A stretch of DNA of 64,000 bases from a bacterium SCSIO 12741 (lineage in GTDB: Bacteria; Bacteroidota; Bacteroidia; Flavobacteriales_G; Salibacteraceae), in the NCBI GenBank assembly GCA_024398055.1, contig CP073749.1, positions 3,596,594-3,660,593 of the forward strand, in the 5' to 3' direction. Numbering within the stretch: position 1 is the first letter of the stretch; every line of letters begins with the position of its first letter. The translations under genes were made by a program, and so were the position numbers. Of this stretch, positions 1 through 64,000 are shown piece after piece. The notes beneath the pieces are model-generated. The model saw nothing but the letters and a program-made list of their open reading frames with translations. It was not told where the DNA came from and did not search any database.

Positions 1-2
1 CT

Positions 3-230
3 TCTCCGGATAAAGGAGTTCTACGTGGAATTTGGATCGGTGGGTCTGTTGGGGCATTTATCTATCTGATAGCCTTTGTATTCGGAATTTCTTTCTACGC
101 CAACCCTTCATTGGAGCACATTCTTCTGGATGCCTGCTGGCAAGTAGTGGAGCAGAGCTTTGGAGCTATTGTAGCAGCTTCGGTTTTAACCCTGGCTACT
201 TCCATGTCGAAGGTGAAAACCTTGGATTGA
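3..230 (+). CDS. C-terminal part of a membrane protein (5' end outside window)
   Basis: An open frame enters from the left edge in frame 3 and ends at TGA 228-230, giving about 75 residues. The visible part has a hydrophobic segment (GGSVGAFIYLIAFVFGIS) and a second one near the C terminus (FGAIVAASVLTLA), followed by a short Lys-containing tail, so it looks like the last two membrane helices of an inner-membrane protein. I do not recognise the family. A competing frame (32-262) is longer in the window but has no membrane or domain logic and overlaps the queE promoter. The next gene begins 54 bases downstream. Confidence 0.5.
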   Translation, partial: SPDKGVLRGIWIGGSVGAFIYLIAFVFGISFYANPSLEHILLDACWQVVEQSFGAIVAASVLTLATSMSKVKTLD

Positions 231-265
231 TCCGTAAAATCCCTTTTCCTTTTTTTAATTGAGTG

Positions 266-273
266 TACTTTTG
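266..273 (+). promoter_or_regulatory. Bacteroidota -7 element of queE
   Basis: TACTTTTG matches the Bacteroidota sigma-A -7 consensus TAnnTTTG exactly and ends 10 bases before the queE ATG, which implies a leader of only a few bases. No convincing -33 TTG was found at 17-23 bases spacing. The assignment is by consensus and position only. Confidence 0.45.
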
Positions 274-283
274 CCGCGTTTCT

Positions 284-892
284 ATGACAACGCATCTACA
301 TGAGTTTCCGGTGATGGAACATTTCCACACCATTCAGGGTGAAGGACACCATGCTGGTAAAGCTGCCTATTTTATTCGCATTGCCGGATGCGATGTGGGC
401 TGTCCCTGGTGCGATGTAAAAGAAAGCTGGGACGATCAATACCCCAAAGCTTCCGTCCAAACCATGATCGAATGGGTAAAGGAAAGCGGAGCAAAAAACG
501 TGGTGATCACCGGTGGAGAACCCAGTTTGTACGACCTTTCTGAATTGACTCAACAATTTAGAACGGCAGGATTTAATCTTTGGCTTGAAACCTCCGGAGC
601 TTACGAACTGACTGGTGAATGGGATTGGGTTGTATTGTCGCCCAAGCGAAGAAAACAGCCGCATCCAAGCAATTGGAACAAGGTCGATGAATTTAAAGTA
701 GTAGTCGTGCGTCCTCCCGATTTGGAATGGGCATCGAATTTGGCAGAAAACCTTCCCGATTCAGCGGCCTGGTATTTGCAACCTGAATGGAGTAGGGAAG
801 AAGAGGTGCTGCCCAGAATTATCAACTTCGTTAAAGAAAATCCCGATTGGAGTATTTCTCTCCAGACGCATAAGTATATGCGGATTCCTTGA
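284..892 (+). CDS. queE: 7-carboxy-7-deazaguanine synthase QueE
   Basis: This is a radical SAM enzyme of about 202 residues. It converts 6-carboxytetrahydropterin to 7-carboxy-7-deazaguanine in queuosine/preQ0 biosynthesis. The N terminus has the family signature FHTIQGEG, then the Fe-S motif AGCDVGCPWCDVKESW with the CxxxCxxC-type cysteines. VVITGGEPSL follows at about residue 73, the SAM-contacting GGE motif. The C terminus ends at a normal family position (SLQTHKYMRIP). I chose ATG 284 because an upstream GTG at 263 lies inside the promoter element; ATG 314 is a possible shorter start. It appears to be monocistronic, followed by a heptad repeat region. Confidence 0.93.
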   Translation: MTTHLHEFPVMEHFHTIQGEGHHAGKAAYFIRIAGCDVGCPWCDVKESWDDQYPKASVQTMIEWVKESGAKNVVITGGEPSLYDLSELTQQFRTAGFNLWLETSGAYELTGEWDWVVLSPKRRKQPHPSNWNKVDEFKVVVVRPPDLEWASNLAENLPDSAAWYLQPEWSREEEVLPRIINFVKENPDWSISLQTHKYMRIP

Positions 893-896
893 AATC

Positions 897-1009
897 GTTT
901 GAATTTTGAATTCTGAATTCTGAAATTCGAAATCTGAGGGTGCTTTTGGTGTGTTTGTGCCTTGTTTACCACAAAATTCAATATTCAACATTCAAAATTC
1001 AGAATTTCG
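897..1009. repeat. Heptad inverted repeat, copy A
   Basis: The left arm holds five 7-base units of the type GAATTYT from 901 to 935. The right arm holds five units of the type AAATTCA from 974 to 1008. The arms are imperfect reverse complements; the best block is 12 perfect base pairs, 900-911 with 990-1001. The spacer is GT-rich. There is no T tract after the right arm, so it is not a classical terminator. It lies between queE and the next same-strand gene. Related copies are near 21.1, 25.1 and 38.3 kb. Confidence 0.6.
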
Positions 1010-1056
1010 CCAGATTGAAGTTGGTAAGGGTTTTGTATCATTGTCGTTTACCGGTA

Positions 1057-2985
1057 ATGGATTTGTATATGGATAAAATCTGGAAGTATACGTGTAGTTT
1101 GATTGTGTTGATGCTGATGGCAGGAAGTCTTTCAGCCCAATACACCAGTAGAGATAAGAAAGCCGTGAAAATCTTTGAAGAAGGCCGCATCCACTATTCC
1201 CGGATGGAAATGACGGAAGCTGCTGAGTTTTTTAAGCTGGCTTTGGAGCGCGATCCTGCCTTTATTGAACCTGCATTGGCGCTGGGGGATATCTATTACC
1301 GCAGCAAGCAATATGAGCTGTGTATCGAATACTTTGGTAAGGCCCTTGAAATTGATCCTTATTTCAAGCCTATGCTCTACATGCGATTGGCGGATGCAGA
1401 GCGCAAACTAAGTCGGTTTGATGCAGCGAAAGCTCATTTGGAAACATTTGCCTCATTGGGAAATATGCCTCCCGAAATTCGGGCGTCATTCGATCCCATG
1501 TACCGCAGCGTAAAATTTGCGGCCAAGGCGGTAAAAAATCCCGTTCCCTTTGACCCTAAAAACATGGGGCCTTCCATCAACACGGCAGAAGAGGATTACC
1601 ACCCATCGTTAACGGTGGACAAGAGATTGTTTGTGTTTTCCCGCAAGACGCCTATACGAGCTAATGATGGCCGTGTTCGCTATCAGGAAGACTTGTATTA
1701 CAGTACCGGCGATGGGACCGGAAAATGGAACCCTGCTAAGAATTTTAGAGGACCCATTAACACGACCCAAGCCAATGAAGGAGCCTCAAGTATTTCTCAT
1801 GATGGGAAGTATTTGTTTTTTACCATTTGCCCTCCGATGGAACATTGCAACATCCATATTTCCTGGTTGGGAGCTAAAGGATGGGAACGTCCTGTAAAAA
1901 TGCCACCTCCTGTAAATTCATCAGCTTGGGATGCTCACCCCAGTTTTTCACCTGATGGTAAGACGCTCTACTTTTCCAGCGCCCGAAAGGGGGGAAGAGG
2001 TAAGTCTGATATCTGGATGATTCGCCAAAACGATGATGGTAGCTGGGGAGAGCCTAAAAGTTTGCCCTTCAATACCTCAGGTTCAGAAATGACCCCATTT
2101 ATGCATGCGGATGGAACCACGCTCTATTTCTCTTCAGATGGATTACCAGGAATGGGCGAGCATGACCTCTTTGTCGTAAAAATGGACTCCCGAGGAAACT
2201 GGGGTACTCCGCGTAACTTGGGATACCCAATCAACAGTATTGAAAATGAATACTCCATGATTGCCGATCCAGATGGACGTTTGGCCTATTTTGCCTCTGA
2301 GCGGGATGGTGGTTATGGTAAGTTGGATATTTACCAGTTTCTTCTTCCGGATTACGCACGTCCTATTACATCCAGCTACCTCTCGGGTGTGGTATTCGAT
2401 TCAGAAACCAACGAAAAGTTAGATGCTGATGTAGAGTTGATCGATTTGGCTACTGAAAAAGTAATGATAAGAACCCAATCCGATAAGACCTATGGTACCT
2501 TCCTGGCGTCTTTGCCTTCTGAGCGAAACTATGCCTTGAATGTATCGCGAAAAGGATACCTTTTTTATTCCGAGAATTTTGCTTTGAAAAAGCAGACCAA
2601 AGCGGCTCCACGGAAGCTGGTAGTTCCATTGATCCCGATTAAAAAGGGAGCCCGTGTGGTATTAAGAAATGTGTTTTTCGAAACTGGAAAATATGACCTG
2701 CAACCCGAGAGTAGAGCGGAGTTGAATAAGCTGGTAAAGTACCTCGGACAGAATCCTGATTTAAGAATTGAAATTGGGGGGCACACCGATAATCAAGGTA
2801 CGGCGGCTACGAACAAAACCCTAAGTGCGAACCGGGCCAAAGCGGTGTTCCAATATTTAGTCGATCAGGGCGTTGATTCTTCTCGTTTGGCATCTAAGGG
2901 ATACGGCCAAGATGAACCCATTGCGGACAATGGAACCGAAGAAGGCCGTGCTCAAAATCGCCGAACTGAATTTACCATTCTGTAA
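1057..2985 (+). CDS. PorE-like protein: TPR, PD40 propeller, CRD-type domain and OmpA C-terminal domain
   Basis: About 642 residues. A signal peptide covers residues 1-28, ending in SLSAQ. TPR helices lie at about 35-140, with YKLALERDP-like repeats. PD40/WD40-like blades with HPSFSPDGKTLYFSS motifs span about 165-430. A carboxypeptidase-regulatory-like beta domain lies at about 437-530. The OmpA peptidoglycan-binding domain spans 531-642 (FFETGKYDL, GGHTDNQG, NRRTEF). This order matches PorE of Porphyromonas gingivalis, a periplasmic protein tied to the type IX secretion machine. Unlike PorE it lacks a lipobox cysteine, so it is probably periplasmic and soluble. ATG 1069 (MDKIWK) is an equally plausible start. 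The next gene starts directly after the stop. Confidence 0.85.
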   Translation: MDLYMDKIWKYTCSLIVLMLMAGSLSAQYTSRDKKAVKIFEEGRIHYSRMEMTEAAEFFKLALERDPAFIEPALALGDIYYRSKQYELCIEYFGKALEIDPYFKPMLYMRLADAERKLSRFDAAKAHLETFASLGNMPPEIRASFDPMYRSVKFAAKAVKNPVPFDPKNMGPSINTAEEDYHPSLTVDKRLFVFSRKTPIRANDGRVRYQEDLYYSTGDGTGKWNPAKNFRGPINTTQANEGASSISHDGKYLFFTICPPMEHCNIHISWLGAKGWERPVKMPPPVNSSAWDAHPSFSPDGKTLYFSSARKGGRGKSDIWMIRQNDDGSWGEPKSLPFNTSGSEMTPFMHADGTTLYFSSDGLPGMGEHDLFVVKMDSRGNWGTPRNLGYPINSIENEYSMIADPDGRLAYFASERDGGYGKLDIYQFLLPDYARPITSSYLSGVVFDSETNEKLDADVELIDLATEKVMIRTQSDKTYGTFLASLPSERNYALNVSRKGYLFYSENFALKKQTKAAPRKLVVPLIPIKKGARVVLRNVFFETGKYDLQPESRAELNKLVKYLGQNPDLRIEIGGHTDNQGTAATNKTLSANRAKAVFQYLVDQGVDSSRLASKGYGQDEPIADNGTEEGRAQNRRTEFTIL

Positions 2986-4401
2986 GTGCAGGCTACATTA
3001 AATAAAATCCCCGATCGATACCTGATAGGGTTTTCCCTGTTGTTTGGTATGGCCTACTTTGGCTACTACATCATCACCATGGATTGGGTGAATGGGGGCG
3101 GAGACTCCTACAATCATTTTCTTTTTGCGCACTATGCTCCCCAACATCCCGAGCTGTTGCTCCACCATTGGGCGAAACCCTTGTTTACACTTTTGTTGGT
3201 TCCCTTTGCTATGGGATCGATAAAAGGTGCCGAGGTGTTCAATGTGCTTTTGGCTACGGGCTGTGGATTGATGGTTTTTGGCATGGCTCGCAAACTGGGT
3301 TACCGAAACGGTTGGTTGGCTTTGCTTTTGTTGCTGTTTAGCCCCATCGTTTATATCCACGTTTTTTCGGCTCTTACGGAGCCTTTAGGGGCCTTTATTC
3401 TTACGTTGGGACTCTACCTTACCCTGGACAAAAAATACATCTGGGGAGCCGTAGTTCTATCCTTTTTGCCCATCGTGCGAACAGAGACCTTCATTTTTGT
3501 TCCCATTTGGATCACTTATTTCTTACTGGTTCGTCAATGGAAAGCCATTCCTTTTCTGGCATCAGGCTTTGTTATTTATAGCCTGGTTGGTGGATGGTAC
3601 TATGGAGATTGGTTGTGGTTGATTAACCAGAATCCTTATCAAGGGGCAGCGGATATTTACCATTCTGGAAGCCTCATGCATTTTGCAGATAGTTACCAGC
3701 ACATCACTCAACTTCCATTGGGATTGTTGATGCTCATTGGTATTGTGGCCTTACTTCCCTGGAAGGGAAAAGCATCCTGGAGTCAGCCTAAGTTTTGGTT
3801 TGAGTGGCAGGTCATTTTTATTGCTTTTGGTTATTTCTCTGCCCATTCAGTAGTTTGGTGGCTGGGTATAGGTGGTTCTGCCGGACTTATTCGGGTTATG
3901 CTGGTCATCGCTCCATTACTTGTTTTGCTTGGCATTAAGGGCTTCGATATTCTATCTGCACCGCTCAAGAAAGATTGGATGGTTAAGGTTTTTGGCTTGG
4001 CCATCATCGCCCTACTGCTGTATTACGATATGAGGCAATATAGACTTCCTCAGCAGCTGCATCCTGAGGATGAATTGGTTCAGTCCTTACTTCCCAAAGC
4101 TCAGGAGTGGAAAACAGAGGATAATCGGGTGTATTATGCGCATCCGGTCATTCCTTATTTTATGGAACTCAATCCCTACGACAAGTCTGAAACCATGAAT
4201 CTGATTGAAAATGGTGGAGCCATGTTGGGGGAATTTCAGCCTGGAGATGTGTTCATTTGGGATTCTCATTTCTGCCCCAACGAGGTGCGGTTAACCGATA
4301 ATCACATGCTGGTAGAGTTTGGATTGACCCTTACTGAAACCTACGAAAAGACTTGGGAACCCGACGGCAAATTTGAGATTCGAATTTACCGGAAAGAGTA
4401 A
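2986..4401 (+). CDS. Multispanning membrane protein, GT-C glycosyltransferase-like
   Basis: A 471-residue polytopic inner-membrane protein with about nine or ten hydrophobic segments and a soluble tail of about 110 residues. The first periplasmic loop has GGDSYNHF followed by HHWAKPLF. That resembles the acidic first-loop motif of GT-C (PMT/GT39-like) transferases that use lipid-linked sugars, and a later RTETF loop also fits. Family membership is inferred from topology and these motifs; no substrate can be assigned. The GTG start at 2986 follows immediately on the TAA of the PorE-like gene, so the two are probably co-transcribed and translationally coupled. It ends 1 base from a convergent gene. 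Confidence 0.65.
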   Translation: MQATLNKIPDRYLIGFSLLFGMAYFGYYIITMDWVNGGGDSYNHFLFAHYAPQHPELLLHHWAKPLFTLLLVPFAMGSIKGAEVFNVLLATGCGLMVFGMARKLGYRNGWLALLLLLFSPIVYIHVFSALTEPLGAFILTLGLYLTLDKKYIWGAVVLSFLPIVRTETFIFVPIWITYFLLVRQWKAIPFLASGFVIYSLVGGWYYGDWLWLINQNPYQGAADIYHSGSLMHFADSYQHITQLPLGLLMLIGIVALLPWKGKASWSQPKFWFEWQVIFIAFGYFSAHSVVWWLGIGGSAGLIRVMLVIAPLLVLLGIKGFDILSAPLKKDWMVKVFGLAIIALLLYYDMRQYRLPQQLHPEDELVQSLLPKAQEWKTEDNRVYYAHPVIPYFMELNPYDKSETMNLIENGGAMLGEFQPGDVFIWDSHFCPNEVRLTDNHMLVEFGLTLTETYEKTWEPDGKFEIRIYRKE

Positions 4402-4402
4402 A

Positions 4403-5902
4403 CTACTTCTGAAACCTCAAGGGTATATGCCCATCAATGACCAGAATGTAACTGCCCTGGGATAGACGACTAACATCTAAGGCAGCTTCTCCCTGAAAAT
4501 CGATTTCATATTCTTCCAAAATACTTCCTCTAATATCGAGGATATGGAAGTTCATGGGGCCATTGATCGATGGGGCCTGAATGATAAGTCGATCGGATAC
4601 CGGGTTAGGGTACAATTGAAATCCATCCGCTTGTGTTTCATGATTTTCAACCGCAACGGTGCGATCTAAAGTGGTGTCTTGAAAGCGGTAGGTTTCGGAT
4701 AAGCCGTATCGCCAGGCATTGGTATCGCTGCGGTACTCGATAACTCCCATATCGCGGTATTGGTTTTCGAAACTTCCTACATCGCCAATTCCGTATCTAC
4801 GACCATCTTTGATGCGGACGGTGTACATCTTCTTGTCATACCAGCCTTCACCAACCACAGGCCCGTACACCAACTGCATGTTGAAGTCGATACTAATGGT
4901 ACGAGCACCAAAAATTCCTTTAGGTTCACCGTTTCCATGTGAATTGGTATGACCCATTGTAAAGTAGAGTGAGCTGCCTTCAACAATGTCGTACATCTCA
5001 TCCGTCTTTTCGCCAAACAGTACATCAATATGGCGAACAAACTTACCTGTGCTATCGGCAACCATCACGTATTCGTTGTTGACTCCAAGTTTTTCATCTA
5101 CTTCGATTCCAACCATTACGAATTCGCCCTTTTGATTTTCTATAATTCCGTGTCCTGAGCGACTTATAGGGTAGCTGTAATGTGCATCAAAAAGAATTTT
5201 TCCGGTTTCGTCCATCTTCACCAACCAGAAATTTTGAGGATTTCCATCCATCGAGGTGTCTTGACGGGCTCCACAAATGGCAAAGTTTCCATCTCGGGTT
5301 GGAATGATACGATTGAATTCGTCGTCACCTCCTGAACCCAGGTTCTTTTCCCATTCAAGATCGCCATTGGCCTTGATCTTAAAAATGTAGCCATCGGCCT
5401 TACCGTTGTCGGAGAAACTGTAGGTTTTGCCTACTACCAGGTATCCACCGTCTGAAGTGGGTTTAAGGTCATGGGCAAAATCCCAATCAAATCCACCCAT
5501 GGTTCGCTCCCAAAGAAGCTTGCCACTGGGATCGGTTCCCAAAACATAGGCATCGTAGCCACCATTTCCAATACTGTTGGTGTAGCCGCAAATGACATAG
5601 CCGCCACCAATCGGTGAGATTTCCACAGCTCTACCTACTTCCAGGTGACCATGTCCTAAGGCTACAGACCAGGTTCTTTTAAGAGCCGAATCCGTTTTTA
5701 CCAAATACACATCTGAATTTCCAGCGCCAAAGCTGCTGGTACTACCAACAAGAATAAACCCATTGTCTTGGGTCAATTCCATATCACGACCAAAGTCATC
5801 ACGACCACCGCCGAATGAATACATGTAGGCAGAATCTACCTGAGCCTTGAGTCCTGTGGACAGCAAAAGGCCAAGAATTAAAAGTAGTCTGGTATCAAGC
5901 AC
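4403..5902 (-). CDS. Secreted repeat-propeller protein with T9SS type A sorting domain
   Basis: 499 residues. A signal peptide (MLDTRLLLILGLLLSTGLKAQ) is followed by repeated blades with the pattern DGGYLVVG/ Y-x-FKIKANGD, typical of bacterial propellers of the delta-60 repeat/WD-like type. The C terminus has LYPNPVSDRLIIQ, ILDIRGSILEEYEI and SRLSQGSYILVIDG, the three conserved blocks of a type A sorting domain. The protein is therefore expected to cross the outer membrane by T9SS and be anchored or released. No enzymatic motif is visible. The start is GTG 5902; there is no in-frame ATG near it, and a TAAATTTA -7-like element (5907-5914) lies just upstream, so the leader is very short. Confidence 0.85.
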   Translation of the reverse strand: MLDTRLLLILGLLLSTGLKAQVDSAYMYSFGGGRDDFGRDMELTQDNGFILVGSTSSFGAGNSDVYLVKTDSALKRTWSVALGHGHLEVGRAVEISPIGGGYVICGYTNSIGNGGYDAYVLGTDPSGKLLWERTMGGFDWDFAHDLKPTSDGGYLVVGKTYSFSDNGKADGYIFKIKANGDLEWEKNLGSGGDDEFNRIIPTRDGNFAICGARQDTSMDGNPQNFWLVKMDETGKILFDAHYSYPISRSGHGIIENQKGEFVMVGIEVDEKLGVNNEYVMVADSTGKFVRHIDVLFGEKTDEMYDIVEGSSLYFTMGHTNSHGNGEPKGIFGARTISIDFNMQLVYGPVVGEGWYDKKMYTVRIKDGRRYGIGDVGSFENQYRDMGVIEYRSDTNAWRYGLSETYRFQDTTLDRTVAVENHETQADGFQLYPNPVSDRLIIQAPSINGPMNFHILDIRGSILEEYEIDFQGEAALDVSRLSQGSYILVIDGHIPLRFQK

Positions 5903-5945
5903 GGGTTAAATTTACGGTTTCAAAGGCATATTTGAACTTTGAGGC

Positions 5946-5962
5946 AATTGAATTTTTCAATT
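5946..5962 (-). terminator. Small palindrome overlapping a stop codon
   Basis: A perfect 7-base inverted repeat AATTGAA/TTCAATT with a 3-base loop covers the stop codon of the downstream-ending glycosyltransferase gene. It could act as a weak transcription end or RNA 3' stabiliser. There is no T tract on the minus strand. Confidence 0.25.
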
Positions 5963-7549
5963 CTGCGATTTTCGCTGCAGCAAACAAGAGTATGCAATCC
6001 CTTTTTCCACGCAGAAAACAACCTCATATTCGTCCTTTAAATTTTCTGGATCACACTCATTACCAAAATTCTTGCAGAGTACGTATTCCGATTCGCCTCG
6101 TGGCAAGGTATTTATTGCTGTGAATGGAATTGTAGAATTACGGTATCCAATGTAGGCATGGTTGAAGGCATATTTATCGAGGAATCCAACGTGAATGGAT
6201 TTATCATAGATGTCGAGTTCTTCGATTTTTAACATGGCTTCCTGAAAGGATTCAACCCCATCCTTGTATCCGGAGGAAACGTCAAATATTTTTTCTTCCT
6301 GCCAGTCTACCACATTCCAGCTGATGGCCCCCACAAAAATGAGTACGGGAACGATGGTCCATTGTGCAAAGGATCGGTGGAGTAGTAAAGCTGAACCTCC
6401 TAAGAAAATCGGAATGAGGCAAAGCAAATACCTAAAGGTGAAGAAATTGATAGCCGAATATCCAATGAACAGGACGCAGGCCATCAAGCCGAAGGTTACC
6501 ATTTTCTTTTCGTCACTCTGCTTTTTCCAGGGAATGAAAAAGGTGTAAACGAATCCTGCAATCATCACCGCACAAACCGGAATTACCCATTCATTGGGCA
6601 CTTCCCAATAACCGAACAATACTTTGAGTAGGGAGCCTAATAATACGAGGTGAAAAATTCGAATTTTCCAGTTGCTGTATGGCCAAACTAAACCTATACT
6701 CAGCCATATACTTAAGGAAAGAAGGTAGCGCCCTTTGAATTCGAAAACACGTAGGTAGAAGTTTTGGAAATTGACCAGGATATCGTGGTACTCAAAATTG
6801 AGCATGCCTGTGTGCTCCGGAAAGAACACCCAGCCCTTTTCGAAATATTGCACCACAAAAAAAAGCACAGGAATAGCCAGCCCGGCCAAAATGGATAAAG
6901 AAGTTCTTATGACTTGACCTCGTTTTTCGCGAGAATAAAACAACCACTCACAAACGAGAAACAGGAACCAGAAAATGATGCCTGATTCCTTGGTCATTAA
7001 AAGAAGATTTAGGCTAAGGGCAAGGAGAATCAAGTTTCGTTTCAAATAGAAATAGAGGGAACTCAGAACAAATAGCCCCAACATAACTTCGGGCAAAATC
7101 TGGGTGGACTGCTGAAAAAACTCTGGCTGAGCTATCAAAGAGATTTCAACTAAAAAGATTAGAATCAAGGGCAACTTGAAGTGCCGCAAAACCAGGCCAA
7201 GAAAGACCAAGGATGAGGCAGAAACCAACAAGGCAAAAAGGCGAAGGGTAATCACCGAATCTCCAAAAATGACACCCCATAAGGCAAAGAGGTTATGAAA
7301 AAGAGTAGGATGACCTCTGGAAAGATCTACCGGAAGTGCATTTGGATCGAAGGAAACGCCGTGTTCGATTAAATAATGCACTGCTGGGTGATACACCCAT
7401 ATTTCGTCCCAATAACTGCCTAAGGAAAGAAAGGAGAACCTTAGAATAAATAGAAGGATTGTTGGTGCTAATAAAAGAATCCATACCCATGGACTATTGC
7501 CCGGAAGGTCTGTTCCATAGGAAAGAAGCGATTGAATTTTTTTCAGCAT
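5957..7549 (-). CDS. GT39-type membrane glycosyltransferase (PMT/ArnT-like)
   Basis: About 530 residues with roughly eleven hydrophobic helices. The first extracytoplasmic loop has GSYWDEIWVYHPA, carrying the Asp-Glu pair conserved in PMT/ArnT-like GT-C enzymes, followed by RGHPTLFHNLFALWG, another conserved block. Such enzymes transfer a sugar from a polyprenyl-phosphate donor on the periplasmic side; the acceptor here is unknown. A soluble C-terminal part of about 100 residues contains Cys-containing motifs. I prefer ATG 7549 (MLKKIQ). An upstream ATG at 7585 is immediately followed by TACTTTAG, which looks like the -7 element of this gene. It belongs to the same broad fold as the gene at 2986. 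Confidence 0.8.
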   Translation of the reverse strand: MLKKIQSLLSYGTDLPGNSPWVWILLLAPTILLFILRFSFLSLGSYWDEIWVYHPAVHYLIEHGVSFDPNALPVDLSRGHPTLFHNLFALWGVIFGDSVITLRLFALLVSASSLVFLGLVLRHFKLPLILIFLVEISLIAQPEFFQQSTQILPEVMLGLFVLSSLYFYLKRNLILLALSLNLLLMTKESGIIFWFLFLVCEWLFYSREKRGQVIRTSLSILAGLAIPVLFFVVQYFEKGWVFFPEHTGMLNFEYHDILVNFQNFYLRVFEFKGRYLLSLSIWLSIGLVWPYSNWKIRIFHLVLLGSLLKVLFGYWEVPNEWVIPVCAVMIAGFVYTFFIPWKKQSDEKKMVTFGLMACVLFIGYSAINFFTFRYLLCLIPIFLGGSALLLHRSFAQWTIVPVLIFVGAISWNVVDWQEEKIFDVSSGYKDGVESFQEAMLKIEELDIYDKSIHVGFLDKYAFNHAYIGYRNSTIPFTAINTLPRGESEYVLCKNFGNECDPENLKDEYEVVFCVEKGIAYSCLLQRKSQN

Positions 7550-7747
7550 GTATGGCCTTCGTACTAAGCGGTGGCTAAAGTACATGAATTCTGAATCAGA
7601 TAGCTAGGAAGGAAGAGTTCAAAATCAGCATTCCTTCTCTTTTCAAACCACCGTTCTATGAGCCATAATGCAAGGCCTGACTTGATAAGCGGTTCACTTT
7701 TCCCCTCAAAATTCCTTAATCTTGCCCCATATCTGAATGAAATTCAC

Positions 7748-10171
7748 ATGAAACTTCAATTGTCCTCACTCACGGTATTTTTTATGGTACTTGTCTTGGG
7801 ATTGAATGCCCAAGATCAGCTTTCTTGTTATGTAAAAGATCCGAAAAAAGATGCCCGCGAACGCTTTGTGGATTTTAAGCACGCCCACATCGACTTGCGT
7901 TTTGTTCCTGATTCGGGAAGGGTGAATGGATCAGTACGGTTAAAATTTGAAGTGCTTAGGCCTCAATTGGATTCCTTGTATCTGGATGCAACCCAAATGA
8001 AGGTACACCTGCTTCAAGCCGATTCCTCGGAATCCAAATACAGAGTAAGTGACCAAGGAATTACGGTCTACTTTGATCAACCGCTGGCACGTGGAGAGAA
8101 CCACGAAGTATTTATCAGCTACAGTGCCTGGCCCCGAAAAGGAATGTTTTTCATTGGTTGGCAGGATTCAACCAATCGCTGCCGCAAACAGATTTGGACT
8201 CAAGGGCAGGGGATAGACAACCGGCGCTGGGTGCCGCTATTTGATGATATGGCCGATAAAATTACCACCGACATCACGGTGCATTTTGACTCCACGTATC
8301 AGGTGCTTTCCAATGGTAAGTTCATTTTGAGGATGAATGAAGGCAAGGAAACCTTTTGGCACTACCACATGGAAAAGCCACATTCCCCTTATCTGATGAT
8401 GTTGGCTATTGGAGACTATGGAATCTGGGAACAGCAATCGGCTTCAGGGGTAAAGTTGTACAACTATTACTACCCAGGATTCCCGGCAAAAGTGGAGCCC
8501 ACTTACCGCTACAACAAGGAGATATTTGATTACCTCGAAGAAAATATTGGAATTCCTTATCCCTGGCCAACCTATTCTCAAGTGCCCGTGCAGGATTTCG
8601 TTTACGGAGCTATGGAGAATACTTCGGCCACCATATTTGGTGATTTCTTCTGGGTAGATTCGGTTGGCTTTAACGACAAAAACTACGTCTATGTAAATGG
8701 TCACGAGCTGGCACACCAGTGGTTTGGAGATTTGGTTACGTCTCGCAGTCCTGACGATCACTGGTTGCATGAGAGCTTTGCCACCTATTATCACACCTCG
8801 GTCGTGCGGGAGTTTTTAGGACAAGATGATTTTGAGGTGATGATGCGCAACAACCAACAGGCCGCCCTTCAAGCCGATCAAACTGATCACCGTGGAGTAG
8901 GGCATTCAGCGGCAGGTTCGGCTCGCTTTTACCTGAAAGGTAGTTACGTTTTGCACATGTTGAATTATACTGTGGGAGACGAACTATTTCGTGAAGCGCT
9001 CAAACACTATTTGGTTGACCACGCCTATGGTCTGGTATCACGAGATGACTTGATTGGAGCTTTTTACGAATCCACGGGCTATCCTATTGGTTGGTTTATC
9101 GATCAATGGGTTAATCACGGTGGAATGCCTCAGTATGAAGTAAAATGGGAAACGGATAAAAAGGCTAAAAAATACCGCATGGTGGTCAATCAATTGCAGG
9201 ATACCGTTCCCGAGATTCCCCTTTTCCGAATGCCTGTGGTGGTTGAAGTTTATTATACCGATGGTAGCCGTGATTCTCTTCGCGAATGGGTGGATGGAAA
9301 ATCTGATACCATTTTGATCGAGCGGGACAAAAAGAAGGAGATTAGTTATGTACTCTTTGATCCGGGTTCAAAAATTCTGAAACAAATTTCCTTTGATCGT
9401 TCGTTAACTTGGAGACTCAATCAAGCTACCGAGGCAGCGTACATGATCGATCGTTATGATGCCTTGGTGTCCTTGCGGAAAACAGCAATGGAAGACAAGG
9501 AGGCCACTTTGATCAAAGCATTTACGCAGGACTCAGCTTATTTCTCACGGGGAGAAGCACTCACGCAATTATGGAATCACAAAGACTCCATCCGATGGAT
9601 TCGGGAGGCCATAGCCAGCAACGATCCCGATCTGCAAAAGGTAGTTCTCAGAAATACCAGGAAGATTCCAGCCGAACTACAGGCCGATTATGAAAAGCTT
9701 TTAAATGCCTCCTCTTACGAAGTTATCCAAACGGCATTGGTTCGTTTAGCCATGAGTTTCCCAGGAAATATTCAAGGGTATTTGACCCAAACTTCAGATG
9801 TTCAGGGAGGCATTACCCACAATGTTCGTATTCAGTGGTTAGAAATTGCCGTTCATGTTACAGGCGATAGTGCCTATTATAACGAACTGGTGGATTTGTC
9901 AACCGAGTCCTTCGATTTTCAAACCCGAACCAATGCGGTGAGAACCTTGCAGCGCTTGAACTATCTGGATGAGGCTTTCATCCAAAGCCTATTCACCGGA
10001 ATTCAAAATGCCAATTGGCGTTTGGCTGGAGTTTGTGGAAACGCCCTCAAGAAGTACTACCAGAGTCAGGAAAATAAGGCGCTCATTGATGAGGTGCGCA
10101 AAAAGAGTCAGCGAAGCGAATCCGCCTTAAAACGTGTGGATCATTTCTTGTCAATTGACGAGAAGAAGTAG
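7748..10171 (+). CDS. M1 family zinc aminopeptidase
   Basis: About 807 residues with a signal peptide (MKLQLSSLTVFFMVLVLGLNAQ). The M1 signatures are complete: GAMEN at about residue 287 (N-terminus recognition), HELAHQWFG at about 319 (zinc ligands and general base), and the third ligand Glu in HESFATYY at about 342. The C-terminal 250 residues look like HEAT/ARM-type helices, as in the ERAP/LTA4H-type C-terminal region. It is exported, probably periplasmic, and no T9SS domain is seen. Longer in-frame starts exist, but ATG 7748 gives a clean signal peptide. A TAATCTTG -7-like element precedes it. A second, distinct M1 peptidase is at 41.8 kb. Confidence 0.93.
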   Translation: MKLQLSSLTVFFMVLVLGLNAQDQLSCYVKDPKKDARERFVDFKHAHIDLRFVPDSGRVNGSVRLKFEVLRPQLDSLYLDATQMKVHLLQADSSESKYRVSDQGITVYFDQPLARGENHEVFISYSAWPRKGMFFIGWQDSTNRCRKQIWTQGQGIDNRRWVPLFDDMADKITTDITVHFDSTYQVLSNGKFILRMNEGKETFWHYHMEKPHSPYLMMLAIGDYGIWEQQSASGVKLYNYYYPGFPAKVEPTYRYNKEIFDYLEENIGIPYPWPTYSQVPVQDFVYGAMENTSATIFGDFFWVDSVGFNDKNYVYVNGHELAHQWFGDLVTSRSPDDHWLHESFATYYHTSVVREFLGQDDFEVMMRNNQQAALQADQTDHRGVGHSAAGSARFYLKGSYVLHMLNYTVGDELFREALKHYLVDHAYGLVSRDDLIGAFYESTGYPIGWFIDQWVNHGGMPQYEVKWETDKKAKKYRMVVNQLQDTVPEIPLFRMPVVVEVYYTDGSRDSLREWVDGKSDTILIERDKKKEISYVLFDPGSKILKQISFDRSLTWRLNQATEAAYMIDRYDALVSLRKTAMEDKEATLIKAFTQDSAYFSRGEALTQLWNHKDSIRWIREAIASNDPDLQKVVLRNTRKIPAELQADYEKLLNASSYEVIQTALVRLAMSFPGNIQGYLTQTSDVQGGITHNVRIQWLEIAVHVTGDSAYYNELVDLSTESFDFQTRTNAVRTLQRLNYLDEAFIQSLFTGIQNANWRLAGVCGNALKKYYQSQENKALIDEVRKKSQRSESALKRVDHFLSIDEKK

Positions 10172-10222
10172 AGGCTCAATCACCCGAATTGTTTCATTTT
10201 TGCCCAAACAAAAGTCCAAAGC

Positions 10223-11476
10223 ATGGGAAAGATTCTGATCAAAAACATCAAGCAATTAGTCGGATTTGAAGAAAGCGGAAAAGAGAAGACGCGCGTAGTC
10301 GGTTCCGAAATGAACCAATTAAACGTGTTGGAAGATGCCTGGTTGGCCGTTGAAGGTGACCGAATTCTGGCTTTTGGTGAGATGAAAGATTGGGGCGGAA
10401 TCACAGACTGGAATGACTTGGAGGTGATTGATGCCAGCGGAAAAATTGTGATGCCCGCTTTTTGCGATTCACATTCCCACATCGTGTATTACGGAAACCG
10501 CGAATCAGAATTTGCGGATCGTATCCGGGGAGTTTCCTACGAAGAAATTGCCAAAAGGGGAGGAGGGATTATCAATTCAGCCCTCAACCTAAGGAAGGCT
10601 TCCGAAGATGAGTTGTTTGAACAATCCGTTGCCCGTGCCCATGAGGTAATGTCTTTTGGTACAGGAGCTTTAGAAATTAAAAGTGGTTATGGACTAAGCG
10701 TAGATAGCGAATTGAAGATGCTTCGAGTGATCAAACGTATCCAAAAGGAAACTCCTTTGATGGTTCGCTCTACTTTGTTGGCAGCACATGCTCTTCCTCC
10801 GGAATACAAAGACAATAAATCAGGCTACCTGGATTTGATTGTGAATGAGATCATTCCACAGGTAAAAGAAGAAGGCTTGGCCGAATACATTGATATTTTC
10901 TGCGAGAAAGGATACTTCGACAACCAGGATACCGAGCGCGTACTTCAAGCCGGATTAGACCATGGGTTGATACCCAAATACCATGTGAATCAATTCACCA
11001 TTTCTGGAGGTATTGAAGTGGGGCTCAAGCTGAATGCTCTTTCAGTGGACCACCTGGAAGAGTTAGCCGACGACGAAATCGAAATGCTTAAGGATAGCCC
11101 CACCATTTCAACTTTGTTGCCCTCTTGTTCCTTCTTTTTGGAAATACCCTATTCCCCGGCTCGAAAAATGATCGACTCTGGGTTGGGGGTTGCTTTGGCC
11201 ACAGATTACAACCCGGGATCGACGCCTTCTGGTAAAATGCCCTTTGTAATGTCCTTGGCCTGTATCAAAATGAAAATGACTCCTGAGGAGGCTATTAATG
11301 CGTCCTGCCTGAATGGAGCCTATGCCATGGGTTGGTCTTCTGAACTTGGATCTATTGCTGAAGGTAAACGTGCTAATTTGATAATTACCAGGGAGATGCC
11401 TTCGTATTCTTACATTCCCTATGCCTTTGGAGGCGACCACATTGACACCGTTATACTGAACGGACAGAAAGTATAA
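10223..11476 (+). CDS. hutI: Imidazolonepropionase HutI
   Basis: 417 residues, normal for the family. It hydrolyses 4-imidazolone-5-propionate to N-formimino-L-glutamate, the third step of histidine degradation. Visible signatures include the metal-binding FCDSHSHIVYYGNRE, FGTGALEIKSGYGL, a histidine in YHVNQF, VDHLEEL and the terminal LATDYNPGS with the catalytic Asp. The amidohydrolase fold is complete. HutH and HutU are not in the window. The enzyme that consumes its product, FTCD, is encoded 3.1 kb downstream. A near-consensus -7 element CATTTTTG lies about 20 bases before the ATG. Confidence 0.94.
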   Translation: MGKILIKNIKQLVGFEESGKEKTRVVGSEMNQLNVLEDAWLAVEGDRILAFGEMKDWGGITDWNDLEVIDASGKIVMPAFCDSHSHIVYYGNRESEFADRIRGVSYEEIAKRGGGIINSALNLRKASEDELFEQSVARAHEVMSFGTGALEIKSGYGLSVDSELKMLRVIKRIQKETPLMVRSTLLAAHALPPEYKDNKSGYLDLIVNEIIPQVKEEGLAEYIDIFCEKGYFDNQDTERVLQAGLDHGLIPKYHVNQFTISGGIEVGLKLNALSVDHLEELADDEIEMLKDSPTISTLLPSCSFFLEIPYSPARKMIDSGLGVALATDYNPGSTPSGKMPFVMSLACIKMKMTPEEAINASCLNGAYAMGWSSELGSIAEGKRANLIITREMPSYSYIPYAFGGDHIDTVILNGQKV

Positions 11477-11752
11477 GGTTGAGGATCAGAGGGGACCAGA
11501 GTGAAGGGTTCGTCTAAGTGGAAGTATTCACGCTCGATGGATATCCTCTAATTGCAGATGTGCCCGTTTCTTGTTTTCTACCTTGATTTGTCAATAGCCT
11601 TGAGAATCACGGCTTTGCTTCTGTAAAAGCTCAAAATTGGACGCATGAATTTGTAAGAAAATACTATGCGTGCCTAATATTTTTTTGCCTCTGAGCTTTG
11701 ATTTCTAACCAATTATGGATAATTTCCATGCTGGTTTTCAAACAAAACAGAT
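11477..11752. other. Intergenic region upstream of the FadL-like gene
   Basis: 276 bases without a credible gene. It contains an inverted repeat ACGCAT (11641-11646)/ATGCGT (11666-11671) about 80-110 bases upstream of the porin start, which could be a regulator site. A T-rich stretch before TTTTTTTGCC could hold the promoter. No hairpin terminator for hutI is obvious. Confidence 0.3.
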
Positions 11753-12976
11753 ATGCAAAAACTTCTATTTACAGCATTGGCTGTGGTGTTATTTCTGTCT
11801 TCTTCTGCCGGAGGATTTCAGGTCTCACTCCAGGGTCAAAAACAAATTGGAATGGGCCACGTGGGTGTTCCCATGCTCTTTGGAGCGAGTAGTATTTATT
11901 TCAATCCCGGAGCTTTGCCCATGCTTGACAGCACTTTTTCGGCTTCGTTGGGAATGAGTACCATTTTTTCCAAAGCGTACTACCAAAACGAAACCTACAA
12001 CCAAACTTTCGAATCCGACAATCCTGTGGGTACTCCATTCAGTGCCTATGCCAACTATATCCTTAAAGAGCGAATTTCCATTGGTTTGGGTGTATACACT
12101 CCCTTCGGAAGTTCTGTGGTATGGGACGATCAATGGGCCGGTCGTTACTTAATTCAAAAAATTCAACTTCGATCCTTCTTCATTCAACCCACGGTGGGTT
12201 ATAAGGTGATGGATAACCTGGGAATCGGAGTTGGGTTTATCTGGGCGACGGGAAATGTAAAGATTAACCGAGCCATCAATTTACCTGTGGGAGACAATAC
12301 CGAAACGGTAGAATTGTCAAGTGGAGCGAATGGATATGGCTTCAACGCTGGTATCTACTACGATCCTATGGAACAACTACACATCGGCCTGTCCTACAAG
12401 TCGGGAATTAAGATGGAAGCGAAAGATGGAGATGTGACCATGAAGGTTCCTGCTTCTCTGAATTCCAATTTTCCTGAGACCAATAAGTTTTCTACAACCC
12501 TCAACTTGCCTGGATCTGTCAACTTTGGTATCGGCTATGACTTAACCGATAAAATCACCATCGCGGCAGAGGCTAATTGGGTAAATTGGGATGTGTATGA
12601 TTCCTTGGTGTTTGATTTTGAAACCAATACCGATGGGTTGGAAGATAGTCGTAATCCGCGGTTGTATGAAAATACCATAGCCTTTCGTTTGGGAGCCAAT
12701 TATCAGCACAGTGAAAAGCTTTCTGTACGGTTAGGAGCCTACTACGATCCATCGCCTGTTCAGGATGAGTACTTTACCCCAGAAACTCCGAATATGGACA
12801 ACCTGGGTTTTACCGGAGGAGCCAGTTACTCGCCGATGAAGAACTTGAGCATAGATGTATCTCTGCTCTACATCTACGGATTGGAGCGTGAATCGCAGTA
12901 CAAGCCGGCCAATTTTTCAGGAACATACAGAACTACAGCCTGGGTTCCAGGACTTGGATTATCATACAATTTTTAA
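11753..12976 (+). CDS. FadL/OmpP1-family outer membrane transporter
   Basis: 407 residues with a signal peptide. The mature N terminus GFQVSLQGQKQIGMGHVGV followed by ASSIYFNPGAL is the typical FadL hatch/NPA region. The rest is a 14-strand-like pattern of alternating residues ending in an aromatic C terminus (GLGLSYNF) recognised by the BAM machinery. FadL proteins pass hydrophobic molecules such as long-chain fatty acids or aromatics across the outer membrane. Here an SGNH esterase lipoprotein starts 12 bases downstream, so uptake coupled to ester hydrolysis is a reasonable inference. Confidence 0.9.
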   Translation: MQKLLFTALAVVLFLSSSAGGFQVSLQGQKQIGMGHVGVPMLFGASSIYFNPGALPMLDSTFSASLGMSTIFSKAYYQNETYNQTFESDNPVGTPFSAYANYILKERISIGLGVYTPFGSSVVWDDQWAGRYLIQKIQLRSFFIQPTVGYKVMDNLGIGVGFIWATGNVKINRAINLPVGDNTETVELSSGANGYGFNAGIYYDPMEQLHIGLSYKSGIKMEAKDGDVTMKVPASLNSNFPETNKFSTTLNLPGSVNFGIGYDLTDKITIAAEANWVNWDVYDSLVFDFETNTDGLEDSRNPRLYENTIAFRLGANYQHSEKLSVRLGAYYDPSPVQDEYFTPETPNMDNLGFTGGASYSPMKNLSIDVSLLYIYGLERESQYKPANFSGTYRTTAWVPGLGLSYNF

Positions 12977-12981
12977 GGAGG
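12976..12981 (+). promoter_or_regulatory. Strong Shine-Dalgarno site before the SGNH lipoprotein
   Basis: AGGAGG directly after the FadL stop codon, 7 bases before ATG 12989. Canonical SD sequences are uncommon in Bacteroidota, so this likely marks efficient re-initiation in the two-gene operon. Confidence 0.55.
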
Positions 12982-12988
12982 ACTGAAC

Positions 12989-14431
12989 ATGAAGAAATGG
13001 ACAACAATTTGGATAGCAGCCTCCGTATTGGTCGTACTATCCTGTGACAGAAAATTTGAAGACCCCAATTTTGAAGGTGGCTCGGCAGACTATTCTCGAT
13101 TTGTAGCAGTCGGAAACTCGTTGACCGCTGGATTTGCAGATGGGGCCTTATACAAGAGCGGACAGGAAAACTCCTTTCCGAGCATGGTGGCTACTCAATT
13201 GCAATCCGTAGGCGGAGCATCTACCTTTAAGCAGCCGTTGATGGCCGACGACTTCGGTGGAATTCCCTTGGTGAGCCCCAATGTAAAATTGGTCTTGGGT
13301 TATTCCACCAATTGTAAGGGTGAAACTGGCTTAGGCCCGGTTGCGTCAACAACCAATCCGGCGAATCCGGCCAACGGTGCCTCTGTAGCAGCCAGCGGTC
13401 CCTACAACAATGTCGGAGTTCCGGGAGCCAAGGTTGAGCATCTATTGGCCCCAGGATACGGAGATCCGGCAAACTTGACATTGGGCTTGGCAAATCCTTA
13501 TTACGTGCGATTCGCTTCAAGTACCAATTCAACGGTGTTGCAGGATGCCTTGTTGAGTAACCCTACATTTTTTAGTCTTTGGATTGGTAACAACGACATT
13601 CTCGGATATGCCACTTCGGGTGGAGAAGGAGGAGACCCGGCCACTCCAGCTGGAAACTTTACAGCTGCATACACCGCATTGGTAGCTGGGTTGACGGCCA
13701 ATGGCGCTAAGGGAGTTTGCATGAATATTCCGGATGTGACTTCGATTCCGTTTTTTACCACGGTACCCTATAATGGGGCTAATTTGGAACAATCTTTAGC
13801 AACCCAGTTGAATCAGCTGTTCTTGTTTGTGGCGGATACTTTCAATGCCATCGCTCCTGGATTGGGAGAGCAGTATCGGTTCAATTTTCAGGCCGGTGCC
13901 AATGCCTTTTTGGTTGAAGAACCCGTTTCAGCGACCAACCCTCTGGGTATTCGTCAGTTGAAAGAAGGAGAATTGATTTTGCTGAGTGTGGATCAGGATG
14001 CTATGCGTTGTGAAGGATATGGTGTATTCGATCAAAGCAAGTTTGATCCTGCCAATCCGGCCTCCGCTTTAGCGGCCATTTCTCCGTTAAAGGATTCTGA
14101 TGTTCTAAAGGCAAGTGAGATTGCAAAAATTAGCGATCACGTGGCTTCCTACAACGCCACCATCAAATCGGTAGCAGAGAGCAGAGGCCTGGCCTATGCG
14201 GACATGAATTCTGTATTGGCTTCGGTGAAAGAAAACGGTTTTACCTTCGATGGGGTAACTTTTCAAACCACCTACGTAACCGGAGGAACTTTCTCTCTGG
14301 ATGGCGTGCATTTAACACCTCGCGGTTATGCGATTGCCGCCAATGCAACGATTGATGCCATTAATCTGAAATACGGAGGGAATATTCCCAAAGTAAGTGT
14401 AACAAACTACCCTGGATTGGCAATGCCCTAA
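12989..14431 (+). CDS. SGNH/GDSL hydrolase lipoprotein
   Basis: 480 residues. The signal ends in a lipobox (LVVLSC), so the protein is a lipoprotein. The GDSL block I is seen as VGNSLTAGF with the nucleophile Ser, block III as WIGNNDILGY, and block V as DGVHLTPRGYA with the catalytic Asp and His. These define an esterase/lipase of the SGNH superfamily. The region between blocks is larger than in the smallest SGNH enzymes and is rich in Ala/Gly/Asn. It forms an operon with the FadL-like porin (12-base gap, strong SD) and is followed by a good terminator. Confidence 0.88.
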   Translation: MKKWTTIWIAASVLVVLSCDRKFEDPNFEGGSADYSRFVAVGNSLTAGFADGALYKSGQENSFPSMVATQLQSVGGASTFKQPLMADDFGGIPLVSPNVKLVLGYSTNCKGETGLGPVASTTNPANPANGASVAASGPYNNVGVPGAKVEHLLAPGYGDPANLTLGLANPYYVRFASSTNSTVLQDALLSNPTFFSLWIGNNDILGYATSGGEGGDPATPAGNFTAAYTALVAGLTANGAKGVCMNIPDVTSIPFFTTVPYNGANLEQSLATQLNQLFLFVADTFNAIAPGLGEQYRFNFQAGANAFLVEEPVSATNPLGIRQLKEGELILLSVDQDAMRCEGYGVFDQSKFDPANPASALAAISPLKDSDVLKASEIAKISDHVASYNATIKSVAESRGLAYADMNSVLASVKENGFTFDGVTFQTTYVTGGTFSLDGVHLTPRGYAIAANATIDAINLKYGGNIPKVSVTNYPGLAMP

Positions 14432-14451
14432 CAGGTAGTGATAGAATAAGG

Positions 14452-14484
14452 AAAAGGCCGGTTTCGTTGGAATCGGCCTTTTTT
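14452..14484 (+). terminator. Rho-independent terminator after the fadL-SGNH operon
   Basis: Stem AAAAGGCCG (14452-14460) pairs with CGGCCTTTT (14474-14482), loop 13 bases, followed by a T run. Good geometry for the plus strand. Confidence 0.85.
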
Positions 14485-14560
14485 ATTGGAGCCAACCAAG
14501 GGTCTCCTGATGTTGGTGATTTTGTCCGCTAAAATGCCCCCGAAAAAATTGCGAATTAGC

Positions 14561-14568
14561 TACATTTG
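14561..14568 (+). promoter_or_regulatory. -7 element of the FTCD gene
   Basis: TACATTTG is an exact match to TAnnTTTG, ending 18 bases before ATG 14587. A possible TTG start at 14566 lies inside it, which argues for the later ATG. Confidence 0.5.
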
Positions 14569-14586
14569 ACGCCCAAATTGCAACGA

Positions 14587-16281
14587 ATGGAAAAGAGATT
14601 AATCGAATGTGTACCCAATATCTCGGAAGGCCGGGATCAAGATAAAATCAATGCCATTGCTGGAGTCGTTGAAACCGTGGACGGAGTTAGACTCCTCGAC
14701 GTTGACCCTGGAAAGGCTACCAACCGCACGGTAATCACTTTTGTGGGCGAACCTGAAGTAGTTATTGAGGCTGCTTTTCGTCTTATTGAAAAGGCTGCTG
14801 AACTTATTGATATGAGTGGCCACAGTGGAGAGCATCCGAGATTCGGTGCTACTGATGTTTGCCCATTGGTACCGGTGTCTGGTATTACCTTGGAAGAAAC
14901 AGCTGTATACGCTCATAAGCTTGGAGAGCGTGTTGGAAAGGAACTTGGAATTCCTGGTTATTTCTACGAAGAAGCAGCCAAAGAGGAAAAGAGAAGAAAC
15001 CTGGCCAACTGCCGTGAAGGTGAGTACGAAGGCTTGAAAAATAAATTGAGTAACCCAGATTGGACTCCGGACTTTGGTCCAGCCGAGTTCAACGAACGTG
15101 CACAGAGAACCGGAGCTACGGCTATTTCAGCTCGTGACTTTTTGGTAGCTTATAACGTTAACCTAAACACGACTTCTACTCGCCGAGCCAATGCGATTGC
15201 CTTTGACATTCGTGAAGCAGGACGAATTAAAAGAGAAGGTAATGGCATTACCGGAAAGGTGGTGAAAGATGAAAACGGTAACCCCGTTCGTGAACCTGGA
15301 AAATTGAAATGTGTTAAAGGAATTGGTTGGTACATTGAGGAGTACGGAATCGCGCAGATCTCGTACAACCTGACCAACATTAGTGTGACTTCGATCCACG
15401 AAGCCTTTGATGAAACCTGTAAGTCTGCCGAGCAAAGAGGACTTCGTGTTACCGGTTCTGAGTTGATCGGATTGGTGCCGCTGAATGCCATGTTGGATGC
15501 GGGAAAATACTTCCTGAAAAAGCAAAATCGTTCTTTGGGTGTTCCTGAAAGTGAGATTATTAAAATTGCGGTTAAGTCTTTGGGACTGGACGATTTGGCT
15601 CCTTTCGATCCCAATGAAAAGATTATTGAATACAAACTTCGCGATAGCCAAACCAAGCGATTGGTGGATATGGACCTCACTGGATTTGCTGATGAAACAG
15701 CCAGTGAATCTCCAGCCCCGGGTGGCGGATCAATTTCTGCCTACGTAGGAGCATTGGGCGTGAGCTTGGGCACCATGGTGGCTAACCTATCTTCTCACAA
15801 AAGAGGATGGGATGATCGCTGGGAAGAATTCTCTAATTGGGCCGTAGAAGGGCAAAAAATCAAGGATGAATTGCTTTTCTTGGTGGATGAGGATACGGAG
15901 TCCTTTAACCGAATTATTGATGCCTTCCGCATGCCTAAGGATAGCGAAGAAGATAAAGCACGCAGATCAGAGGCTATTGAAGCCGCAACCAAGTATGCTA
16001 TTGAAATTCCATTTCGGGTTATGGAAACTACTTTCCGCTCCTTTGAGTTGATCAAAACCATGACGGAAATTGGTAACCCTAATTCCGTGACCGATGCAGC
16101 TGTTGGAGCACTTTGTGCCCGTACGGCAATCATGGGAGCTTTCCTCAATGTAAAGATTAATGCAGCGGACCTGAAGGACAGAAACTTTGTGGATGAAATT
16201 ATCACCAAAGGGAATGATCTTCAGTCTCGTGCACAGCAGTTAGAAGCCGAGATTCTGCAACTGGCAGAGTCGAAAATGTAA
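14587..16281 (+). CDS. Glutamate formimidoyltransferase / formimidoyltetrahydrofolate cyclodeaminase fusion
   Basis: 564 residues. The N-terminal two thirds is formiminotransferase, with LIECVPNISEGRD at the start and HSGEHPRFGATDVCPLVP carrying the catalytic His, through about residue 330. The C-terminal part, from about 350, is cyclodeaminase, with the folate-binding SPAPGGGSISAYVGALG near residue 380 and the helical bundle after it. It moves the formimino group from N-formiminoglutamate to tetrahydrofolate and then releases ammonia to give methenyl-THF, completing histidine breakdown. The fused architecture is like the animal FTCD enzyme; many bacteria use separate proteins. Transcribed from its own promoter downstream of a terminator. 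Confidence 0.94.
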   Translation: MEKRLIECVPNISEGRDQDKINAIAGVVETVDGVRLLDVDPGKATNRTVITFVGEPEVVIEAAFRLIEKAAELIDMSGHSGEHPRFGATDVCPLVPVSGITLEETAVYAHKLGERVGKELGIPGYFYEEAAKEEKRRNLANCREGEYEGLKNKLSNPDWTPDFGPAEFNERAQRTGATAISARDFLVAYNVNLNTTSTRRANAIAFDIREAGRIKREGNGITGKVVKDENGNPVREPGKLKCVKGIGWYIEEYGIAQISYNLTNISVTSIHEAFDETCKSAEQRGLRVTGSELIGLVPLNAMLDAGKYFLKKQNRSLGVPESEIIKIAVKSLGLDDLAPFDPNEKIIEYKLRDSQTKRLVDMDLTGFADETASESPAPGGGSISAYVGALGVSLGTMVANLSSHKRGWDDRWEEFSNWAVEGQKIKDELLFLVDEDTESFNRIIDAFRMPKDSEEDKARRSEAIEAATKYAIEIPFRVMETTFRSFELIKTMTEIGNPNSVTDAAVGALCARTAIMGAFLNVKINAADLKDRNFVDEIITKGNDLQSRAQQLEAEILQLAESKM

Positions 16282-16302
16282 GGCTTTTATCTACGGTATA
16301 TC

Positions 16303-16350
16303 AAAAAGGGCGCAATTCCGTTTTACATTTGACGTAATTGCGCTTTTTTT
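16303..16350 (+). terminator. Terminator hairpin whose loop carries the next gene's -7 element
   Basis: GCGCAATT (16310-16317) pairs with AATTGCGC (16336-16343), flanked by an A run on the left and seven T residues on the right (16344-16350). The 18-base loop holds TACATTTG (16324-16331), a perfect -7 element, and the T run abuts the ATG of the next gene at 16351. The site thus appears to end FTCD transcription and start patatin transcription. Confidence 0.65.
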
Positions 16351-18591
16351 ATGCCCATAAACCACAAACGCATCCGTAAAATCATCCAACGAGTGGTGTT
16401 CTTTTTCCCACTCCGTTTGGTGGCTGTGCATCTTCAGCGCAATCAGGTGCTCATTATCTATTGGGTGATTTTGTTTGGGTTGGTAACTCAACTCTTTGCG
16501 CGTACCTATGGCTTACCCAATCTCCTTTTGTATCCGGAATACTTGGGTGAGGTCAATTTCCTATCCCACATTCTTCTCGGATTGGCCTGTGGATCATTCA
16601 TCATGGCCTTCAACATCAGCAGCTACATCATAAACGGGTTTCGATTCCCCTTTATAGCAACGTTGTCGCGGCCCTTCCTGATGTATGTGATCAACAACTT
16701 TTTGATTCCTACCACCTTTCTGTTTATCTACATGGTCAACATGGTAGACTTTCAGATTAATCGTGAACTGGAAACTCCCCTTAATGTCATGATCCATTTG
16801 ATGGGCTTTTTGTTGGGTATTTTCTTCTTTGCCGGATTGAGCATCTCCTATTTCATTGGGACGAACAAGAGTGTGTTTGCCATGTTTGAAGGGAAAGGGG
16901 AGAAGAGGCGAAAAAGGTATCGTCCCATTCGTGATCTATTGGAACCAGAGGTTAAGTGGTATCAATTTTTGAAAAGAACCAGTCGCTGGAAGATCGAAAC
17001 CTACATCACCGAGAAACTGCGAATTGCAGTGGCCAGACCCACCCGACACTATTCGAGAGAAACGCTTCGTAAGGTGATCCAGCAAAACCACCTGAACGCT
17101 TCCTTGTTTGAAATCGGGGCGATTATCAGTATCCTTACCTTGGGTATTTTCATGGAAAACCCAGTCTTCGCTATTCCGGCAGGTGCCAGTATTTTCCTTT
17201 TATTGACCCTGGCCTTGATGTTTACCGGAGCCTTGCACAATTGGTTGAAGCAGTGGAGTATATTCGGATTTCTGGTTATTTTCCTTTCACTCAATTACCT
17301 TTCTACCTATCCTATTTTTCGACGGACGAATATGGCCTACGGGCTTAACTACGATGCTCCGCCTCAACCTTATACCAACGAATCGATTGCCAAATTACAC
17401 GGAGATTCTTTGGTGAATCAAGAAGCCTGGAACCGAGAAATAGAATCGCTCAACAATTGGAAAGCTAAAAACGGAAATACCCTTGTTTTAGTCAACACGA
17501 GTGGCGGTGGGCTGCGCTCGGCAGTTTGGACTTATCACAGTTTAGAGCATTGTGATTCTGTTTTGGATGGAGCCCTATTTTCCAAAACCCGATTGATTAC
17601 TGGTGCCTCGGGAGGAATGATCGGTTCGGCCTATTACCGGGAGAACCACTTGCGGCAAAAGTTTCTGAAAGAAGAAACACGAAGCACAAATGGCACCGAG
17701 AATATGGCTCGGGATATTTTGAATCCTTTGGCTTTTGCCTGGGTGGTTAATGACTTTTTTATTCGCTATCGAACCTTTGAAGCTGATGGTCATCGTTATT
17801 TTAAAGACCGGGGCTACTACTTCGAAAAGCAACTGAATTTGAACACTGAGGGAGTACTTAACAAACCAGTAAGTTCCTACGCTCCTTATGTTTACAATGG
17901 CGATTTACCGGAGATGTGGTTTAGTCCCATTGTATCCAACGATGGCAGGCGATTGGTGATTGGCTCCAGTAGTGTGCTTTATCTCTATCACAATCGCAAC
18001 CGCAACCTTAGTCATGCGAAATACGGCACGCTCGACTTTTACCGGCTCTTTGAAAATCAGTCTGCTGACAAGCTCTTGCTCACTTCTGCCTTAAGAATGA
18101 ATGCGACCTTTCCCTACGTTTTGCCCACCATCTCGCTCCCTTCTGAGCCTGCTATCGACGTAATGGATGCCGGAGTGAGGGATAACTATGGATGGCAAAA
18201 TTCGGTGGATTATTTGTCCTGTATGTCGCCTTGGATAGATACAGCCATTGAGAAGATTGTGGTGGTTCGAATATTGGATAAACCCGATCAAATCAAGATT
18301 AATCAAGATCCCTACGAATCCTTACTTCATTCTATCACTTCTCCCGTGGGTTCGGTTTACCAAAACCTATTCAACTCCCAGTTCATGGCCCAGGAAGAAA
18401 TGATGGCTTTACTTCCCCATGAAATCAAAAGCAAGGTCAAGGTGGTTAACCTCGTCCTTAATGTGCATGACGAGCGCAGCATTCCAATTAGCTGGCATTT
18501 GGCCAAAAAGGATGTGATGGAAATTCGCGGAGGTATGAGTGATCCCAAAAATCAACAAGCCCTTAAAGAGCTAAAAAATCTGCTCAACTAA
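16351..18591 (+). CDS. Membrane-anchored patatin-like phospholipase
   Basis: 746 residues. The N-terminal ~320 residues contain several hydrophobic helices in two groups, at about residues 30-180 and 245-325, with a basic cytoplasmic loop between. The C-terminal part is a patatin-type hydrolase: SGGGLRSAVW at about 384 (oxyanion loop), GASGGMIG at about 418 with the Ser nucleophile, and DAGVRDNYG at about 606 with the catalytic Asp. Such Ser-Asp dyad enzymes cleave acyl chains from lipids. Coupling a polytopic membrane domain to patatin suggests action on membrane lipids, but neither substrate nor side of the membrane can be read from sequence. The promoter lies inside the preceding terminator loop. 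Confidence 0.82.
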   Translation: MPINHKRIRKIIQRVVFFFPLRLVAVHLQRNQVLIIYWVILFGLVTQLFARTYGLPNLLLYPEYLGEVNFLSHILLGLACGSFIMAFNISSYIINGFRFPFIATLSRPFLMYVINNFLIPTTFLFIYMVNMVDFQINRELETPLNVMIHLMGFLLGIFFFAGLSISYFIGTNKSVFAMFEGKGEKRRKRYRPIRDLLEPEVKWYQFLKRTSRWKIETYITEKLRIAVARPTRHYSRETLRKVIQQNHLNASLFEIGAIISILTLGIFMENPVFAIPAGASIFLLLTLALMFTGALHNWLKQWSIFGFLVIFLSLNYLSTYPIFRRTNMAYGLNYDAPPQPYTNESIAKLHGDSLVNQEAWNREIESLNNWKAKNGNTLVLVNTSGGGLRSAVWTYHSLEHCDSVLDGALFSKTRLITGASGGMIGSAYYRENHLRQKFLKEETRSTNGTENMARDILNPLAFAWVVNDFFIRYRTFEADGHRYFKDRGYYFEKQLNLNTEGVLNKPVSSYAPYVYNGDLPEMWFSPIVSNDGRRLVIGSSSVLYLYHNRNRNLSHAKYGTLDFYRLFENQSADKLLLTSALRMNATFPYVLPTISLPSEPAIDVMDAGVRDNYGWQNSVDYLSCMSPWIDTAIEKIVVVRILDKPDQIKINQDPYESLLHSITSPVGSVYQNLFNSQFMAQEEMMALLPHEIKSKVKVVNLVLNVHDERSIPISWHLAKKDVMEIRGGMSDPKNQQALKELKNLLN

Positions 18592-18760
18592 TCACCTCAA
18601 TCCAATTTCCGAAGGCCAATCTCCCTTTTTCAATTCCATTCAAATAGCCTTGAGTACAGGGAAAACTAACATATGATTCAAGGATTATTACATCTGTTGA
18701 TAGGCATGGTGGACGGCTTGTAGAGCTTTGCCTTTTATTCTAATCCAAAACCAAATTAAC

Positions 18761-20554
18761 ATGATGAAACGAATTATTCCTTTAGTTTTTCTTGCTGCTT
18801 TTCTGGCGATTTCTCCATGGAGCAACGGGCAAAATTTTTACACCGTTACCGGAAATTCCGCATCCTATGATAACGCTGGATCCAGAGATAATATCCATTT
18901 ATTGGATAACGGAAATGTTGTCAAAGTCTCTCAATTATCCAATGTAAATCCGGGTACGGGTAACGTTCATGACGGTATTCAGGTACTTATTCTAAATCCG
19001 GCGGGAGATGCAGTTTTCAGTGAGCGCTTGTTTTACGATGATATTCAATACGGTGGAGGATTGGTTGACCTCAAACTCCAGAACTCCTGCCTTGATGCTG
19101 ATGGAAACCTTTTCATTGCGACCCTTTTTCGAGCCAGCCCGGCGGGAACTATTTCAAACCCGGGAAACCTCCTAAACCGAAATACAGCGGTGATCAAGTT
19201 GGATATCAATGGAGCTTCCAATGCCTATTCCTACAACAATTGGATTGTGTATAGCTATCATTTTGCTAATTCCAGCTACGGTCAAAACGTACGCTATCCC
19301 AAGCAAAGTCGAATTGCGTACATTCCCTCACTTGATCAGTTGTTCTTTGTGGTTAATGTGGGGTATCCCTACCGAAACGGACCAGCTACCTTGGTCGATG
19401 ACTGTCAGCATTTGGTTCTTAATCTCCTGGATCCCGCATCGGGCCAATTAAATACACCGCCTTGGCAGAATGTGGTAGCCATGACTGATCGATTTGGGGA
19501 AAACCTCTTCATCATGGATCGAATTGGTGAGGTTAAAGGCGACCTGTTCATTACGGGTACCATGAACATTTATTATGACCCCAATTCACCGCCCAATGCG
19601 ATGCCCTCTATAATTAAGATCAACCCCAATACCCTGGGAATAAATGGCCGGGTAGCCGTGAGAGGAGATGCCAGCTATACGGGAGTTATTGGAGGCTTGG
19701 AAGCTTCGCTTTGGTTACATGATCAGCAGCAGCCTTTCTTTGTCCTTGGTTACCATGGATTTAATGCCTTTACAGGTGTTACCGTTGTCGACATCAATTT
19801 GAATCCTGTGCTTTCCAAGGAGATCATAACCCCAAATTTTTTCGAGACCTATCCATATGACATCGACTACGACGCGGCGAATGATGAGGTGGTTATTACC
19901 TGTCAATCAGACGATGGGATTGGCCGGCTTACCTTAGACCCCAATTCTTCTTACAGCGCTATTTCCTATTGGTCAGCAGAGAATGGCAGCACCTTGGGTA
20001 GCATTACTCCAGAAGGCACCTTGCTTAAGGCCCAGTCCAATTGGTTCCCATCGGCTTTCATTGGGGGACAAATGGAGACTTTATTGAACGATGACTTTTG
20101 CTACTACGGAAATTACATGCAAAACCAAGAAATAGTGAATAATCCAATTCCCTATGTGTTCAGCATGGTTGAGAATGATTTGTCCAATGGAATAGGGGGC
20201 AGCCATCGCATTGAATGGAATCCAGTTTATATCCAACGAGATATTGGCCTGACGGGTATCACCGGGCAATGGTTTAACTGCCCAGTGGGTTCATCCTCAC
20301 CTACTTTGATCAATAGCTTCAAAAATTCGGATTCGCCAGTATCTGTATTGGAGCAAGAAAGCCTCAACAGTCCAATTACGGCCATGGAGGTGTATGATAT
20401 TCATGGGCGCTTGGTGTTTAAACAAGATGGAGAGCTAACGGAGCATGAGCTTTCTGAGAAAGTAGAGTCGATCTACCACGATTCCGGAATTTTGGTAGTC
20501 ATCCGACACCATGCCAATGGTCAGCAGACCAGGACAAAAATCAAGGTGCATTAG
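18761..20554 (+). CDS. Secreted protein of unknown function with a degenerate T9SS-like C terminus
   Basis: About 597 residues. The signal peptide MMKRIIPLVFLAAFLAI ends near SNGQ. The body has repeated short beta motifs (IHLLDNGNVVKVSQ, DGIQVLILNPAGDAVF, VAIKLD-like) that suggest a propeller. The C-terminal 70 residues contain MEVYDIHGRLVFKQDG and a final SGILVVIR strand, which match blocks two and three of the type A sorting domain. The usual first block (YPNP) is missing, replaced by SDSPVSVLEQ. I infer a T9SS cargo with a divergent signal. ATG 18761 gives the best signal peptide. Monogenic, with its own terminator. Confidence 0.7.
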   Translation: MMKRIIPLVFLAAFLAISPWSNGQNFYTVTGNSASYDNAGSRDNIHLLDNGNVVKVSQLSNVNPGTGNVHDGIQVLILNPAGDAVFSERLFYDDIQYGGGLVDLKLQNSCLDADGNLFIATLFRASPAGTISNPGNLLNRNTAVIKLDINGASNAYSYNNWIVYSYHFANSSYGQNVRYPKQSRIAYIPSLDQLFFVVNVGYPYRNGPATLVDDCQHLVLNLLDPASGQLNTPPWQNVVAMTDRFGENLFIMDRIGEVKGDLFITGTMNIYYDPNSPPNAMPSIIKINPNTLGINGRVAVRGDASYTGVIGGLEASLWLHDQQQPFFVLGYHGFNAFTGVTVVDINLNPVLSKEIITPNFFETYPYDIDYDAANDEVVITCQSDDGIGRLTLDPNSSYSAISYWSAENGSTLGSITPEGTLLKAQSNWFPSAFIGGQMETLLNDDFCYYGNYMQNQEIVNNPIPYVFSMVENDLSNGIGGSHRIEWNPVYIQRDIGLTGITGQWFNCPVGSSSPTLINSFKNSDSPVSVLEQESLNSPITAMEVYDIHGRLVFKQDGELTEHELSEKVESIYHDSGILVVIRHHANGQQTRTKIKVH

Positions 20555-20570
20555 ATTTAGTTGTATCGAT

Positions 20571-20616
20571 AAGAAAAGGGCCTTTCTGATTTCCGGGAGA
20601 GGCCCTTTTCTTTTTT
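20571..20616 (+). terminator. Strong terminator
   Basis: AAGAAAAGGGCC (20571-20582) pairs with GGCCCTTTTCTT (20601-20612), 12 base pairs with an 18-base loop, and more T residues follow. It can work on both strands; here it ends the plus-strand gene. Confidence 0.9.
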
Positions 20617-20698
20617 GGTCATAAGGTGATTTAACAAGCTTCATAAAATGTTTAAAACCATTCGCCGAAAAGCTGTCGCATTGCGCAACAATCCTTGC

Positions 20699-20706
20699 TA
20701 AATTTG
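20699..20706 (+). promoter_or_regulatory. -7 element of the TPR gene
   Basis: TAAATTTG, an exact TAnnTTTG match 31 bases before the ATG. A TTG lies 15 bases upstream (20681-20683), a slightly short spacing. Confidence 0.45.
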
Positions 20707-20737
20707 TACTTTAGTCCACAACGCATCTGCACCTGTA

Positions 20738-21076
20738 ATGATTAAAAGAGATCGTCTAAAGCTAATCGAAGAAATGCTGTCCACCAATTCGGACGATCCA
20801 TTTCTAAACTATGCCGCAGCCCTGGAGTACCACAAGTTTGGGGCAAGAGACAAGGCGGTCGAGATTCTCAAGGGAATCGTTCAAAACCATGAGACTTATT
20901 TAGGTGCTTATTACCGGTTGGGCAAACTTCTGGAAGAAGACAACGAGCTCGAGGAGGCCATCAAAGTCTACCGCAAAGGACGTGAAATTGCGCTCCAGCA
21001 AAACAACCAAAAAACCTTAGGAGAACTCACCGAAGCCCTAATGCTCATCGACGATGAGTTTGATGGAGGATGGTAA
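20738..21076 (+). CDS. Small cytoplasmic TPR protein
   Basis: 112 residues with no signal peptide or membrane segment. The residues DPFLNYAAALEYHKFGARDKA and YLGAYYRLGKLLEEDNELEEA are tandem TPR motifs, so it is a helical protein-protein interaction module of two to three repeats. The highly acidic ending (LMLIDDEFDGGW) is unusual. It stands alone between a terminator and a heptad repeat region, so no partner is suggested by context. Confidence 0.8.
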   Translation: MIKRDRLKLIEEMLSTNSDDPFLNYAAALEYHKFGARDKAVEILKGIVQNHETYLGAYYRLGKLLEEDNELEEAIKVYRKGREIALQQNNQKTLGELTEALMLIDDEFDGGW

Positions 21077-21084
21077 GCGGGGAG

Positions 21085-21252
21085 CAATTTTCAATCTTCA
21101 GGATCAATTTTAAATTTTCAATTATAAGGAGTACTCACTTCGTTCGTGAGGTGGTTGACTATGTTGCTCATCACAAATCCCGACTTTCGGATCAAAGATC
21201 CGAAGGAGATAGAAATTGAAAATTGACCCTAAAAATTTAAGATTTAAGATTG
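21085..21252. repeat. Heptad inverted repeat, copy B
   Basis: The left arm (21085-21126) reads in 7-base steps of CAATYTT/AATTTTM type. The right arm (21212-21252) reads GAAATTG, AAAATTG, then AAATTTA, AGATTTA, AGATTG. The arms are imperfect reverse complements. Between them are two small hairpins: CTCAC/GTGAG around TTCGTTC, and CGGATC/GATCCG with an AAA loop. The right arm carries TTGACCCTAAAAAT, nearly the same as in copy C. It sits between two convergent genes. Confidence 0.55.
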
Positions 21253-21254
21253 TT

Positions 21255-21274
21255 GCTTTGACCAAAGTCAAAGC
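21255..21274. terminator. Perfect palindrome over the rnz stop codon
   Basis: GCTTTGAC (21255-21262) and GTCAAAGC (21267-21274) are perfectly complementary around a 4-base loop. The TGA of rnz lies inside. There is no T tract, so it may stabilise RNA ends rather than terminate. Confidence 0.35.
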
Positions 21275-22179
21275 AAATAAGTCTCTCCTTCCAATGCCAA
21301 TTCAGCCTGATCAAAAACCTCGCGAGTTTCATCCAACAGCGGCTGTAAATCTTTATAGCGCGTAGAAAAATGACCAATTAGTAGTCTTCGAGCACCTGTT
21401 TTATGGGCAATCTCGGCCGCTTGATGGGTAGTGGAGTGGTGCGTTTCATGTGCACGCTCTGCAGAGTCTACTTTAAAGGTAGCTTCGTGGTAGAGCAGGT
21501 CTGCTCCTGAAATTCCTTCCAGGTAGTGTTCTGTTGGACGAGTATCGGTTACGTAGGCGTACTTCTTAGGCGGTGGAGGAGGAGTGGTGAGGTCTTTATT
21601 CGGAACTACGCTTCCATTGGCCAAAACCAAGTCTTCACCACGTTTAATACGCTGCAAATCGGCAATTGAAGGCTGGTACTTTTCAATGATCTCTTTTTTG
21701 ATGTTACCTGGCCCTGGAACTTCCTCAAACACAAATCCAAAACAGGGAATACGGTGTTCCAATGGAACCGTAGAAATGCGGAATTTCTGGTTCTCAAAAA
21801 TGAGTCCTGTGTTTTGAAAATCTAAGGGCTGAAAATTCAGCGGGTACCTAAAGCGTGTTTTAGCCACCTTTAGTTGGAGGTAAATGATTTCCTTCAACTC
21901 TGGAGGACCGAAGAGGGTAAGCTCTTTTTCACGGCCTAACAGGTGCATGGTATTGAGCAATCCTATGAGACCAAAGTAGTGATCGCCATGGAGGTGGGAA
22001 ATCAGGATATGAGATATACGCTGAAACTTGATGCCATATTTACGCATCTGAATTTGCGTAGCTTCTCCGCAATCAACCAAAATGAGGGTTTGGTCAATGC
22101 TGACTACTTGTGCTGAAGGATGTCTTTGGAGCGCCGGAATTGCTGAATTAGAACCCAGTACCGTAACGCTGATCGCCAT
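21268..22179 (-). CDS. rnz: Ribonuclease Z
   Basis: 303 residues, a metallo-beta-lactamase-fold endonuclease that trims tRNA 3' ends. Visible motifs are VDCGEATQIQMRKYG, the zinc motif HLHGDHYFGLIGLL, HEATF with a ligand, HSTTHQAAEIA and LIGHFSTRY, in the right order. The N terminus reads VTVLGSNSAIP. It is the last gene of a five-gene minus-strand operon; its ATG overlaps the TAA of the preceding gene (TAATG), implying translational coupling. Its stop codon lies in a perfect palindrome. Confidence 0.94.
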   Translation of the reverse strand: MAISVTVLGSNSAIPALQRHPSAQVVSIDQTLILVDCGEATQIQMRKYGIKFQRISHILISHLHGDHYFGLIGLLNTMHLLGREKELTLFGPPELKEIIYLQLKVAKTRFRYPLNFQPLDFQNTGLIFENQKFRISTVPLEHRIPCFGFVFEEVPGPGNIKKEIIEKYQPSIADLQRIKRGEDLVLANGSVVPNKDLTTPPPPPKKYAYVTDTRPTEHYLEGISGADLLYHEATFKVDSAERAHETHHSTTHQAAEIAHKTGARRLLIGHFSTRYKDLQPLLDETREVFDQAELALEGETYLL

Positions 22180-22922
22180 TAGTGATCGGCAATCATCATC
22201 CGGCCGAGGGTTTCGTTATCTCCGGCCTTAATGGAGTATACGTAGATTCCACCTGGAAGATCTACTGATTCAAAGTGAAAGAAAGATTCACCGTCTTTCA
22301 ACTCTACAATTTCATCAATAACTCTCTCTCCAACCACATTCAATACGGTAAACTGAACATGATCACTCACCCGATGATTCAGGTAGAAAGTAGTTTTTGG
22401 GAAAAATGGGTTAGGAGCATTGTGCACAGCAAAAGGCTCGTTGAAGTTTACCTCTTTCACACTTACCGTAGATGCTTTTACTTCCATTTCTACTACTTGA
22501 GCAGGAGCGGGAGCAGCTCCGATGATGGGAAGATAAACGGTAGAGTTAATGTTAATACGAACGGTACCGATATCCCCGTTGTTAGTAGGCTTTCCAGAAA
22601 TTCTAACACATCCGGATTTGCCACCTTCAATTTTATCAGAAAGTGTTTCGTAAGTCAATCCTACCGGCAATCCTTGAACAGAAGTAAGAACTACAGAATC
22701 AATAGCAATAGTTCCAATTCCTGGAATACCTGTATTGGTATCAGGTGGGATAACGATAGTAATAACTTCGTCGTAAACCGAGTTAATTTCGGCGCCGGGG
22801 AGGGTATCTTTTCCGGCTGATGAATAAAAGCCTGCACTTGTATGGCTCGGGTCAGGAGTGCACTGAGCTTGTGCGTATGTTGCGGTTAGTACAAGAAATA
22901 AGAAGGTAAAAAGTTGTTTCAT
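22179..22922 (-). CDS. Small T9SS type A cargo protein
   Basis: 247 residues. The signal peptide MKQLFTFLFLVLTATYAQAQ is followed by a mature Cys-containing region and a beta-sandwich-like body (LPVGLTYE, CVRISGKPT, NGDIGTVRINI) reminiscent of Ig-like putative domains. The sorting domain has APNPFFPKTTFYL, FTVLNVVGERV and LPGGIYVYSIKAG. ATG 22922 shares its A with the TGA of the STAS gene (TGATG), and the stop overlaps the rnz ATG. An exported protein locked between a STAS protein and RNase Z is unusual, and its role is unknown. Confidence 0.85.
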   Translation of the reverse strand: MKQLFTFLFLVLTATYAQAQCTPDPSHTSAGFYSSAGKDTLPGAEINSVYDEVITIVIPPDTNTGIPGIGTIAIDSVVLTSVQGLPVGLTYETLSDKIEGGKSGCVRISGKPTNNGDIGTVRININSTVYLPIIGAAPAPAQVVEMEVKASTVSVKEVNFNEPFAVHNAPNPFFPKTTFYLNHRVSDHVQFTVLNVVGERVIDEIVELKDGESFFHFESVDLPGGIYVYSIKAGDNETLGRMMIADH

Positions 22923-23296
22923 CAATTTTCGTCGTTAAGTTGTTTCTCTACTTCCGACATCACGATCATGTCGTGTGCTTCGGAAACTGTAGGGACCAGG
23001 GTTAATACCTTGTCCAACTGAGATAGAGTAATGAGCTTCATTACCATATCCTTGGCACCTGCAACAACAAACATGCCTTCTGTTTGGTTGCATCTGCGGT
23101 TACCAACAAGGATTGCGCTCAATCCTGAAGAATCACAGAATTTGGTATCAGACAAATCTAAAACCAAGTTGCGTTGACCATTGGTGATGCTTTCTTCCAT
23201 CAGGTCTTTCAATTCACCTGAAATTACACCGTTCAATTTGTCAGCCACTACTTTTAACAGGTCGTATTGTTCCGTCTTTTCTACTGTAAAATTCAT
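22922..23296 (-). CDS. STAS domain protein (anti-sigma factor antagonist type)
   Basis: About 124 residues. LVLDLSDTKFCDSSGLSAIL contains the STAS motif with a serine in the phosphorylation position (DSSGL), as in SpoIIAA/RsbV. Such proteins bind anti-sigma or other partners depending on Ser/Thr phosphorylation. No kinase or sigma factor gene is in the window. I chose ATG 23296; an upstream TTG at 23308 would add four residues. Two perfect -7-like elements lie just upstream, so the gene may also have its own promoter within the pyr operon. The stop overlaps the next start by one base. Confidence 0.87.
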   Translation of the reverse strand: MNFTVEKTEQYDLLKVVADKLNGVISGELKDLMEESITNGQRNLVLDLSDTKFCDSSGLSAILVGNRRCNQTEGMFVVAGAKDMVMKLITLSQLDKVLTLVPTVSEAHDMIVMSEVEKQLNDEN

Positions 23297-23326
23297 GCTC
23301 AGATTCAAAATTTAGTCTAGTCCGCC

Positions 23327-23334
23327 CAAATTTA
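23327..23334 (-). promoter_or_regulatory. -7 element upstream of the STAS gene
   Basis: The minus-strand sequence is TAAATTTG, an exact match to TAnnTTTG, 30 bases before the ATG. A second match, TATATTTG, lies about 7 bases further upstream. This would give an internal promoter after pyrB. Confidence 0.45.
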
Positions 23335-23358
23335 ATGATTCAAATATAACGAAAGGAA

Positions 23359-24291
23359 TTAGTCTCTCCGAATTTTTTGTGCGAGCAAGTAAAGGATCGC
23401 CATGCGGACTGCCACGCCGTTCTCTACTTGTTCCAATATTATTGCTTGATCGCTATCAGCTACTTCACTCGAAATTTCAACCCCTCGATTAATCGGTCCA
23501 GGGTGCATTACGGTAATCTCTTTGTCTAAAGAATCGAGTAGTGGTTGAGTTAATCCGAACAACATGGTATACTCCCGAAGTGAAGGGAAGTAGTTGATAT
23601 CCAGTCGTTCACGTTGAATGCGAAGCATGTTTGCAATGTCGCACCACTCGAGAGCTGATCTTAAGTTGTGTTCTACTCGAACACCTAATTTGTCAATGTG
23701 TTTTGGGATGAGGGTGGTCGGGCCACAAACCATTACTTCAGCACCCAATTTCTGTAAGCACAAAATGTTGCTTAAGGCTACCCGGCTATGAAGAATATCT
23801 CCCACAATGACCACTTTTTTACCGGCTACATCGTTATGAGCCTCTCGAATGGAGTAGGCATCGAGCAGGGCTTGCGTTGGATGCTCATGAGCTCCGTCAC
23901 CCGCATTAATGATGCGTGAATCCACTTGTCTGGACAGGTAAACAGAGGCACCCGGGTAGGGGTGACGCATTACCACCATGTCCACTTTCATGGCCAAAAT
24001 ATTGTTGACTGTATCTACTAAGGTCTCGCCTTTTTTGACAGAAGAAGAACCCGCTGAAAAATTAATCACATCAGCAGAAAGCCGTTTTTCGGCCAATTCA
24101 AAGGAGAGCTTTGTTCTTGTAGAGTTTTCAAAAAAGAGGTTGGCAATGGTAATATCACGAAGAGTAGGAACCTTTTTAATCGGACGATTGATCACTTGCT
24201 TAAAGTTGTCAGCCGTTTCAAAAATCAAATGAATGTCATCCTCAGTGAGGTCTTTGATTCCGATTAAATGATCAACTGATAAACTACTCAT
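23359..24291 (-). CDS. pyrB: Aspartate carbamoyltransferase catalytic subunit
   Basis: 310 residues. PyrB joins carbamoyl phosphate and aspartate in pyrimidine synthesis. FFENSTRTKLSFE is the carbamoyl phosphate-binding STRT motif, GDGAHEHPTQALLDAYSI carries the HPTQ motif, and the C-terminal HPGPINRG is the aspartate-side loop. Length is normal for the catalytic chain, and no PyrI regulatory subunit follows. It overlaps the end of pyrR by 8 bases, so it is translationally coupled. Confidence 0.96.
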   Translation of the reverse strand: MSSLSVDHLIGIKDLTEDDIHLIFETADNFKQVINRPIKKVPTLRDITIANLFFENSTRTKLSFELAEKRLSADVINFSAGSSSVKKGETLVDTVNNILAMKVDMVVMRHPYPGASVYLSRQVDSRIINAGDGAHEHPTQALLDAYSIREAHNDVAGKKVVIVGDILHSRVALSNILCLQKLGAEVMVCGPTTLIPKHIDKLGVRVEHNLRSALEWCDIANMLRIQRERLDINYFPSLREYTMLFGLTQPLLDSLDKEITVMHPGPINRGVEISSEVADSDQAIILEQVENGVAVRMAILYLLAQKIRRD

Positions 24292-24838
24292 TTTCCTGAT
24301 TTAGGGTGAACAGAACGACTTCGTCTTTTCCTTCGGTTTCGTTCCATTTTACTTCAACTCGTTCCGAAACGATAGCATCAATCTTTTGGCCTACATAGTC
24401 AGGCTGGATAGGCAAGTGACGACTAAATCGACGATCGATAAAAACCAACAATTCTACATTTACCGGACGACCGTAGTCGAGTAAGGCGTCGAGTCCGGCA
24501 CGCACAGTTCTACCGGTATACAATACGTCGTCAATGAGTACCACGCGTTTTCCTTCTACCAAATGAGGCATGGAGTTTTCACTCGCCGTTAGAGGCTGCG
24601 CTCCTCGTCTGAAATCGTCCCGGTGAAAGGTCACATCCAGACTTCCTGTTTTCAATTCTAATCCAGGCTGAATTTGAGTCAGCTTTTCTTCAATGCGCTG
24701 AAGCAATTTTACCCCGCGGGGCTGTAGACCTATAAGAATGGAATTGGAAAAGTCGTTGTGGTTCTCAATGAGCTGGTAGCACAACCGATTAATGGTAAGC
24801 TCGAAGGATTTGCTATTTAGGAGTGTCCGGGTGAGCAT
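24284..24838 (-). CDS. pyrR: PyrR, PRPP-binding regulator / uracil phosphoribosyltransferase
   Basis: 184 residues. The PRPP-binding motif VVLIDDVLYTGRTVRA is clear, and the N-terminal IGLQPRGVKLLQRI and DVTFHRDDFRRGAQP match the family. In Gram-positives PyrR binds pyr mRNA to control attenuation and has uracil phosphoribosyltransferase activity. Here the predicted leader is only a few bases long, with no attenuator-like hairpin, so RNA-based control of its own operon looks unlikely and the enzymatic role may dominate. An upstream TTG (24850) lies in the promoter; ATG 24838 is preferred. Confidence 0.93.
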   Translation of the reverse strand: MLTRTLLNSKSFELTINRLCYQLIENHNDFSNSILIGLQPRGVKLLQRIEEKLTQIQPGLELKTGSLDVTFHRDDFRRGAQPLTASENSMPHLVEGKRVVLIDDVLYTGRTVRAGLDALLDYGRPVNVELLVFIDRRFSRHLPIQPDYVGQKIDAIVSERVEVKWNETEGKDEVVLFTLNQENE

Positions 24839-24847
24839 CTCAGGGGG

Positions 24848-24855
24848 CAAATATA
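24848..24855 (-). promoter_or_regulatory. -7 element of the pyrR operon
   Basis: The minus-strand TATATTTG is an exact TAnnTTTG match only 9 bases before the pyrR ATG, so the transcript would be nearly leaderless. Confidence 0.5.
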
Positions 24856-25003
24856 GGACATTCGATCACTGTTGAAAGGCAAATGAAGAAGATATTCGTG
24901 GATAATAAGGTTACTGTTTATGGGTAGCTTGTGTGGCAACGAGTTGGCTCAAAAAAGAGCAGAGGCATTTTCAAATTCGAATACCTCTTAGGAATCATAA
25001 ATG

Positions 25004-25192
25004 TTAAGGTTAAATCTTAAACGCTAAATCCTGGAGCTGCCTACGAACCACTTAAGATTTAAAATTGCCCCTTAAGATTTAAGATTGAATAGAAAAAGGG
25101 CAATCATATATGTTAATTCTTAAACGCTAAGGCCTCAAGCCAAAAGCGCCCCATTTATTCAAGATTCAAGATTGACCCTGAAAATTGAAAAT
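25004..25192. repeat. Heptad inverted repeat, copy C (two nested pairs)
   Basis: The first pair has a left arm with TTAAGGT, TAAATCT, TAAACGC, TAAATCC (25004-25031) and a right arm with TTAAGAT, TTAAAAT and two further TTAAGAT units (25052-25085). The second pair has a left arm TTAATTC, TTAAACG (25113-25126) and a right arm TTCAAGA twice, TTGACCC, TGAAAAT twice (25158-25192). Both left arms contain TCTTAAACGCTAA. Together with about 160 bases of unassigned sequence (24856-25003) this fills the gap between pyrR and rpsA. I see no gene in it. Confidence 0.55.
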
Positions 25193-25231
25193 TAAAAAAC
25201 CCCTCCTGCCAAAGACAGATGAGGGGTTTTT
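25193..25231 (-). terminator. Terminator of rpsA
   Basis: AACCCCTC and GAGGGGTT form the stem around a 15-base loop; on the minus strand it is followed by a T run. It lies 45 bases after the rpsA stop. Confidence 0.85.
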
Positions 25232-25275
25232 ATCAGGAAGTAAATAAACTTCCGTAGCTTATTTAGAAATAGGAA

Positions 25276-27360
25276 TTAGTCCTTTTTCTTTTCTTCTTTT
25301 TCCATGCTTTCTTTCAAAGCAGATAGTGCAGAAATATCACCCAAAGTAGATTTCTCTAAGTTGTCAGACAATTTCTTCACGCTCTTACGGGTATGAGCCG
25401 CACGAGCTTTGTTTGCTTTGTTATCAGCTTGACGAGTAGCTTCGTTCTCGTTTTCGTGGATTCTGGAGTGAGATACGATGATTTTCTTCGCGTCTTTGTT
25501 GAATTCCAAAACCAAGAAATCGATTTGCTCGTCTACTTTCACTTTAGTTCCATCAGCTTTAACCAAGTGACGTCCAGGAGCGAATCCTTCTACGCCGTAA
25601 GGCAAACCAACCAAACCACCTTTGTCAGTCAAGGTAAGCAAAGTACCCTGGTGTACTGATCCTTCAGTAAATACTGATTCGAATACATCCCATGGGTTCT
25701 CTTCCAATTGCTTGTGACCAAGGCTCAAGCGACGGTTGTCTTTATCGATTTCAAGAACTACAGCCTCGATGTTTTCACCTACAGCGCAGAATTCGCTTGG
25801 GTGATTCACCTTCTTAGACCAGCTCAAATCAGAAATGTGGATCAATCCATCAACACCTTCTTCCAACTCCACGAATACACCAAAGTTAGATAGGTTAGTA
25901 ACCTTACCGGTAACTTTAGATTCTACTGGGAATTTAGATTCGATGTTATCCCATGGATCAGGCAACAAGCGACGTGTGCTCAAAGACATTTTGCGCTCTT
26001 CGCGATCCAAAGTCATGATTACAGCTTCTACTTCGTCGCCAATCTTGAAGAAATCGTTGGCAGTGCGTAGGTGCTGAGACCAGCTCATTTCTGAAACGTG
26101 GATCAAACCTTCTACTCCTGGAGCGATTTCTACAAACGCACCGTAGTCGGCCAATACAACCACTTTTCCTTTTACTGTATCGCCTACTTTCATCTCGTCG
26201 TTTAGAGATTCCCATGGGTGAGACTGAAGTTGTTTCAGACCCAAAGCGATACGTTTCTTCTCGTCGTCGAAGTCCAGGATAACCACGTTGATTTTCTCGT
26301 CCAATTGAACGATTTCCTCTGGGTGATTAACGCGTCCCCAAGAAAGATCAGTAATGTGTACCAGTCCGTCTACACCACCCAAGTCGATGAATACACCGTA
26401 AGATGTGATGTTTTTCACGATACCTTCCAATACCTGTCCTTTCTCCAGTTTGGACATGATTACCGATTTCTGTTCTTCCAGTTCGGCTTCGATCAATGCT
26501 TTGTGGGAAACAACAACGTTTCTGAACTCTTGGTTAATCTTAACCACTTTGAAGTCCATTTCTTTTCCTACGTACTGATCGTAGTCGCGGATAGGCTTCA
26601 CATCAATTTGTGATCCTGGAAGGAAGGCCTCGATTCCGAATACGTCGGCAATCAAACCACCTTTCGTACGACACTTGATCAATCCAGAAATAACTTCCTG
26701 AGTATCCAAAGCGTTGTTTACTCTTTCCCAAGCACGCATGGTGCGAGCTTTTTTATGAGAAAGTACCAATTGACCCGTTTTGTCTTCCGTTTTTTCAACG
26801 TAAACTTCTACTTGGTCACCGGCTTTCAATTCACTGTTGTAACGGAATTCGTTACCAGAAATAACACCGTCAGATTTGTAACCGATGTTTACTACAACCT
26901 CTTTCTTGGTCATAGTCACAACTTTTCCGTCAATTACCTGATGCTCGTGAATAGAGGTTAGGGTAGAATTGTACAGATCAGACATCTGTTGCTTTTCGTC
27001 AGCGGTGTAAATGTCATCCGACTCAGCGTAACCGTCCCAGTCAAATTCGTCTAGGGGCTTGATTTCGTTCACCGGAATAGCAGGTACGTATTCCACTTCA
27101 GGTTTTGTAGAAACTGCTTTTGCGGCTTTTTCTTCAACCGCTTCAGTAGCTTCTGGTTCAGCAGCTGTTTCAGCTTCCACATCCACTTTTACAGCTTTGC
27201 GAGCACGTGGTTTTTTAGGGGCAGCTTTCTTTTCTTCTTTAGCTTCTGCTACAGGCTCAGCAGCCTCTTGAGATGTTGCTTCTTCAGTAGCTTTAGCTTC
27301 AGTTGCTTCTGCTTTTACTTCTTCTGGTTTTTCAGAAGTGTTTTTGTTTTCTTCAGACAT
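25276..27360 (-). CDS. rpsA: 30S ribosomal protein S1
   Basis: About 694 residues, longer than the E. coli protein (557). Residues 1-105 are a Glu/Ala/Lys-rich low-complexity extension. Six S1 OB-fold domains follow, with repeats such as GVFIDLGGVDGLVHITDLSW, GAFVEIAPGVEGLIHVSEMSW and GVFVELEEGVDGLIHISDLSW, then a Lys-rich tail. S1 binds mRNA and helps unfold it for initiation, which matters in Bacteroidota where SD sequences are weak. ATG 27360 (MSEENKN) is preferred over an upstream in-frame start. It has a leader of about 95 bases and a strong terminator. Confidence 0.95.
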   Translation of the reverse strand: MSEENKNTSEKPEEVKAEATEAKATEEATSQEAAEPVAEAKEEKKAAPKKPRARKAVKVDVEAETAAEPEATEAVEEKAAKAVSTKPEVEYVPAIPVNEIKPLDEFDWDGYAESDDIYTADEKQQMSDLYNSTLTSIHEHQVIDGKVVTMTKKEVVVNIGYKSDGVISGNEFRYNSELKAGDQVEVYVEKTEDKTGQLVLSHKKARTMRAWERVNNALDTQEVISGLIKCRTKGGLIADVFGIEAFLPGSQIDVKPIRDYDQYVGKEMDFKVVKINQEFRNVVVSHKALIEAELEEQKSVIMSKLEKGQVLEGIVKNITSYGVFIDLGGVDGLVHITDLSWGRVNHPEEIVQLDEKINVVILDFDDEKKRIALGLKQLQSHPWESLNDEMKVGDTVKGKVVVLADYGAFVEIAPGVEGLIHVSEMSWSQHLRTANDFFKIGDEVEAVIMTLDREERKMSLSTRRLLPDPWDNIESKFPVESKVTGKVTNLSNFGVFVELEEGVDGLIHISDLSWSKKVNHPSEFCAVGENIEAVVLEIDKDNRRLSLGHKQLEENPWDVFESVFTEGSVHQGTLLTLTDKGGLVGLPYGVEGFAPGRHLVKADGTKVKVDEQIDFLVLEFNKDAKKIIVSHSRIHENENEATRQADNKANKARAAHTRKSVKKLSDNLEKSTLGDISALSALKESMEKEEKKKD

Positions 27361-27459
27361 AAATGTCCTTACTTGTATCTCTTCCTGCGGAAAGGGAAAA
27401 GAGCTATTTAACAAACCGTTCTCCGCTCAACGGCTTTTTAGAATAAAAATTTCGGGGTG

Positions 27460-27467
27460 CAAAAGTA
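27460..27467 (-). promoter_or_regulatory. -7 element of rpsA with structured leader
   Basis: The minus-strand TACTTTTG matches TAnnTTTG exactly, 99 bases before the rpsA ATG. The leader between them contains a CCGTT/AACGG hairpin near 27411-27435, a possible autoregulatory element, although this is inference. Confidence 0.45.
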
Positions 27468-27507
27468 GGTAAAAAACCTGGAGAAACCAGAAATGTAAAA
27501 GGCTTTT

Positions 27508-28787
27508 TTAGATCTTGTATTTATCATTCCACCAATGTGTTAGCCTCTTTTTGATGTCGGCTTCTCTGGGGTTGTTCCCAGGTTGGTAGAATGTGGTGCC
27601 CTTTATTTCTTCGGGAAGAAACTCGTGCGGCACAAAATTTCCTTCGTAATTGTGTGCGTATTGGTAGTCCTTACCATAGTCCAGTTTCTTCATCAGTTTC
27701 GTTGGAGCATTCCGAATGGAGAGGGTATGGAGAGGTCTCCGGTTTGTCGCACAAACTGCCGAGCTTCTTTGATCGCCTTGTAGGTAGCATTGCTCTTGGG
27801 TGAAGTGGCCAGGTACACAACTACCTGGGATAAAATAATTTCACATTCCGGATAACCAATTTTTGTAACCGAATCAAAGCAGGTATTGGCCATGACCAAG
27901 GCTGTTGGATTCGCTAATCCAATATCTTCCGAGGCAAAAATCAGCATACGCCGAGCAATAAACTTGGGGTCTTCGCCACCTTCAATCATCCGGGCCAAAT
28001 AATAGACCGCTGCCTGCGGATCACTTCCACGCATCGATTTGATAAAGGCTGACACGATGTCGTAATGTTGCTCTCCCGTCTTGTCGTAGAGGACGGTATT
28101 CTGCTGAATGCTATTGGTCACCTTTTCATTGGTGATGGTCACATTTTTCTCTTTGGGAGATAGATTGTTGACCACAATTTCTAAGGTGTTTAGCAATTTG
28201 CGGGCATCTCCTCCGGAAAGGCGAATCAGGGCTTCCGATTCTTCAAGTTTGATGTTTTGTTTGCTAAGAATTTCGTCTTTTTTCAGCGCGGTCTCCAGCA
28301 GGTCGGTCATTTCCTCTTTTTCAAAGGACTTGAGCACGTACACTTGACATCGGGATAGTAAGGCTGAAATTACTTCAAATGAGGGGTTCTCGGTAGTGGC
28401 ACCAATTAGCGTAACCGTTCCTTTTTCCACTGCGCCCAGGAGAGAGTCCTGTTGGGATTTGGAAAAACGGTGAATCTCATCAATGAACAGGATGGGGTTG
28501 TTGGTGCCAAAAAACTGTTGCTTTTCTGCCTTTTGAATGACCTCTCTCACATCCTTTACTCCCGAGTTAATGGCCGATAGAGTATAGAATGGTCGCTTCA
28601 TCGATTCAGCAATGATGGATGCCAAAGTGGTTTTACCCACTCCGGGAGGACCCCAGAAAATTAGGGAAGGGATCAATCCATTATCGATGGAATTGCGCAA
28701 TACGGCACCTGGAGCTACCAGGTGTTTTTGACCCATGTAATCATCCAGATTTTTGGGGCGTAGTCGTTCGGCAAGAGGTGCAGACAT
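27508..28787 (-). pseudogene. rarA: RarA/MgsA recombination factor gene with one-base frameshift
   Basis: The N-terminal 365 codons (27693-28787) encode the AAA+ clamp-loader-like ATPase. Walker A is FWGPPGVGKTTLASI, Walker B is [10 protein letters not shown], and sensor 1 is [12 protein letters not shown], with the MgsA C-terminal oligomerisation helices after it. The frame then breaks after GDLSIP. The correct continuation, IRNAPTKLMKKLDYGKDY through KYKI, is in the next frame and ends at 27508. Restoring one base near 27719 gives a protein of about 423 residues, normal for RarA, which acts at stalled replication forks. The break is one of four similar single-base losses here, so sequencing error is as likely as real inactivation. 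Confidence 0.88.
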
Positions 28788-28792
28788 GGACG

Positions 28793-28800
28793 CAAAGGTA
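28793..28800 (-). promoter_or_regulatory. -7 element of rarA
   Basis: The minus-strand TACCTTTG is an exact TAnnTTTG match ending 5 bases before the rarA ATG. The predicted start site is at the ATG itself, suggesting a leaderless mRNA. Confidence 0.5.
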
Positions 28801-28908
28801 GCGCTTGTAATTTGTTTTTGGGCCGTCTAATTCCAATTGCTACAATGCCTGGAAATGCTACAAATATTAGCGCTAAAATGGGATGGTAAGAAAGAGCCCT
28901 AAGGGCAT

Positions 28909-28938
28909 AAAAAAAGGGCGCCAATCGGCGCCCTTTTC
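28909..28938 (-). terminator. Terminator of the large surface protein gene
   Basis: GGGCGCC/GGCGCCC with a 4-base loop and A/T runs on both sides, so it is bidirectional in shape. It lies 23 bases after the stop of the minus-strand gene at 28961. Confidence 0.88.
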
Positions 28939-28960
28939 ATATTCCTATATAACTCAATAC

Positions 28961-31900
28961 TTAGTGAGCAATCGAAATGCGGTGGGTAACCATTCCTTTC
29001 GAAGTAGAAAGGTGGATGAAGTACAACCCGTTGTTCACGTGCTGCAAATCAATTTGACCCTGGTGCAATTCGCTCACATTGGTCCATTGGTCGCGGTAAA
29101 TTTCCTGACCATTGGTTCCAACGATGGTAACGGTTACATCCAACCCGCTAAATCCTTTTAGCTCGTAGCTAAACTGACCATTACTTGGGTTAGGGAAGTA
29201 ACGTACATCGCTACCAGCCAATCGTTCATCAATACCCACACAGATGGCGTCATAGTTAACTACAACTGAATCGGTAGTAGAACAGTTTTCGTTAGTACTA
29301 GGATCAGTAACGGTTACTGATACAGTTCCAGAAGTAGTAGTGGTAAGACTATCACCATTGGTTCCGTCGCTCCAGGCATGATCCATTCCGTTAGCATCAG
29401 TAGTGATGATGATCGGAGAAGAACCACAACTGGTCAACTCACCTACAAAATTGAAGGTAGGAGCAGCCTCAACAGTAATTGACCCTGTAGCGCTATCAGA
29501 ACATCCGTTAGGAGCCATGAAGCTATAAGTCAATTGCTGATTACCTGTACCAGCTGCACTTGCGTTGAAGTTTGTTCCAGTAACACCAGGACCTGAGTAG
29601 GTACCACCGATAGGTGTTCCTTCGGTCAAGGTTCTCATGGTATCGTTGCTACAAGCAAAGGCGTTAAGAGCAAAAGCTACTACTGGAGAAGGAAGAATAG
29701 TCATGGTAGTAGAATCAGAGTTCATACAGCCATTTCCGTCTGTGTAAGTATACACTACGGTGTCCATTCCAGCACCTACTTGAGATGGATCGTACATTCC
29801 ACCTAGGTTAATACCTGAAGCCATGTAAGTACCACCTGTTGGCATTCCACCAGAAAGGTTGAACTGAGGAGCATTCTCACAAACGTCGCTAAGAGGACCC
29901 ATGGTTACTGTTGGAAGACCATTTACAGTTACAACAGCAGTAGTAGAGTCAGCACAACCGTTGGAATCTTCAAAACGGTAGCCCAAGGTATCCATACCTA
30001 CGCTTACCGGATCATAAGCTCCACCGCTTACTTGGTTACCGGAGTAAACTCCACCCATTGGAGAACCAAAGGTCAAAGTAGCAGGGCTTCCACCCACACA
30101 TAGAGATGGAATAGCACTTGCCATAACTACGGGTACAGTGTCCACATTGATGTGGGCTGTATCCATGTTCATACAGTTGTTAGTATCTGTAAAGGAGTAG
30201 TAAAGTGTGTCTACACCAGCTCCAGCAAGAGTTGGGATAAACTTGCCATTAGCCACATTAGTACCGCTGTACATTCCACCTGCTGGCATAGCACCAGTCA
30301 AAGTCAAGCTGTCTGCATTGGCACAAACGTCTGCTGGGTCAGGGAAGGAAACAGTAGGTAGAGCATAAGATCCGATAACTGCAGAGTCACGAGTTACACA
30401 TCCATTACCACCCGTTACATCAACCCAATAAGTACCAGGAGTTGTAGCAGCGTAAGTAGCTCCGATAGAATTGTCTTGCCATAGGTAAGATGATCCTGGA
30501 GTTGTAGCATCTAAAGTGTAAGTGAAATTGCTTCCAGCACAGAAAGAGCTATCGCTTCCAATATTCACCATTGGAGATGGCAAAATAGTTACGATGGCCT
30601 GCTGACGATCAGAAGGACATTGTGGAATGGTAATAGCCCAGTCGTAGAACCAGTAGTAGTTAGAAGAGGTAGGGTTACCGGTACCGGTACTTCCTCCGAT
30701 AATTTCAACTTCTCCCAAAGTACTGCTGTATGGGAAAACTGCTGATTCACGACCCATATTGGTGATACCTGAGTAATCCATGGTCATTTTGTACTGTCCA
30801 GAAGGAACAGTCAAACCAACAGGAATACGCATTGGATTCAAAGAACCACCGGTAATAAATACCGTATCTGCGCGGTACAAAGGAGTACCTGAGTAATCGC
30901 TTACTTCAACGATAACCCAACCACTACCGGTAGGGTAAATAGTTACACTATCGATTTGTACTGAAGGAGAATTTACGTTAAATCCAAGACCCCATCCAGC
31001 ACCACCGGTGAGGAAGCTTCCTGATGGAGGAGTGGTACGACCAACTTGATCAGTAGTAAAGTTAAAACCTTCTACTTCAAATGTGTCCGTCATCGATACT
31101 TGGTTAAGCATCAAAGTATCACCTGTGTGGATCACAGAATCAGGATTTTTGATGTTGTACCAACGGAAACCGTTCGTAGAACCACCAGCAATCAGCATGG
31201 TATCAACACCAGAACAAACGTTAATGTTACTTGCAGAAGGAGTATTTGGAATAGCTCCGAAACCAATTCCAGTTACTTTCAAGGTATCATTGCTGTTGTC
31301 TTCGTCACCAGTAAGGCTGGAGTAAGCGGTGATGTCCATGGTTCCACCCAATTTGGTGTTAACCCATCCCAAAGAGATAGTATCCAGCATGGTAGGAGCA
31401 AGAGAAGTTACTGTACCAGTTAAGGTAGCGGTGAAGCTTCCAGAAATAGCAGCAGAAACACTTACGTTAGTTTGAGCATTGATTCCGAAGTTCTCAACTA
31501 CAACGATAACTTCTGTAGAATCGCTACCACACTGATTTCCTGAAGGAGCAATTACCTCTACTACACCAAAGTCTTTGGTAGGAGGAGTTCCAATAAAAAT
31601 ATCAGTGATGTGGAAGTCGTAGTCTTCTGAATCATCAACTGGACCATCTTGAGCTTTGAAAGCTACATAGATAGAAGAACCAGCGTATGAACCTAAGGCA
31701 TACTTATACTCAGTCAAAGAGTTTCCAGGCTCGTTGTTCTTGTCGAACACCATAACCTGAGTCCAGCTCAATCCACAGTCGTCAGAGATCAATACTTTAA
31801 CGCTATCATCTGATCCCATGGAATCGATGGCTGCGTTGTTGTAGTTTGTAAGAGCTGCCTTAAAGAACAGAGTATCTGTTGCGCTGGCTGTCATTTTTGG

Positions 31901-33976
31901 GCTAATGATCCATTCGTTACGCGAATCAGTGTAAAGATTGATCTTAGCTGTTTTTTGACCCAAAGCTGTTGTTTGAGTAGTATTTGAGGCAAGCCAAGCA
32001 GAGGAAGTTCCACTAGGGGAATTCGCACCAGAGGCTTCACGCCATCCTGGCTGAGCGCTTGGCATATTGGATCCAGTAAAGGCAGCAAAGTCAGCCTCTT
32101 GTGGCATTGCGTAGGTGGAGTCCTGAACGAAAGTCATAACACTTGAAGTGTCATTGGTCAAATCTCCATCATTGTTCACAATGGCATAGGATTTCAAATC
32201 GTAGTTACCTACAGTAGAAAAGTTGAAGGTTCCAACGTTTACATGAAGTGTATCTCCAGGTTGCAGAGAGTCACTTGAAAGAGTCGTGCTCAAAGTACCT
32301 GTTCCAGCACCTGAAATAGCTACACCTACAGTAGTGTTGTTAGACGCAAACTGAATAGTTGCGCTGGCCTTATTTTCAATAATGGCAAATACGGTTTCAT
32401 TCGCAGTCAAACATCCGTTAGCGGTGCGCACATCGATACCCGCCATGTCAATGGTAGGAGGGGTTCCCATGAAAATATCCGTAACGTGGAAGTCGTAATC
32501 CTCTGAATCATCGATAGGTCCATCCTGTGCGTAGAACGCAATTTGAATAGCCTTACCTGCATAAGCGCTCAAGCTCAAAGAATACTTCTGAAGAGAATTT
32601 GAAGGTGCGCTGATGGAATCGAACATCATCAACTGAGTCCAAGAAAGTCCACCATCTTCGGAGATAAGTACCTTAACGGTATCATCACTACCCATTTTGT
32701 CTGTTGAGCCATTGTTGTAATTGGTCAAAGCAGCCTTGAACTTCAAAGAGTCAGTGCTCAATGCCAAAAATCTTGGGCTAATCAACCATTCGTCACGCGT
32801 AGTAGTGTATAGGTTTATCTTGGCGGTAATCTGTCCCAAAGCATTTTGTTGGGAGGTGGTAGAGCTTACCCAAGAGGATGATGTCCCGGTAGGGGTAGGC
32901 CAATTGGTAGCTTCACGCCATCCTGGAAAAACAGTAGATAAGTTGCTTCCATTAAATCCAACAAAATTGTTTTGTTGTGGATTTGGGTAAAGGGTAGAGA
33001 AGGTGTAAAGATTCCAACCTGAAGTATCCGTAGGAGCACAAACTTCTCTGATGTAGATATCATAAGAAGTAGCTTCTGTAAGACCTGTCAAGTTGATTCT
33101 TGTACTTCCTGCAGTAGTTGTTCCATTAATACTGTTTCCTGATCCACGAGTAAAACCTGCAGTTCCCCATTCAGCTTGGTAGACAGATCCTACGGAAGCA
33201 GATGAGTTGAACAGGATGCTCATGAAGGTAGCTCCAGGAAGTGTATCTCTCATTTGAGAAACACCCAAACAGGTGGGAGGTGAGAACGCGTACGTTCTTC
33301 CTGAATCTGGTAAGCTGTTCAAAGAGCTGTACTCTGTGGTGCTTGAAACAGTTGGATTAGCTCCTAAACTGTTCAAGGATAAAAAGGTACCAACTCCGGT
33401 GTTCAGTCCACACAATCCTACAGAAGCAGAGGGCGTTGCAGGAGCACTTTCCGGGCGGTAAATAAATTCAATCTTATTCGAAGTTTCGTACAATTTGGCT
33501 TGAAAAGAAATGACGGAGTCGGTGGAGTTATATCTCCATTCCCATTTCAACCACTCCATGGTAAATACTCGGTTAGGAGCGGTACCGGTGACTGTATACG
33601 AAGCTGCAGAAGCGCTATTGCTTGCCCGACCATCTAAATCGTCCCACAACGGTGCGATGATCGGTTCATTGACCCCATTGAGGTCATTGGTGGTACGGCT
33701 GCTGGTTTTGGTTGTATCCAGCTGCAAGAATCCGTTGGAACTAGCCTTCACATGCGTGTAGGTGTTTCCATCGTAGGTAAAGCTGAATCCCAAAGAGATA
33801 GAGGCGCTCATTTTGGAGTCGCCGTGAATGGCGCTCACCTGAGTCCCACCACTCAAAGGGGTGTAGGTTCCTTTGGTCGAGGTGAAAGAGTAATCCTTCA
33901 CGAGTCCTTGACCAAATGATTGGATGCCTGGCAAAAGTGCAAGAGCTGCCAGCCAACCTAAGGATCGTTTAAACAT
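28961..33976 (-). CDS. Large modular surface protein with T9SS type A sorting domain
   Basis: 1671 residues. A signal peptide (LGWLAALALLPGIQSFGQ) is followed by an N-terminal beta domain and a fibronectin III-like segment (residues about 240-330). Two copies of a MAM/choice-of-anchor-like domain lie at about 339-507 and 629-800, sharing WREA, NEWIISP, DDTVKVLIS and QDGPxDDSEDYDFH motifs. CARDB-like linkers, a region near 930-1120, and about six Ig/PKD-like modules of about 75 residues (1130-1575) with the GGMPTGGTYxG pattern follow. The C-terminal sorting domain has YFPNPSNGQFSYEL and HVNNGLYFIHLS. It is probably an adhesin or cell-surface filament, but the ligand is unknown. Confidence 0.88.
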   Translation of the reverse strand: MFKRSLGWLAALALLPGIQSFGQGLVKDYSFTSTKGTYTPLSGGTQVSAIHGDSKMSASISLGFSFTYDGNTYTHVKASSNGFLQLDTTKTSSRTTNDLNGVNEPIIAPLWDDLDGRASNSASAASYTVTGTAPNRVFTMEWLKWEWRYNSTDSVISFQAKLYETSNKIEFIYRPESAPATPSASVGLCGLNTGVGTFLSLNSLGANPTVSSTTEYSSLNSLPDSGRTYAFSPPTCLGVSQMRDTLPGATFMSILFNSSASVGSVYQAEWGTAGFTRGSGNSINGTTTAGSTRINLTGLTEATSYDIYIREVCAPTDTSGWNLYTFSTLYPNPQQNNFVGFNGSNLSTVFPGWREATNWPTPTGTSSSWVSSTTSQQNALGQITAKINLYTTTRDEWLISPRFLALSTDSLKFKAALTNYNNGSTDKMGSDDTVKVLISEDGGLSWTQLMMFDSISAPSNSLQKYSLSLSAYAGKAIQIAFYAQDGPIDDSEDYDFHVTDIFMGTPPTIDMAGIDVRTANGCLTANETVFAIIENKASATIQFASNNTTVGVAISGAGTGTLSTTLSSDSLQPGDTLHVNVGTFNFSTVGNYDLKSYAIVNNDGDLTNDTSSVMTFVQDSTYAMPQEADFAAFTGSNMPSAQPGWREASGANSPSGTSSAWLASNTTQTTALGQKTAKINLYTDSRNEWIISPKMTASATDTLFFKAALTNYNNAAIDSMGSDDSVKVLISDDCGLSWTQVMVFDKNNEPGNSLTEYKYALGSYAGSSIYVAFKAQDGPVDDSEDYDFHITDIFIGTPPTKDFGVVEVIAPSGNQCGSDSTEVIVVVENFGINAQTNVSVSAAISGSFTATLTGTVTSLAPTMLDTISLGWVNTKLGGTMDITAYSSLTGDEDNSNDTLKVTGIGFGAIPNTPSASNINVCSGVDTMLIAGGSTNGFRWYNIKNPDSVIHTGDTLMLNQVSMTDTFEVEGFNFTTDQVGRTTPPSGSFLTGGAGWGLGFNVNSPSVQIDSVTIYPTGSGWVIVEVSDYSGTPLYRADTVFITGGSLNPMRIPVGLTVPSGQYKMTMDYSGITNMGRESAVFPYSSTLGEVEIIGGSTGTGNPTSSNYYWFYDWAITIPQCPSDRQQAIVTILPSPMVNIGSDSSFCAGSNFTYTLDATTPGSSYLWQDNSIGATYAATTPGTYWVDVTGGNGCVTRDSAVIGSYALPTVSFPDPADVCANADSLTLTGAMPAGGMYSGTNVANGKFIPTLAGAGVDTLYYSFTDTNNCMNMDTAHINVDTVPVVMASAIPSLCVGGSPATLTFGSPMGGVYSGNQVSGGAYDPVSVGMDTLGYRFEDSNGCADSTTAVVTVNGLPTVTMGPLSDVCENAPQFNLSGGMPTGGTYMASGINLGGMYDPSQVGAGMDTVVYTYTDGNGCMNSDSTTMTILPSPVVAFALNAFACSNDTMRTLTEGTPIGGTYSGPGVTGTNFNASAAGTGNQQLTYSFMAPNGCSDSATGSITVEAAPTFNFVGELTSCGSSPIIITTDANGMDHAWSDGTNGDSLTTTTSGTVSVTVTDPSTNENCSTTDSVVVNYDAICVGIDERLAGSDVRYFPNPSNGQFSYELKGFSGLDVTVTIVGTNGQEIYRDQWTNVSELHQGQIDLQHVNNGLYFIHLSTSKGMVTHRISIAH

Positions 33977-34486
33977 AAATTTGATTTTTGTTATTTAATT
34001 AAAGTAACCATTGGAACCTCCTCAAAAAAGGAAGTCCCCGAGGGTATACGCCCCCAGGATGGGTAGGGGTTTGGTGATGTTTGTCATCTTATTTGATGAT
34101 TTTTTATCGATTTTTTAATATTCTCTAATCGAGACCCTGTAATGGTTGTAAAATGAGTGGGTTAGCCTCTAAATGGAACCGGGCAGACATTTCAAAGAAA
34201 ATTGTTAAAACTCGTCGAATACCCTAATTTAGGTAGTAAAATGCCGTCAAATGGCTACTAAGTACTCGTATTTCGGGACTTTGTCCTACTTGTGAAATCG
34301 GGACATATCACCAGATATAGCCCTGGAAATCGTATTTCATGTTGATTGCAAATGACTTGGATGATCGCCCCAATATGGCGCTACCTGAAATCAAAACCAA
34401 TTCAGGGTATTTCCTACCCAAAAAAAGGCAAGACATAAACCGAGGCGGCAATTATGCCGAAATGAAATATAGGGTTACAGCAACCT
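33977..34486. other. 510-base intergenic region before the large surface protein
   Basis: No gene is supported. The region is AT-rich near 34080-34130 (runs of T, TGATGATTTTTTATCGATTTTTTAAT), compatible with an upstream promoter region for the 1671-residue protein on the minus strand. A direct repeat TCGGGAC occurs near 34276 and 34310. A small CGGCA/TGCCG hairpin near 34446-34460 follows the paaE stop on the minus strand and may be its transcription end. Confidence 0.35.
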
Positions 34487-35551
34487 TTAGATGACGTCGT
34501 AGTCCACCACCAACTTTTCGCTAGTTGGGTGGGCCTGGCAAGTAAGGATGTATCCTTCCTGTACTTCGTAATCATCCAAAGCATAGTTCATAGCCATTCG
34601 AGCCGAACCTTCCACAACCTTGGCCTTGCACGTGCAGCACACGGCTCCTTTACATGAAAAAGGGGCGTCTACACCGGCTTCGATCGAAGCATCTAAAATG
34701 GATTCTCCTTTGCTGCTTAGTTGAAATTCAAATTCCTCATCATCCATAATCACCATCACTTCTGAAGTAATTTCTTCTGATGCATCATCTTCATTTGTTT
34801 CAGGAGCAGTCACTGGAGTAGTGAATAATTCGAAGTGAATTTTGTCGGCGTTGACATCGGACGATTTCAAATGATCGGTTATCGACTGAATCATTTCTTC
34901 CGGTCCGCACAAAAAGTATTCGTCTGCCTGATACAAAGTTCCGTATCGGGTATTTATCTCAGGGCATATCGCAGGAGTGATTCGGCTATTGATAGCGCCA
35001 TTCACTTCCGTTTCTCGGCTCAGAGCATAAACCATGGTCAAACGATCGCCGTGAGCTTCTTTGATTTGACTCAATTCGTCCTTGAAAATGATAGAGTTCT
35101 TATCTCGGTTTCCATAAACCAAAAGCACGGTGCTCTCAGTTTCAACCGCCAGAATGGTTTTGATGATGCTGATAACCGGAGTAATCCCACTTCCGGCTGC
35201 AAAGAATACGTAGTTCTTTTTTTGTCCTTCTTTTACTTCGGTAAAGAAGTTGCCCATGGGAGTCATAGATTCCAATACATCGCCAGCAGAAAGCTTGCTA
35301 TTCGCGTAGCCTGAAAAACGACCACCTTCCACTTCTTTAATGGCCACTCGAAGTTCGTTATCTGTAACTGGGCTCGAGCAAAGTGAATAAGAGCGACGTA
35401 GTTCTTCTCCAAAGAGATTTTTTTTGAAAGTCAGGTATTGCCCCTGAGTATAGCGGAAATGCTCTTTCAGATTGTCTGGAATATCAAACGATACGGATAC
35501 GGTATCTGGAGTTTCCTTCTTTACTTCTTTAACGGTCAAATTGTAAAACAT
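34487..35551 (-). CDS. paaE: Phenylacetyl-CoA epoxidase reductase subunit PaaE
   Basis: 354 residues. The FAD-binding domain has RRSYSLCSSP, the NAD(P)-binding domain has FFAAGSGITPVISII and YFLCGPEEM, and a plant-type [2Fe-2S] ferredoxin domain closes the protein. Its cysteines are C300, C305, C308 (FSCKGAVCCTC) and one near 338 (ILTCQAHP). PaaE passes electrons from NADPH to the di-iron oxygenase PaaAC. It faces paaABCD, 195 bases apart, so the epoxidase is encoded by two divergent transcripts. In proteobacteria paaE is usually inside paaABCDE; this divergence is notable. Confidence 0.94.
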   Translation of the reverse strand: MFYNLTVKEVKKETPDTVSVSFDIPDNLKEHFRYTQGQYLTFKKNLFGEELRRSYSLCSSPVTDNELRVAIKEVEGGRFSGYANSKLSAGDVLESMTPMGNFFTEVKEGQKKNYVFFAAGSGITPVISIIKTILAVETESTVLLVYGNRDKNSIIFKDELSQIKEAHGDRLTMVYALSRETEVNGAINSRITPAICPEINTRYGTLYQADEYFLCGPEEMIQSITDHLKSSDVNADKIHFELFTTPVTAPETNEDDASEEITSEVMVIMDDEEFEFQLSSKGESILDASIEAGVDAPFSCKGAVCCTCKAKVVEGSARMAMNYALDDYEVQEGYILTCQAHPTSEKLVVDYDVI

Positions 35552-35586
35552 AACTTCTTTGGGTTTTCCTGATCAAAAACAGCGTG

Positions 35587-35616
35587 CAAAAATAATATTA
35601 TCATCATTTATAACAA
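35587..35616 (-). promoter_or_regulatory. paaE promoter, both elements visible
   Basis: On the minus strand, TTG (35614-35616) is followed after 19 bases by TATTTTTG (35587-35594). Both the boxes and the spacing fit the Bacteroidota sigma-A consensus. The leader would be about 28 bases. No clear regulator palindrome was recognised between paaE and paaA apart from weak ACAAT/ATTGT arms (35613-35633) overlapping the -33 box. Confidence 0.6.
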
Positions 35617-35746
35617 TTATCTCTCTCTATTGTCTAAAAATCATAGGATTAGATGATCAAAGTCATGCTGTAGCCCGGCTTTCGGGTTGTTGAGCATGGA
35701 AATATTGGTTAACATTGTAGCAACATTTTACTACTTTAATGTAAAT

Positions 35747-36688
35747 ATGGAAGAGCAAGAAAAATTAGCGGCTTTTGAAGCCAAAATAGATCGTGAAGAG
35801 AAGATAGAACCAAGAGATTGGATGCCGGAGGAATACCGGAAGAATCTGGTTCGTCAAATTTCTCAACACGCCCACTCAGAAGTTATTGGTATGCAGCCAG
35901 AAGGCAACTGGTTGACACGGGCCCCGAGTCTACGGTCGAAAGTAGTTTTGCTGGCCAAAATTCAGGATGAAGCCGGTCATGGGTTGTACCTGTACAGTGC
36001 TGCCGAAACCCTGGGCGTTTCTCGAGAAACGTTGTTGGATCTTCTGCATCAGCAAAAAGCAAAATATTCCTCCATCTTTAATTACCCAACACTTACCTGG
36101 GCCGATATTGGTGCAGTAGGGTGGTTGGTTGATGGTGCGGCCATTGTTAATCAGGTGTCTTTGCAGCGTACTTCTTATGGACCCTATTCCAGAGGTATGG
36201 TACGAATTTGTAAGGAAGAGAGTTTTCACCAACGTCAGGGGTACGAGATCATGGCCACTATGGCTAATGGGACCCCCGAGCAAAAAGCTATGGCACAGGA
36301 TGCTTTGAATCGCTGGTGGTGGCCATCGTTGATGATGTTTGGTCCACATGATTCGGATTCGGCACACTCGGCCAAATCCATGCAGTGGAAGATCAAGCGT
36401 GAGTCTAACGACCAGTTGAGGCAAAAATTTATTGACAAAACGGTTCAGCAAGCCGAAGTTATTGGTCTAAGCATTCCGGATCCTGATTTGAAATGGAATG
36501 AGGAAAAAGGTCAGTATGACTGGGGAAAAATTGACTGGACAGAATTTTGGCAAGTAGTCGGTGGACATGGTCCTTGCAACAAGCAAAGATTGGACAATCA
36601 CAAGAAGGCTCATGCTGATGGTCAATGGGTAAGAGAGGCTGCCGTAGCCTACGCCAAAAAACAACAGGACAAAAAACAAGTAGCTTAA
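35747..36688 (+). CDS. paaA: Phenylacetyl-CoA epoxidase catalytic subunit PaaA
   Basis: 313 residues, a ferritin-like di-iron oxygenase. The metal-binding motifs are seen as [13 protein letters not shown] (ExxH) and [11 protein letters not shown] (ExxH). PaaA with PaaC forms the core that adds oxygen across the ring of phenylacetyl-CoA. ATG 35747 (MEEQEK) is chosen because an upstream in-frame ATG at 35687 would put a nonsense extension through the promoter. A TACTTTAA -7-like element lies just before it. It leads paaABCD, with gaps of 22, 12 and 3 bases. Confidence 0.95.
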
Positions 36689-36710
36689 CAATCGAATTAT
36701 AACGAGACCT

Positions 36711-36998
36711 ATGAGCGACACACAATTGCCCCTTTGGGAAGTATTTGTACAAAGTAAAACTGGATTGCCTTATAAGCACTCTGGAAGCGTTCATGCCGCC
36801 GACGCTGAAATGGCGCTGCAAAATGCACGGGATTTATATACCCGTAGAATGGAAGGAACCTCGATTTGGGTAGTACCCTCTGACGCCATTGTTTCATCCA
36901 CTCCTGAAGATGGAGAAGCATTCTTCGATCCAAGTAACGATAAAATTTATCGTCACCCTACCTTCTATGTTATGCCAGAAGGCGCCAAACACATTTAA
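36711..36998 (+). CDS. paaB: Phenylacetyl-CoA epoxidase subunit PaaB
   Basis: 95 residues, the normal size. PLWEVFVQSKTGLPYKHSGSVHA, EMALQNARDLYTRR and SIWVVPS are characteristic. PaaB bridges the PaaAC heterodimers and is needed for activity of the multicomponent epoxidase. It lies between paaA and paaC in the operon. Confidence 0.95.
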   Translation: MSDTQLPLWEVFVQSKTGLPYKHSGSVHAADAEMALQNARDLYTRRMEGTSIWVVPSDAIVSSTPEDGEAFFDPSNDKIYRHPTFYVMPEGAKHI

Positions 36999-37010
36999 AA
37001 CCGGGTAGAG

Positions 37011-37769
37011 ATGGAAATTAAAGAAGCATTAATGAGGTATTGTCTCCGTCAAGGAGATAATGCTATGATTTTTGGTCACCGCCTCACGGAGTGGTGCGCC
37101 AAAGGACCTATTCTGGAAGAGGATATCGCTATTTCCAATATGGCCCTGGATCTTTTCGGTCAATGCCGAATTCTATACACCCAAGCTGGCGAATTAGAAG
37201 GAAAGGGAAGAACCGAAGATGATTTTGCTTACCTACGCAATGAACATGAGTTTCAATCGGTTTGGTTGGTGGAATTGATCAATGGAAACTTCGCTGATAC
37301 CATGGCCCGCATCATGCTTTATTCAACTTATAATTGGATGCTGTGTGACGAGTTGGCTAAAAGTCCGGACGAAAAGTTGGCTGCCTACGGAGCTAAAGCC
37401 CGTAAAGAATTGGCCTACCACATGAGACACAGTTCGGAGTGGGTAGTTCGTCTGGGAGATGGAACAGAAGAGAGTCATACCAAAATGCAGGACGCGTTGA
37501 ACTATGCCTGGTCTTACCGTCACGAAATGATGGAAGTAGATGAGGTGGAGCAAACGCTTATCGATGCCGGTATTATCGTTGATCCTGCCAGTTTGAAAGA
37601 AGCTTACGAAGCTCGTCTGAGAGAAGTGATCGAAAGAGCTACTCTTGAGACGCCTGAAGATAACTGGATTGCCAGTGGAGGACGTCAAGGTCGTCATAGT
37701 GAAGCTATGGGCCACATTTTGGCTGAATTCCAAACCCTGGCAAGAGCTTACCCAGACGCATCCTGGTAA
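37011..37769 (+). CDS. paaC: Phenylacetyl-CoA epoxidase structural subunit PaaC
   Basis: 252 residues with the ferritin-like fold. Signatures include GDNAMIFGHRLTEWCAKGP, EEDIAISNMALDLFGQ, DDFAYLRNEHEF and SVWLVELINGNFADT, all typical of PaaC. It pairs with PaaA to form the core of the epoxidase. It is separated from paaD by only 3 bases. Confidence 0.95.
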   Translation: MEIKEALMRYCLRQGDNAMIFGHRLTEWCAKGPILEEDIAISNMALDLFGQCRILYTQAGELEGKGRTEDDFAYLRNEHEFQSVWLVELINGNFADTMARIMLYSTYNWMLCDELAKSPDEKLAAYGAKARKELAYHMRHSSEWVVRLGDGTEESHTKMQDALNYAWSYRHEMMEVDEVEQTLIDAGIIVDPASLKEAYEARLREVIERATLETPEDNWIASGGRQGRHSEAMGHILAEFQTLARAYPDASW

Positions 37770-37772
37770 ACC

Positions 37773-38282
37773 ATGACAGCGGAAGAAAAACAAGGAATGA
37801 TTCAACGGGTCCGGAGTATTTTAAATACCATTCCGGACCCCGAAATTCCTGTTATCTCCATTGTTGAGTTAGGCGTTATCCGAGGAGTTTCTATCGGAGA
37901 TGATGCTCAAATTATCATCGACCTTACACCGACCTATTCAGGCTGTCCGGCTACGGAGGCCTTCATGAAAGATATTCGTACGACCTTAGGTAAGGAAGGC
38001 TACGATTCCATTCATATTAATACGGTTTACGATCCTGCGTGGACCACTGAATGGATGAGTGATGAAGCCCGTGAAAAGCTGAGAAAATACGGTATTGCTC
38101 CACCCGAAAAGGGAACCCACGACAAAGGAGTACTCTTTGCATCCGGTCCCAAAAGCGTCGCCTGCCCCCAATGCGACTCCAGAGATACCCAACTTATCAG
38201 CCAATTTGGATCTACGGCCTGTAAGTCTCTGTACAAATGCAATAACTGCTTAGAGACATTCGACTACTTTAAGTGCATTTAG
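37773..38282 (+). CDS. paaD: PaaD, Fe-S maturation factor for the epoxidase (MIP18 family)
   Basis: 169 residues. The N-terminal DUF59/MIP18 part has IPDPEIPVISIVELGVIRGV and LTPTYSGCPATEAF. The C-terminal zinc-ribbon-like part has CPQC and CNNC pairs and ends in CI. PaaD is needed for epoxidase function, probably through Fe-S assembly on PaaE. It is the last gene of paaABCD; the heptad repeat of copy D begins on the base after the stop codon. Confidence 0.93.
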   Translation: MTAEEKQGMIQRVRSILNTIPDPEIPVISIVELGVIRGVSIGDDAQIIIDLTPTYSGCPATEAFMKDIRTTLGKEGYDSIHINTVYDPAWTTEWMSDEAREKLRKYGIAPPEKGTHDKGVLFASGPKSVACPQCDSRDTQLISQFGSTACKSLYKCNNCLETFDYFKCI

Positions 38283-38436
38283 AATCTTCAATCTTCAACG
38301 TTTAATCTTGAATCTTCAAGTTTTGAGAAGCGAAGAGTCGAGATTGGAGATTTGAGATGCGAGAGTCGAGAAACGATATTCAAGACTGAAGATTGGAGAT
38401 TCAAGATTGGAGATTCGAGATCCGAGATCCGAGATT
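38283..38436. repeat. Heptad repeat array, copy D (22 units in one register)
   Basis: The 154 bases divide exactly into 22 units of 7. The first six units are of the AATCTTC type (38283-38324). The next 16 are of the GAGATTS type (38325-38436), and AATCTTC is the reverse complement of GAAGATT, so the two blocks are in opposite orientation without a spacer. Units vary at one to three positions. The array begins immediately after the paaD stop and ends 42 bases before the next ATG. A long imperfect hairpin would form in RNA. Confidence 0.75.
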
Positions 38437-38478
38437 GATCATCAAAATTCGTATCTTGCACCTGAAATACTGACCGTT

Positions 38479-38826
38479 ATGAAGATTCTAACACTCTTTT
38501 TTCTTTTAGCACTGTACCCGAGTATGTATCTCTCGGCCAATGCTGATGCCATTTCTACCAGCCAATCTCCGGAAGATTATACCGAATGGACGACCGAATC
38601 TCCGAGTCAGGAGCTAAGCGTTGAATCTTTGGAAAATGGAGATGATGATGGTCCGATTAAGCCCTTCCATCAGTCCCACGCCAAAAAAATGGTGGATAAG
38701 AAAAAGGGACTCCGAAAAGCTAAGTGGGACAAAGCAGGAGAGGTGGCCGTTGAGGTGCTATGTGTAGTAGCCGAAGTCACCTTTTGCATCGCCATCGAGT
38801 TAGTAGCCGAGCTGCTTCTTTGTTAG
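38479..38826 (+). CDS. Small exported or membrane protein of unknown function
   Basis: About 115 residues. The signal peptide-like start (MKILTLFFLLALYPSMYLSANA) is followed by an acidic Ser/Thr-rich stretch, a basic KKMVDKKKGLRKAKW region and a final hydrophobic helix rich in Val, Glu and Cys (EVLCVVAEVTFCIAIELVAE) that ends LLLC. It resembles small Bacteroidota envelope peptides, but I do not recognise a family. An upstream in-frame ATG at 38407 would run through the heptad array and is rejected. Confidence 0.55.
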   Translation: MKILTLFFLLALYPSMYLSANADAISTSQSPEDYTEWTTESPSQELSVESLENGDDDGPIKPFHQSHAKKMVDKKKGLRKAKWDKAGEVAVEVLCVVAEVTFCIAIELVAELLLC

Positions 38827-38890
38827 ATAAATTTCAAAGATTCCATTCTCGATTTCACCATTCCAATTCGATTCTTTAAGCCTAATTCTC

Positions 38891-39032
38891 ATGGAAGAAG
38901 GGGCTTCCATTCATTTTACTTTCAGTTTTGTCTTTTATAGGATGTTCCTTATTGGCTCAAAATGAGGGTTAGGAATATATTCGGGAAATTGTTCACATAT
39001 ACAACGGAACTGCCTCATTAGATTTTGATTAA
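38891..39032 (+). pseudogene. Possible remnant of a signal-peptide-bearing gene
   Basis: Within the 390-base gap between 38826 and 39218, one frame reads KKGLPFILLSVLSFIGCSLL and then AQNEG, a lipoprotein/Sec-like signal. An ATG is present but is one base out of frame (extra G), a TAG follows, and then about 20 more sensible codons run to TAA. It looks like the wreck of a short secreted-protein gene. The rest of the gap (to 39217) shows only an AT-rich promoter-like end (TACTTTTA at 39186). Confidence 0.35.
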
Positions 39033-39217
39033 TTATTTGAAGTGCAGTAGATTAAGTGTTTTCTTGTGAAGTGAATATGACGATTCATTTTCATTCAATT
39101 TTTCGTTTTTGTAACGCTTCGTAAAAAACGCTCTTTTCCGCCACAATTTCTTGTCACTACAGGCGTTTTGGCTCATTCATTTTAATACTTTTACAGCCTA
39201 CCTAAAGGCAAATTACA

Positions 39218-39994
39218 ATGGAATCCATACGCTTTGAAATTCAGGATGGTCTGGCCGTAATTCGATTGAACAGACCCGATAAATTGAACAGTTTTAACCG
39301 CGAAATGGCTTTGGCCATGCAAGAAAAATTGGACACCTGTGCTCAGGATGATTCCATTCGTGCGGTTTTGATCACCGGAGAGGGAAGAGCTTTTTGTGCC
39401 GGACAAGATTTGGCCGAAGCTATTGATCCTAATGGACCTGGATTGACCAACATTGTTGATCAGCATTACAATCCCATGGTATTAAAAATTGCTGCTTTGG
39501 AAAAACCAGTAATTGCCGCGGTAAATGGAGTGGCTGCCGGCGCCGGTGCTAACCTGGCCTTGGCCTGCGACATCGTTGTAGCAACCCAATCTTCTTCCTT
39601 CATTCAAGCCTTTAGTGCCATTGGTTTGGTGCCAGATACCGGAGGTACCTATTTTCTACCTCGATTAATCGGTTGGCAAAAGGCCTCGGCTCTAATGATG
39701 TTGGGGGATAAGATTAAGGCCGACGAAGCCGAACGAATGAACATGATTTACCGCAGTATTCCAGATGAGGAATTTGAAGCCGAAATCATGAAGCTGGGTG
39801 CCCGTTTAGCTAAGATGCCTACACGTGGTTTAGCCTTGACTAAAAAAGCTCTTCAACTATCTCAGGAACAGGATTTAGCTGCTCAATTGGATAGCGAACG
39901 AGATTTACAGACCGAAGCCGGACAAACCCACGATTATAGCGAAGGAGTAAATGCCTTCCTGGAAAAAAGAAAACCCGCTTTTAAAGGAGCCTGA
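39218..39994 (+). CDS. paaG: PaaG-type enoyl-CoA hydratase/isomerase
   Basis: 258 residues, crotonase fold. GEGRAFCAGQDLAE is the oxyanion-hole motif, and LVPDTGGTYFLPRLIG, with the catalytic Asp, is typical of PaaG. PaaG turns the ring-1,2-epoxide into oxepin-CoA. The end is EGVNAFLEKRKPAFKG, also typical. It is followed after 13 bases by paaH. The nearby paaABCD cluster supports the assignment over a general enoyl-CoA hydratase (PaaF). Confidence 0.88.
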   Translation: MESIRFEIQDGLAVIRLNRPDKLNSFNREMALAMQEKLDTCAQDDSIRAVLITGEGRAFCAGQDLAEAIDPNGPGLTNIVDQHYNPMVLKIAALEKPVIAAVNGVAAGAGANLALACDIVVATQSSSFIQAFSAIGLVPDTGGTYFLPRLIGWQKASALMMLGDKIKADEAERMNMIYRSIPDEEFEAEIMKLGARLAKMPTRGLALTKKALQLSQEQDLAAQLDSERDLQTEAGQTHDYSEGVNAFLEKRKPAFKGA

Positions 39995-40007
39995 TAGAAA
40001 AACACAG

Positions 40008-41165
40008 ATGAATAAAGTAAGCGTTATTGGATCTGGTGCCATGGGTACCGGAATTGCGCAGATCGCTGCCACTCACGGACACGAAGTAACCCTTTACGAT
40101 AACAACGAAGATGCCCTTAATCGAGCGGGTTCACGATTGGAAAAAATCATGAACCGTCTGGTTGAAAAGGGAAGGTTGACCGAAGAGGATGCTACCGCGA
40201 TTCTCAGTCGAATTGAGTTAACTTCTGAATTAGGTAGAGTAGAGGATAGCGATATGGTGGTAGAAGCCATCATTGAAAACCTGGACATTAAAAAACAGGT
40301 ATTTCGCAAAATCGAAAACCTGGTAAGCGAGGAGTGTATTTTGGCAACAAATACTTCTTCGTTGTCTATTGCTTCCATTGCCTCGGCTTGCGAGCATAGA
40401 GGACGTGTTGTAGGATTACACTTCTTCAACCCGGCTCCTTTGATGCCTTTGGTGGAGATTATTCCAGCTATTACCACGGATGCAAAATGGGTCGATACCT
40501 TACGACAACTGATGTTGGATTGGGGAAAGGCTCCTGCTGTGGCAAAAGATACCCCTGGGTTTATCGTAAACCGTGTTGCTCGTCCTTTCTACAGTGAAGC
40601 TATTCGTATCTACGAGGAAGGCATGGCCGAGCCAGAAACCATTGATCAAGCTATGAAGGATTTAGGTTTCCGGATGGGGCCTTTTGAATTAATGGATTTC
40701 ATCGGACACGATGTTAACTACACGGTTACGGAAACCGTTTTCAAAGAATTTTATTTTGATCCTCGCTACAAACCATCGTTTTCTCAAAAGCGTTTGGTAG
40801 AAGCCGGGTTATTGGGTCGCAAGTCAGGACGTGGGTTTTATGATTACGACGAAGGTGCTGAAAAGCCTACCCCAGATACAGATCCAAAGCTGGCCAAGAA
40901 GATCACTTCAAGAATTTTGGCGATGCTGATTAATGAGGCTGTAGATGCTTTGTATTTGCGGGTTGCGTCCAAAGAAGATTTGGATATCGCCATGACCAAA
41001 GGGGTAAACTACCCGAAAGGTTTGTTGAAGTGGGCTGATGAGCTTGGATTGGATCATGTATTGAACCAATTGGAAGACCTTCAGGAAGAATATGGCGAAG
41101 ATCGCTACCGTCCGAGTGTATTGCTGAAAAGGATGAGTAATGACAACGTCAAATTCTATAGTTAG
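40008..41165 (+). CDS. paaH: 3-hydroxyacyl-CoA dehydrogenase PaaH
   Basis: About 385 residues. The NAD-binding start is VIGSGAMGTGIAQIA, the substrate motif LHFFNPAPLMPLVEI is intact, and the C terminus has a second dehydrogenase C-terminal region (LEEYGEDRYRPSVLLKRM). This is the arrangement in PaaH, which oxidises 3-hydroxyadipyl-CoA. ATG 40008 is used because an earlier in-frame ATG (39951) lies within paaG. It is co-transcribed with paaG. Confidence 0.9.
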   Translation: MNKVSVIGSGAMGTGIAQIAATHGHEVTLYDNNEDALNRAGSRLEKIMNRLVEKGRLTEEDATAILSRIELTSELGRVEDSDMVVEAIIENLDIKKQVFRKIENLVSEECILATNTSSLSIASIASACEHRGRVVGLHFFNPAPLMPLVEIIPAITTDAKWVDTLRQLMLDWGKAPAVAKDTPGFIVNRVARPFYSEAIRIYEEGMAEPETIDQAMKDLGFRMGPFELMDFIGHDVNYTVTETVFKEFYFDPRYKPSFSQKRLVEAGLLGRKSGRGFYDYDEGAEKPTPDTDPKLAKKITSRILAMLINEAVDALYLRVASKEDLDIAMTKGVNYPKGLLKWADELGLDHVLNQLEDLQEEYGEDRYRPSVLLKRMSNDNVKFYS

Positions 41166-41221
41166 TTTTTTGTTTACAGATATAATTTTTTAACTTGTCT
41201 CGGGTTATAAACGCCAAAAGC

Positions 41222-41719
41222 ATGCACGTGAAAGATCTGATAGTTACCGACAACGCCATCGACCTGGCCATTGAGCATCTGGAAAATATGGAGGGGCCGG
41301 AGCTGAACAACCTCTTTGAAAAACTCTCTAAAGAACAGCCCTTTGTAATGGGTTTCGTTGTAGGAGTTGGAGAAGGGTTGGAGAATGAAGAAGCCGCTGA
41401 GGACCTGTTCTATTTAACCATGATTATTTGGCACGCCATTGAGCTGTCCAAGAATGATTCTTTGAGTACCCTTTCAGAAGAAGATTTGAAAAATCTTGAA
41501 GAGAAAATGGATGGTTTGTTCAACGAAGTATTGTCCTTCCCTGAAGAAAGTGAGGAAGAAGAGTTGAACAACATGATTGGTGCTTCTACTCAAGCCGCTT
41601 TGGCCTCCTACCTGGCCGATGAGTTCTTCTCAGAAGAGTATTTGAATTTGTCTGAAGACAAAATCGCGAAGATGTTTTCGTGTATGCTTGTACTGAGTGA
41701 AGCTTTGGCGAAAGCCTGA
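41222..41719 (+). CDS. Acidic helical protein of unknown function
   Basis: 165 residues, strongly acidic (many Glu and Asp), with no signal peptide, predicted all-helical. HLENMEGPELNNLFEKLSKEQPF, VVGVGEGLENEEAAEDLFYL and YLADEFFSEEYLNLSEDKIA are the clearest segments; cysteine occurs once. I do not recognise the family. It follows paaH with 56 bases between and may share its transcript, but a T-rich stretch before it could hold a separate promoter. A possible role with the phenylacetate genes is only suggested by position. Confidence 0.65.
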   Translation: MHVKDLIVTDNAIDLAIEHLENMEGPELNNLFEKLSKEQPFVMGFVVGVGEGLENEEAAEDLFYLTMIIWHAIELSKNDSLSTLSEEDLKNLEEKMDGLFNEVLSFPEESEEEELNNMIGASTQAALASYLADEFFSEEYLNLSEDKIAKMFSCMLVLSEALAKA

Positions 41720-41813
41720 TTAAAGCCGGTTTCCACACCATTTATTACCACCTGATAAACGTTACGTTTTAATTCCGTTATTTCTGGCATATTTGCGGAA
41801 CTAATACGGAATT

Positions 41814-43781
41814 ATGTTCAGAAATCTTATTGGGGCTTTTGCCTTGTGTCTTTCGGTGGTGAGCCTACAGGCTCAGCAAGTTGGAATCAATCCTGAAGAA
41901 AAGGATCTTTGGTATGGTGAAATGAACTCCGCTGGTGTGGAGGTGGTTCATGGTCACTATATTGACAACTACAACATTGATTACCATCGCATCGAGGTAA
42001 GCGTTTTTCCTGATTCAGCCTGGATCGAAGGAAATGTGACTACAGGGCTTACCGTTGAAAAAAGAGCCATGGATACCCTGTTTTTCGATCTGATTAACGG
42101 ATCGGATATGCATGTAGATTCCGTTTATGTGAATGGAGCAAAGATTAGCCAGGTCAACCACCAGAATAACCAAATCGAAATCATTTTACCCCAATCCATT
42201 CCGGTGGGAACTCGATTGACTTCACAGGTTTTCTATCGAGGAAATCCACACAGTAGTAACGATTGGAGTGGTTACATCTATTTCAACCCGTACGCTGATA
42301 ATCGGGGTAATTACATGGTTTGGACCATGTCTGAACCAGATGGAGCACGGTTTTGGTGGCCATGTAAAGTGGATTTACACGACAAAATCGATTCTGTGGA
42401 TATGATTATCCATGCACCCGCTTCTTTTGAGGCAGCCACCATTGGATTACTTCAGAGTCGTCAGGTTAATGGAGCCCGAGCTACCACACATTGGAAACAC
42501 CGTTATCCCATTGTCAATTATCTGATCGCCTTTTCCGTAGCTCAATACAAAATCTACGATTATACCTTAAACTACCGAGGCAAAACCTTGAAAATGCAGG
42601 ACTACCTGCTACCATCGGATACTTTTTGGTTGGATTCCGCAGCCTTGCATTTGGAAAAAACTTTTGCCCTCTTCGATTCCTTATTTGGTCCTTATCCTTT
42701 TGATAAGGAAAAATACGGCCACATGCAGACTGATATTGGTGGCGGAATGGAACATCAAACCATGTCGACCATGTTAGATTTAAATCAGCCCCTGGTAGCA
42801 CATGAGTTGGCTCACCAGTGGTTTGGAAACCTGGTAACCTGTGGGCGCTGGGAAGACATCTGGTTGAACGAAGGTTTCGCCAGTTACCTCACGGGATTGA
42901 CCTATGAAGCAGGATTTGGTGATTTGGGCTGGCAAGAATGGAAAAAAGCAACGATCAGAGATATTGCGTCGAGCAACAGAGGTTCTGTTTGGATAGACGA
43001 TACAACCTCGCGCAACCGGGTGTTTAGTAGCCGATTAACTTATAAGAAAGGGGCTTACCTGGTTCACATGCTCCGCTACGTTTGTGGTGATGAAGACTTT
43101 TACCAAGGAGTAAGAAACTACTTGAACGATCCGCAATTGAAATACTCCTTCGTACGCACTGAAAATCTAAAAGGACACTTAGAAGCTACCTCGGGGCTTG
43201 ATCTTACTGAGTTCTTCGATGATTGGTACTACGGGCAGGGGTATCCTCGCTACAGCTTGTTTTGGAGAGTTGTAGGGGACAAAATTTTGCTGGATTTGGA
43301 CCAGGACCAAAGCCATTCTTCGGTAGACTTTTTTGAAATGAACGTGCCCATCGCTTTGTACCATCAGGGTAAAAGACAGGATATCATTTTTGCGCACACC
43401 GGAAACAATCAGACGGTTAGTCGGGTGATTGGTTACAAGCCAGACTCGGTAGTCATTGACCCTGATCTTTGGATTTTATCCTATCAAAACACGGTTAAGG
43501 AAGGTGTACACCAATACTTGACTACGCCAGAATTGGAAGACGATAACTTGTGGATGGCCTATCCAAATCCTGCCCGGGATTTCTTGACGATTGAAACCGA
43601 TGAGAATTATTACCAGGTAGAGATTTATTCTACCTCGGGTCAATTGGTTTCTGGAATCGAAAGTGAGCCTCTATCGGGTACAACTAAGCTTTCGGTAGGT
43701 CATTTGGAATCTGGAGTATACCTCTTGAAAATCAAAAAGGGTGAATCCTATACCCGAATTACGCGTTTCGTTAAAGAGTAA
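41814..43781 (+). CDS. M1 zinc aminopeptidase with T9SS type A sorting domain
   Basis: 655 residues. A signal peptide is followed by the M1 N-terminal beta domain, then GGGMEHQ at about 310, HELAHQWFGN at about 330, and NEGFASYL with the third zinc ligand. The usual GAMEN motif is replaced by GGMEH, a variant seen in several Bacteroidota M1 enzymes. The C-terminal sorting domain has AYPNPARDFLTIE, VEIYSTSGQLVSG and LESGVYLLKIK, so unlike the other M1 enzyme here it should be secreted or surface-anchored. Its stop overlaps the convergent trmL by 11 bases. Confidence 0.92.
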   Translation: MFRNLIGAFALCLSVVSLQAQQVGINPEEKDLWYGEMNSAGVEVVHGHYIDNYNIDYHRIEVSVFPDSAWIEGNVTTGLTVEKRAMDTLFFDLINGSDMHVDSVYVNGAKISQVNHQNNQIEIILPQSIPVGTRLTSQVFYRGNPHSSNDWSGYIYFNPYADNRGNYMVWTMSEPDGARFWWPCKVDLHDKIDSVDMIIHAPASFEAATIGLLQSRQVNGARATTHWKHRYPIVNYLIAFSVAQYKIYDYTLNYRGKTLKMQDYLLPSDTFWLDSAALHLEKTFALFDSLFGPYPFDKEKYGHMQTDIGGGMEHQTMSTMLDLNQPLVAHELAHQWFGNLVTCGRWEDIWLNEGFASYLTGLTYEAGFGDLGWQEWKKATIRDIASSNRGSVWIDDTTSRNRVFSSRLTYKKGAYLVHMLRYVCGDEDFYQGVRNYLNDPQLKYSFVRTENLKGHLEATSGLDLTEFFDDWYYGQGYPRYSLFWRVVGDKILLDLDQDQSHSSVDFFEMNVPIALYHQGKRQDIIFAHTGNNQTVSRVIGYKPDSVVIDPDLWILSYQNTVKEGVHQYLTTPELEDDNLWMAYPNPARDFLTIETDENYYQVEIYSTSGQLVSGIESEPLSGTTKLSVGHLESGVYLLKIKKGESYTRITRFVKE

Positions 43782-44235
43782 ACTGTCGGTTGGCCTCCGA
43801 GAGGGCAATAGCAACGGCATTGGACAGATTAAAGCTTCGTACTTTTCCTGGGAAGGGGATGGTGACCAATTGCTCTTGAAAACGATTCTGAATATCGGCC
43901 GATAATCCTACCGATTCCTTTCCAAACACCAGCCAATCTCCAGCTTGAAAATCTACTTGTGAGTAGCTTTTATCGGTGTGGGTGGTAAAGAGAAAAATTC
44001 GGGATTCGTCTGCTATCTGCTGATGCCATTCTTCAAAGGAGGCATATTGATGAATACTAAGGTCTGGCCAATAGTCGAGACCAGCTCGTTTGACCCGGGA
44101 ATCAGTGATCTCAAATCCCAAAGGACCAATGAGGTGAAGGGTAGCGTTGAATCCTACACAAAGTCGGCCAATATTCCCTGTGTTCGTAGGAATTTCCGGC
44201 TCAACCAAAACGATGTTAATACCTGAATGGATCAA
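43771..44235 (-). CDS. trmL: TrmL, tRNA (cytidine/uridine-2'-O-)-methyltransferase
   Basis: 154 residues, SPOUT (trefoil-knot) methyltransferase. EPEIPTNTGNIGRLCV, LVFGKESVGL and IPFPGKVRSFNLSNAVAIAL are the three conserved motifs. TrmL modifies the wobble base (position 34) of tRNA-Leu isoacceptors. It overlaps the upstream esterase by 4 bases (ATGA) and the convergent peptidase by 11 bases. Confidence 0.93.
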   Translation of the reverse strand: MIHSGINIVLVEPEIPTNTGNIGRLCVGFNATLHLIGPLGFEITDSRVKRAGLDYWPDLSIHQYASFEEWHQQIADESRIFLFTTHTDKSYSQVDFQAGDWLVFGKESVGLSADIQNRFQEQLVTIPFPGKVRSFNLSNAVAIALSEANRQFTL

Positions 44236-45467
44236 GGAGTAGGGTAGTGTTTGGTGCGGTAAAAACCATTGTATCGCACGGTGATAATGTGAGGTGTTTC
44301 GGGCGGTGTATACTTCCAGGTAAAGGCTTTCAGTTTTTTGCGCAACACCTTTTTCTTCATCCGCTCGTAGTTTTCATCCATCACGTAGATTTTGATCTTC
44401 TTAACGGCTTTATCTACCGGGTAAAACTGCATGGTTCCATCCTTGTAGTCCCAATCGATTGCCGTGGCGTGTGAGGTGCTTTTATCGGTTACCGGAGGTC
44501 CAGTGTTCCAGTAGGTATTATAAAGGAAATTGCGGATCAGATTTACGGTAATATCCATGTTTACCGGATATCGTTTGCGGTCCAGGGTTTTGTCATACGG
44601 ACAGTGACCTTGATTGGGAAAAAGGTGAATTTCACTCGGCGTGTCGTGCTCGAGGTTTCGGGCATAGATGCATTCACTGCCTTGAAGTTTTACCCGAGGA
44701 ATGTAGACCAGAGGAAGATCGTAGCGAATGCTATCATCGTTTACGGGAACGATTGGATCTTCTGAACCATGAATATTGATCACGGGCAAGGCTTCGTTCA
44801 TAAAGGCAGTATCGCCAATGGCACCGCATAAATTGATGACTCCGTGAACCTTGGATGAGTAGCCTGGGTTGCCGCTGTTTCCTTCCAATCCGCCCCAGTT
44901 GTCTAAATTCAACTCCAGGTGTTTGATGTCCTGAGAATCCAAGTAGGCAACATGTAAGGCTACTATGGCTCCGGCAGAACTTCCACCTACCCATATCCAG
45001 CTCGTATCTACGCCATAGGGATTACCATTCTCCACCACCGACTTTCGGAAATAGCGAACAGCAGCTTTCATATCGTGAATGGGTCGAATTACCGTTTTTT
45101 CCCCAGAGAGCTGATCGGTAGGCGCTTTGATAAACGTTTTGCGGTAATTGATGGAGGCCGTTACATAGCCCATTTGTGCAAATCGGGAGCAGAGGGTTTC
45201 CATGGGGAAATTGTTTTTGTCTCCCATCAAAAAAGCGCCTCCATGGGCAAAGATGATCAGTGGCCGATTCTTCAAAGTATCGTTTAGTGGCTGGTAAACG
45301 TCCATGAGTAGAGTGACCATTTTTTCACCACCTTCACCTTGCTTTTTATTGGATTCGCCGTAAGGACGGCCATAGGTTACCCCAACGCCAAAAGAAGGAT
45401 CGAAATACCGGGTTTGAGCAAACGAAACCTGACTTATAATCAGGAGCAGAAAAAGTAATCGTAGCAT
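44232..45467 (-). CDS. Exported alpha/beta-hydrolase (carboxylesterase-like)
   Basis: 411 residues with a signal peptide. The esterase family hallmarks are HGGAF (oxyanion), GGSSAGA with the nucleophile Ser, HGSEDPIVP with the acidic residue and NQGHCPY with the catalytic His. The C-terminal 100 residues, rich in Lys and aromatic residues, form an unassigned beta region. The substrate is unknown, perhaps an ester or carbohydrate ester. It is in a minus-strand run DUF5723, DUF2461, esterase, trmL with minimal gaps. Confidence 0.82.
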   Translation of the reverse strand: MLRLLFLLLIISQVSFAQTRYFDPSFGVGVTYGRPYGESNKKQGEGGEKMVTLLMDVYQPLNDTLKNRPLIIFAHGGAFLMGDKNNFPMETLCSRFAQMGYVTASINYRKTFIKAPTDQLSGEKTVIRPIHDMKAAVRYFRKSVVENGNPYGVDTSWIWVGGSSAGAIVALHVAYLDSQDIKHLELNLDNWGGLEGNSGNPGYSSKVHGVINLCGAIGDTAFMNEALPVINIHGSEDPIVPVNDDSIRYDLPLVYIPRVKLQGSECIYARNLEHDTPSEIHLFPNQGHCPYDKTLDRKRYPVNMDITVNLIRNFLYNTYWNTGPPVTDKSTSHATAIDWDYKDGTMQFYPVDKAVKKIKIYVMDENYERMKKKVLRKKLKAFTWKYTPPETPHIITVRYNGFYRTKHYPTP

Positions 45468-45476
45468 GAGCTGGTT

Positions 45477-46154
45477 TTAGTAGTGGATTACTTGACGAAA
45501 GAAATACATCAAATCTTTGCCAGCGTGGTAGTATTCCATCACTTGATCCACCACATTTTCGGCTATTACCGTTTCGGGCGGTAGCTCAGCGAAGTAGTAG
45601 AAATTTTTGTTGTAGATCAAGGGCTGTTTTTCGGCTGCTTCCTTTAGCTCTTTGGGAAGTCGTTTCGCCTTTTCACCTCGAATTTCTCCATAGTGGCTGA
45701 CGAACGTTTTATCGTTAATCAGTTGCTCAAATTTTCGACCTTGAGCCGCAATATGAAAACGGAGATCTTCCAGGTTGTTTTTATCCAACATATATACCCC
45801 GCCATAAATTCGAAAATGCTCCGGACCGGCTTCTACATAAAGTCCAGGAGCCTCTTTGTTTTTGCGACCTCCAGGGGAAACAATTCCTGACATGTTGAGT
45901 TTGTAAGGCGTCTTGTCCTTGCTAAAACGAATGTCTCTATTGATGCGGAAAATGGCATCTTTCGGTTCTATTTCTACCTCTTTGTCGTCTTCCTTAACCC
46001 GATCAATTAGGGCTTGGATAAATTGCTGAAAAGGCTTTTTGACTTCCTTTTCATAACGTTTACGGTTTTCATCAAACCATCCCTTGTGATTATTGGCAGC
46101 CAGCTCCTTAAAGAATTGAAGATAGTCTGGGCTAAATAGTGCGTTTTGGGCCAT
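45477..46154 (-). CDS. DUF2461 family protein
   Basis: 225 residues. The start FSPDYLQFFKELAANNHKGWF and the block IFRINRDIRFSKDKTPYK are the recognisable DUF2461 (TIGR02453) signatures, with YVEAGPEHFRIYGGVYM after them. Members occur widely in bacteria and fungi, but their biochemical role is not established. The start codon shares one base with the stop of the upstream gene. Confidence 0.85.
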   Translation of the reverse strand: MAQNALFSPDYLQFFKELAANNHKGWFDENRKRYEKEVKKPFQQFIQALIDRVKEDDKEVEIEPKDAIFRINRDIRFSKDKTPYKLNMSGIVSPGGRKNKEAPGLYVEAGPEHFRIYGGVYMLDKNNLEDLRFHIAAQGRKFEQLINDKTFVSHYGEIRGEKAKRLPKELKEAAEKQPLIYNKNFYYFAELPPETVIAENVVDQVMEYYHAGKDLMYFFRQVIHY

Positions 46155-47574
46155 TAGGTTTTGCGTTTTTTCTTAAACCAACCTTTGATGTTAATTTTTC
46201 TTCTCGGTTTTGGGCAGTAGTCGCTTTTCTTTCGCTCGTATTCTTTACACTTTCCGGAATGAAAGATAGGAACGTTTAAGCTAAAATAAGCATCCGCCCC
46301 ATAGGCATCGTAACTAAAGAGGAATGGGAGGAAATTGTTGGTCCCCAAAGTCAACCACCACAAGCGGGCGTGCAGTCCCACACCAGGTGCTTGGTAGCGG
46401 AATACAGTGACGGGTAAACCCACGGTTATAAACCGGTGTTCATACCTCGGGGTAACCGTAAACTGTGTGATTCGATCGCCGCCCATAAAATTGCTTTGTC
46501 GAAATCCCATCAACAGGGTAGCGTTCACGTAAATGTTGTTTTCAAAGTTGTAATCAAACTGGGCACTCAGCGCCAAGGGAAGGGTAGAGGTAAACTTCGT
46601 TTTTTGCGTTGGATTGGATCCCGACTCTTCAATCAGTCGGTTGATATCAGTGGGCCAATCGATGTTGAAGTTTTCATGGTCGACGAAAACGGCGGAATCA
46701 TTCTCAAACGTATAGTGGTTACTCGATTTGGTGAATCGAAGAAAGCCTAAATCGAGCAGCGAAACACCTATTTTGTACTTGTAGGGATTGATTTTACACT
46801 TACTCATTTTGCTATGAGGCAGGTAAAAGGTGTTGTTGTCGTTGATCATTTTTTTGTAAACAATCCCCAAGTCCAGTCCCATCCCCATTCCGATATTAAA
46901 TCCAGGATCGGTAATGGCTATCTTTCCAGTGAATTCATTGAAGGTTACGTTCGAACTATCTACTCGGTAATTCAGGTTATCGGAGAGGATGCCAATGCTT
47001 GATATTCCACTCAATATTTTGAGTGATCCACCGGCCTGGATGATTTGATCTCCTCGTTTGTATACGATTTGGCCATAATTGAGCCCTATTTCGCCCCAGG
47101 TAAAGTTTTTGGCGTAGAAATTATCCGCATCATAATCGATGTCATGCTGATCAGTAAAGTTCCAGCCTTCGTCAATAAATTTCATTAAATCGGAGGGCAT
47201 TCTGCGGGCAATGAAATGGTTGCGTACTCGAATATTGAGTCCAAAGCCCATGTTTTTGTGCGCCATGATGAACCCCGGGGCATAGGCATCTATTTCACTG
47301 TAGATATTGTAGCGACGACCGGCTTCAAAATTGTCCTGCAAATTGCCGGGGAACCCTTGGCGAAATAGAAGAAATCGTTCTGAAAACCGCCCGAGAGTCC
47401 AGCCACTCGAACGTCGATGTAGGGGTAGGGATCTGCCGCCAGTGCAGGATTGATCAATACTCCCTGAGTAGGAAGGTAATTATCCGAAGCTGGAGCCAAG
47501 TGCTGGGCACGTACCGAAAATGCACTAAAAACCAGTCCGAAAAGAAGACAGAAATAAAACCCGTTACCCGACAA
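46154..47574 (-). pseudogene. DUF5723-like outer-membrane barrel gene with one-base frameshift
   Basis: The first 60 codons carry a signal peptide (GNGFYFCLLFGLVFSAFSVRAQ) and INPALAADPYPYIDVRVAGLSGG, and run in frame to DFFYFAKGSP. The continuation LQDNFEAGRRYNIYSEIDAY, which clearly belongs to the same protein, is in the next frame down to 46154. One base is missing near 47346-47351 (in GCCGGGGAA). The restored protein would be about 470 residues with beta-strand repeats. DUF5723 proteins are Bacteroidota outer-membrane barrels of unknown role. The start is TTG 47574; no ATG is available. Error or inactivation cannot be separated here. Confidence 0.75.
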
Positions 47575-47627
47575 AAACCTCTGTTATTTAAAAGGTGTTA
47601 GCGACAAACTTAATAATTACAATGTCC

Positions 47628-47635
47628 TAAATTTG
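47628..47635 (+). promoter_or_regulatory. -7 element of paaI
   Basis: TAAATTTG, an exact TAnnTTTG match, 15 bases before the GTG start at 47651. Confidence 0.45.
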
Positions 47636-47650
47636 GCGAAATTATTAACC

Positions 47651-48103
47651 GTGGACGACTTACAACCCAAGCATATTGTAGACCTCATGTATACCAACGA
47701 CCCATTTTCGCAGTGGTTGGGAATAGAACGGGTTTCGGATGAGTATGGTGCTAATACTCTACGAATGACCGTTAAACACGATATGCTTAACGGTTTTGAC
47801 ATCTTGCATGGAGGTATTGCCTTTGCCTTGGCGGATAGTGCATTGGCCTTTGCGGCTAATTCGCATGGTCAGCAATGTTTGTCTGTTGAAAACTCCATTC
47901 ACTATCACCGATCGTGTAAGGAAGGAGACGTTTTGATAGCTCGGGCAACTGAGGAAAATAGGTCAAACCGAATAGCGACTTATCGAGTGGTAGTATCTCT
48001 CGAATCTGGAGAAAAAGTAGCCACCTTTCAAGGAACAGTATACCGAAGCAAGAGGTTGTGGAGTGAACACGGTGTTAAACAGAACGAGAAGAACGAAAAA
48101 TAA
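47651..48103 (+). CDS. paaI: PaaI hotdog-fold acyl-CoA thioesterase
   Basis: About 150 residues. MLNGFDILHGGIAFALADSA with the catalytic Asp and the following ALAFAANSHG are diagnostic of PaaI. It hydrolyses hydroxyphenylacetyl-CoA-type thioesters to free trapped CoA in the pathway. The GTG at 47651 is preferred, since TTG 47633 is part of the promoter; ATG 47687 is another option. It is separated from paaJ by 3 bases and likely co-transcribed. Confidence 0.88.
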   Translation: MDDLQPKHIVDLMYTNDPFSQWLGIERVSDEYGANTLRMTVKHDMLNGFDILHGGIAFALADSALAFAANSHGQQCLSVENSIHYHRSCKEGDVLIARATEENRSNRIATYRVVVSLESGEKVATFQGTVYRSKRLWSEHGVKQNEKNEK

Positions 48104-48106
48104 AAG

Positions 48107-49312
48107 ATGAAAGAAGCCTTTATTGTTGATGCCATTCGTACACCGATTGGAAATTTTGGGGGAAGTTTAGCCCCGGTAAGAACAGATGATCTCGCTGCTT
48201 TGGTGCTGAGAGAATTGATGAACCGAAACGAGTCTGTGGACCCAGCCGCTATCGAAGATGTGGTTATGGGCTGTGCCAATCAGGCTGGAGAAGACAATAG
48301 AAACGTGGCTCGTATGGCCTTGTTGCTTGCTGGTTTGCCTTGGAGTGTGCCAGGGGAAACGGTAAACCGCTTGTGTGCCAGTGGTATGTCTGCCATTGTT
48401 CATGGTGCCCGTGCATTGAGAGGTGGTGATGGCGAATTGTTCATCGCCGGTGGTGTAGAGAACATGACCCGTGGCCCATGGGTGATTTCAAAAGTTTCTA
48501 AGCCTTTTGGCCGTGATGCGGAAATGCATGACTCTTCATTTGGTTGGCGTTTTGTCAATCCTAAGATGAAGGAATTGTATGGAACTGATGGAATGGGGCA
48601 AACGGCCGAGAATCTGGCGGAGATGTACCAAATTTCCCGTGAAGATCAAGACAAATTTGCCCTTTGGTCTCAGCAGAAAGCTACTCGTGCTCAGGAAAAC
48701 GGTCGATTGGCTGAAGAGATTATTTCAGTATCCATTCCTAGAAGAAAACAAGATCCACTCATTTTCGCTAACGACGAGTTTATCAAGCCTAAATCAAGCA
48801 TGGAGATTTTAGGTAAACTGCGTCCTGCGTTTAAAAAGGAAGGTTCCGTTACAGCTGGTAACGCTTCCGGATTGAATGACGGTGCTGCGGCTATGTTGAT
48901 GGCTACTGAAGAAGGTTTAAAGAATCATAACCTCACTCCATTGGCACGTGTGGTTAGCTGGGCTGTTGTTGGTGTAGAGCCTCGTATTATGGGAATTGGC
49001 CCGGTAGGAGCATCCCAAAAGGCTTTGAAAAAGGCAGGATTAACGCTCAACGATATGGATGTGATTGAATTGAATGAAGCATTCGCTGCTCAGTCCTTAG
49101 CCGTTACCCGCAAACTTGGTTTGGCAGATGATGATCCGAGAATCAATCCAAATGGTGGTGCCATTGCCATTGGTCACCCACTTGGAATGTCTGGAACTCG
49201 AATTACCCATACAGCAGCATTGGAATTGCACAAGCAAAATAAACGCTACGCTCTTTGTACTATGTGTATTGGAGTGGGGCAGGGTTATGCCGTGGTTATC
49301 GAGAAGGTATAA
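48107..49312 (+). CDS. paaJ: 3-oxoadipyl-CoA / acetyl-CoA thiolase PaaJ
   Basis: 401 residues. NRLCASGMSAIVHGA carries the acyl-accepting Cys, GGVENMTRGPW is characteristic of PaaJ/PcaF-type thiolases, and GHPLGMSGTRI and CIGVGQG contain the His and second Cys. It splits 3-oxoadipyl-CoA into succinyl-CoA and acetyl-CoA (also the 5-hydroxy analogue step) in the paa pathway. It forms an operon with paaI and ends in a strong terminator. Confidence 0.9.
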   Translation: MKEAFIVDAIRTPIGNFGGSLAPVRTDDLAALVLRELMNRNESVDPAAIEDVVMGCANQAGEDNRNVARMALLLAGLPWSVPGETVNRLCASGMSAIVHGARALRGGDGELFIAGGVENMTRGPWVISKVSKPFGRDAEMHDSSFGWRFVNPKMKELYGTDGMGQTAENLAEMYQISREDQDKFALWSQQKATRAQENGRLAEEIISVSIPRRKQDPLIFANDEFIKPKSSMEILGKLRPAFKKEGSVTAGNASGLNDGAAAMLMATEEGLKNHNLTPLARVVSWAVVGVEPRIMGIGPVGASQKALKKAGLTLNDMDVIELNEAFAAQSLAVTRKLGLADDDPRINPNGGAIAIGHPLGMSGTRITHTAALELHKQNKRYALCTMCIGVGQGYAVVIEKV

Positions 49313-49326
49313 TTAGCTATAAATCT

Positions 49327-49366
49327 AAAAAAAGCCCGAGATCTGTAAAAGACTCGGGCTTTTTTT
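49327..49366 (+). terminator. Terminator after paaIJ
   Basis: Stem AGCCCGAG/CTCGGGCT with a 12-base loop, flanked by A and T runs. Bidirectional in shape; it may also end the convergent GIN-domain gene. Confidence 0.9.
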
Positions 49367-49383
49367 ATGGCGTTAAAGTTCGT

Positions 49384-50115
49384 TTAGTTCAGCTTCTTCA
49401 CTTTACCTGAACCTGCAATTGACGTCTCTATTGAAGGAGAACCTAAGTAGTTTACGCTACCACTTCCGCTAATACTCACTTCGAGATTCTCGCTCACGTG
49501 GCAATTGATATCTCCTGATCCGGAAATGCTCATGTCGGCATTTGCAGCTTCCAAAGCTCTTCCATAAAACTCACCCGACCCGGCAATGCTTACCTCGAGG
49601 TTTTTGGTGGTTCCACTAAGATTAATATCACCCGATCCTGCAATACTCGCTGAAGCATCCTGGCTTACAATTTGACCACGAATATCTCCTGATCCACTGA
49701 TGGAGGCATGAAAGGAATTCGTTTCCAGGGTATTGTTGATCACTACATTGCCCGAACCACTTACCCGAACTTCGGATAGATCGTCAGTGGTGATATGTAC
49801 GGTAATTCGTTTATGATTTCTGATGCATTCGCCGTTATCAATGACCAGGGTATTGCTGTTAACATCCAGATCGATGTGCTCTTGAATATTGGCTTGGGCT
49901 TCTACCTCCACTTTTGGGGTTTTAGCATTGGGGTCGACTGTTACGATAACGTCACCCGACATTTTGAGTTTGATTCCGGTAAAATCGGAAACTACACGTT
50001 CTTGTTTAACCAGTTCTCCCTGGCCATCCACGCATTTCCAGTGGTTTTTACTGCAAGAGGTATTGGTTAGCAGAAGTAAGCTTAAACTGATCGTTGCTAG
50101 CATGAGTGTTTTCAT
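49384..50115 (-). CDS. GIN-domain (DUF2807) lipoprotein
   Basis: About 243 residues. The signal ends in a lipobox (LLLTNTSC), so it is a lipoprotein. The DUF2807/GIN domain is a right-handed beta helix built from repeated strands with SGSGD/AGSGD turns (five or more repeats). It is often called a putative autotransporter-like adhesin head; the function is unproven. Start ATG 50115 gives a clean signal; an earlier start (50157) is unlikely. Confidence 0.88.
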   Translation of the reverse strand: MKTLMLATISLSLLLLTNTSCSKNHWKCVDGQGELVKQERVVSDFTGIKLKMSGDVIVTVDPNAKTPKVEVEAQANIQEHIDLDVNSNTLVIDNGECIRNHKRITVHITTDDLSEVRVSGSGNVVINNTLETNSFHASISGSGDIRGQIVSQDASASIAGSGDINLSGTTKNLEVSIAGSGEFYGRALEAANADMSISGSGDINCHVSENLEVSISGSGSVNYLGSPSIETSIAGSGKVKKLN

Positions 50116-50343
50116 TTTTTGTTCGGATTTAAAAGTAACGATTTTAAAGGATGACAACGGAAATCAAATCCACCCCTATTCTGATCTATTAAAATTTAAA
50201 TTGGCCAAAAGGAGTGCGGGGGAATAAAAAATGTAAAGGTTTAATGGGTTGATAAGTAGGTGGTTATGTGTATTTAAAACCGATTGAAGTAGATTTTGAC
50301 CAGAAATTGCCCAACGTGTTGGACATCATGCTGTCCAAAGGAT

Positions 50344-52883
50344 ATGACGACCATCTATGTCAAAATCATTCAATGCTTTGTATTGATTTTATTCTTGGGC
50401 AGTTTCTCTGTCCATGGACAATCTCCGTATTCCACAGCAGGCGATCACTTTGTGTTTTCCATTCCTGAACCTGCTAAATATAGTCCGAGGCATTCCTCCT
50501 TGAATCATTTGGTGATCACTTCGGCGTACGATGCCAATTGCACCATTTCCGTTTCGGCCATTGGTTTCCAGCAACAGGTTTATGTTCCGGCCGGTGAGGG
50601 TAGGGAAATTACCTTGCCATTGCAGGCTCAGGCCATGGCTCTTGAAATCATTCAAGATACAGTGGTGGAAATAACGAGCGATCGACCGGTGAGTGTGGCT
50701 TTTAAGAAGGGAATACTCAAGGGAGGTGGCATGATGACCGTTTGGCCTACCGATTTTCTCGGCCTGGAGTACCGGATTTGCTCCTACCGGAATTCAGATC
50801 GGAATCGAGGTGCTTGTATGGTTACCATAACGGCCTTATGTGATAGTACCCCAATTGAAATTACACCCACGGACTCGAGTCATTCAGGGAATCTTTTACC
50901 GGGTAATACCTATAAAATTCTGCTCAATGCCGGGCAATGTTTTCAATTTAGAAACCGAGGATTTTACGAACAGAGAAGAAAAACCACTGAACTTACCGGA
51001 ACCTTGATTCGGGCCACTGGGCCGGCGGATCGAAAGATTGCCGTTTCTGTAGCCAAGTTTGCCTACGTCAGTTTTACACCATCCGCCACCGGCGAAACCC
51101 TGTATGAGATGATGATGCCCAAACGCCACTCAGATTCGCTCTATTATGATGTGCCCATGCCCTGGCACGTTCTATACCGTTTCAGGGTTATGGCGTGGGA
51201 AAACCAAACGGATGTGTACGTCAACAATCAGTTAGTGGCCAATTTACAAGCAGGCGAGTATCATCAATTTGATGATTCCTCGGCCGTCAAAATTCACTCC
51301 AATAAAAACATCCAGGTATTTCGTTTGATTCATACCAATCCTATGGATACCCAATATCTATGCGATCCTGAACTTACGCAGCTTGAACCGGCTTCTCAAC
51401 GGGTCAAAAAAGCGGTAGTTTATCCTCAGTATCGCTATTTTATGCATTATCAAACCATTCCCAAGTTCAAGAATGGCTTACAACTCATTTGCCCTGCCGG
51501 ACATGAAAAAGATCTAACCATCAATGGTGTTAATCGCAGCGCCGATTTTCAACCTTTTCCGGCAGACAATGGCTACGTTTATGCTACTATTCAAACGGAT
51601 ACCAATTTTCAGGTTATTGAATGCGAGAAGGGATTCTATGGACAATTCAATATTTCGGTAAGTCAGGGAACTGAAATATGTTACCTGGGTGGTGGTTCCG
51701 ATTACGATGGATACTACCTCCCGAATGAACCCATAGATACCCAAGAAGTTTGCCAATACCCATTGAACATTTCTGCCCATGGAGTAGGCGATTTTTACCT
51801 CTGGAATGATGGTAGCACAGGTTCTACTACCCAAGTCAACCGGCCGGGAATTTACTGGGTGACCAAAGGTTTTGTGGGGGCTTGTGATACTTTGTTTGAC
51901 GTGGATAGCATTCGGATAGATTCCATCCAATTGAGGGGAATGAATGTCAATGACTCGGCTCTTTGTGCCGGAGATTCCACTTGGGTAAATGGACTCGGCC
52001 CTTTTGATACGCTGATTTGGAAAGACAATTGGGCTCAAAGGAGTCGATACCTGTACTCGGGCCAGGTCTATCACTATGAAGTAGAGCGGGAGGGCTGCAC
52101 CTATCAGGACAGTATCGTTATGGATGAACTGGAGGTGCCTCAGTTTGAATTGCCCGACCAATGGATACTTTGTAACGATCGGCCCAAGGCTAACTGGACG
52201 GGGAGCAGTCGACCCGATTACACCTATGCCTGGACCCCGAGTCATCGGTTTTCAGATCCAACAGCCGCCTATCCTGAGATCATTCCAGGATCGGAGTTTG
52301 AAGGCCGTTTAAAAGTCACCGCATCCGGTGGATGTTTCTCAGAAGACTCCATGATTATTCAAGCCCATGTAATGGATACTTCCGGAGCGATTGAGCAATT
52401 TGAAGAATCCGATTGCCAGGGTTCCACCGTATTTCTGGATGTAAAAGGCTTGTCTGAAGCAGACTCCATTACCTGGCTGATCGATGGGCAAACCTATTCC
52501 GGTGATTCCTGGACATCCTCCTCAGTGGGTTATTCTCCCTTAACCGGCCAGTTGATTGTTCAATATGCCGGTACCTGTACCGATACCCTTCCATTTAGCT
52601 ATGAAGTGACCGGAAATGATGGACTTTGGAAACTGGTCAACGCCTTTACGCCCGACGGAGATGGGATCAACGATTGGTTTCACCCCATCAGCAATCCCGA
52701 GTTTAGAGCTTGCTCCGAGTTTGTTGTTTACAATCGCTGGGGCAACTGGTGTTCGAATCCAGCGAAACTCGTCAGGAGTGGGATGGATCTGTGAATCAAG
52801 GCAAAGCCAGGGCCGGGACCTATTTCTACGTGCTCAAATGGGGAGAGCAGGAATGGACAGGGAGTCTCACACTTTCAAAATAG
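50344..52883 (+). pseudogene. Secreted IgGFc_binding-like T9SS type B protein gene with one-base frameshift
   Basis: About 846 residues if repaired. A signal peptide (IIQCFVLILFLGSFSVHGQ) precedes an IgGFc-binding-like region with YDANCTISVSAIGFQQQVYVP and repeats of beta strands, then several Ig-like segments with Cys pairs. The C terminus, LVNAFTPDGDGINDWFHPI and VYNRWGN, is the type B (gliding-motility-associated) sorting domain. The frame fails after this point because a base is missing near 52746. The correct end, VFESSETRQEWDGS through SLTLSK, lies in the next frame and stops at 52883. As read, the frame ends early at 52794. It may be an adhesin. Confidence 0.82.
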
Positions 52884-52956
52884 GGAAGGGGAAAGGATAG
52901 TGCTTCCTCCGAATCGGTCGAAACTTTTGTTTTCTTTGGCCGGTAAAATCGAGATT

Positions 52957-53549
52957 ATGTTCTACGAATTTGATGGCTATAAGCCCGTGGTTCATCCTTC
53001 GGCTTATGTACACACCCAAGCTAATGTTACCGGTAATGTGATTATCGGAAGAGATGTTTACATCGGCCCTGGTGCCGTTCTCCGTGGCGATTGGGGCAGA
53101 TAATCATTGAAGATGGATGCAATGTTCAGGAAAACTGTGTGATTCATTTGTTCCCTGGTAAAACAACCACCTTGAAAGCAGGAGCGCATATTGGTCACGG
53201 AGCTATTGTGCATGGCGGAACCATTGGCGAGAATACCCTGGTGGGTATGAATGCGGTGGTGATGGATGATGCTCAAATAGGTAAGGAATGTATTGTAGGA
53301 GCTTTATGTTTTGTTCCCGGAGAAATGAACATTCCCGATCGCAAGGTTGTTGTAGGTAATCCAGCAAAGATTGTAAAAGACGTATCTGATCAAATGATTG
53401 CCTGGAAAACCAAAGGAACGCAGCTTTATCAGCAGTTACCAGAGGATTGCCGTCAAACATTGAAAGAATGTGAGCCACTTACTCGGATGCCCAAGTATAG
53501 GCCCACTCAGAAAAATCTCTTTGAAACCTGGAAAAACACAAAAGACTAA
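52957..53549 (+). pseudogene. paaY: PaaY-type hexapeptide thioesterase gene with one-base frameshift
   Basis: The repaired product is about 198 residues of left-handed beta-helix hexapeptide repeats (IIGRDVYIGPGAVLRGD, HIGHGAIVHGG). The C-terminal MIAWKTKGTQLYQQL and CRQTLKECEPL correspond to the PaaY tail rather than to plain gamma-carbonic anhydrase. PaaY hydrolyses ring-hydroxylated phenylacetyl-CoA thioesters, preventing CoA sequestration. The frame changes after VLRGDWGR: one A is missing near 53100, giving separate pieces 52957-53103 and 53091-53549. It lies 3.6 kb from paaIJ, consistent with a dispersed paa set. Confidence 0.85.
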
Positions 53550-53559
53550 AACAGTTTCT

Positions 53560-54027
53560 ATGGCATTTGTACCTCATTCCACCCATTTGAAGGCGGGTGA
53601 TCAAGCTCCGGCATTTGAAGGAAAAGATCAAAACGGAGAAAGTATTTCCCTCGATCAGTTTAAAGGGAAAAAAGTAGTTCTCTATTTCTACCCCAAAGAC
53701 AATACTCCCGGTTGTACGGCTCAAGCTTGTAACCTGAGAGATAACTATGAGCAGCTTTTGGCTCAAGGCTATGCAGTTATCGGTGTTAGTCCTGATAGTG
53801 AGAAAAAACACCAGAATTTCATCAGTAAATACGAGCTTCCTTTTCCCTTGATTGCTGATACAGAAATGGAGGTGATCAAAGCCTACGATGTGTGGGGACC
53901 TAAGAAATTTATGGGTAGAGAGTTTGATGGCCTGCTAAGAACCACCTTCGTTATTGATGAAGCTGGAACCATTGCTGAGGTTATTACCAAAGTAAAAACC
54001 AAGGAACACGCCGCACAAGTTCTTTGA
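53560..54027 (+). CDS. bcp: Peroxiredoxin of the Bcp/PrxQ type
   Basis: 155 residues, AhpC/TSA fold. LYFYPKDNTPGCTAQACNLRD has the peroxidatic Cys and the resolving Cys five residues later, as in atypical 2-Cys Bcp. Its role is thioredoxin-dependent reduction of hydrogen peroxide and organic hydroperoxides. ATG 53560 is preferred over a longer start that would enter paaY. It is probably co-transcribed with paaY (10-base gap). Confidence 0.94.
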   Translation: MAFVPHSTHLKAGDQAPAFEGKDQNGESISLDQFKGKKVVLYFYPKDNTPGCTAQACNLRDNYEQLLAQGYAVIGVSPDSEKKHQNFISKYELPFPLIADTEMEVIKAYDVWGPKKFMGREFDGLLRTTFVIDEAGTIAEVITKVKTKEHAAQVL

Positions 54028-54057
54028 TGGGGTAATTGAATTGCCTACTTTTCTCCC

Positions 54058-54693
54058 ATGAAAGGGATTTCCGTTTGGTGGTGGCTCATAATACCCATTG
54101 GGCTTATAGTCTTTCTCGTTTTTTGGTTCGATTTAAATACCATTGACGTAAAATTAAGTGAGGATGAGCCTGAAATTCTTGAGGCAAGGGTGATGGATGT
54201 GACCTTTGATCAGGAGGTAGGAGCTTGGACGACTTACGTGTATGAGCGTAATGGTCAAAACTATTGGGGTAGAGCCAAACTGAAGCAAAAGGAGTATTGG
54301 TGCTTTCCCGGAGCCACCCTGTTTCTCACCTACAATGAGGAAAAGCCTTCGAAGAGCAGAATTTCCAGTTTGCCCAAACCCGATCAGCGATTGGGGCAGT
54401 TTAGTTTTTATCATCCGAAGAAAGTGGGAATGGAAGAACTCGAGCTTATAGAAGATGCTTTTGTTTGGAAAAAGCGTGGAGCTAAAGGAGTGTTAGAACA
54501 AAAAGTTACCGGAATTTGGTATTGGTCTCATCAGGATACCATCCAATTAGATTTTTTCTCTTTTACCGCACCAGATACCACGCCTGCTTTTCATCAATTG
54601 GTATGGCTCAAAGATTCTTCCAATGTTCAGATTTGGAGGAATATTCAAAATCAAAAGATTTACAAATTGACCAATGCTGGTTGGCATGAGTAA
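54058..54693 (+). CDS. Single-pass membrane-anchored protein, unknown function
   Basis: 211 residues. A strong N-terminal helix (WWWLIIPIGLIVFLVFWF) is followed by a soluble domain rich in aromatic residues. I recognise no family. A TACTTTTC -7-like element lies about 6 bases before the ATG, so its transcript may be nearly leaderless. The stop overlaps the start of the next gene (ATGAGTAA), suggesting coupling. Confidence 0.65.
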   Translation: MKGISVWWWLIIPIGLIVFLVFWFDLNTIDVKLSEDEPEILEARVMDVTFDQEVGAWTTYVYERNGQNYWGRAKLKQKEYWCFPGATLFLTYNEEKPSKSRISSLPKPDQRLGQFSFYHPKKVGMEELELIEDAFVWKKRGAKGVLEQKVTGIWYWSHQDTIQLDFFSFTAPDTTPAFHQLVWLKDSSNVQIWRNIQNQKIYKLTNAGWHE

Positions 54694-55234
54694 GGGTTTT
54701 ATGAAATTCAATAGCTGCGCAATTGTTCTAAAATCGCTTTTAATGGGAGTCCTTTTTACGGGGTTATCGGCCTGTCAAAGTTCAGAATCGAAAGATGCCA
54801 AAGATCTGGAAGGCGTCTTGTTTTTTCCCTTGGTTCATTCGTCCAATTTTTACGGACTTCCGGATGACGCTTTGATGGAATACCGCGATTTGGTGGATAG
54901 CTTAGGCTACGACCAGTTGATGGAAATAGATCCCAATCGTACCCGCTGGATGCTCAATTTGGAAACCCACAATTTGATGCATGCTCCGTATGTTCAGCTT
55001 GAATTGGGAGAAGGGAGAATTGGAGTTTTATTCCTGGATTCAGCAGCATACGAGCCCTTCAAGTCCTTGACCTACGACGATTTAACCCAATCCGGGCACC
55101 GGGTAAAAGTGGCTGTGGAAGCCAAATCTTTGGGTGATGATATGTTCTTGGCTCAAGAACAACCTAAGATTACCAAAGAATCTGGGGAGATGCATTCCTG
55201 GGAATCAGAAGTGCGGGTTCCCAATTACGAATAA
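54686..55234 (+). CDS. Putative lipoprotein, unknown function
   Basis: About 182 residues. The signal peptide ends in TGLSAC, so this is a lipoprotein. The body is predicted mixed alpha/beta with RDLVDSLGYDQLMEIDPNR and LNLETHNLMHAPYVQLELGEG. I do not recognise a domain. ATG 54686 overlaps the stop of the preceding gene; ATG 54701 is an alternative. With its neighbour it forms a small envelope operon. Confidence 0.65.
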   Translation: MSKGFMKFNSCAIVLKSLLMGVLFTGLSACQSSESKDAKDLEGVLFFPLVHSSNFYGLPDDALMEYRDLVDSLGYDQLMEIDPNRTRWMLNLETHNLMHAPYVQLELGEGRIGVLFLDSAAYEPFKSLTYDDLTQSGHRVKVAVEAKSLGDDMFLAQEQPKITKESGEMHSWESEVRVPNYE

Positions 55235-55246
55235 ATCAGCTCTTTC

Positions 55247-56110
55247 TTATTTCAGGTAACGCCCCTTGCGGTCATTGCGGTTGCGACGTTCGCTTTTGCG
55301 TTCCGAACGGTTATCTTCTTCCTCTTTTTCTCGGGAACTCGATTCAGGAGTAGGAGTCTTCTTGGTTTCTTTTGGGACGTCTGTTTTTTCAAACGATATG
55401 GGATCGGGTTTCATTTCTTCCACCCGTCGCTTTTGTTCCTGGCTTATAGCTTCGGTGTCCGGATCCTCGATCATTCCGGGATCATCGCTGATTAAAACAG
55501 GATTGTCCACGCTACCATCCAAAATCAGTACTTGCTTAACCTCCGGCGGCACTTCCTTAAAGGTATTGGGAACCCATTCTCCAAATCCGGCTACCGTTAC
55601 TTCCTCTCCGGGTTCCAGCACGCCTTCGTTGTATTGGATAGAATGATTGAAGCCGAAAAAATTGGTGCTTGAATGTCCAAATCGCTGGAGTAGCTCGTCC
55701 ATGTTCTCTTCAACATCGTCGAGAAACCCCGACTTAAACTTTCCGTCTTTTACCAAAAATCCCTTGTAATACAACACGTTGACCAGGGCAACTCCACCAT
55801 CGGAATGGACGAAAAAATTAATGGCCTCCTCGTTATCGATTAGGGTTTCTCGGTTTTTTCCATTTTTCCGCGTTACCAAGGTATGGTGATAGGTACAAGG
55901 TCTTCCCGAAAGGGGAGCGGCCAACCCGTTGCTGGAATTCATAACCCTTCCTGAAATGCGAACATATTCATCATTTTTTACCTCGTTAATGCGTTTGATA
56001 GGAACTTTTTTAAGTGCTCGGCGCATTTTGGCTTTGTTGCTGAAAACGAATTTCCGCAAGAGTCCAATGATTAAAATGACGATAAATACGAAAAAGAAAA
56101 AGCGTGGCAT
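55247..56110 (-). CDS. Membrane protein with GIDE-like domain and charged tail
   Basis: 287 residues. An N-terminal membrane helix (FFFFVFIVILIIGLL) is followed by a domain with VRISGRV, APLSGRPCTYHHTLV and LEPGEEVTVAGFGEWV. This pattern is that of the GIDE domain, found in MULAN/MUL1 E3 ligases and in bacterial membrane proteins of unknown function. The last 60 residues are extremely rich in Glu, Arg, Lys and Ser, and no RING finger is present. I infer a membrane-associated binding protein only; the biochemical role is unclear. Confidence 0.7.
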   Translation of the reverse strand: MPRFFFFVFIVILIIGLLRKFVFSNKAKMRRALKKVPIKRINEVKNDEYVRISGRVMNSSNGLAAPLSGRPCTYHHTLVTRKNGKNRETLIDNEEAINFFVHSDGGVALVNVLYYKGFLVKDGKFKSGFLDDVEENMDELLQRFGHSSTNFFGFNHSIQYNEGVLEPGEEVTVAGFGEWVPNTFKEVPPEVKQVLILDGSVDNPVLISDDPGMIEDPDTEAISQEQKRRVEEMKPDPISFEKTDVPKETKKTPTPESSSREKEEEDNRSERKSERRNRNDRKGRYLK

Positions 56111-56185
56111 AGGGTTCGTTCAAAATGCTAAAATAGAACTATTGCTTCGAATGACTTATTCGTCAACCGCCGCTCCCTTGAGAGC

Positions 56186-56222
56186 AAAAAAAAAGCCCGA
56201 TCACCTGGGTGAATCGGGCTTG
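56186..56222 (-). terminator. Terminator of the Omp28-like gene
   Basis: On the minus strand, AAGCCCGAT pairs with ATCGGGCTT around an 11-base loop, followed by a run of T. It lies 18 bases after the stop of the 56241 gene. Confidence 0.9.
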
Positions 56223-56240
56223 GGTAGAGGTATAATTTTA

Positions 56241-58592
56241 TTACTTGATCAAAATGGATTGAGTCTGGTTTCCTTGAGCGGAGTATAAACGAATCCAATA
56301 GATTCCTGGTTTAAGCGATCCCAGGTTAACCGATTGAATATCCACTGTTGAGTTCAGTTCATTAGCACGGTGAATGCGCCCGGTCATATCTACCAACTCA
56401 TAGCGTTCGGCGTGTGGTCCCTCCAAGGAGAAGTTTCCGTTGTTAGGATTAGGGAAAATGCGCCAGTTTTGAGATGATTTTTCAGAAACATCGTTTACAG
56501 AAACCGTTGCAAAATCTTCAAATCGTTTTACACTGAGTTTTTCTCCGGCACTTACGTCGGAATAGAGGACGAAAGGAATTCCAGCATCGTTAAGTGTCAT
56601 ATTTGCTTGGGCTACTCCTGGGGTAAATCCTTGAATTCCCAAGTATTCCCAGTTTCCGTTTTGAAGGCGTTGCACGCTCATTTTACTTCCCGCATTCTTA
56701 TCCACGTAAGATACCGTGATGGTTCCGTTTATATCAGATTCAATCATGCAGTCCTCAGCAGGACCATCGGACAAATTGGCCTTGATCAATTTCCAGGTCT
56801 CATCGCCTTTATCGTATTTGTAAATATTGAGAAATTGATCGCTGAATCCGAGAATCAAGGCAGCATAAGCATCTCCCTTAGGAGTGGTGGCAATATCGTG
56901 GTCGAAATAAGTAAAGTCGTTACCGTCCACATGGCCTTTGTAGGTTTCCCAACCAGAACCCGTAAATCGAGCCGCTTCGGAATAGAAACTGTTGCTACCA
57001 TCCGTTCCGTAGATGGTGGTAATCACACCGTTCAAATCGGTTTTGAGTCGGTACCATACCGTAATTCCATCGGCTACAGGACCCCGAGAAACCCAGGAAC
57101 TTCCATCAAACTGGTAAGATACTGAGGTTCCACTGGTTTCCATGCCTACCACGATGGGATGTCCGTCTAATCCAATGACAACCTGAGGGGAAATTACTCG
57201 AGCGGAATGAAAAGGCCCATTACCAACCGTTTCCCATTGACTACCATTCCATTTTTTTAAGGTGTTTTCATTCACAACGTAGGGCGTACCCTCCGGATCA
57301 ATGGTAAAATCGCATTGAAAAGGATTGATATCTGAGTAGTTCTGTCCAACTTGAGACCACTGATTGTTGGCAAAACTGTACACCTGGCCGAAGTCATTGT
57401 CAGAGTTGCTCATAAAAGCGTAAGCAACATTGTTTTTGTCGAATTCCAGATCAATACTGGATCCGCTGTTTCCGCTAAAACCTACTTTACCCACTTGTAC
57501 CCAATCTACGGTGGGTTCCTCTACGATCAAGGTGTAGGTTTGCTGGGTGGTTTCCTGCCCATCAGTTACTTCGATGGTGACGGGAAAACTACCGACAGAG
57601 GGAGGAGTTCCTTTCAAATCGGCGGTTCCATCACCATTGTCAGTCAGACTAAGCCATGCCGGACCTGACGCCACCGAAAGGGTAATTCCGTCTGCATCAG
57701 GATCGTGTGTGATCACTTCATAATTATACACCAGGCTCTTAAATCCTTTGGTACGGGCATCGGAGTGAAAAAAGGGTGCGGCATTGTCTTTTCCACTGAG
57801 GTAGGTGCTCTTGCCCGCATTTACCATGTATCCATTGCTCATATCGATCATAAAACCTACTACCTGGATCAAATCTTCGTTAACCTCAGCTGGAAGTGTC
57901 CATTTGTACACGTAGGTATAGGTTTGGGCGCTATCCAATTGTGAAGGCAGCGACAAGCTATCTCCCGAAAATCCACCTGGAAGATGACGAGCTACATGAT
58001 TGTATACCATTCTGCCTGCCGGAACTGGACTGGGAAGCTTTTCGTACCCACCCATGGTTCCAAAATTTCCGCCCGAATAGCTGTTTGATTGATCATACCT
58101 CGGTGAAGGCCCGATCATTCCGTTTTCCACCACAATGGCTCCCAGACGATAGCTTCCGGTGGCATCTTTACCCATTTCTGCTTCAATCGTCATGGTAAGT
58201 TCACGGGTTGTGCTATTGAATGTAATGTCACTCGATACACCAGCAATGGGTGTTTGCGATAAATAGGGCGCCAGGTCGCTGCTAAGTGCACCAGGTTGCA
58301 ATCCAGTAGTTGTATTGCGATCTATCCGGCCATTTGGATATCCGCTTAAGTTCAGTTGATCAGCGTAGTCTGGCATCTCCATTGGGTCGCCATCGTGGAC
58401 CGAAATGTAGATAGCCGTTTTAGGGTATTGCTTGTGCATTTCAATGCCATACACATCGCCACGGGGGCACCATTGGCACCAGGTTCCTGTTCCTTCTTCT
58501 ACCAAAACTACCTTGGTGTGTTGCGCCTGGGCAAACAAGGATAAGGGGAGAAGGGCGAGTAGAAAAGTCCACTTTTTCATCATTGTTTTCAT
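56241..58592 (-). CDS. Omp28-like thioredoxin-fold T9SS type A protein
   Basis: 783 residues. The signal ends near LFAQAQ. The N-terminal domain resembles Omp28, with a thioredoxin-like GTGTWCQWCPRGDVYGIE (CxxC, C39 and C42) and the downstream IYISVHDGDPME. After about residue 280, Ig-like repeats (ITLSVASGPAWLSLTDNGDG, a putative Ig domain) and six-bladed propeller-like repeats follow. The C-terminal sorting domain has FPNPNNGNFSLEG and LKPGIYWIRLYS. It may be a surface redox-active or adhesive protein. A TrmB-type regulator gene is immediately upstream. Confidence 0.87.
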   Translation of the reverse strand: MKTMMKKWTFLLALLPLSLFAQAQHTKVVLVEEGTGTWCQWCPRGDVYGIEMHKQYPKTAIYISVHDGDPMEMPDYADQLNLSGYPNGRIDRNTTTGLQPGALSSDLAPYLSQTPIAGVSSDITFNSTTRELTMTIEAEMGKDATGSYRLGAIVVENGMIGPSPRYDQSNSYSGGNFGTMGGYEKLPSPVPAGRMVYNHVARHLPGGFSGDSLSLPSQLDSAQTYTYVYKWTLPAEVNEDLIQVVGFMIDMSNGYMVNAGKSTYLSGKDNAAPFFHSDARTKGFKSLVYNYEVITHDPDADGITLSVASGPAWLSLTDNGDGTADLKGTPPSVGSFPVTIEVTDGQETTQQTYTLIVEEPTVDWVQVGKVGFSGNSGSSIDLEFDKNNVAYAFMSNSDNDFGQVYSFANNQWSQVGQNYSDINPFQCDFTIDPEGTPYVVNENTLKKWNGSQWETVGNGPFHSARVISPQVVIGLDGHPIVVGMETSGTSVSYQFDGSSWVSRGPVADGITVWYRLKTDLNGVITTIYGTDGSNSFYSEAARFTGSGWETYKGHVDGNDFTYFDHDIATTPKGDAYAALILGFSDQFLNIYKYDKGDETWKLIKANLSDGPAEDCMIESDINGTITVSYVDKNAGSKMSVQRLQNGNWEYLGIQGFTPGVAQANMTLNDAGIPFVLYSDVSAGEKLSVKRFEDFATVSVNDVSEKSSQNWRIFPNPNNGNFSLEGPHAERYELVDMTGRIHRANELNSTVDIQSVNLGSLKPGIYWIRLYSAQGNQTQSILIK

Positions 58593-58614
58593 TTTAATTT
58601 GACATTCCTTTTCT

Positions 58615-59448
58615 TTATTCTGTGGGCTGGTAATTCACCTGCTGGAGGTATTCTTCCAGGGTGATTCCCTGGTTCCAATACAGTTCAAATAATTCGGACA
58701 AGGCAGTTGTTAAGTCGGTGTGATCCACCACCATCGAAGTCAGCTTAAACCTTGAGGCGTCATTGTTTCTCAACGACACCATGGCCTTGTTCCCATCAGA
58801 GAGCAACATCTTCATGGGTAGAGAAGGACAGATTTTTACTTCTTCTCCCAAGCTTTGGTAATACTCGAGCATTTGTACAAAAGGCTCAACGGCTTTGTCC
58901 TCCCGCTCAAACAAGGCTCTAACTACTGTACCGGCCGCCATGATCTTTTTGAGTGGAGCACTGGCTTCATCTATTTCTTTCAGCTTCCGGTTAAATCCGG
59001 TGGCATAGGGCCCCTTGTTAAAGGAGTAGAGCGTTTGCTTTGACTCCAGAATTAACTCATCAAACTTGGCTACCTGACTTTGTTTAGAGGTCAAAATCTG
59101 AATGTATTCCAAAGGCGTACTGTCCGTTTGACGCTCCTCGTAGTCCTTAGCCAACTGATCCTTAAATTGAATCAGTTCCTGGTAAGATTGCTCCTGTTTG
59201 TGAATGAGCGAGTTAAATGCTGTTTTAGGGTGAACAGCCTTGTATTTTTTTACCGCTCCCTGAAACAGAGTGCAAAATCCCTTATCGATTAATTGTTGAA
59301 GAACGGAGTAAATTCTTCCTTGGGGAACTTCGGCCAACTTGCCTATTTCAGAGGCCGAAAGCAGGTCCTGATTGAGTAGTACCTGGTAGGTACGGGACTC
59401 ATATTCAGAGAATCCCAGCTCGCTTAATTTACGGGTTACTTCTTTCAT
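58615..59448 (-). CDS. TrmB-family transcriptional regulator
   Basis: 277 residues. The N-terminal winged helix-turn-helix (ELGFSEYESRTYQVLLNQDLLSASEIGKLAEVPQGRIYSVLQQLID) is of the TrmB type, and the rest is the TrmB sensor-like region, with a coiled coil near 80-105. TrmB regulators are common in archaea and less so in Bacteroidota; no sugar-binding signature can be assigned. It lies 22 bases upstream of the Omp28-like gene, so it may be co-transcribed, and a perfect inverted repeat 12 bases before its own ATG suggests autoregulation. Confidence 0.82.
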   Translation of the reverse strand: MKEVTRKLSELGFSEYESRTYQVLLNQDLLSASEIGKLAEVPQGRIYSVLQQLIDKGFCTLFQGAVKKYKAVHPKTAFNSLIHKQEQSYQELIQFKDQLAKDYEERQTDSTPLEYIQILTSKQSQVAKFDELILESKQTLYSFNKGPYATGFNRKLKEIDEASAPLKKIMAAGTVVRALFEREDKAVEPFVQMLEYYQSLGEEVKICPSLPMKMLLSDGNKAMVSLRNNDASRFKLTSMVVDHTDLTTALSELFELYWNQGITLEEYLQQVNYQPTE

Positions 59449-59456
59449 TTGTAAAT

Positions 59457-59476
59457 TACAACAACTTAAAGTTGTA
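59457..59476. promoter_or_regulatory. Putative operator of the TrmB-type regulator
   Basis: ACAACTT (59461-59467) and AAGTTGT (59469-59475) form a perfect inverted repeat around a single base; TACAAC/GTTGTA extends it. It lies 12-27 bases before the regulator start, in the 128-base region before the divergent dehydrogenase-like gene. It is the right kind of site for autoregulation, but protein binding is not shown. Confidence 0.45.
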
Positions 59477-59576
59477 GCGAATTTAAGAACTATTTTTTAA
59501 TTCATCCCTAAAACGGATCGAACGACTTGTTAACAGTGCCTCACACGGGAATTTGTCGTATTTTCCTCAATCAAAC

Positions 59577-61241
59577 ATGACCGTCATGATCCAACGATTA
59601 GCGCTTCTCTTGAGCCTTGCTCTCATTTTGAGTATCCAGCTCCAGGCTCAACCCACTCCTTTAGATACCCGAATACAGATTTCTAAATTCACGGAAGTAG
59701 AAGGCAGGGTAGTGCGGTTGTTGCACGATTCCGTAGGCCAGCGATTGATCTATGCTCGGGTAAATGGAGATATCTATCAGGTGGATAGTTCGAGTGGGGC
59801 GCTCAAAGACTCCTTGTTGTATACCTCGGCCGATCATGGAATTACCTATTTGCAGGGCATGGATATTCGGGATAGCCTTTGGGTAATTTGTGGGAATATT
59901 AACGCTTTCAAGGAGTGGACCACAGGTCGGGTAAGTAAGGCCAAACTGCAATCCAATGGATCCAGAACCTGGGCGGTTTTGGCAGAAACAGAACCTTACG
60001 AATCTGCCGATTATTTTGACCATTTGTTTTCCGGGTTGATCATTACACCCACTGATTCCATTATCTGGTGCAGTGGAGCACGTGGCGATCATGGGGAAAT
60101 TCAGGATTACTACGGTAAGCATCCGGGAATTAGAAATGTACCACTCACCTCGGTGTTGCTTTGCGCTTCGACCCACGATACGAACAAGCTGCTCAAAAAC
60201 GATAGCCTTTGGTTGATTCAAAACCAGGTAATATACGCTCGAGGTACCCGAAATTTCTTTGATTTTGATTACGATCAATACGGTCATTTATATGCTTTGG
60301 AAAACTCCGGAGATCGCGATGATCCGGATGAAATGAATCGGGTGGTGCGTGGGGCGCATTATGGCTTTCCTTGGAATATGGGGGGCAATCTCACCCCGCA
60401 GCAGTTTTTACCTTTCGATCCAACTCAAGACAAGTTGATACACCCCAATTGTTGGGCGATGAGTCAGGGCTTTTTCCATGCCGATTCTACTTATCCGCCA
60501 CCACCTCCAGGAGTAACCTTTAAAGAAGCCGTGCGCAACTTTGGTCCCGATGCGGATTATTACCGTGATCCAATTACTGGAGGAGTGAAACAAGCCTCTC
60601 AAACCGGAGATTACATCACCACTTTTTCTGCTCATCGGAGCCCCTTAGGATTGGTTTTCTCCCGAGGAAGGATTGAAGGAGTCCATTTTTCAGATAAAGG
60701 TTTTTTGCTTAGCTGGACTCCTGGTGGCGATTCCACAGGAACTCTGGCTCAGGGTGGAGTAGGAACTTTTGTTGACGAAAGTGAAGACCTACTCATGATT
60801 TCCCCGCGTTCAGGAAGTTTCGACGAGATTGAAAGTCGCAGGGTAATTCGTGGCCTTAATCGCCCAATCGACATGACCATTGTAAACGGAGAGTTGTATA
60901 TCGTAGAGTATGCCGATTCGGCTTCACCCATCTATCGGGTTACATTTCAAGATACCGGTAGCCAGGTTATTGATACCACCGTTAGTGTCCAATTGAGTTC
61001 GGAGGATTTTTTCATTCGTAGTTTCCCTAATCCGGCTCGCGATCACCTTATCATTACCGGAAGTGGAATGCAAGAACCTATTGAAATTGAATTTGTTAAC
61101 CTTCAGGGAGATCAGGTGAAAAGAGAGGTCTTGGACGAATTTCCCACCGAGCTGGATATCAGTGATCTTTCTCCAGGATTTTACGTTTTAGGGATTCATT
61201 ATGGTGAAAGGAAATTCCTTGAAAAATTGATGGTACGCTAA
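59577..61241 (+). CDS. Glucose/sorbosone dehydrogenase-like propeller with T9SS type A domain
   Basis: About 554 residues. A signal peptide is followed by a six-blade propeller pattern: VVRLLHDSVGQRLIYARVNG, YLQGMDIRDSLWVICG, SGDRDDPDEMNRVVRGAHYGFPW and LGLVFSRGRIEGVHF. The arrangement is like PQQ-dependent soluble glucose/sorbosone dehydrogenases (GSDH), but the catalytic His and the PQQ ligands cannot be confirmed by reading. The C-terminal sorting domain has FPNPARDHLIITG and LSPGFYVLGIH. I infer a T9SS-secreted propeller enzyme or binding protein. The start may be ATG 59577 or 59586. Confidence 0.75.
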   Translation: MTVMIQRLALLLSLALILSIQLQAQPTPLDTRIQISKFTEVEGRVVRLLHDSVGQRLIYARVNGDIYQVDSSSGALKDSLLYTSADHGITYLQGMDIRDSLWVICGNINAFKEWTTGRVSKAKLQSNGSRTWAVLAETEPYESADYFDHLFSGLIITPTDSIIWCSGARGDHGEIQDYYGKHPGIRNVPLTSVLLCASTHDTNKLLKNDSLWLIQNQVIYARGTRNFFDFDYDQYGHLYALENSGDRDDPDEMNRVVRGAHYGFPWNMGGNLTPQQFLPFDPTQDKLIHPNCWAMSQGFFHADSTYPPPPPGVTFKEAVRNFGPDADYYRDPITGGVKQASQTGDYITTFSAHRSPLGLVFSRGRIEGVHFSDKGFLLSWTPGGDSTGTLAQGGVGTFVDESEDLLMISPRSGSFDEIESRRVIRGLNRPIDMTIVNGELYIVEYADSASPIYRVTFQDTGSQVIDTTVSVQLSSEDFFIRSFPNPARDHLIITGSGMQEPIEIEFVNLQGDQVKREVLDEFPTELDISDLSPGFYVLGIHYGERKFLEKLMVR

Positions 61242-61243
61242 GT

Positions 61244-61591
61244 TCAGGAATGGGTAGATTCCATGGGAATGCTATTTACATCTCGATAAACGGGTAATCC
61301 TTTGCGAATAAACAAGTTCATTTCTTCATCTGCACCTTTGGAGGGGCCTCCGATTCTCCAAACGGCATCGCAGCGATCGGCCAGGGCCATTGAAATGGGC
61401 ATCATTAGCGAGTCGTAGTGTTGTTCACCGGCTATTTTGATGATGGGGAGAGCTCCATTTACCCCAATAACGGGTACATGTCCTTTTTGAAATACCTGAA
61501 ATGCTGCCTTGTTCATTGCCTCGAGGTTTTGGGCCCACACAGCTGGATCACTGCTACCTGAGCGATAAGGACCTGAAATCATAATCCACAT
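61244..61591 (-). CDS. DUF4406-like protein (nucleoside deoxyribosyltransferase fold)
   Basis: About 115 residues. WIMISGPYRSGSSD at the start, GHVPVIGVNGALPI and CDAVWRIGGPSKGADEEM are typical of DUF4406, related to nucleoside 2-deoxyribosyltransferases. An activity on nucleotides is possible, but the family function is unproven. The longer upstream frame to 61780 crosses the terminator of the DsrE gene and is rejected. It ends two bases from the convergent propeller gene. Confidence 0.7.
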   Translation of the reverse strand: MWIMISGPYRSGSSDPAVWAQNLEAMNKAAFQVFQKGHVPVIGVNGALPIIKIAGEQHYDSLMMPISMALADRCDAVWRIGGPSKGADEEMNLFIRKGLPVYRDVNSIPMESTHS

Positions 61592-61631
61592 AGGTTTTCT
61601 CTTTGACCTAAAATTAAGGGAGAAAGGAAAA

Positions 61632-61675
61632 AGGTTCAAAAAAGAAAACCCCCTTCCGTTTTCCAGAGGAGGGCT
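61632..61675 (-). terminator. Terminator after the DsrE gene
   Basis: An imperfect hairpin of C-rich (AAAACCCCCTTCC) and G-rich (GAGGAGGGCTTT) arms with T residues after it on the minus strand, 20-65 bases after the DsrE stop. Confidence 0.6.
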
Positions 61676-61697
61676 TTCAGCGCGATAAACTAATGAA

Positions 61698-62225
61698 TTA
61701 GATGAACAGGACGTGAGTTCCGTCACCTTTGGCACGGGCGTAAAAATCACCCACGGTGAGCACTCCATCGAGGTCGTCAATCAGTTTGTTCTTTTCCAGG
61801 TGAAACATGTCCATGGCCAATTTACAAGCCCATAGTTTGGTTCCACTGGCAGAAAGAATTTCTAAAAATTCATCAACTGGAGGAATATCCAATTTCTCCA
61901 TTTCGTTTTTCATCATTTTGGTAGCCAGGGCTTCCATTCCTGGTAATCCACCCAGCATAGTAGGCATGTGCATGGCAGGGTTCCCTACGGTAGCTACATG
62001 AAGGTTTTTGAGCTTTTCTTTTTGAATCGCTTCCAAACCAAAGAAGGTGAAAAAGATCTCTGATTCGATGCCTTCCATCCGAGCGCCGTTAGCGAGGATA
62101 AAGCAGGCGTATACATTGTCTAAAGTAGCTTTAGACAAGATCAGCATCATTTTCTTTACGGGTTTGTCGGCCGCTTTTTGAGCCGCCTCAGCCGCCATTT
62201 CTACGGTATTATCAGTGGTTTCCAT
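61698..62225 (-). CDS. DsrE/DsrF-like sulfur-transfer protein
   Basis: 175 residues. KMMLILSKATLDNVYACFILANGARMEGIESEIFFTFFG is the conserved DsrE-family core, with Cys 41 near the expected place and another in KLWACKLAMDMF. An Ala/Glu-rich N-terminal tail precedes it. DsrE-type proteins bind persulfide sulfur and hand it to partners. It is the last gene of the SQR-TusE-DsrE run, with a 29-base gap to TusE, followed by a terminator. Confidence 0.88.
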   Translation of the reverse strand: METTDNTVEMAAEAAQKAADKPVKKMMLILSKATLDNVYACFILANGARMEGIESEIFFTFFGLEAIQKEKLKNLHVATVGNPAMHMPTMLGGLPGMEALATKMMKNEMEKLDIPPVDEFLEILSASGTKLWACKLAMDMFHLEKNKLIDDLDGVLTVGDFYARAKGDGTHVLFI

Positions 62226-62254
62226 TTTGGATAAAATCTGAATTCAACAATGAA

Positions 62255-62563
62255 TTAAATACAACTTACCGGCTTAGGAATTCCGGCAATTTTGCTGGAT
62301 ACCTTGAGCGGTCCGTTAGGGAATAGGGCGTAGAACTCTTTGATGTTTACCACACCACTTTTTCCGATTTTGCGAATAGTAAGTGGTACTTCGTTGCGTT
62401 CTTGTTCCTGTAGGTAGTTAATCACTTCCCAGTGTTTGTCTGTCATGGTGATGCCCTCTTTCTGAGCCATGTCTTCACCTACTTCACGTGTCCATTGAGA
62501 AAAATCGGTTAGGTATCCTTCGTCATTTACTTGAACGGATACCCCTGCAAATACTTGTTCCAT
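62255..62563 (-). CDS. tusE: TusE/DsrC-family sulfur relay protein
   Basis: 102 residues. EGYLTDFSQWTREVGEDMAQ and LFPNGPLKVSSKIAGIPKPV are family motifs, and the protein ends with Cys 101 in PKPVSCI, the sulfur-carrying residue. The second Cys of true DsrC (found near LKVSSK) is replaced by Ser, as in TusE. TusE takes sulfur from TusBCD in tRNA thiolation, but the context with an SQR-like flavoprotein suggests sulfide or persulfide handling. An 11-base gap separates it from the flavoprotein. Confidence 0.9.
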   Translation of the reverse strand: MEQVFAGVSVQVNDEGYLTDFSQWTREVGEDMAQKEGITMTDKHWEVINYLQEQERNEVPLTIRKIGKSGVVNIKEFYALFPNGPLKVSSKIAGIPKPVSCI

Positions 62564-62574
62564 TTTATTAGGTA

Positions 62575-63831
62575 TTAATGTGTTATTTCTTGTTCGGGTT
62601 CGAGGTCTTTACCATCAGTATCCATGGTAGCAGATACGAAAGGAATGTGTTTTCCGGTGATCAACATGTTCCAGTAAATCCAGCGGAAAGCCAATTTTCC
62701 AAGGTGGTTCATGTGGCTTTCTTTAAGCAGACTTAATGGGCCAAAATTGGGGAAAGGGTAGTGCCCGGTAGTGGGCTCGTGGGTATAGTTAAAGTCAATC
62801 AAAATGGCTTTTCCATCTCCCGTTTCCACAAAGCAATTGGCATGTCCATCAAATTCTTGTTTCAACTCCTGGCCATTGATGTAGCGTTGGATGTTTTCCG
62901 TAAGAATCTCGGCTTCAAAGTGAGCTACAGACCCTGCCTTAGAGGCCGGGATATTGGTGGCATCGCCAATGGCGAAGATGTTGTCTTTCACCTTGGTTTG
63001 AAGCGTGGCTTTATCGGTAGGTACAAAGTTGAGCTCATCACCAAATCCAGAGCGCTCAATCACATCGTCTCCCATATTAGTGGGTACGGTTACCAGCAAG
63101 TCGTATTCTACCTCCATGCCTCCGTAGTCCACAATCTTGTTGTTGTCTGCATCTACTTTTTCGATGTTGAAGTCAGGAACGATTTTGATGTTCTTTTGCT
63201 CCAACAAGTAGTTTAGCTCTTTAGAAGCCTTGGGCTTGGTAAAGGCTCCAGATACTGGAGTAACAAAGGTGATATCCACCTTATCGCGCATTTTTTTGTT
63301 CTTGAAATAAGAATCGGCCAGGAAGGCAAACTCAAGCGGTGCCACCGGACATTTGATGGGCATTTCACTGATGTGAACCACCAATTTTCCGCCGTCCCAT
63401 TTTCTAAGCTTGTTGCGCAGATTACGAGCTCCATCAAAAGTGTAGAAGTCAAATACAGATTTTTGCCAGTGGTCACCAAGCATTCCTTCAATTTCGCGAG
63501 GGGCGATATCGGTTCCTGTGGCAATGATCAGAATGTCATACTTCAGTTTTTCCCCATTTTTGAGGCTTACCTGATCCTGGTCTTTGTCAATCAATTCCAC
63601 CTTTTCCTGAATCAAATTCACGCCTTTTGGAATGAATTTTTTGATGGATTTTTTCAACTGACTGGTTTTGTAAATGTCAAACGGTAGAAAAAGAAATCCA
63701 GGTTGGTAATAGTGATTCTCCTGGTGATCTACCACCGTTATTTGCCAGTCTTTTTTGGGTAGCGTTTTTCGCAAATGATTACTCATCATTGTGCCGGAGG
63801 TACCCGCTCCTAAAATCAATAGCTGTTTCAT
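62575..63831 (-). CDS. Sulfide:quinone oxidoreductase-like flavoprotein
   Basis: 418 residues. The N-terminal FAD motif LLILGAGTSGTMMSNHL, a second nucleotide motif around IIATGTDIAP and FAIGDATNIPASKAG are as in the SQR/FCC family. The conserved KCPVAPLE gives Cys 161 and NCF gives Cys 333, the two redox cysteines. The third Cys of classical type I/II SQR (near 124 in Aquifex) is absent, as in some other SQR classes. SQRs oxidise sulfide and reduce quinone at the membrane. ATG 63831 is preferred over an upstream start at 63885. It is the first gene of the operon. Confidence 0.83.
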   Translation of the reverse strand: MKQLLILGAGTSGTMMSNHLRKTLPKKDWQITVVDHQENHYYQPGFLFLPFDIYKTSQLKKSIKKFIPKGVNLIQEKVELIDKDQDQVSLKNGEKLKYDILIIATGTDIAPREIEGMLGDHWQKSVFDFYTFDGARNLRNKLRKWDGGKLVVHISEMPIKCPVAPLEFAFLADSYFKNKKMRDKVDITFVTPVSGAFTKPKASKELNYLLEQKNIKIVPDFNIEKVDADNNKIVDYGGMEVEYDLLVTVPTNMGDDVIERSGFGDELNFVPTDKATLQTKVKDNIFAIGDATNIPASKAGSVAHFEAEILTENIQRYINGQELKQEFDGHANCFVETGDGKAILIDFNYTHEPTTGHYPFPNFGPLSLLKESHMNHLGKLAFRWIYWNMLITGKHIPFVSATMDTDGKDLEPEQEITH

Positions 63832-64000
63832 GATGCATACGTCCCTAAAGACGCCCATTTTATTTATTAAGGAAGTCCTCGTCAATTAGGATCATCAGAG
63901 GATTCATTCCCTTGGAGGAATCCCCCAACTCTACCTCTGAACTTCCTCTACTAAATTACCGGAGAAGGGCTTGTTTTTCAAGCAAAAACGGATGATTTAT
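63832..64000. other. Upstream region of the SQR operon, window end
   Basis: No complete gene is supported. A perfect small hairpin GCTTG/CAAGC around TTTTT lies near 63968-63983 and could end a transcript coming from outside the window. A minus-strand open frame (about 63955-64000, ending RLLAQKELLFPHNI in reverse order) might be the end of another gene, but 15 codons are too few to judge. Confidence 0.25.

Follow-up and report, generated by a model that had tools for sequence, protein, structure and literature searches.

Facing arms of degenerate heptads behind paaD in bacterium SCSIO 12741

Introduction

Directly behind paaD, a gene of the phenylacetate pathway in bacterium SCSIO 12741, the DNA is built of seven-nucleotide units. 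What is this array, how may it have arisen, and does it serve the gene whose end it adjoins? That the intergenic DNA of bacteria is unusually rich in heptamers has been on record since 2007 (per PMC4692102), and there is no accepted explanation of the number seven. Moreover, arrays parting genes that overlap in relatives may alter operon expression and gene annotation. The locus is considered here within its window, the whole analysed stretch of 64,000 nt, and against a sample of the same chromosome and the genomes of relatives.

Structure of the element behind paaD

The paaD gene (37773-38282, + strand; FeS_assembly_P and PaaD zinc ribbon; PF23451, E 7.8e-22; PF01883, E 5.9e-13) ends with a TAG at 38280-38282. 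Over positions 38283-38436, identity at lag 7 is 0.694, compared with 0.265 ± 0.040 in dinucleotide shuffles (n = 5000, maximum 0.42), while neighbouring short lags give just 0.1-0.3 and TRF detects period 7 in both halves of the element. The first-pass annotation had claimed a period-7 repeat and tied it to an excess at lag 7 over shuffled sequence; that excess is present, with 0 of the 5000 shuffles reaching the observed value, and the repeat is thereby confirmed.

The units of each arm were scored one by one against a profile of the heptads in the chromosome sample ([A/G]A[G/A]ATT[C/G]), in which some positions are nearly fixed and others variable. The left arm (38282-38323, − strand) consists of six heptads of the SAATNNT type, in the order GAATCTT, CAATCTT, CAACGTT, TAATCTT, GAATCTT and CAAGTTT (3.3-10.2 bits per unit), and its first base, 38282, is the final G of the paaD TAG. 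The right arm (38333-38437, + strand) carries fifteen heptads of the [A/G]A[G/A]ATT[C/G] type (0.2-9.6 bits; TRF 38334-38436, 14.7 copies, period 7). Between them lies a junction of 9 nt, TGAGAAGCG (38324-38332), which matches neither arm and scores negative in both arm phases. Read on the opposite strand, the left-arm word AATCTTC becomes GAAGATT, one variant of the word used on the right, and the arms are thus oriented towards each other.

The element had first been described as 22 heptads in one register, flipping orientation without a spacer and starting on the base after the stop. The heptads and the change of orientation stand, whereas the count becomes 21 scorable units, 6 + 15, around the junction. 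Likewise, the array does adjoin the stop, but it starts inside the TAG rather than on the base after it. The single register carried across the flip is a coincidence, as the phase offsets of 24 arm pairs genome-wide take all seven values and the shared register at paaD is therefore no feature of the element. The heptads are degenerate, which is not what plain slippage of one unchanged unit gives, and their non-coding origin is also supported. Downstream, the heptad element is followed first by a small ORF with a signal-peptide-like start (38479-38826, + strand, no Pfam match) and then by a paaG-like enoyl-CoA hydratase gene (39218-39994, + strand; PF00378, E 9.7e-67).

Heptad arrays across the chromosome

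The sample covered 1.56 Mb of a chromosome of 5.10 Mb and was partly picked around pattern matches, so that its density, some 30 intergenic arrays per Mb, is approximate. It contains 25 lag-7 regions, compared with 0, 1, 0 and 1 at lags 5, 8, 10 and 11; the other raised lags are 6, 9 and 12 (8-9 regions each, codon multiples), 13 (3) and the harmonic 14 (19). The heptad profile found 98 arms of at least 20 bits versus 7 in a reversed control, and these arms group into 58 clusters, 48 of which lie outside predicted genes. Chance, a compositional artefact or an assembly error is a negligible prospect as the source of the heptads, given that excess of arms, the failure of any shuffle at paaD to attain the observed identity and the presence of similar arrays in many independent assemblies; no point in favour of an artefact was found. 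Exact dimers occur on both strands (19 forward, 20 reverse), and the idea that all arrays lie on one chromosome strand was rejected on these counts, the apparent bias being a listing artefact.

The arrays have a polarity and a preferred place. Where two arms face each other, AATCTTS precedes SAGATTS in 22 clusters and follows it in 3 (p 1.6e-4). The elements end at most 10 nt from a stop in 20 of 52 cases and from a start in 1 of 43 (p 1.1e-5), where single distances may be off because the gene calls are simple ORF predictions. When the stricter lag-7 set was taken alone (15 co-oriented cases in this genome), the tendency to lie nearer to the stop was not significant. Convergent gaps are enriched for elements (12/47 vs 66/572, p 0.01), several of them being occupied by an array from stop to stop, and elements are present in divergent gaps too. 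Different elements of the genome share 21-mers in 11 pairs versus 1.4 expected.

The window itself holds three further heptad elements. The second (898-1006) has left words GAATTCT/GAATTTT and right words CAAAATT/CAACATT and starts 5 nt past a + strand gene ending at 892. The third (21085-21252) lies between convergent genes whose stops are 8 and 15 nt away, and a fourth, weaker one (25054-25198) has right-arm words only.

Words and turnover among relatives

Lag-7 arrays recur across Bacteroidota, related genomes having been proposed as a check from the outset, and they do so in other words. The dimer GAGATTSGAGATTS is nearly absent from 40 relatives, and arrays at the paaD loci of other Bacteroidota use TTAGANN, CCAACNT, TAACTGA and more, while the non-Bacteroidota paaD loci from the same search have no lag-7 arrays. 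For example, near paaD of an uncultured Bacteroidetes (L127, 707-787), TAACTGA heptads form two arms that face each other, as the GAGATTS heptads do here. Of 395 Bacteroidota genomes, 174 contain the exact SAATNNT trimer, and Acinetobacter has it chiefly in perfect arrays that stand singly. One conserved phylum-wide word was nevertheless rejected, as the reversed control pattern, which covers TAACTGA-like words, also matches many genomes. These findings bear on the possibility that a DNA- or RNA-binding protein recognises the arrays, reading them in 7-nt steps and requiring particular bases at only some positions of the unit. The nearly fixed and variable positions of the profile and the recurrence of the SAATNNT form are consistent with such a protein; nonetheless it is quite unlikely, as the words change from genome to genome and inside single genomes and are missing from a congener, and the control matches speak against any single conserved word.

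Gene order allows the arrays to be followed more closely in another genome of the same class, G342, and its congener G466. G342 has 49 lag-7 elements in 400 kb, in several words. In its co-oriented gaps the element lies at a median of -1 nt from the stop and 29 nt from the next start, and is nearer to the stop in 23 of 29. Arms are mirrored beyond what heptad shuffling produces (30 pairs, summed energy -2194.6 vs -1935.6 ± 29.2), and exact 35-mers are common to 16 element pairs versus 0.25 expected. G466 keeps the gene order, with 66-79% nucleotide identity in the longer matches, and 150 kb of it contain no lag-7 arrays. At nine orthologous gene pairs with a G342 element, G466 has no element and a shorter gap in each, for example -4 nt instead of 249, -4 instead of 126, 8 instead of 221 and 2 instead of 49; two of the G466 pairs thus share 4 nt, and another two are separated by 2 and 8 nt. 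In one divergent pair the gap is barely shorter (174 to 165 nt). The coding parts align as far as the stop, and the array usually starts right there. The stops beside G342 elements are often of a type unlike that of the G466 orthologue, and several sit in heptad-like sequence, as though the array supplied the stop (L208-L217 vs L230-L237).

At the paa locus, six relatives (L104, L105, L106, L107, L110, L154) have between -1 and 159 nt from paaD to the enoyl-CoA hydratase gene; here the distance is 935 nt and takes in the array and the small ORF of no Pfam family. An exception is L112, with a gap of about 740 nt in which no array was found. The six relatives have no room for the small ORF (38479-38826) between paaD and the paaG-like gene. 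Because the G466 gaps are free of arrays and the paa gap is short in relatives, the arrays appear lineage-specific and dispensable over short times; the turnover itself was seen between G342 and G466 and not directly at paaD of SCSIO 12741. With the two congeners alone, a gain in either lineage would look the same as a loss in its counterpart. Such a pair, one rich in arrays and one without them in conserved gene order, nevertheless renders the origin of the arrays testable.

Folding and gene 3' ends

The whole element has hairpin potential (38270-38450, + strand): the sense strand, whose folding had been suggested as a check, reaches -54.4 kcal/mol (z -2.95) and the antisense strand -37.7 (z -1.58), a difference for which G-U pairing may be largely responsible. 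When heptads were shuffled within the arms of 17 arm pairs of this genome, folding was no weaker (observed -464.6, shuffled -474.5 ± 13.0), and the pairing therefore stems from the common word and not from matched single units. A selected, exactly paired hairpin was accordingly rejected for SCSIO 12741. Sense was not significantly more stable than antisense, either in this genome (7/15, p 0.48) or in G342 (20/29, p 0.11), and selection at the RNA level through such an asymmetry was likewise rejected.

The array could still act as a functional RNA hairpin at the 3' end, i.e. as a terminator or attenuator of the paa operon or a 3' stabiliser of its mRNA, and as a bidirectional one between convergent genes. 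Well-folding sense RNA, element ends close to stops and not to starts, and the enrichment in convergent gaps all point in that direction, as do two of the nine orthologous G466 gaps, which hold intrinsic-terminator-like sequence where G342 has heptads. Even so, this role seems unlikely. The first-pass annotation had noted that the paaD element lacks a T tract, and this is borne out: a search within the element for an intrinsic terminator (a G+C-rich stem plus T tract) gave no match. Neither strand is significantly the stabler, the arm order is unmatched in this genome, and arrays are present in divergent gaps as well and part genes whose congener orthologues overlap. Judged by gene-order comparison, the lineage-specificity of the arrays argues against their being conserved terminators.

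Transposases

A mobile element akin to REP/BIME or MITE, mobilised in trans by a RAYT or another transposase, would account for arrays that are dispersed and lineage-specific. In agreement with it, Y1_Tnp is matched four times in G342 and not at all in G466, and REP-like palindromes occur in some of the G342 loops (GTGCGAGACC..GGTCTCGCAC in L216, G342:C1:274872-275178, and GTCGCCAGAGGCGAC in L220, G342:C1:847992-848244). Such an element is very unlikely, however. Strong Y1_Tnp matches are found in 16 of 24 heptad-rich genomes and 19 of 37 zero-word genomes (p 0.29), the latter being defined by SAATNNT and reversed patterns only and possibly including genomes with other heptad words; RAYT as the driver was rejected on this lack of association. 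SCSIO 12741 itself has just two weak Y1_Tnp matches (34 bits or less) and none at E 1e-10. No fixed termini were seen, lengths and words being variable: reading 38270-38450 for a GTAG/CGTC-tagged palindrome of 20-40 nt gave none, and constant ends of the MITE kind were not seen at nine G342/G466 loci. DDE_Tnp_1 is slightly commoner in heptad-rich genomes (10/24 vs 6/37, p 0.04), and it is absent from SCSIO 12741 and G342 at that cut-off.

Probable origin

The reading we favour, and to which an even chance may be given, is that the two inverted arms at paaD make up a minisatellite of degenerate heptads, that is, lineage-specific, self-expanding intergenic DNA formed by slippage, template switching and spread. 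Arrays of this kind are probably tolerated DNA rather than a dedicated part of the gene, and we infer that they have no essential role. Slippage in steps of 7 nt would extend an arm, template switching across the hairpin would copy the array into an opposite arm, and recombination or gene conversion would carry the same words between loci, a sequence of events suggested by the mirrored arms and cross-locus sharing observed in heptad-rich G342. The array would occupy the tolerant space immediately past a gene's final essential codon, including inside operons, and would then decay through point mutation. The paaD element may be such a decayed member, and an unmatched arm order, as in its genome, is expected after decay.

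A young stage may be seen in Vibrio sp. THAF190c, where a plasmid (NZ_CP045339.1; L250, 1473-1619) carries what looks like one: a near-perfect (CGAGATG)n array right behind an ORF that closes with TAG at 1485 and facing a convergent ORF, with no annotation beneath. The heptad GAGATGC is also present in SCSIO 12741 (C1:270741). A phage or plasmid origin of the arrays was rejected, there being no phage match and one Vibrio plasmid match, by word only.

Simple slippage leaves unexplained why the same words stand at many loci, what keeps the order of the arms constant (22:3) and how the step comes to be seven, and the preference for stop codons could equally reflect a function at 3' ends. An alternative to passive slippage is a dedicated enzymatic process, common to Bacteroidota and working in a 7-nt step, which would build facing arms of fixed polarity at stops in lineage-specific words and renew, inside one genus, the 3' ends of hundreds of genes. 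We regard this as unlikely.

Comparison with known heptamer arrays

A search of the literature for the array sequences found none, and Rfam covariance models have no match in the window. The kind of array is nevertheless present in the literature, so that the question whether this DNA belongs to a known repeat family is answered negatively by Rfam alone, and the earlier statement that no element of this form had been described is mistaken. The GGGANTN arrays of Xanthomonas and GGGGAYT arrays of Nostoc are heterogeneous intergenic heptamer arrays; they often form inverted pairs near where the upstream ORF ends, are scarcer between divergent genes and have no known function (PMC4692102). The present arrays resemble them in their 7-nt units in register with variable positions, their intergenic location and dispersal on both strands, their close inverted pairs (22 clusters -+ and 3 +-) and their proximity to the upstream ORF end over the next start. 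In contrast, the Xanthomonas and Nostoc units are G-rich and form G-quadruplexes, whereas those here are A/T-rich without G runs, and both lineage and word differ. The units of the paaD element contain no GGG, and it therefore belongs to the broader heptamer kind and not to the GGGANTN family.

TAACTGA heptamer arrays are known from Beggiatoaceae, Cyanobacteria and five Bacteroidetes (PMC4679880). They too are intergenic, and their Bacteroidetes cases have mixed heptamers, an array directly past a stop, and relatives with shorter, repeat-free gaps. Unlike them, the unit here is SAATCTT / SAGATTS, and the Beggiatoaceae arrays lie mostly just upstream of starts in one orientation, whereas those here lie at stops in two facing arms. 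A fixed arm polarity in this phylum, a mirrored order and a presence/absence comparison between congeners were not found in a literature search largely confined to openly accessible papers.

The STRR heptanucleotide repeats of filamentous cyanobacteria are short tandem 7-nt repeats too and, judged by their description in the literature, resemble the present ones; heptanucleotides of this sort in Calothrix are mentioned in PMC4692102. REP/BIME palindromes with RAYT are likewise dispersed intergenic inverted repeats near gene ends; to our knowledge REPs have no 7-nt units, and the arrays here show no GTAG tag and no RAYT association. In sum, the paaD element has the general features of the described heptamer arrays and is spelled in words other than theirs.
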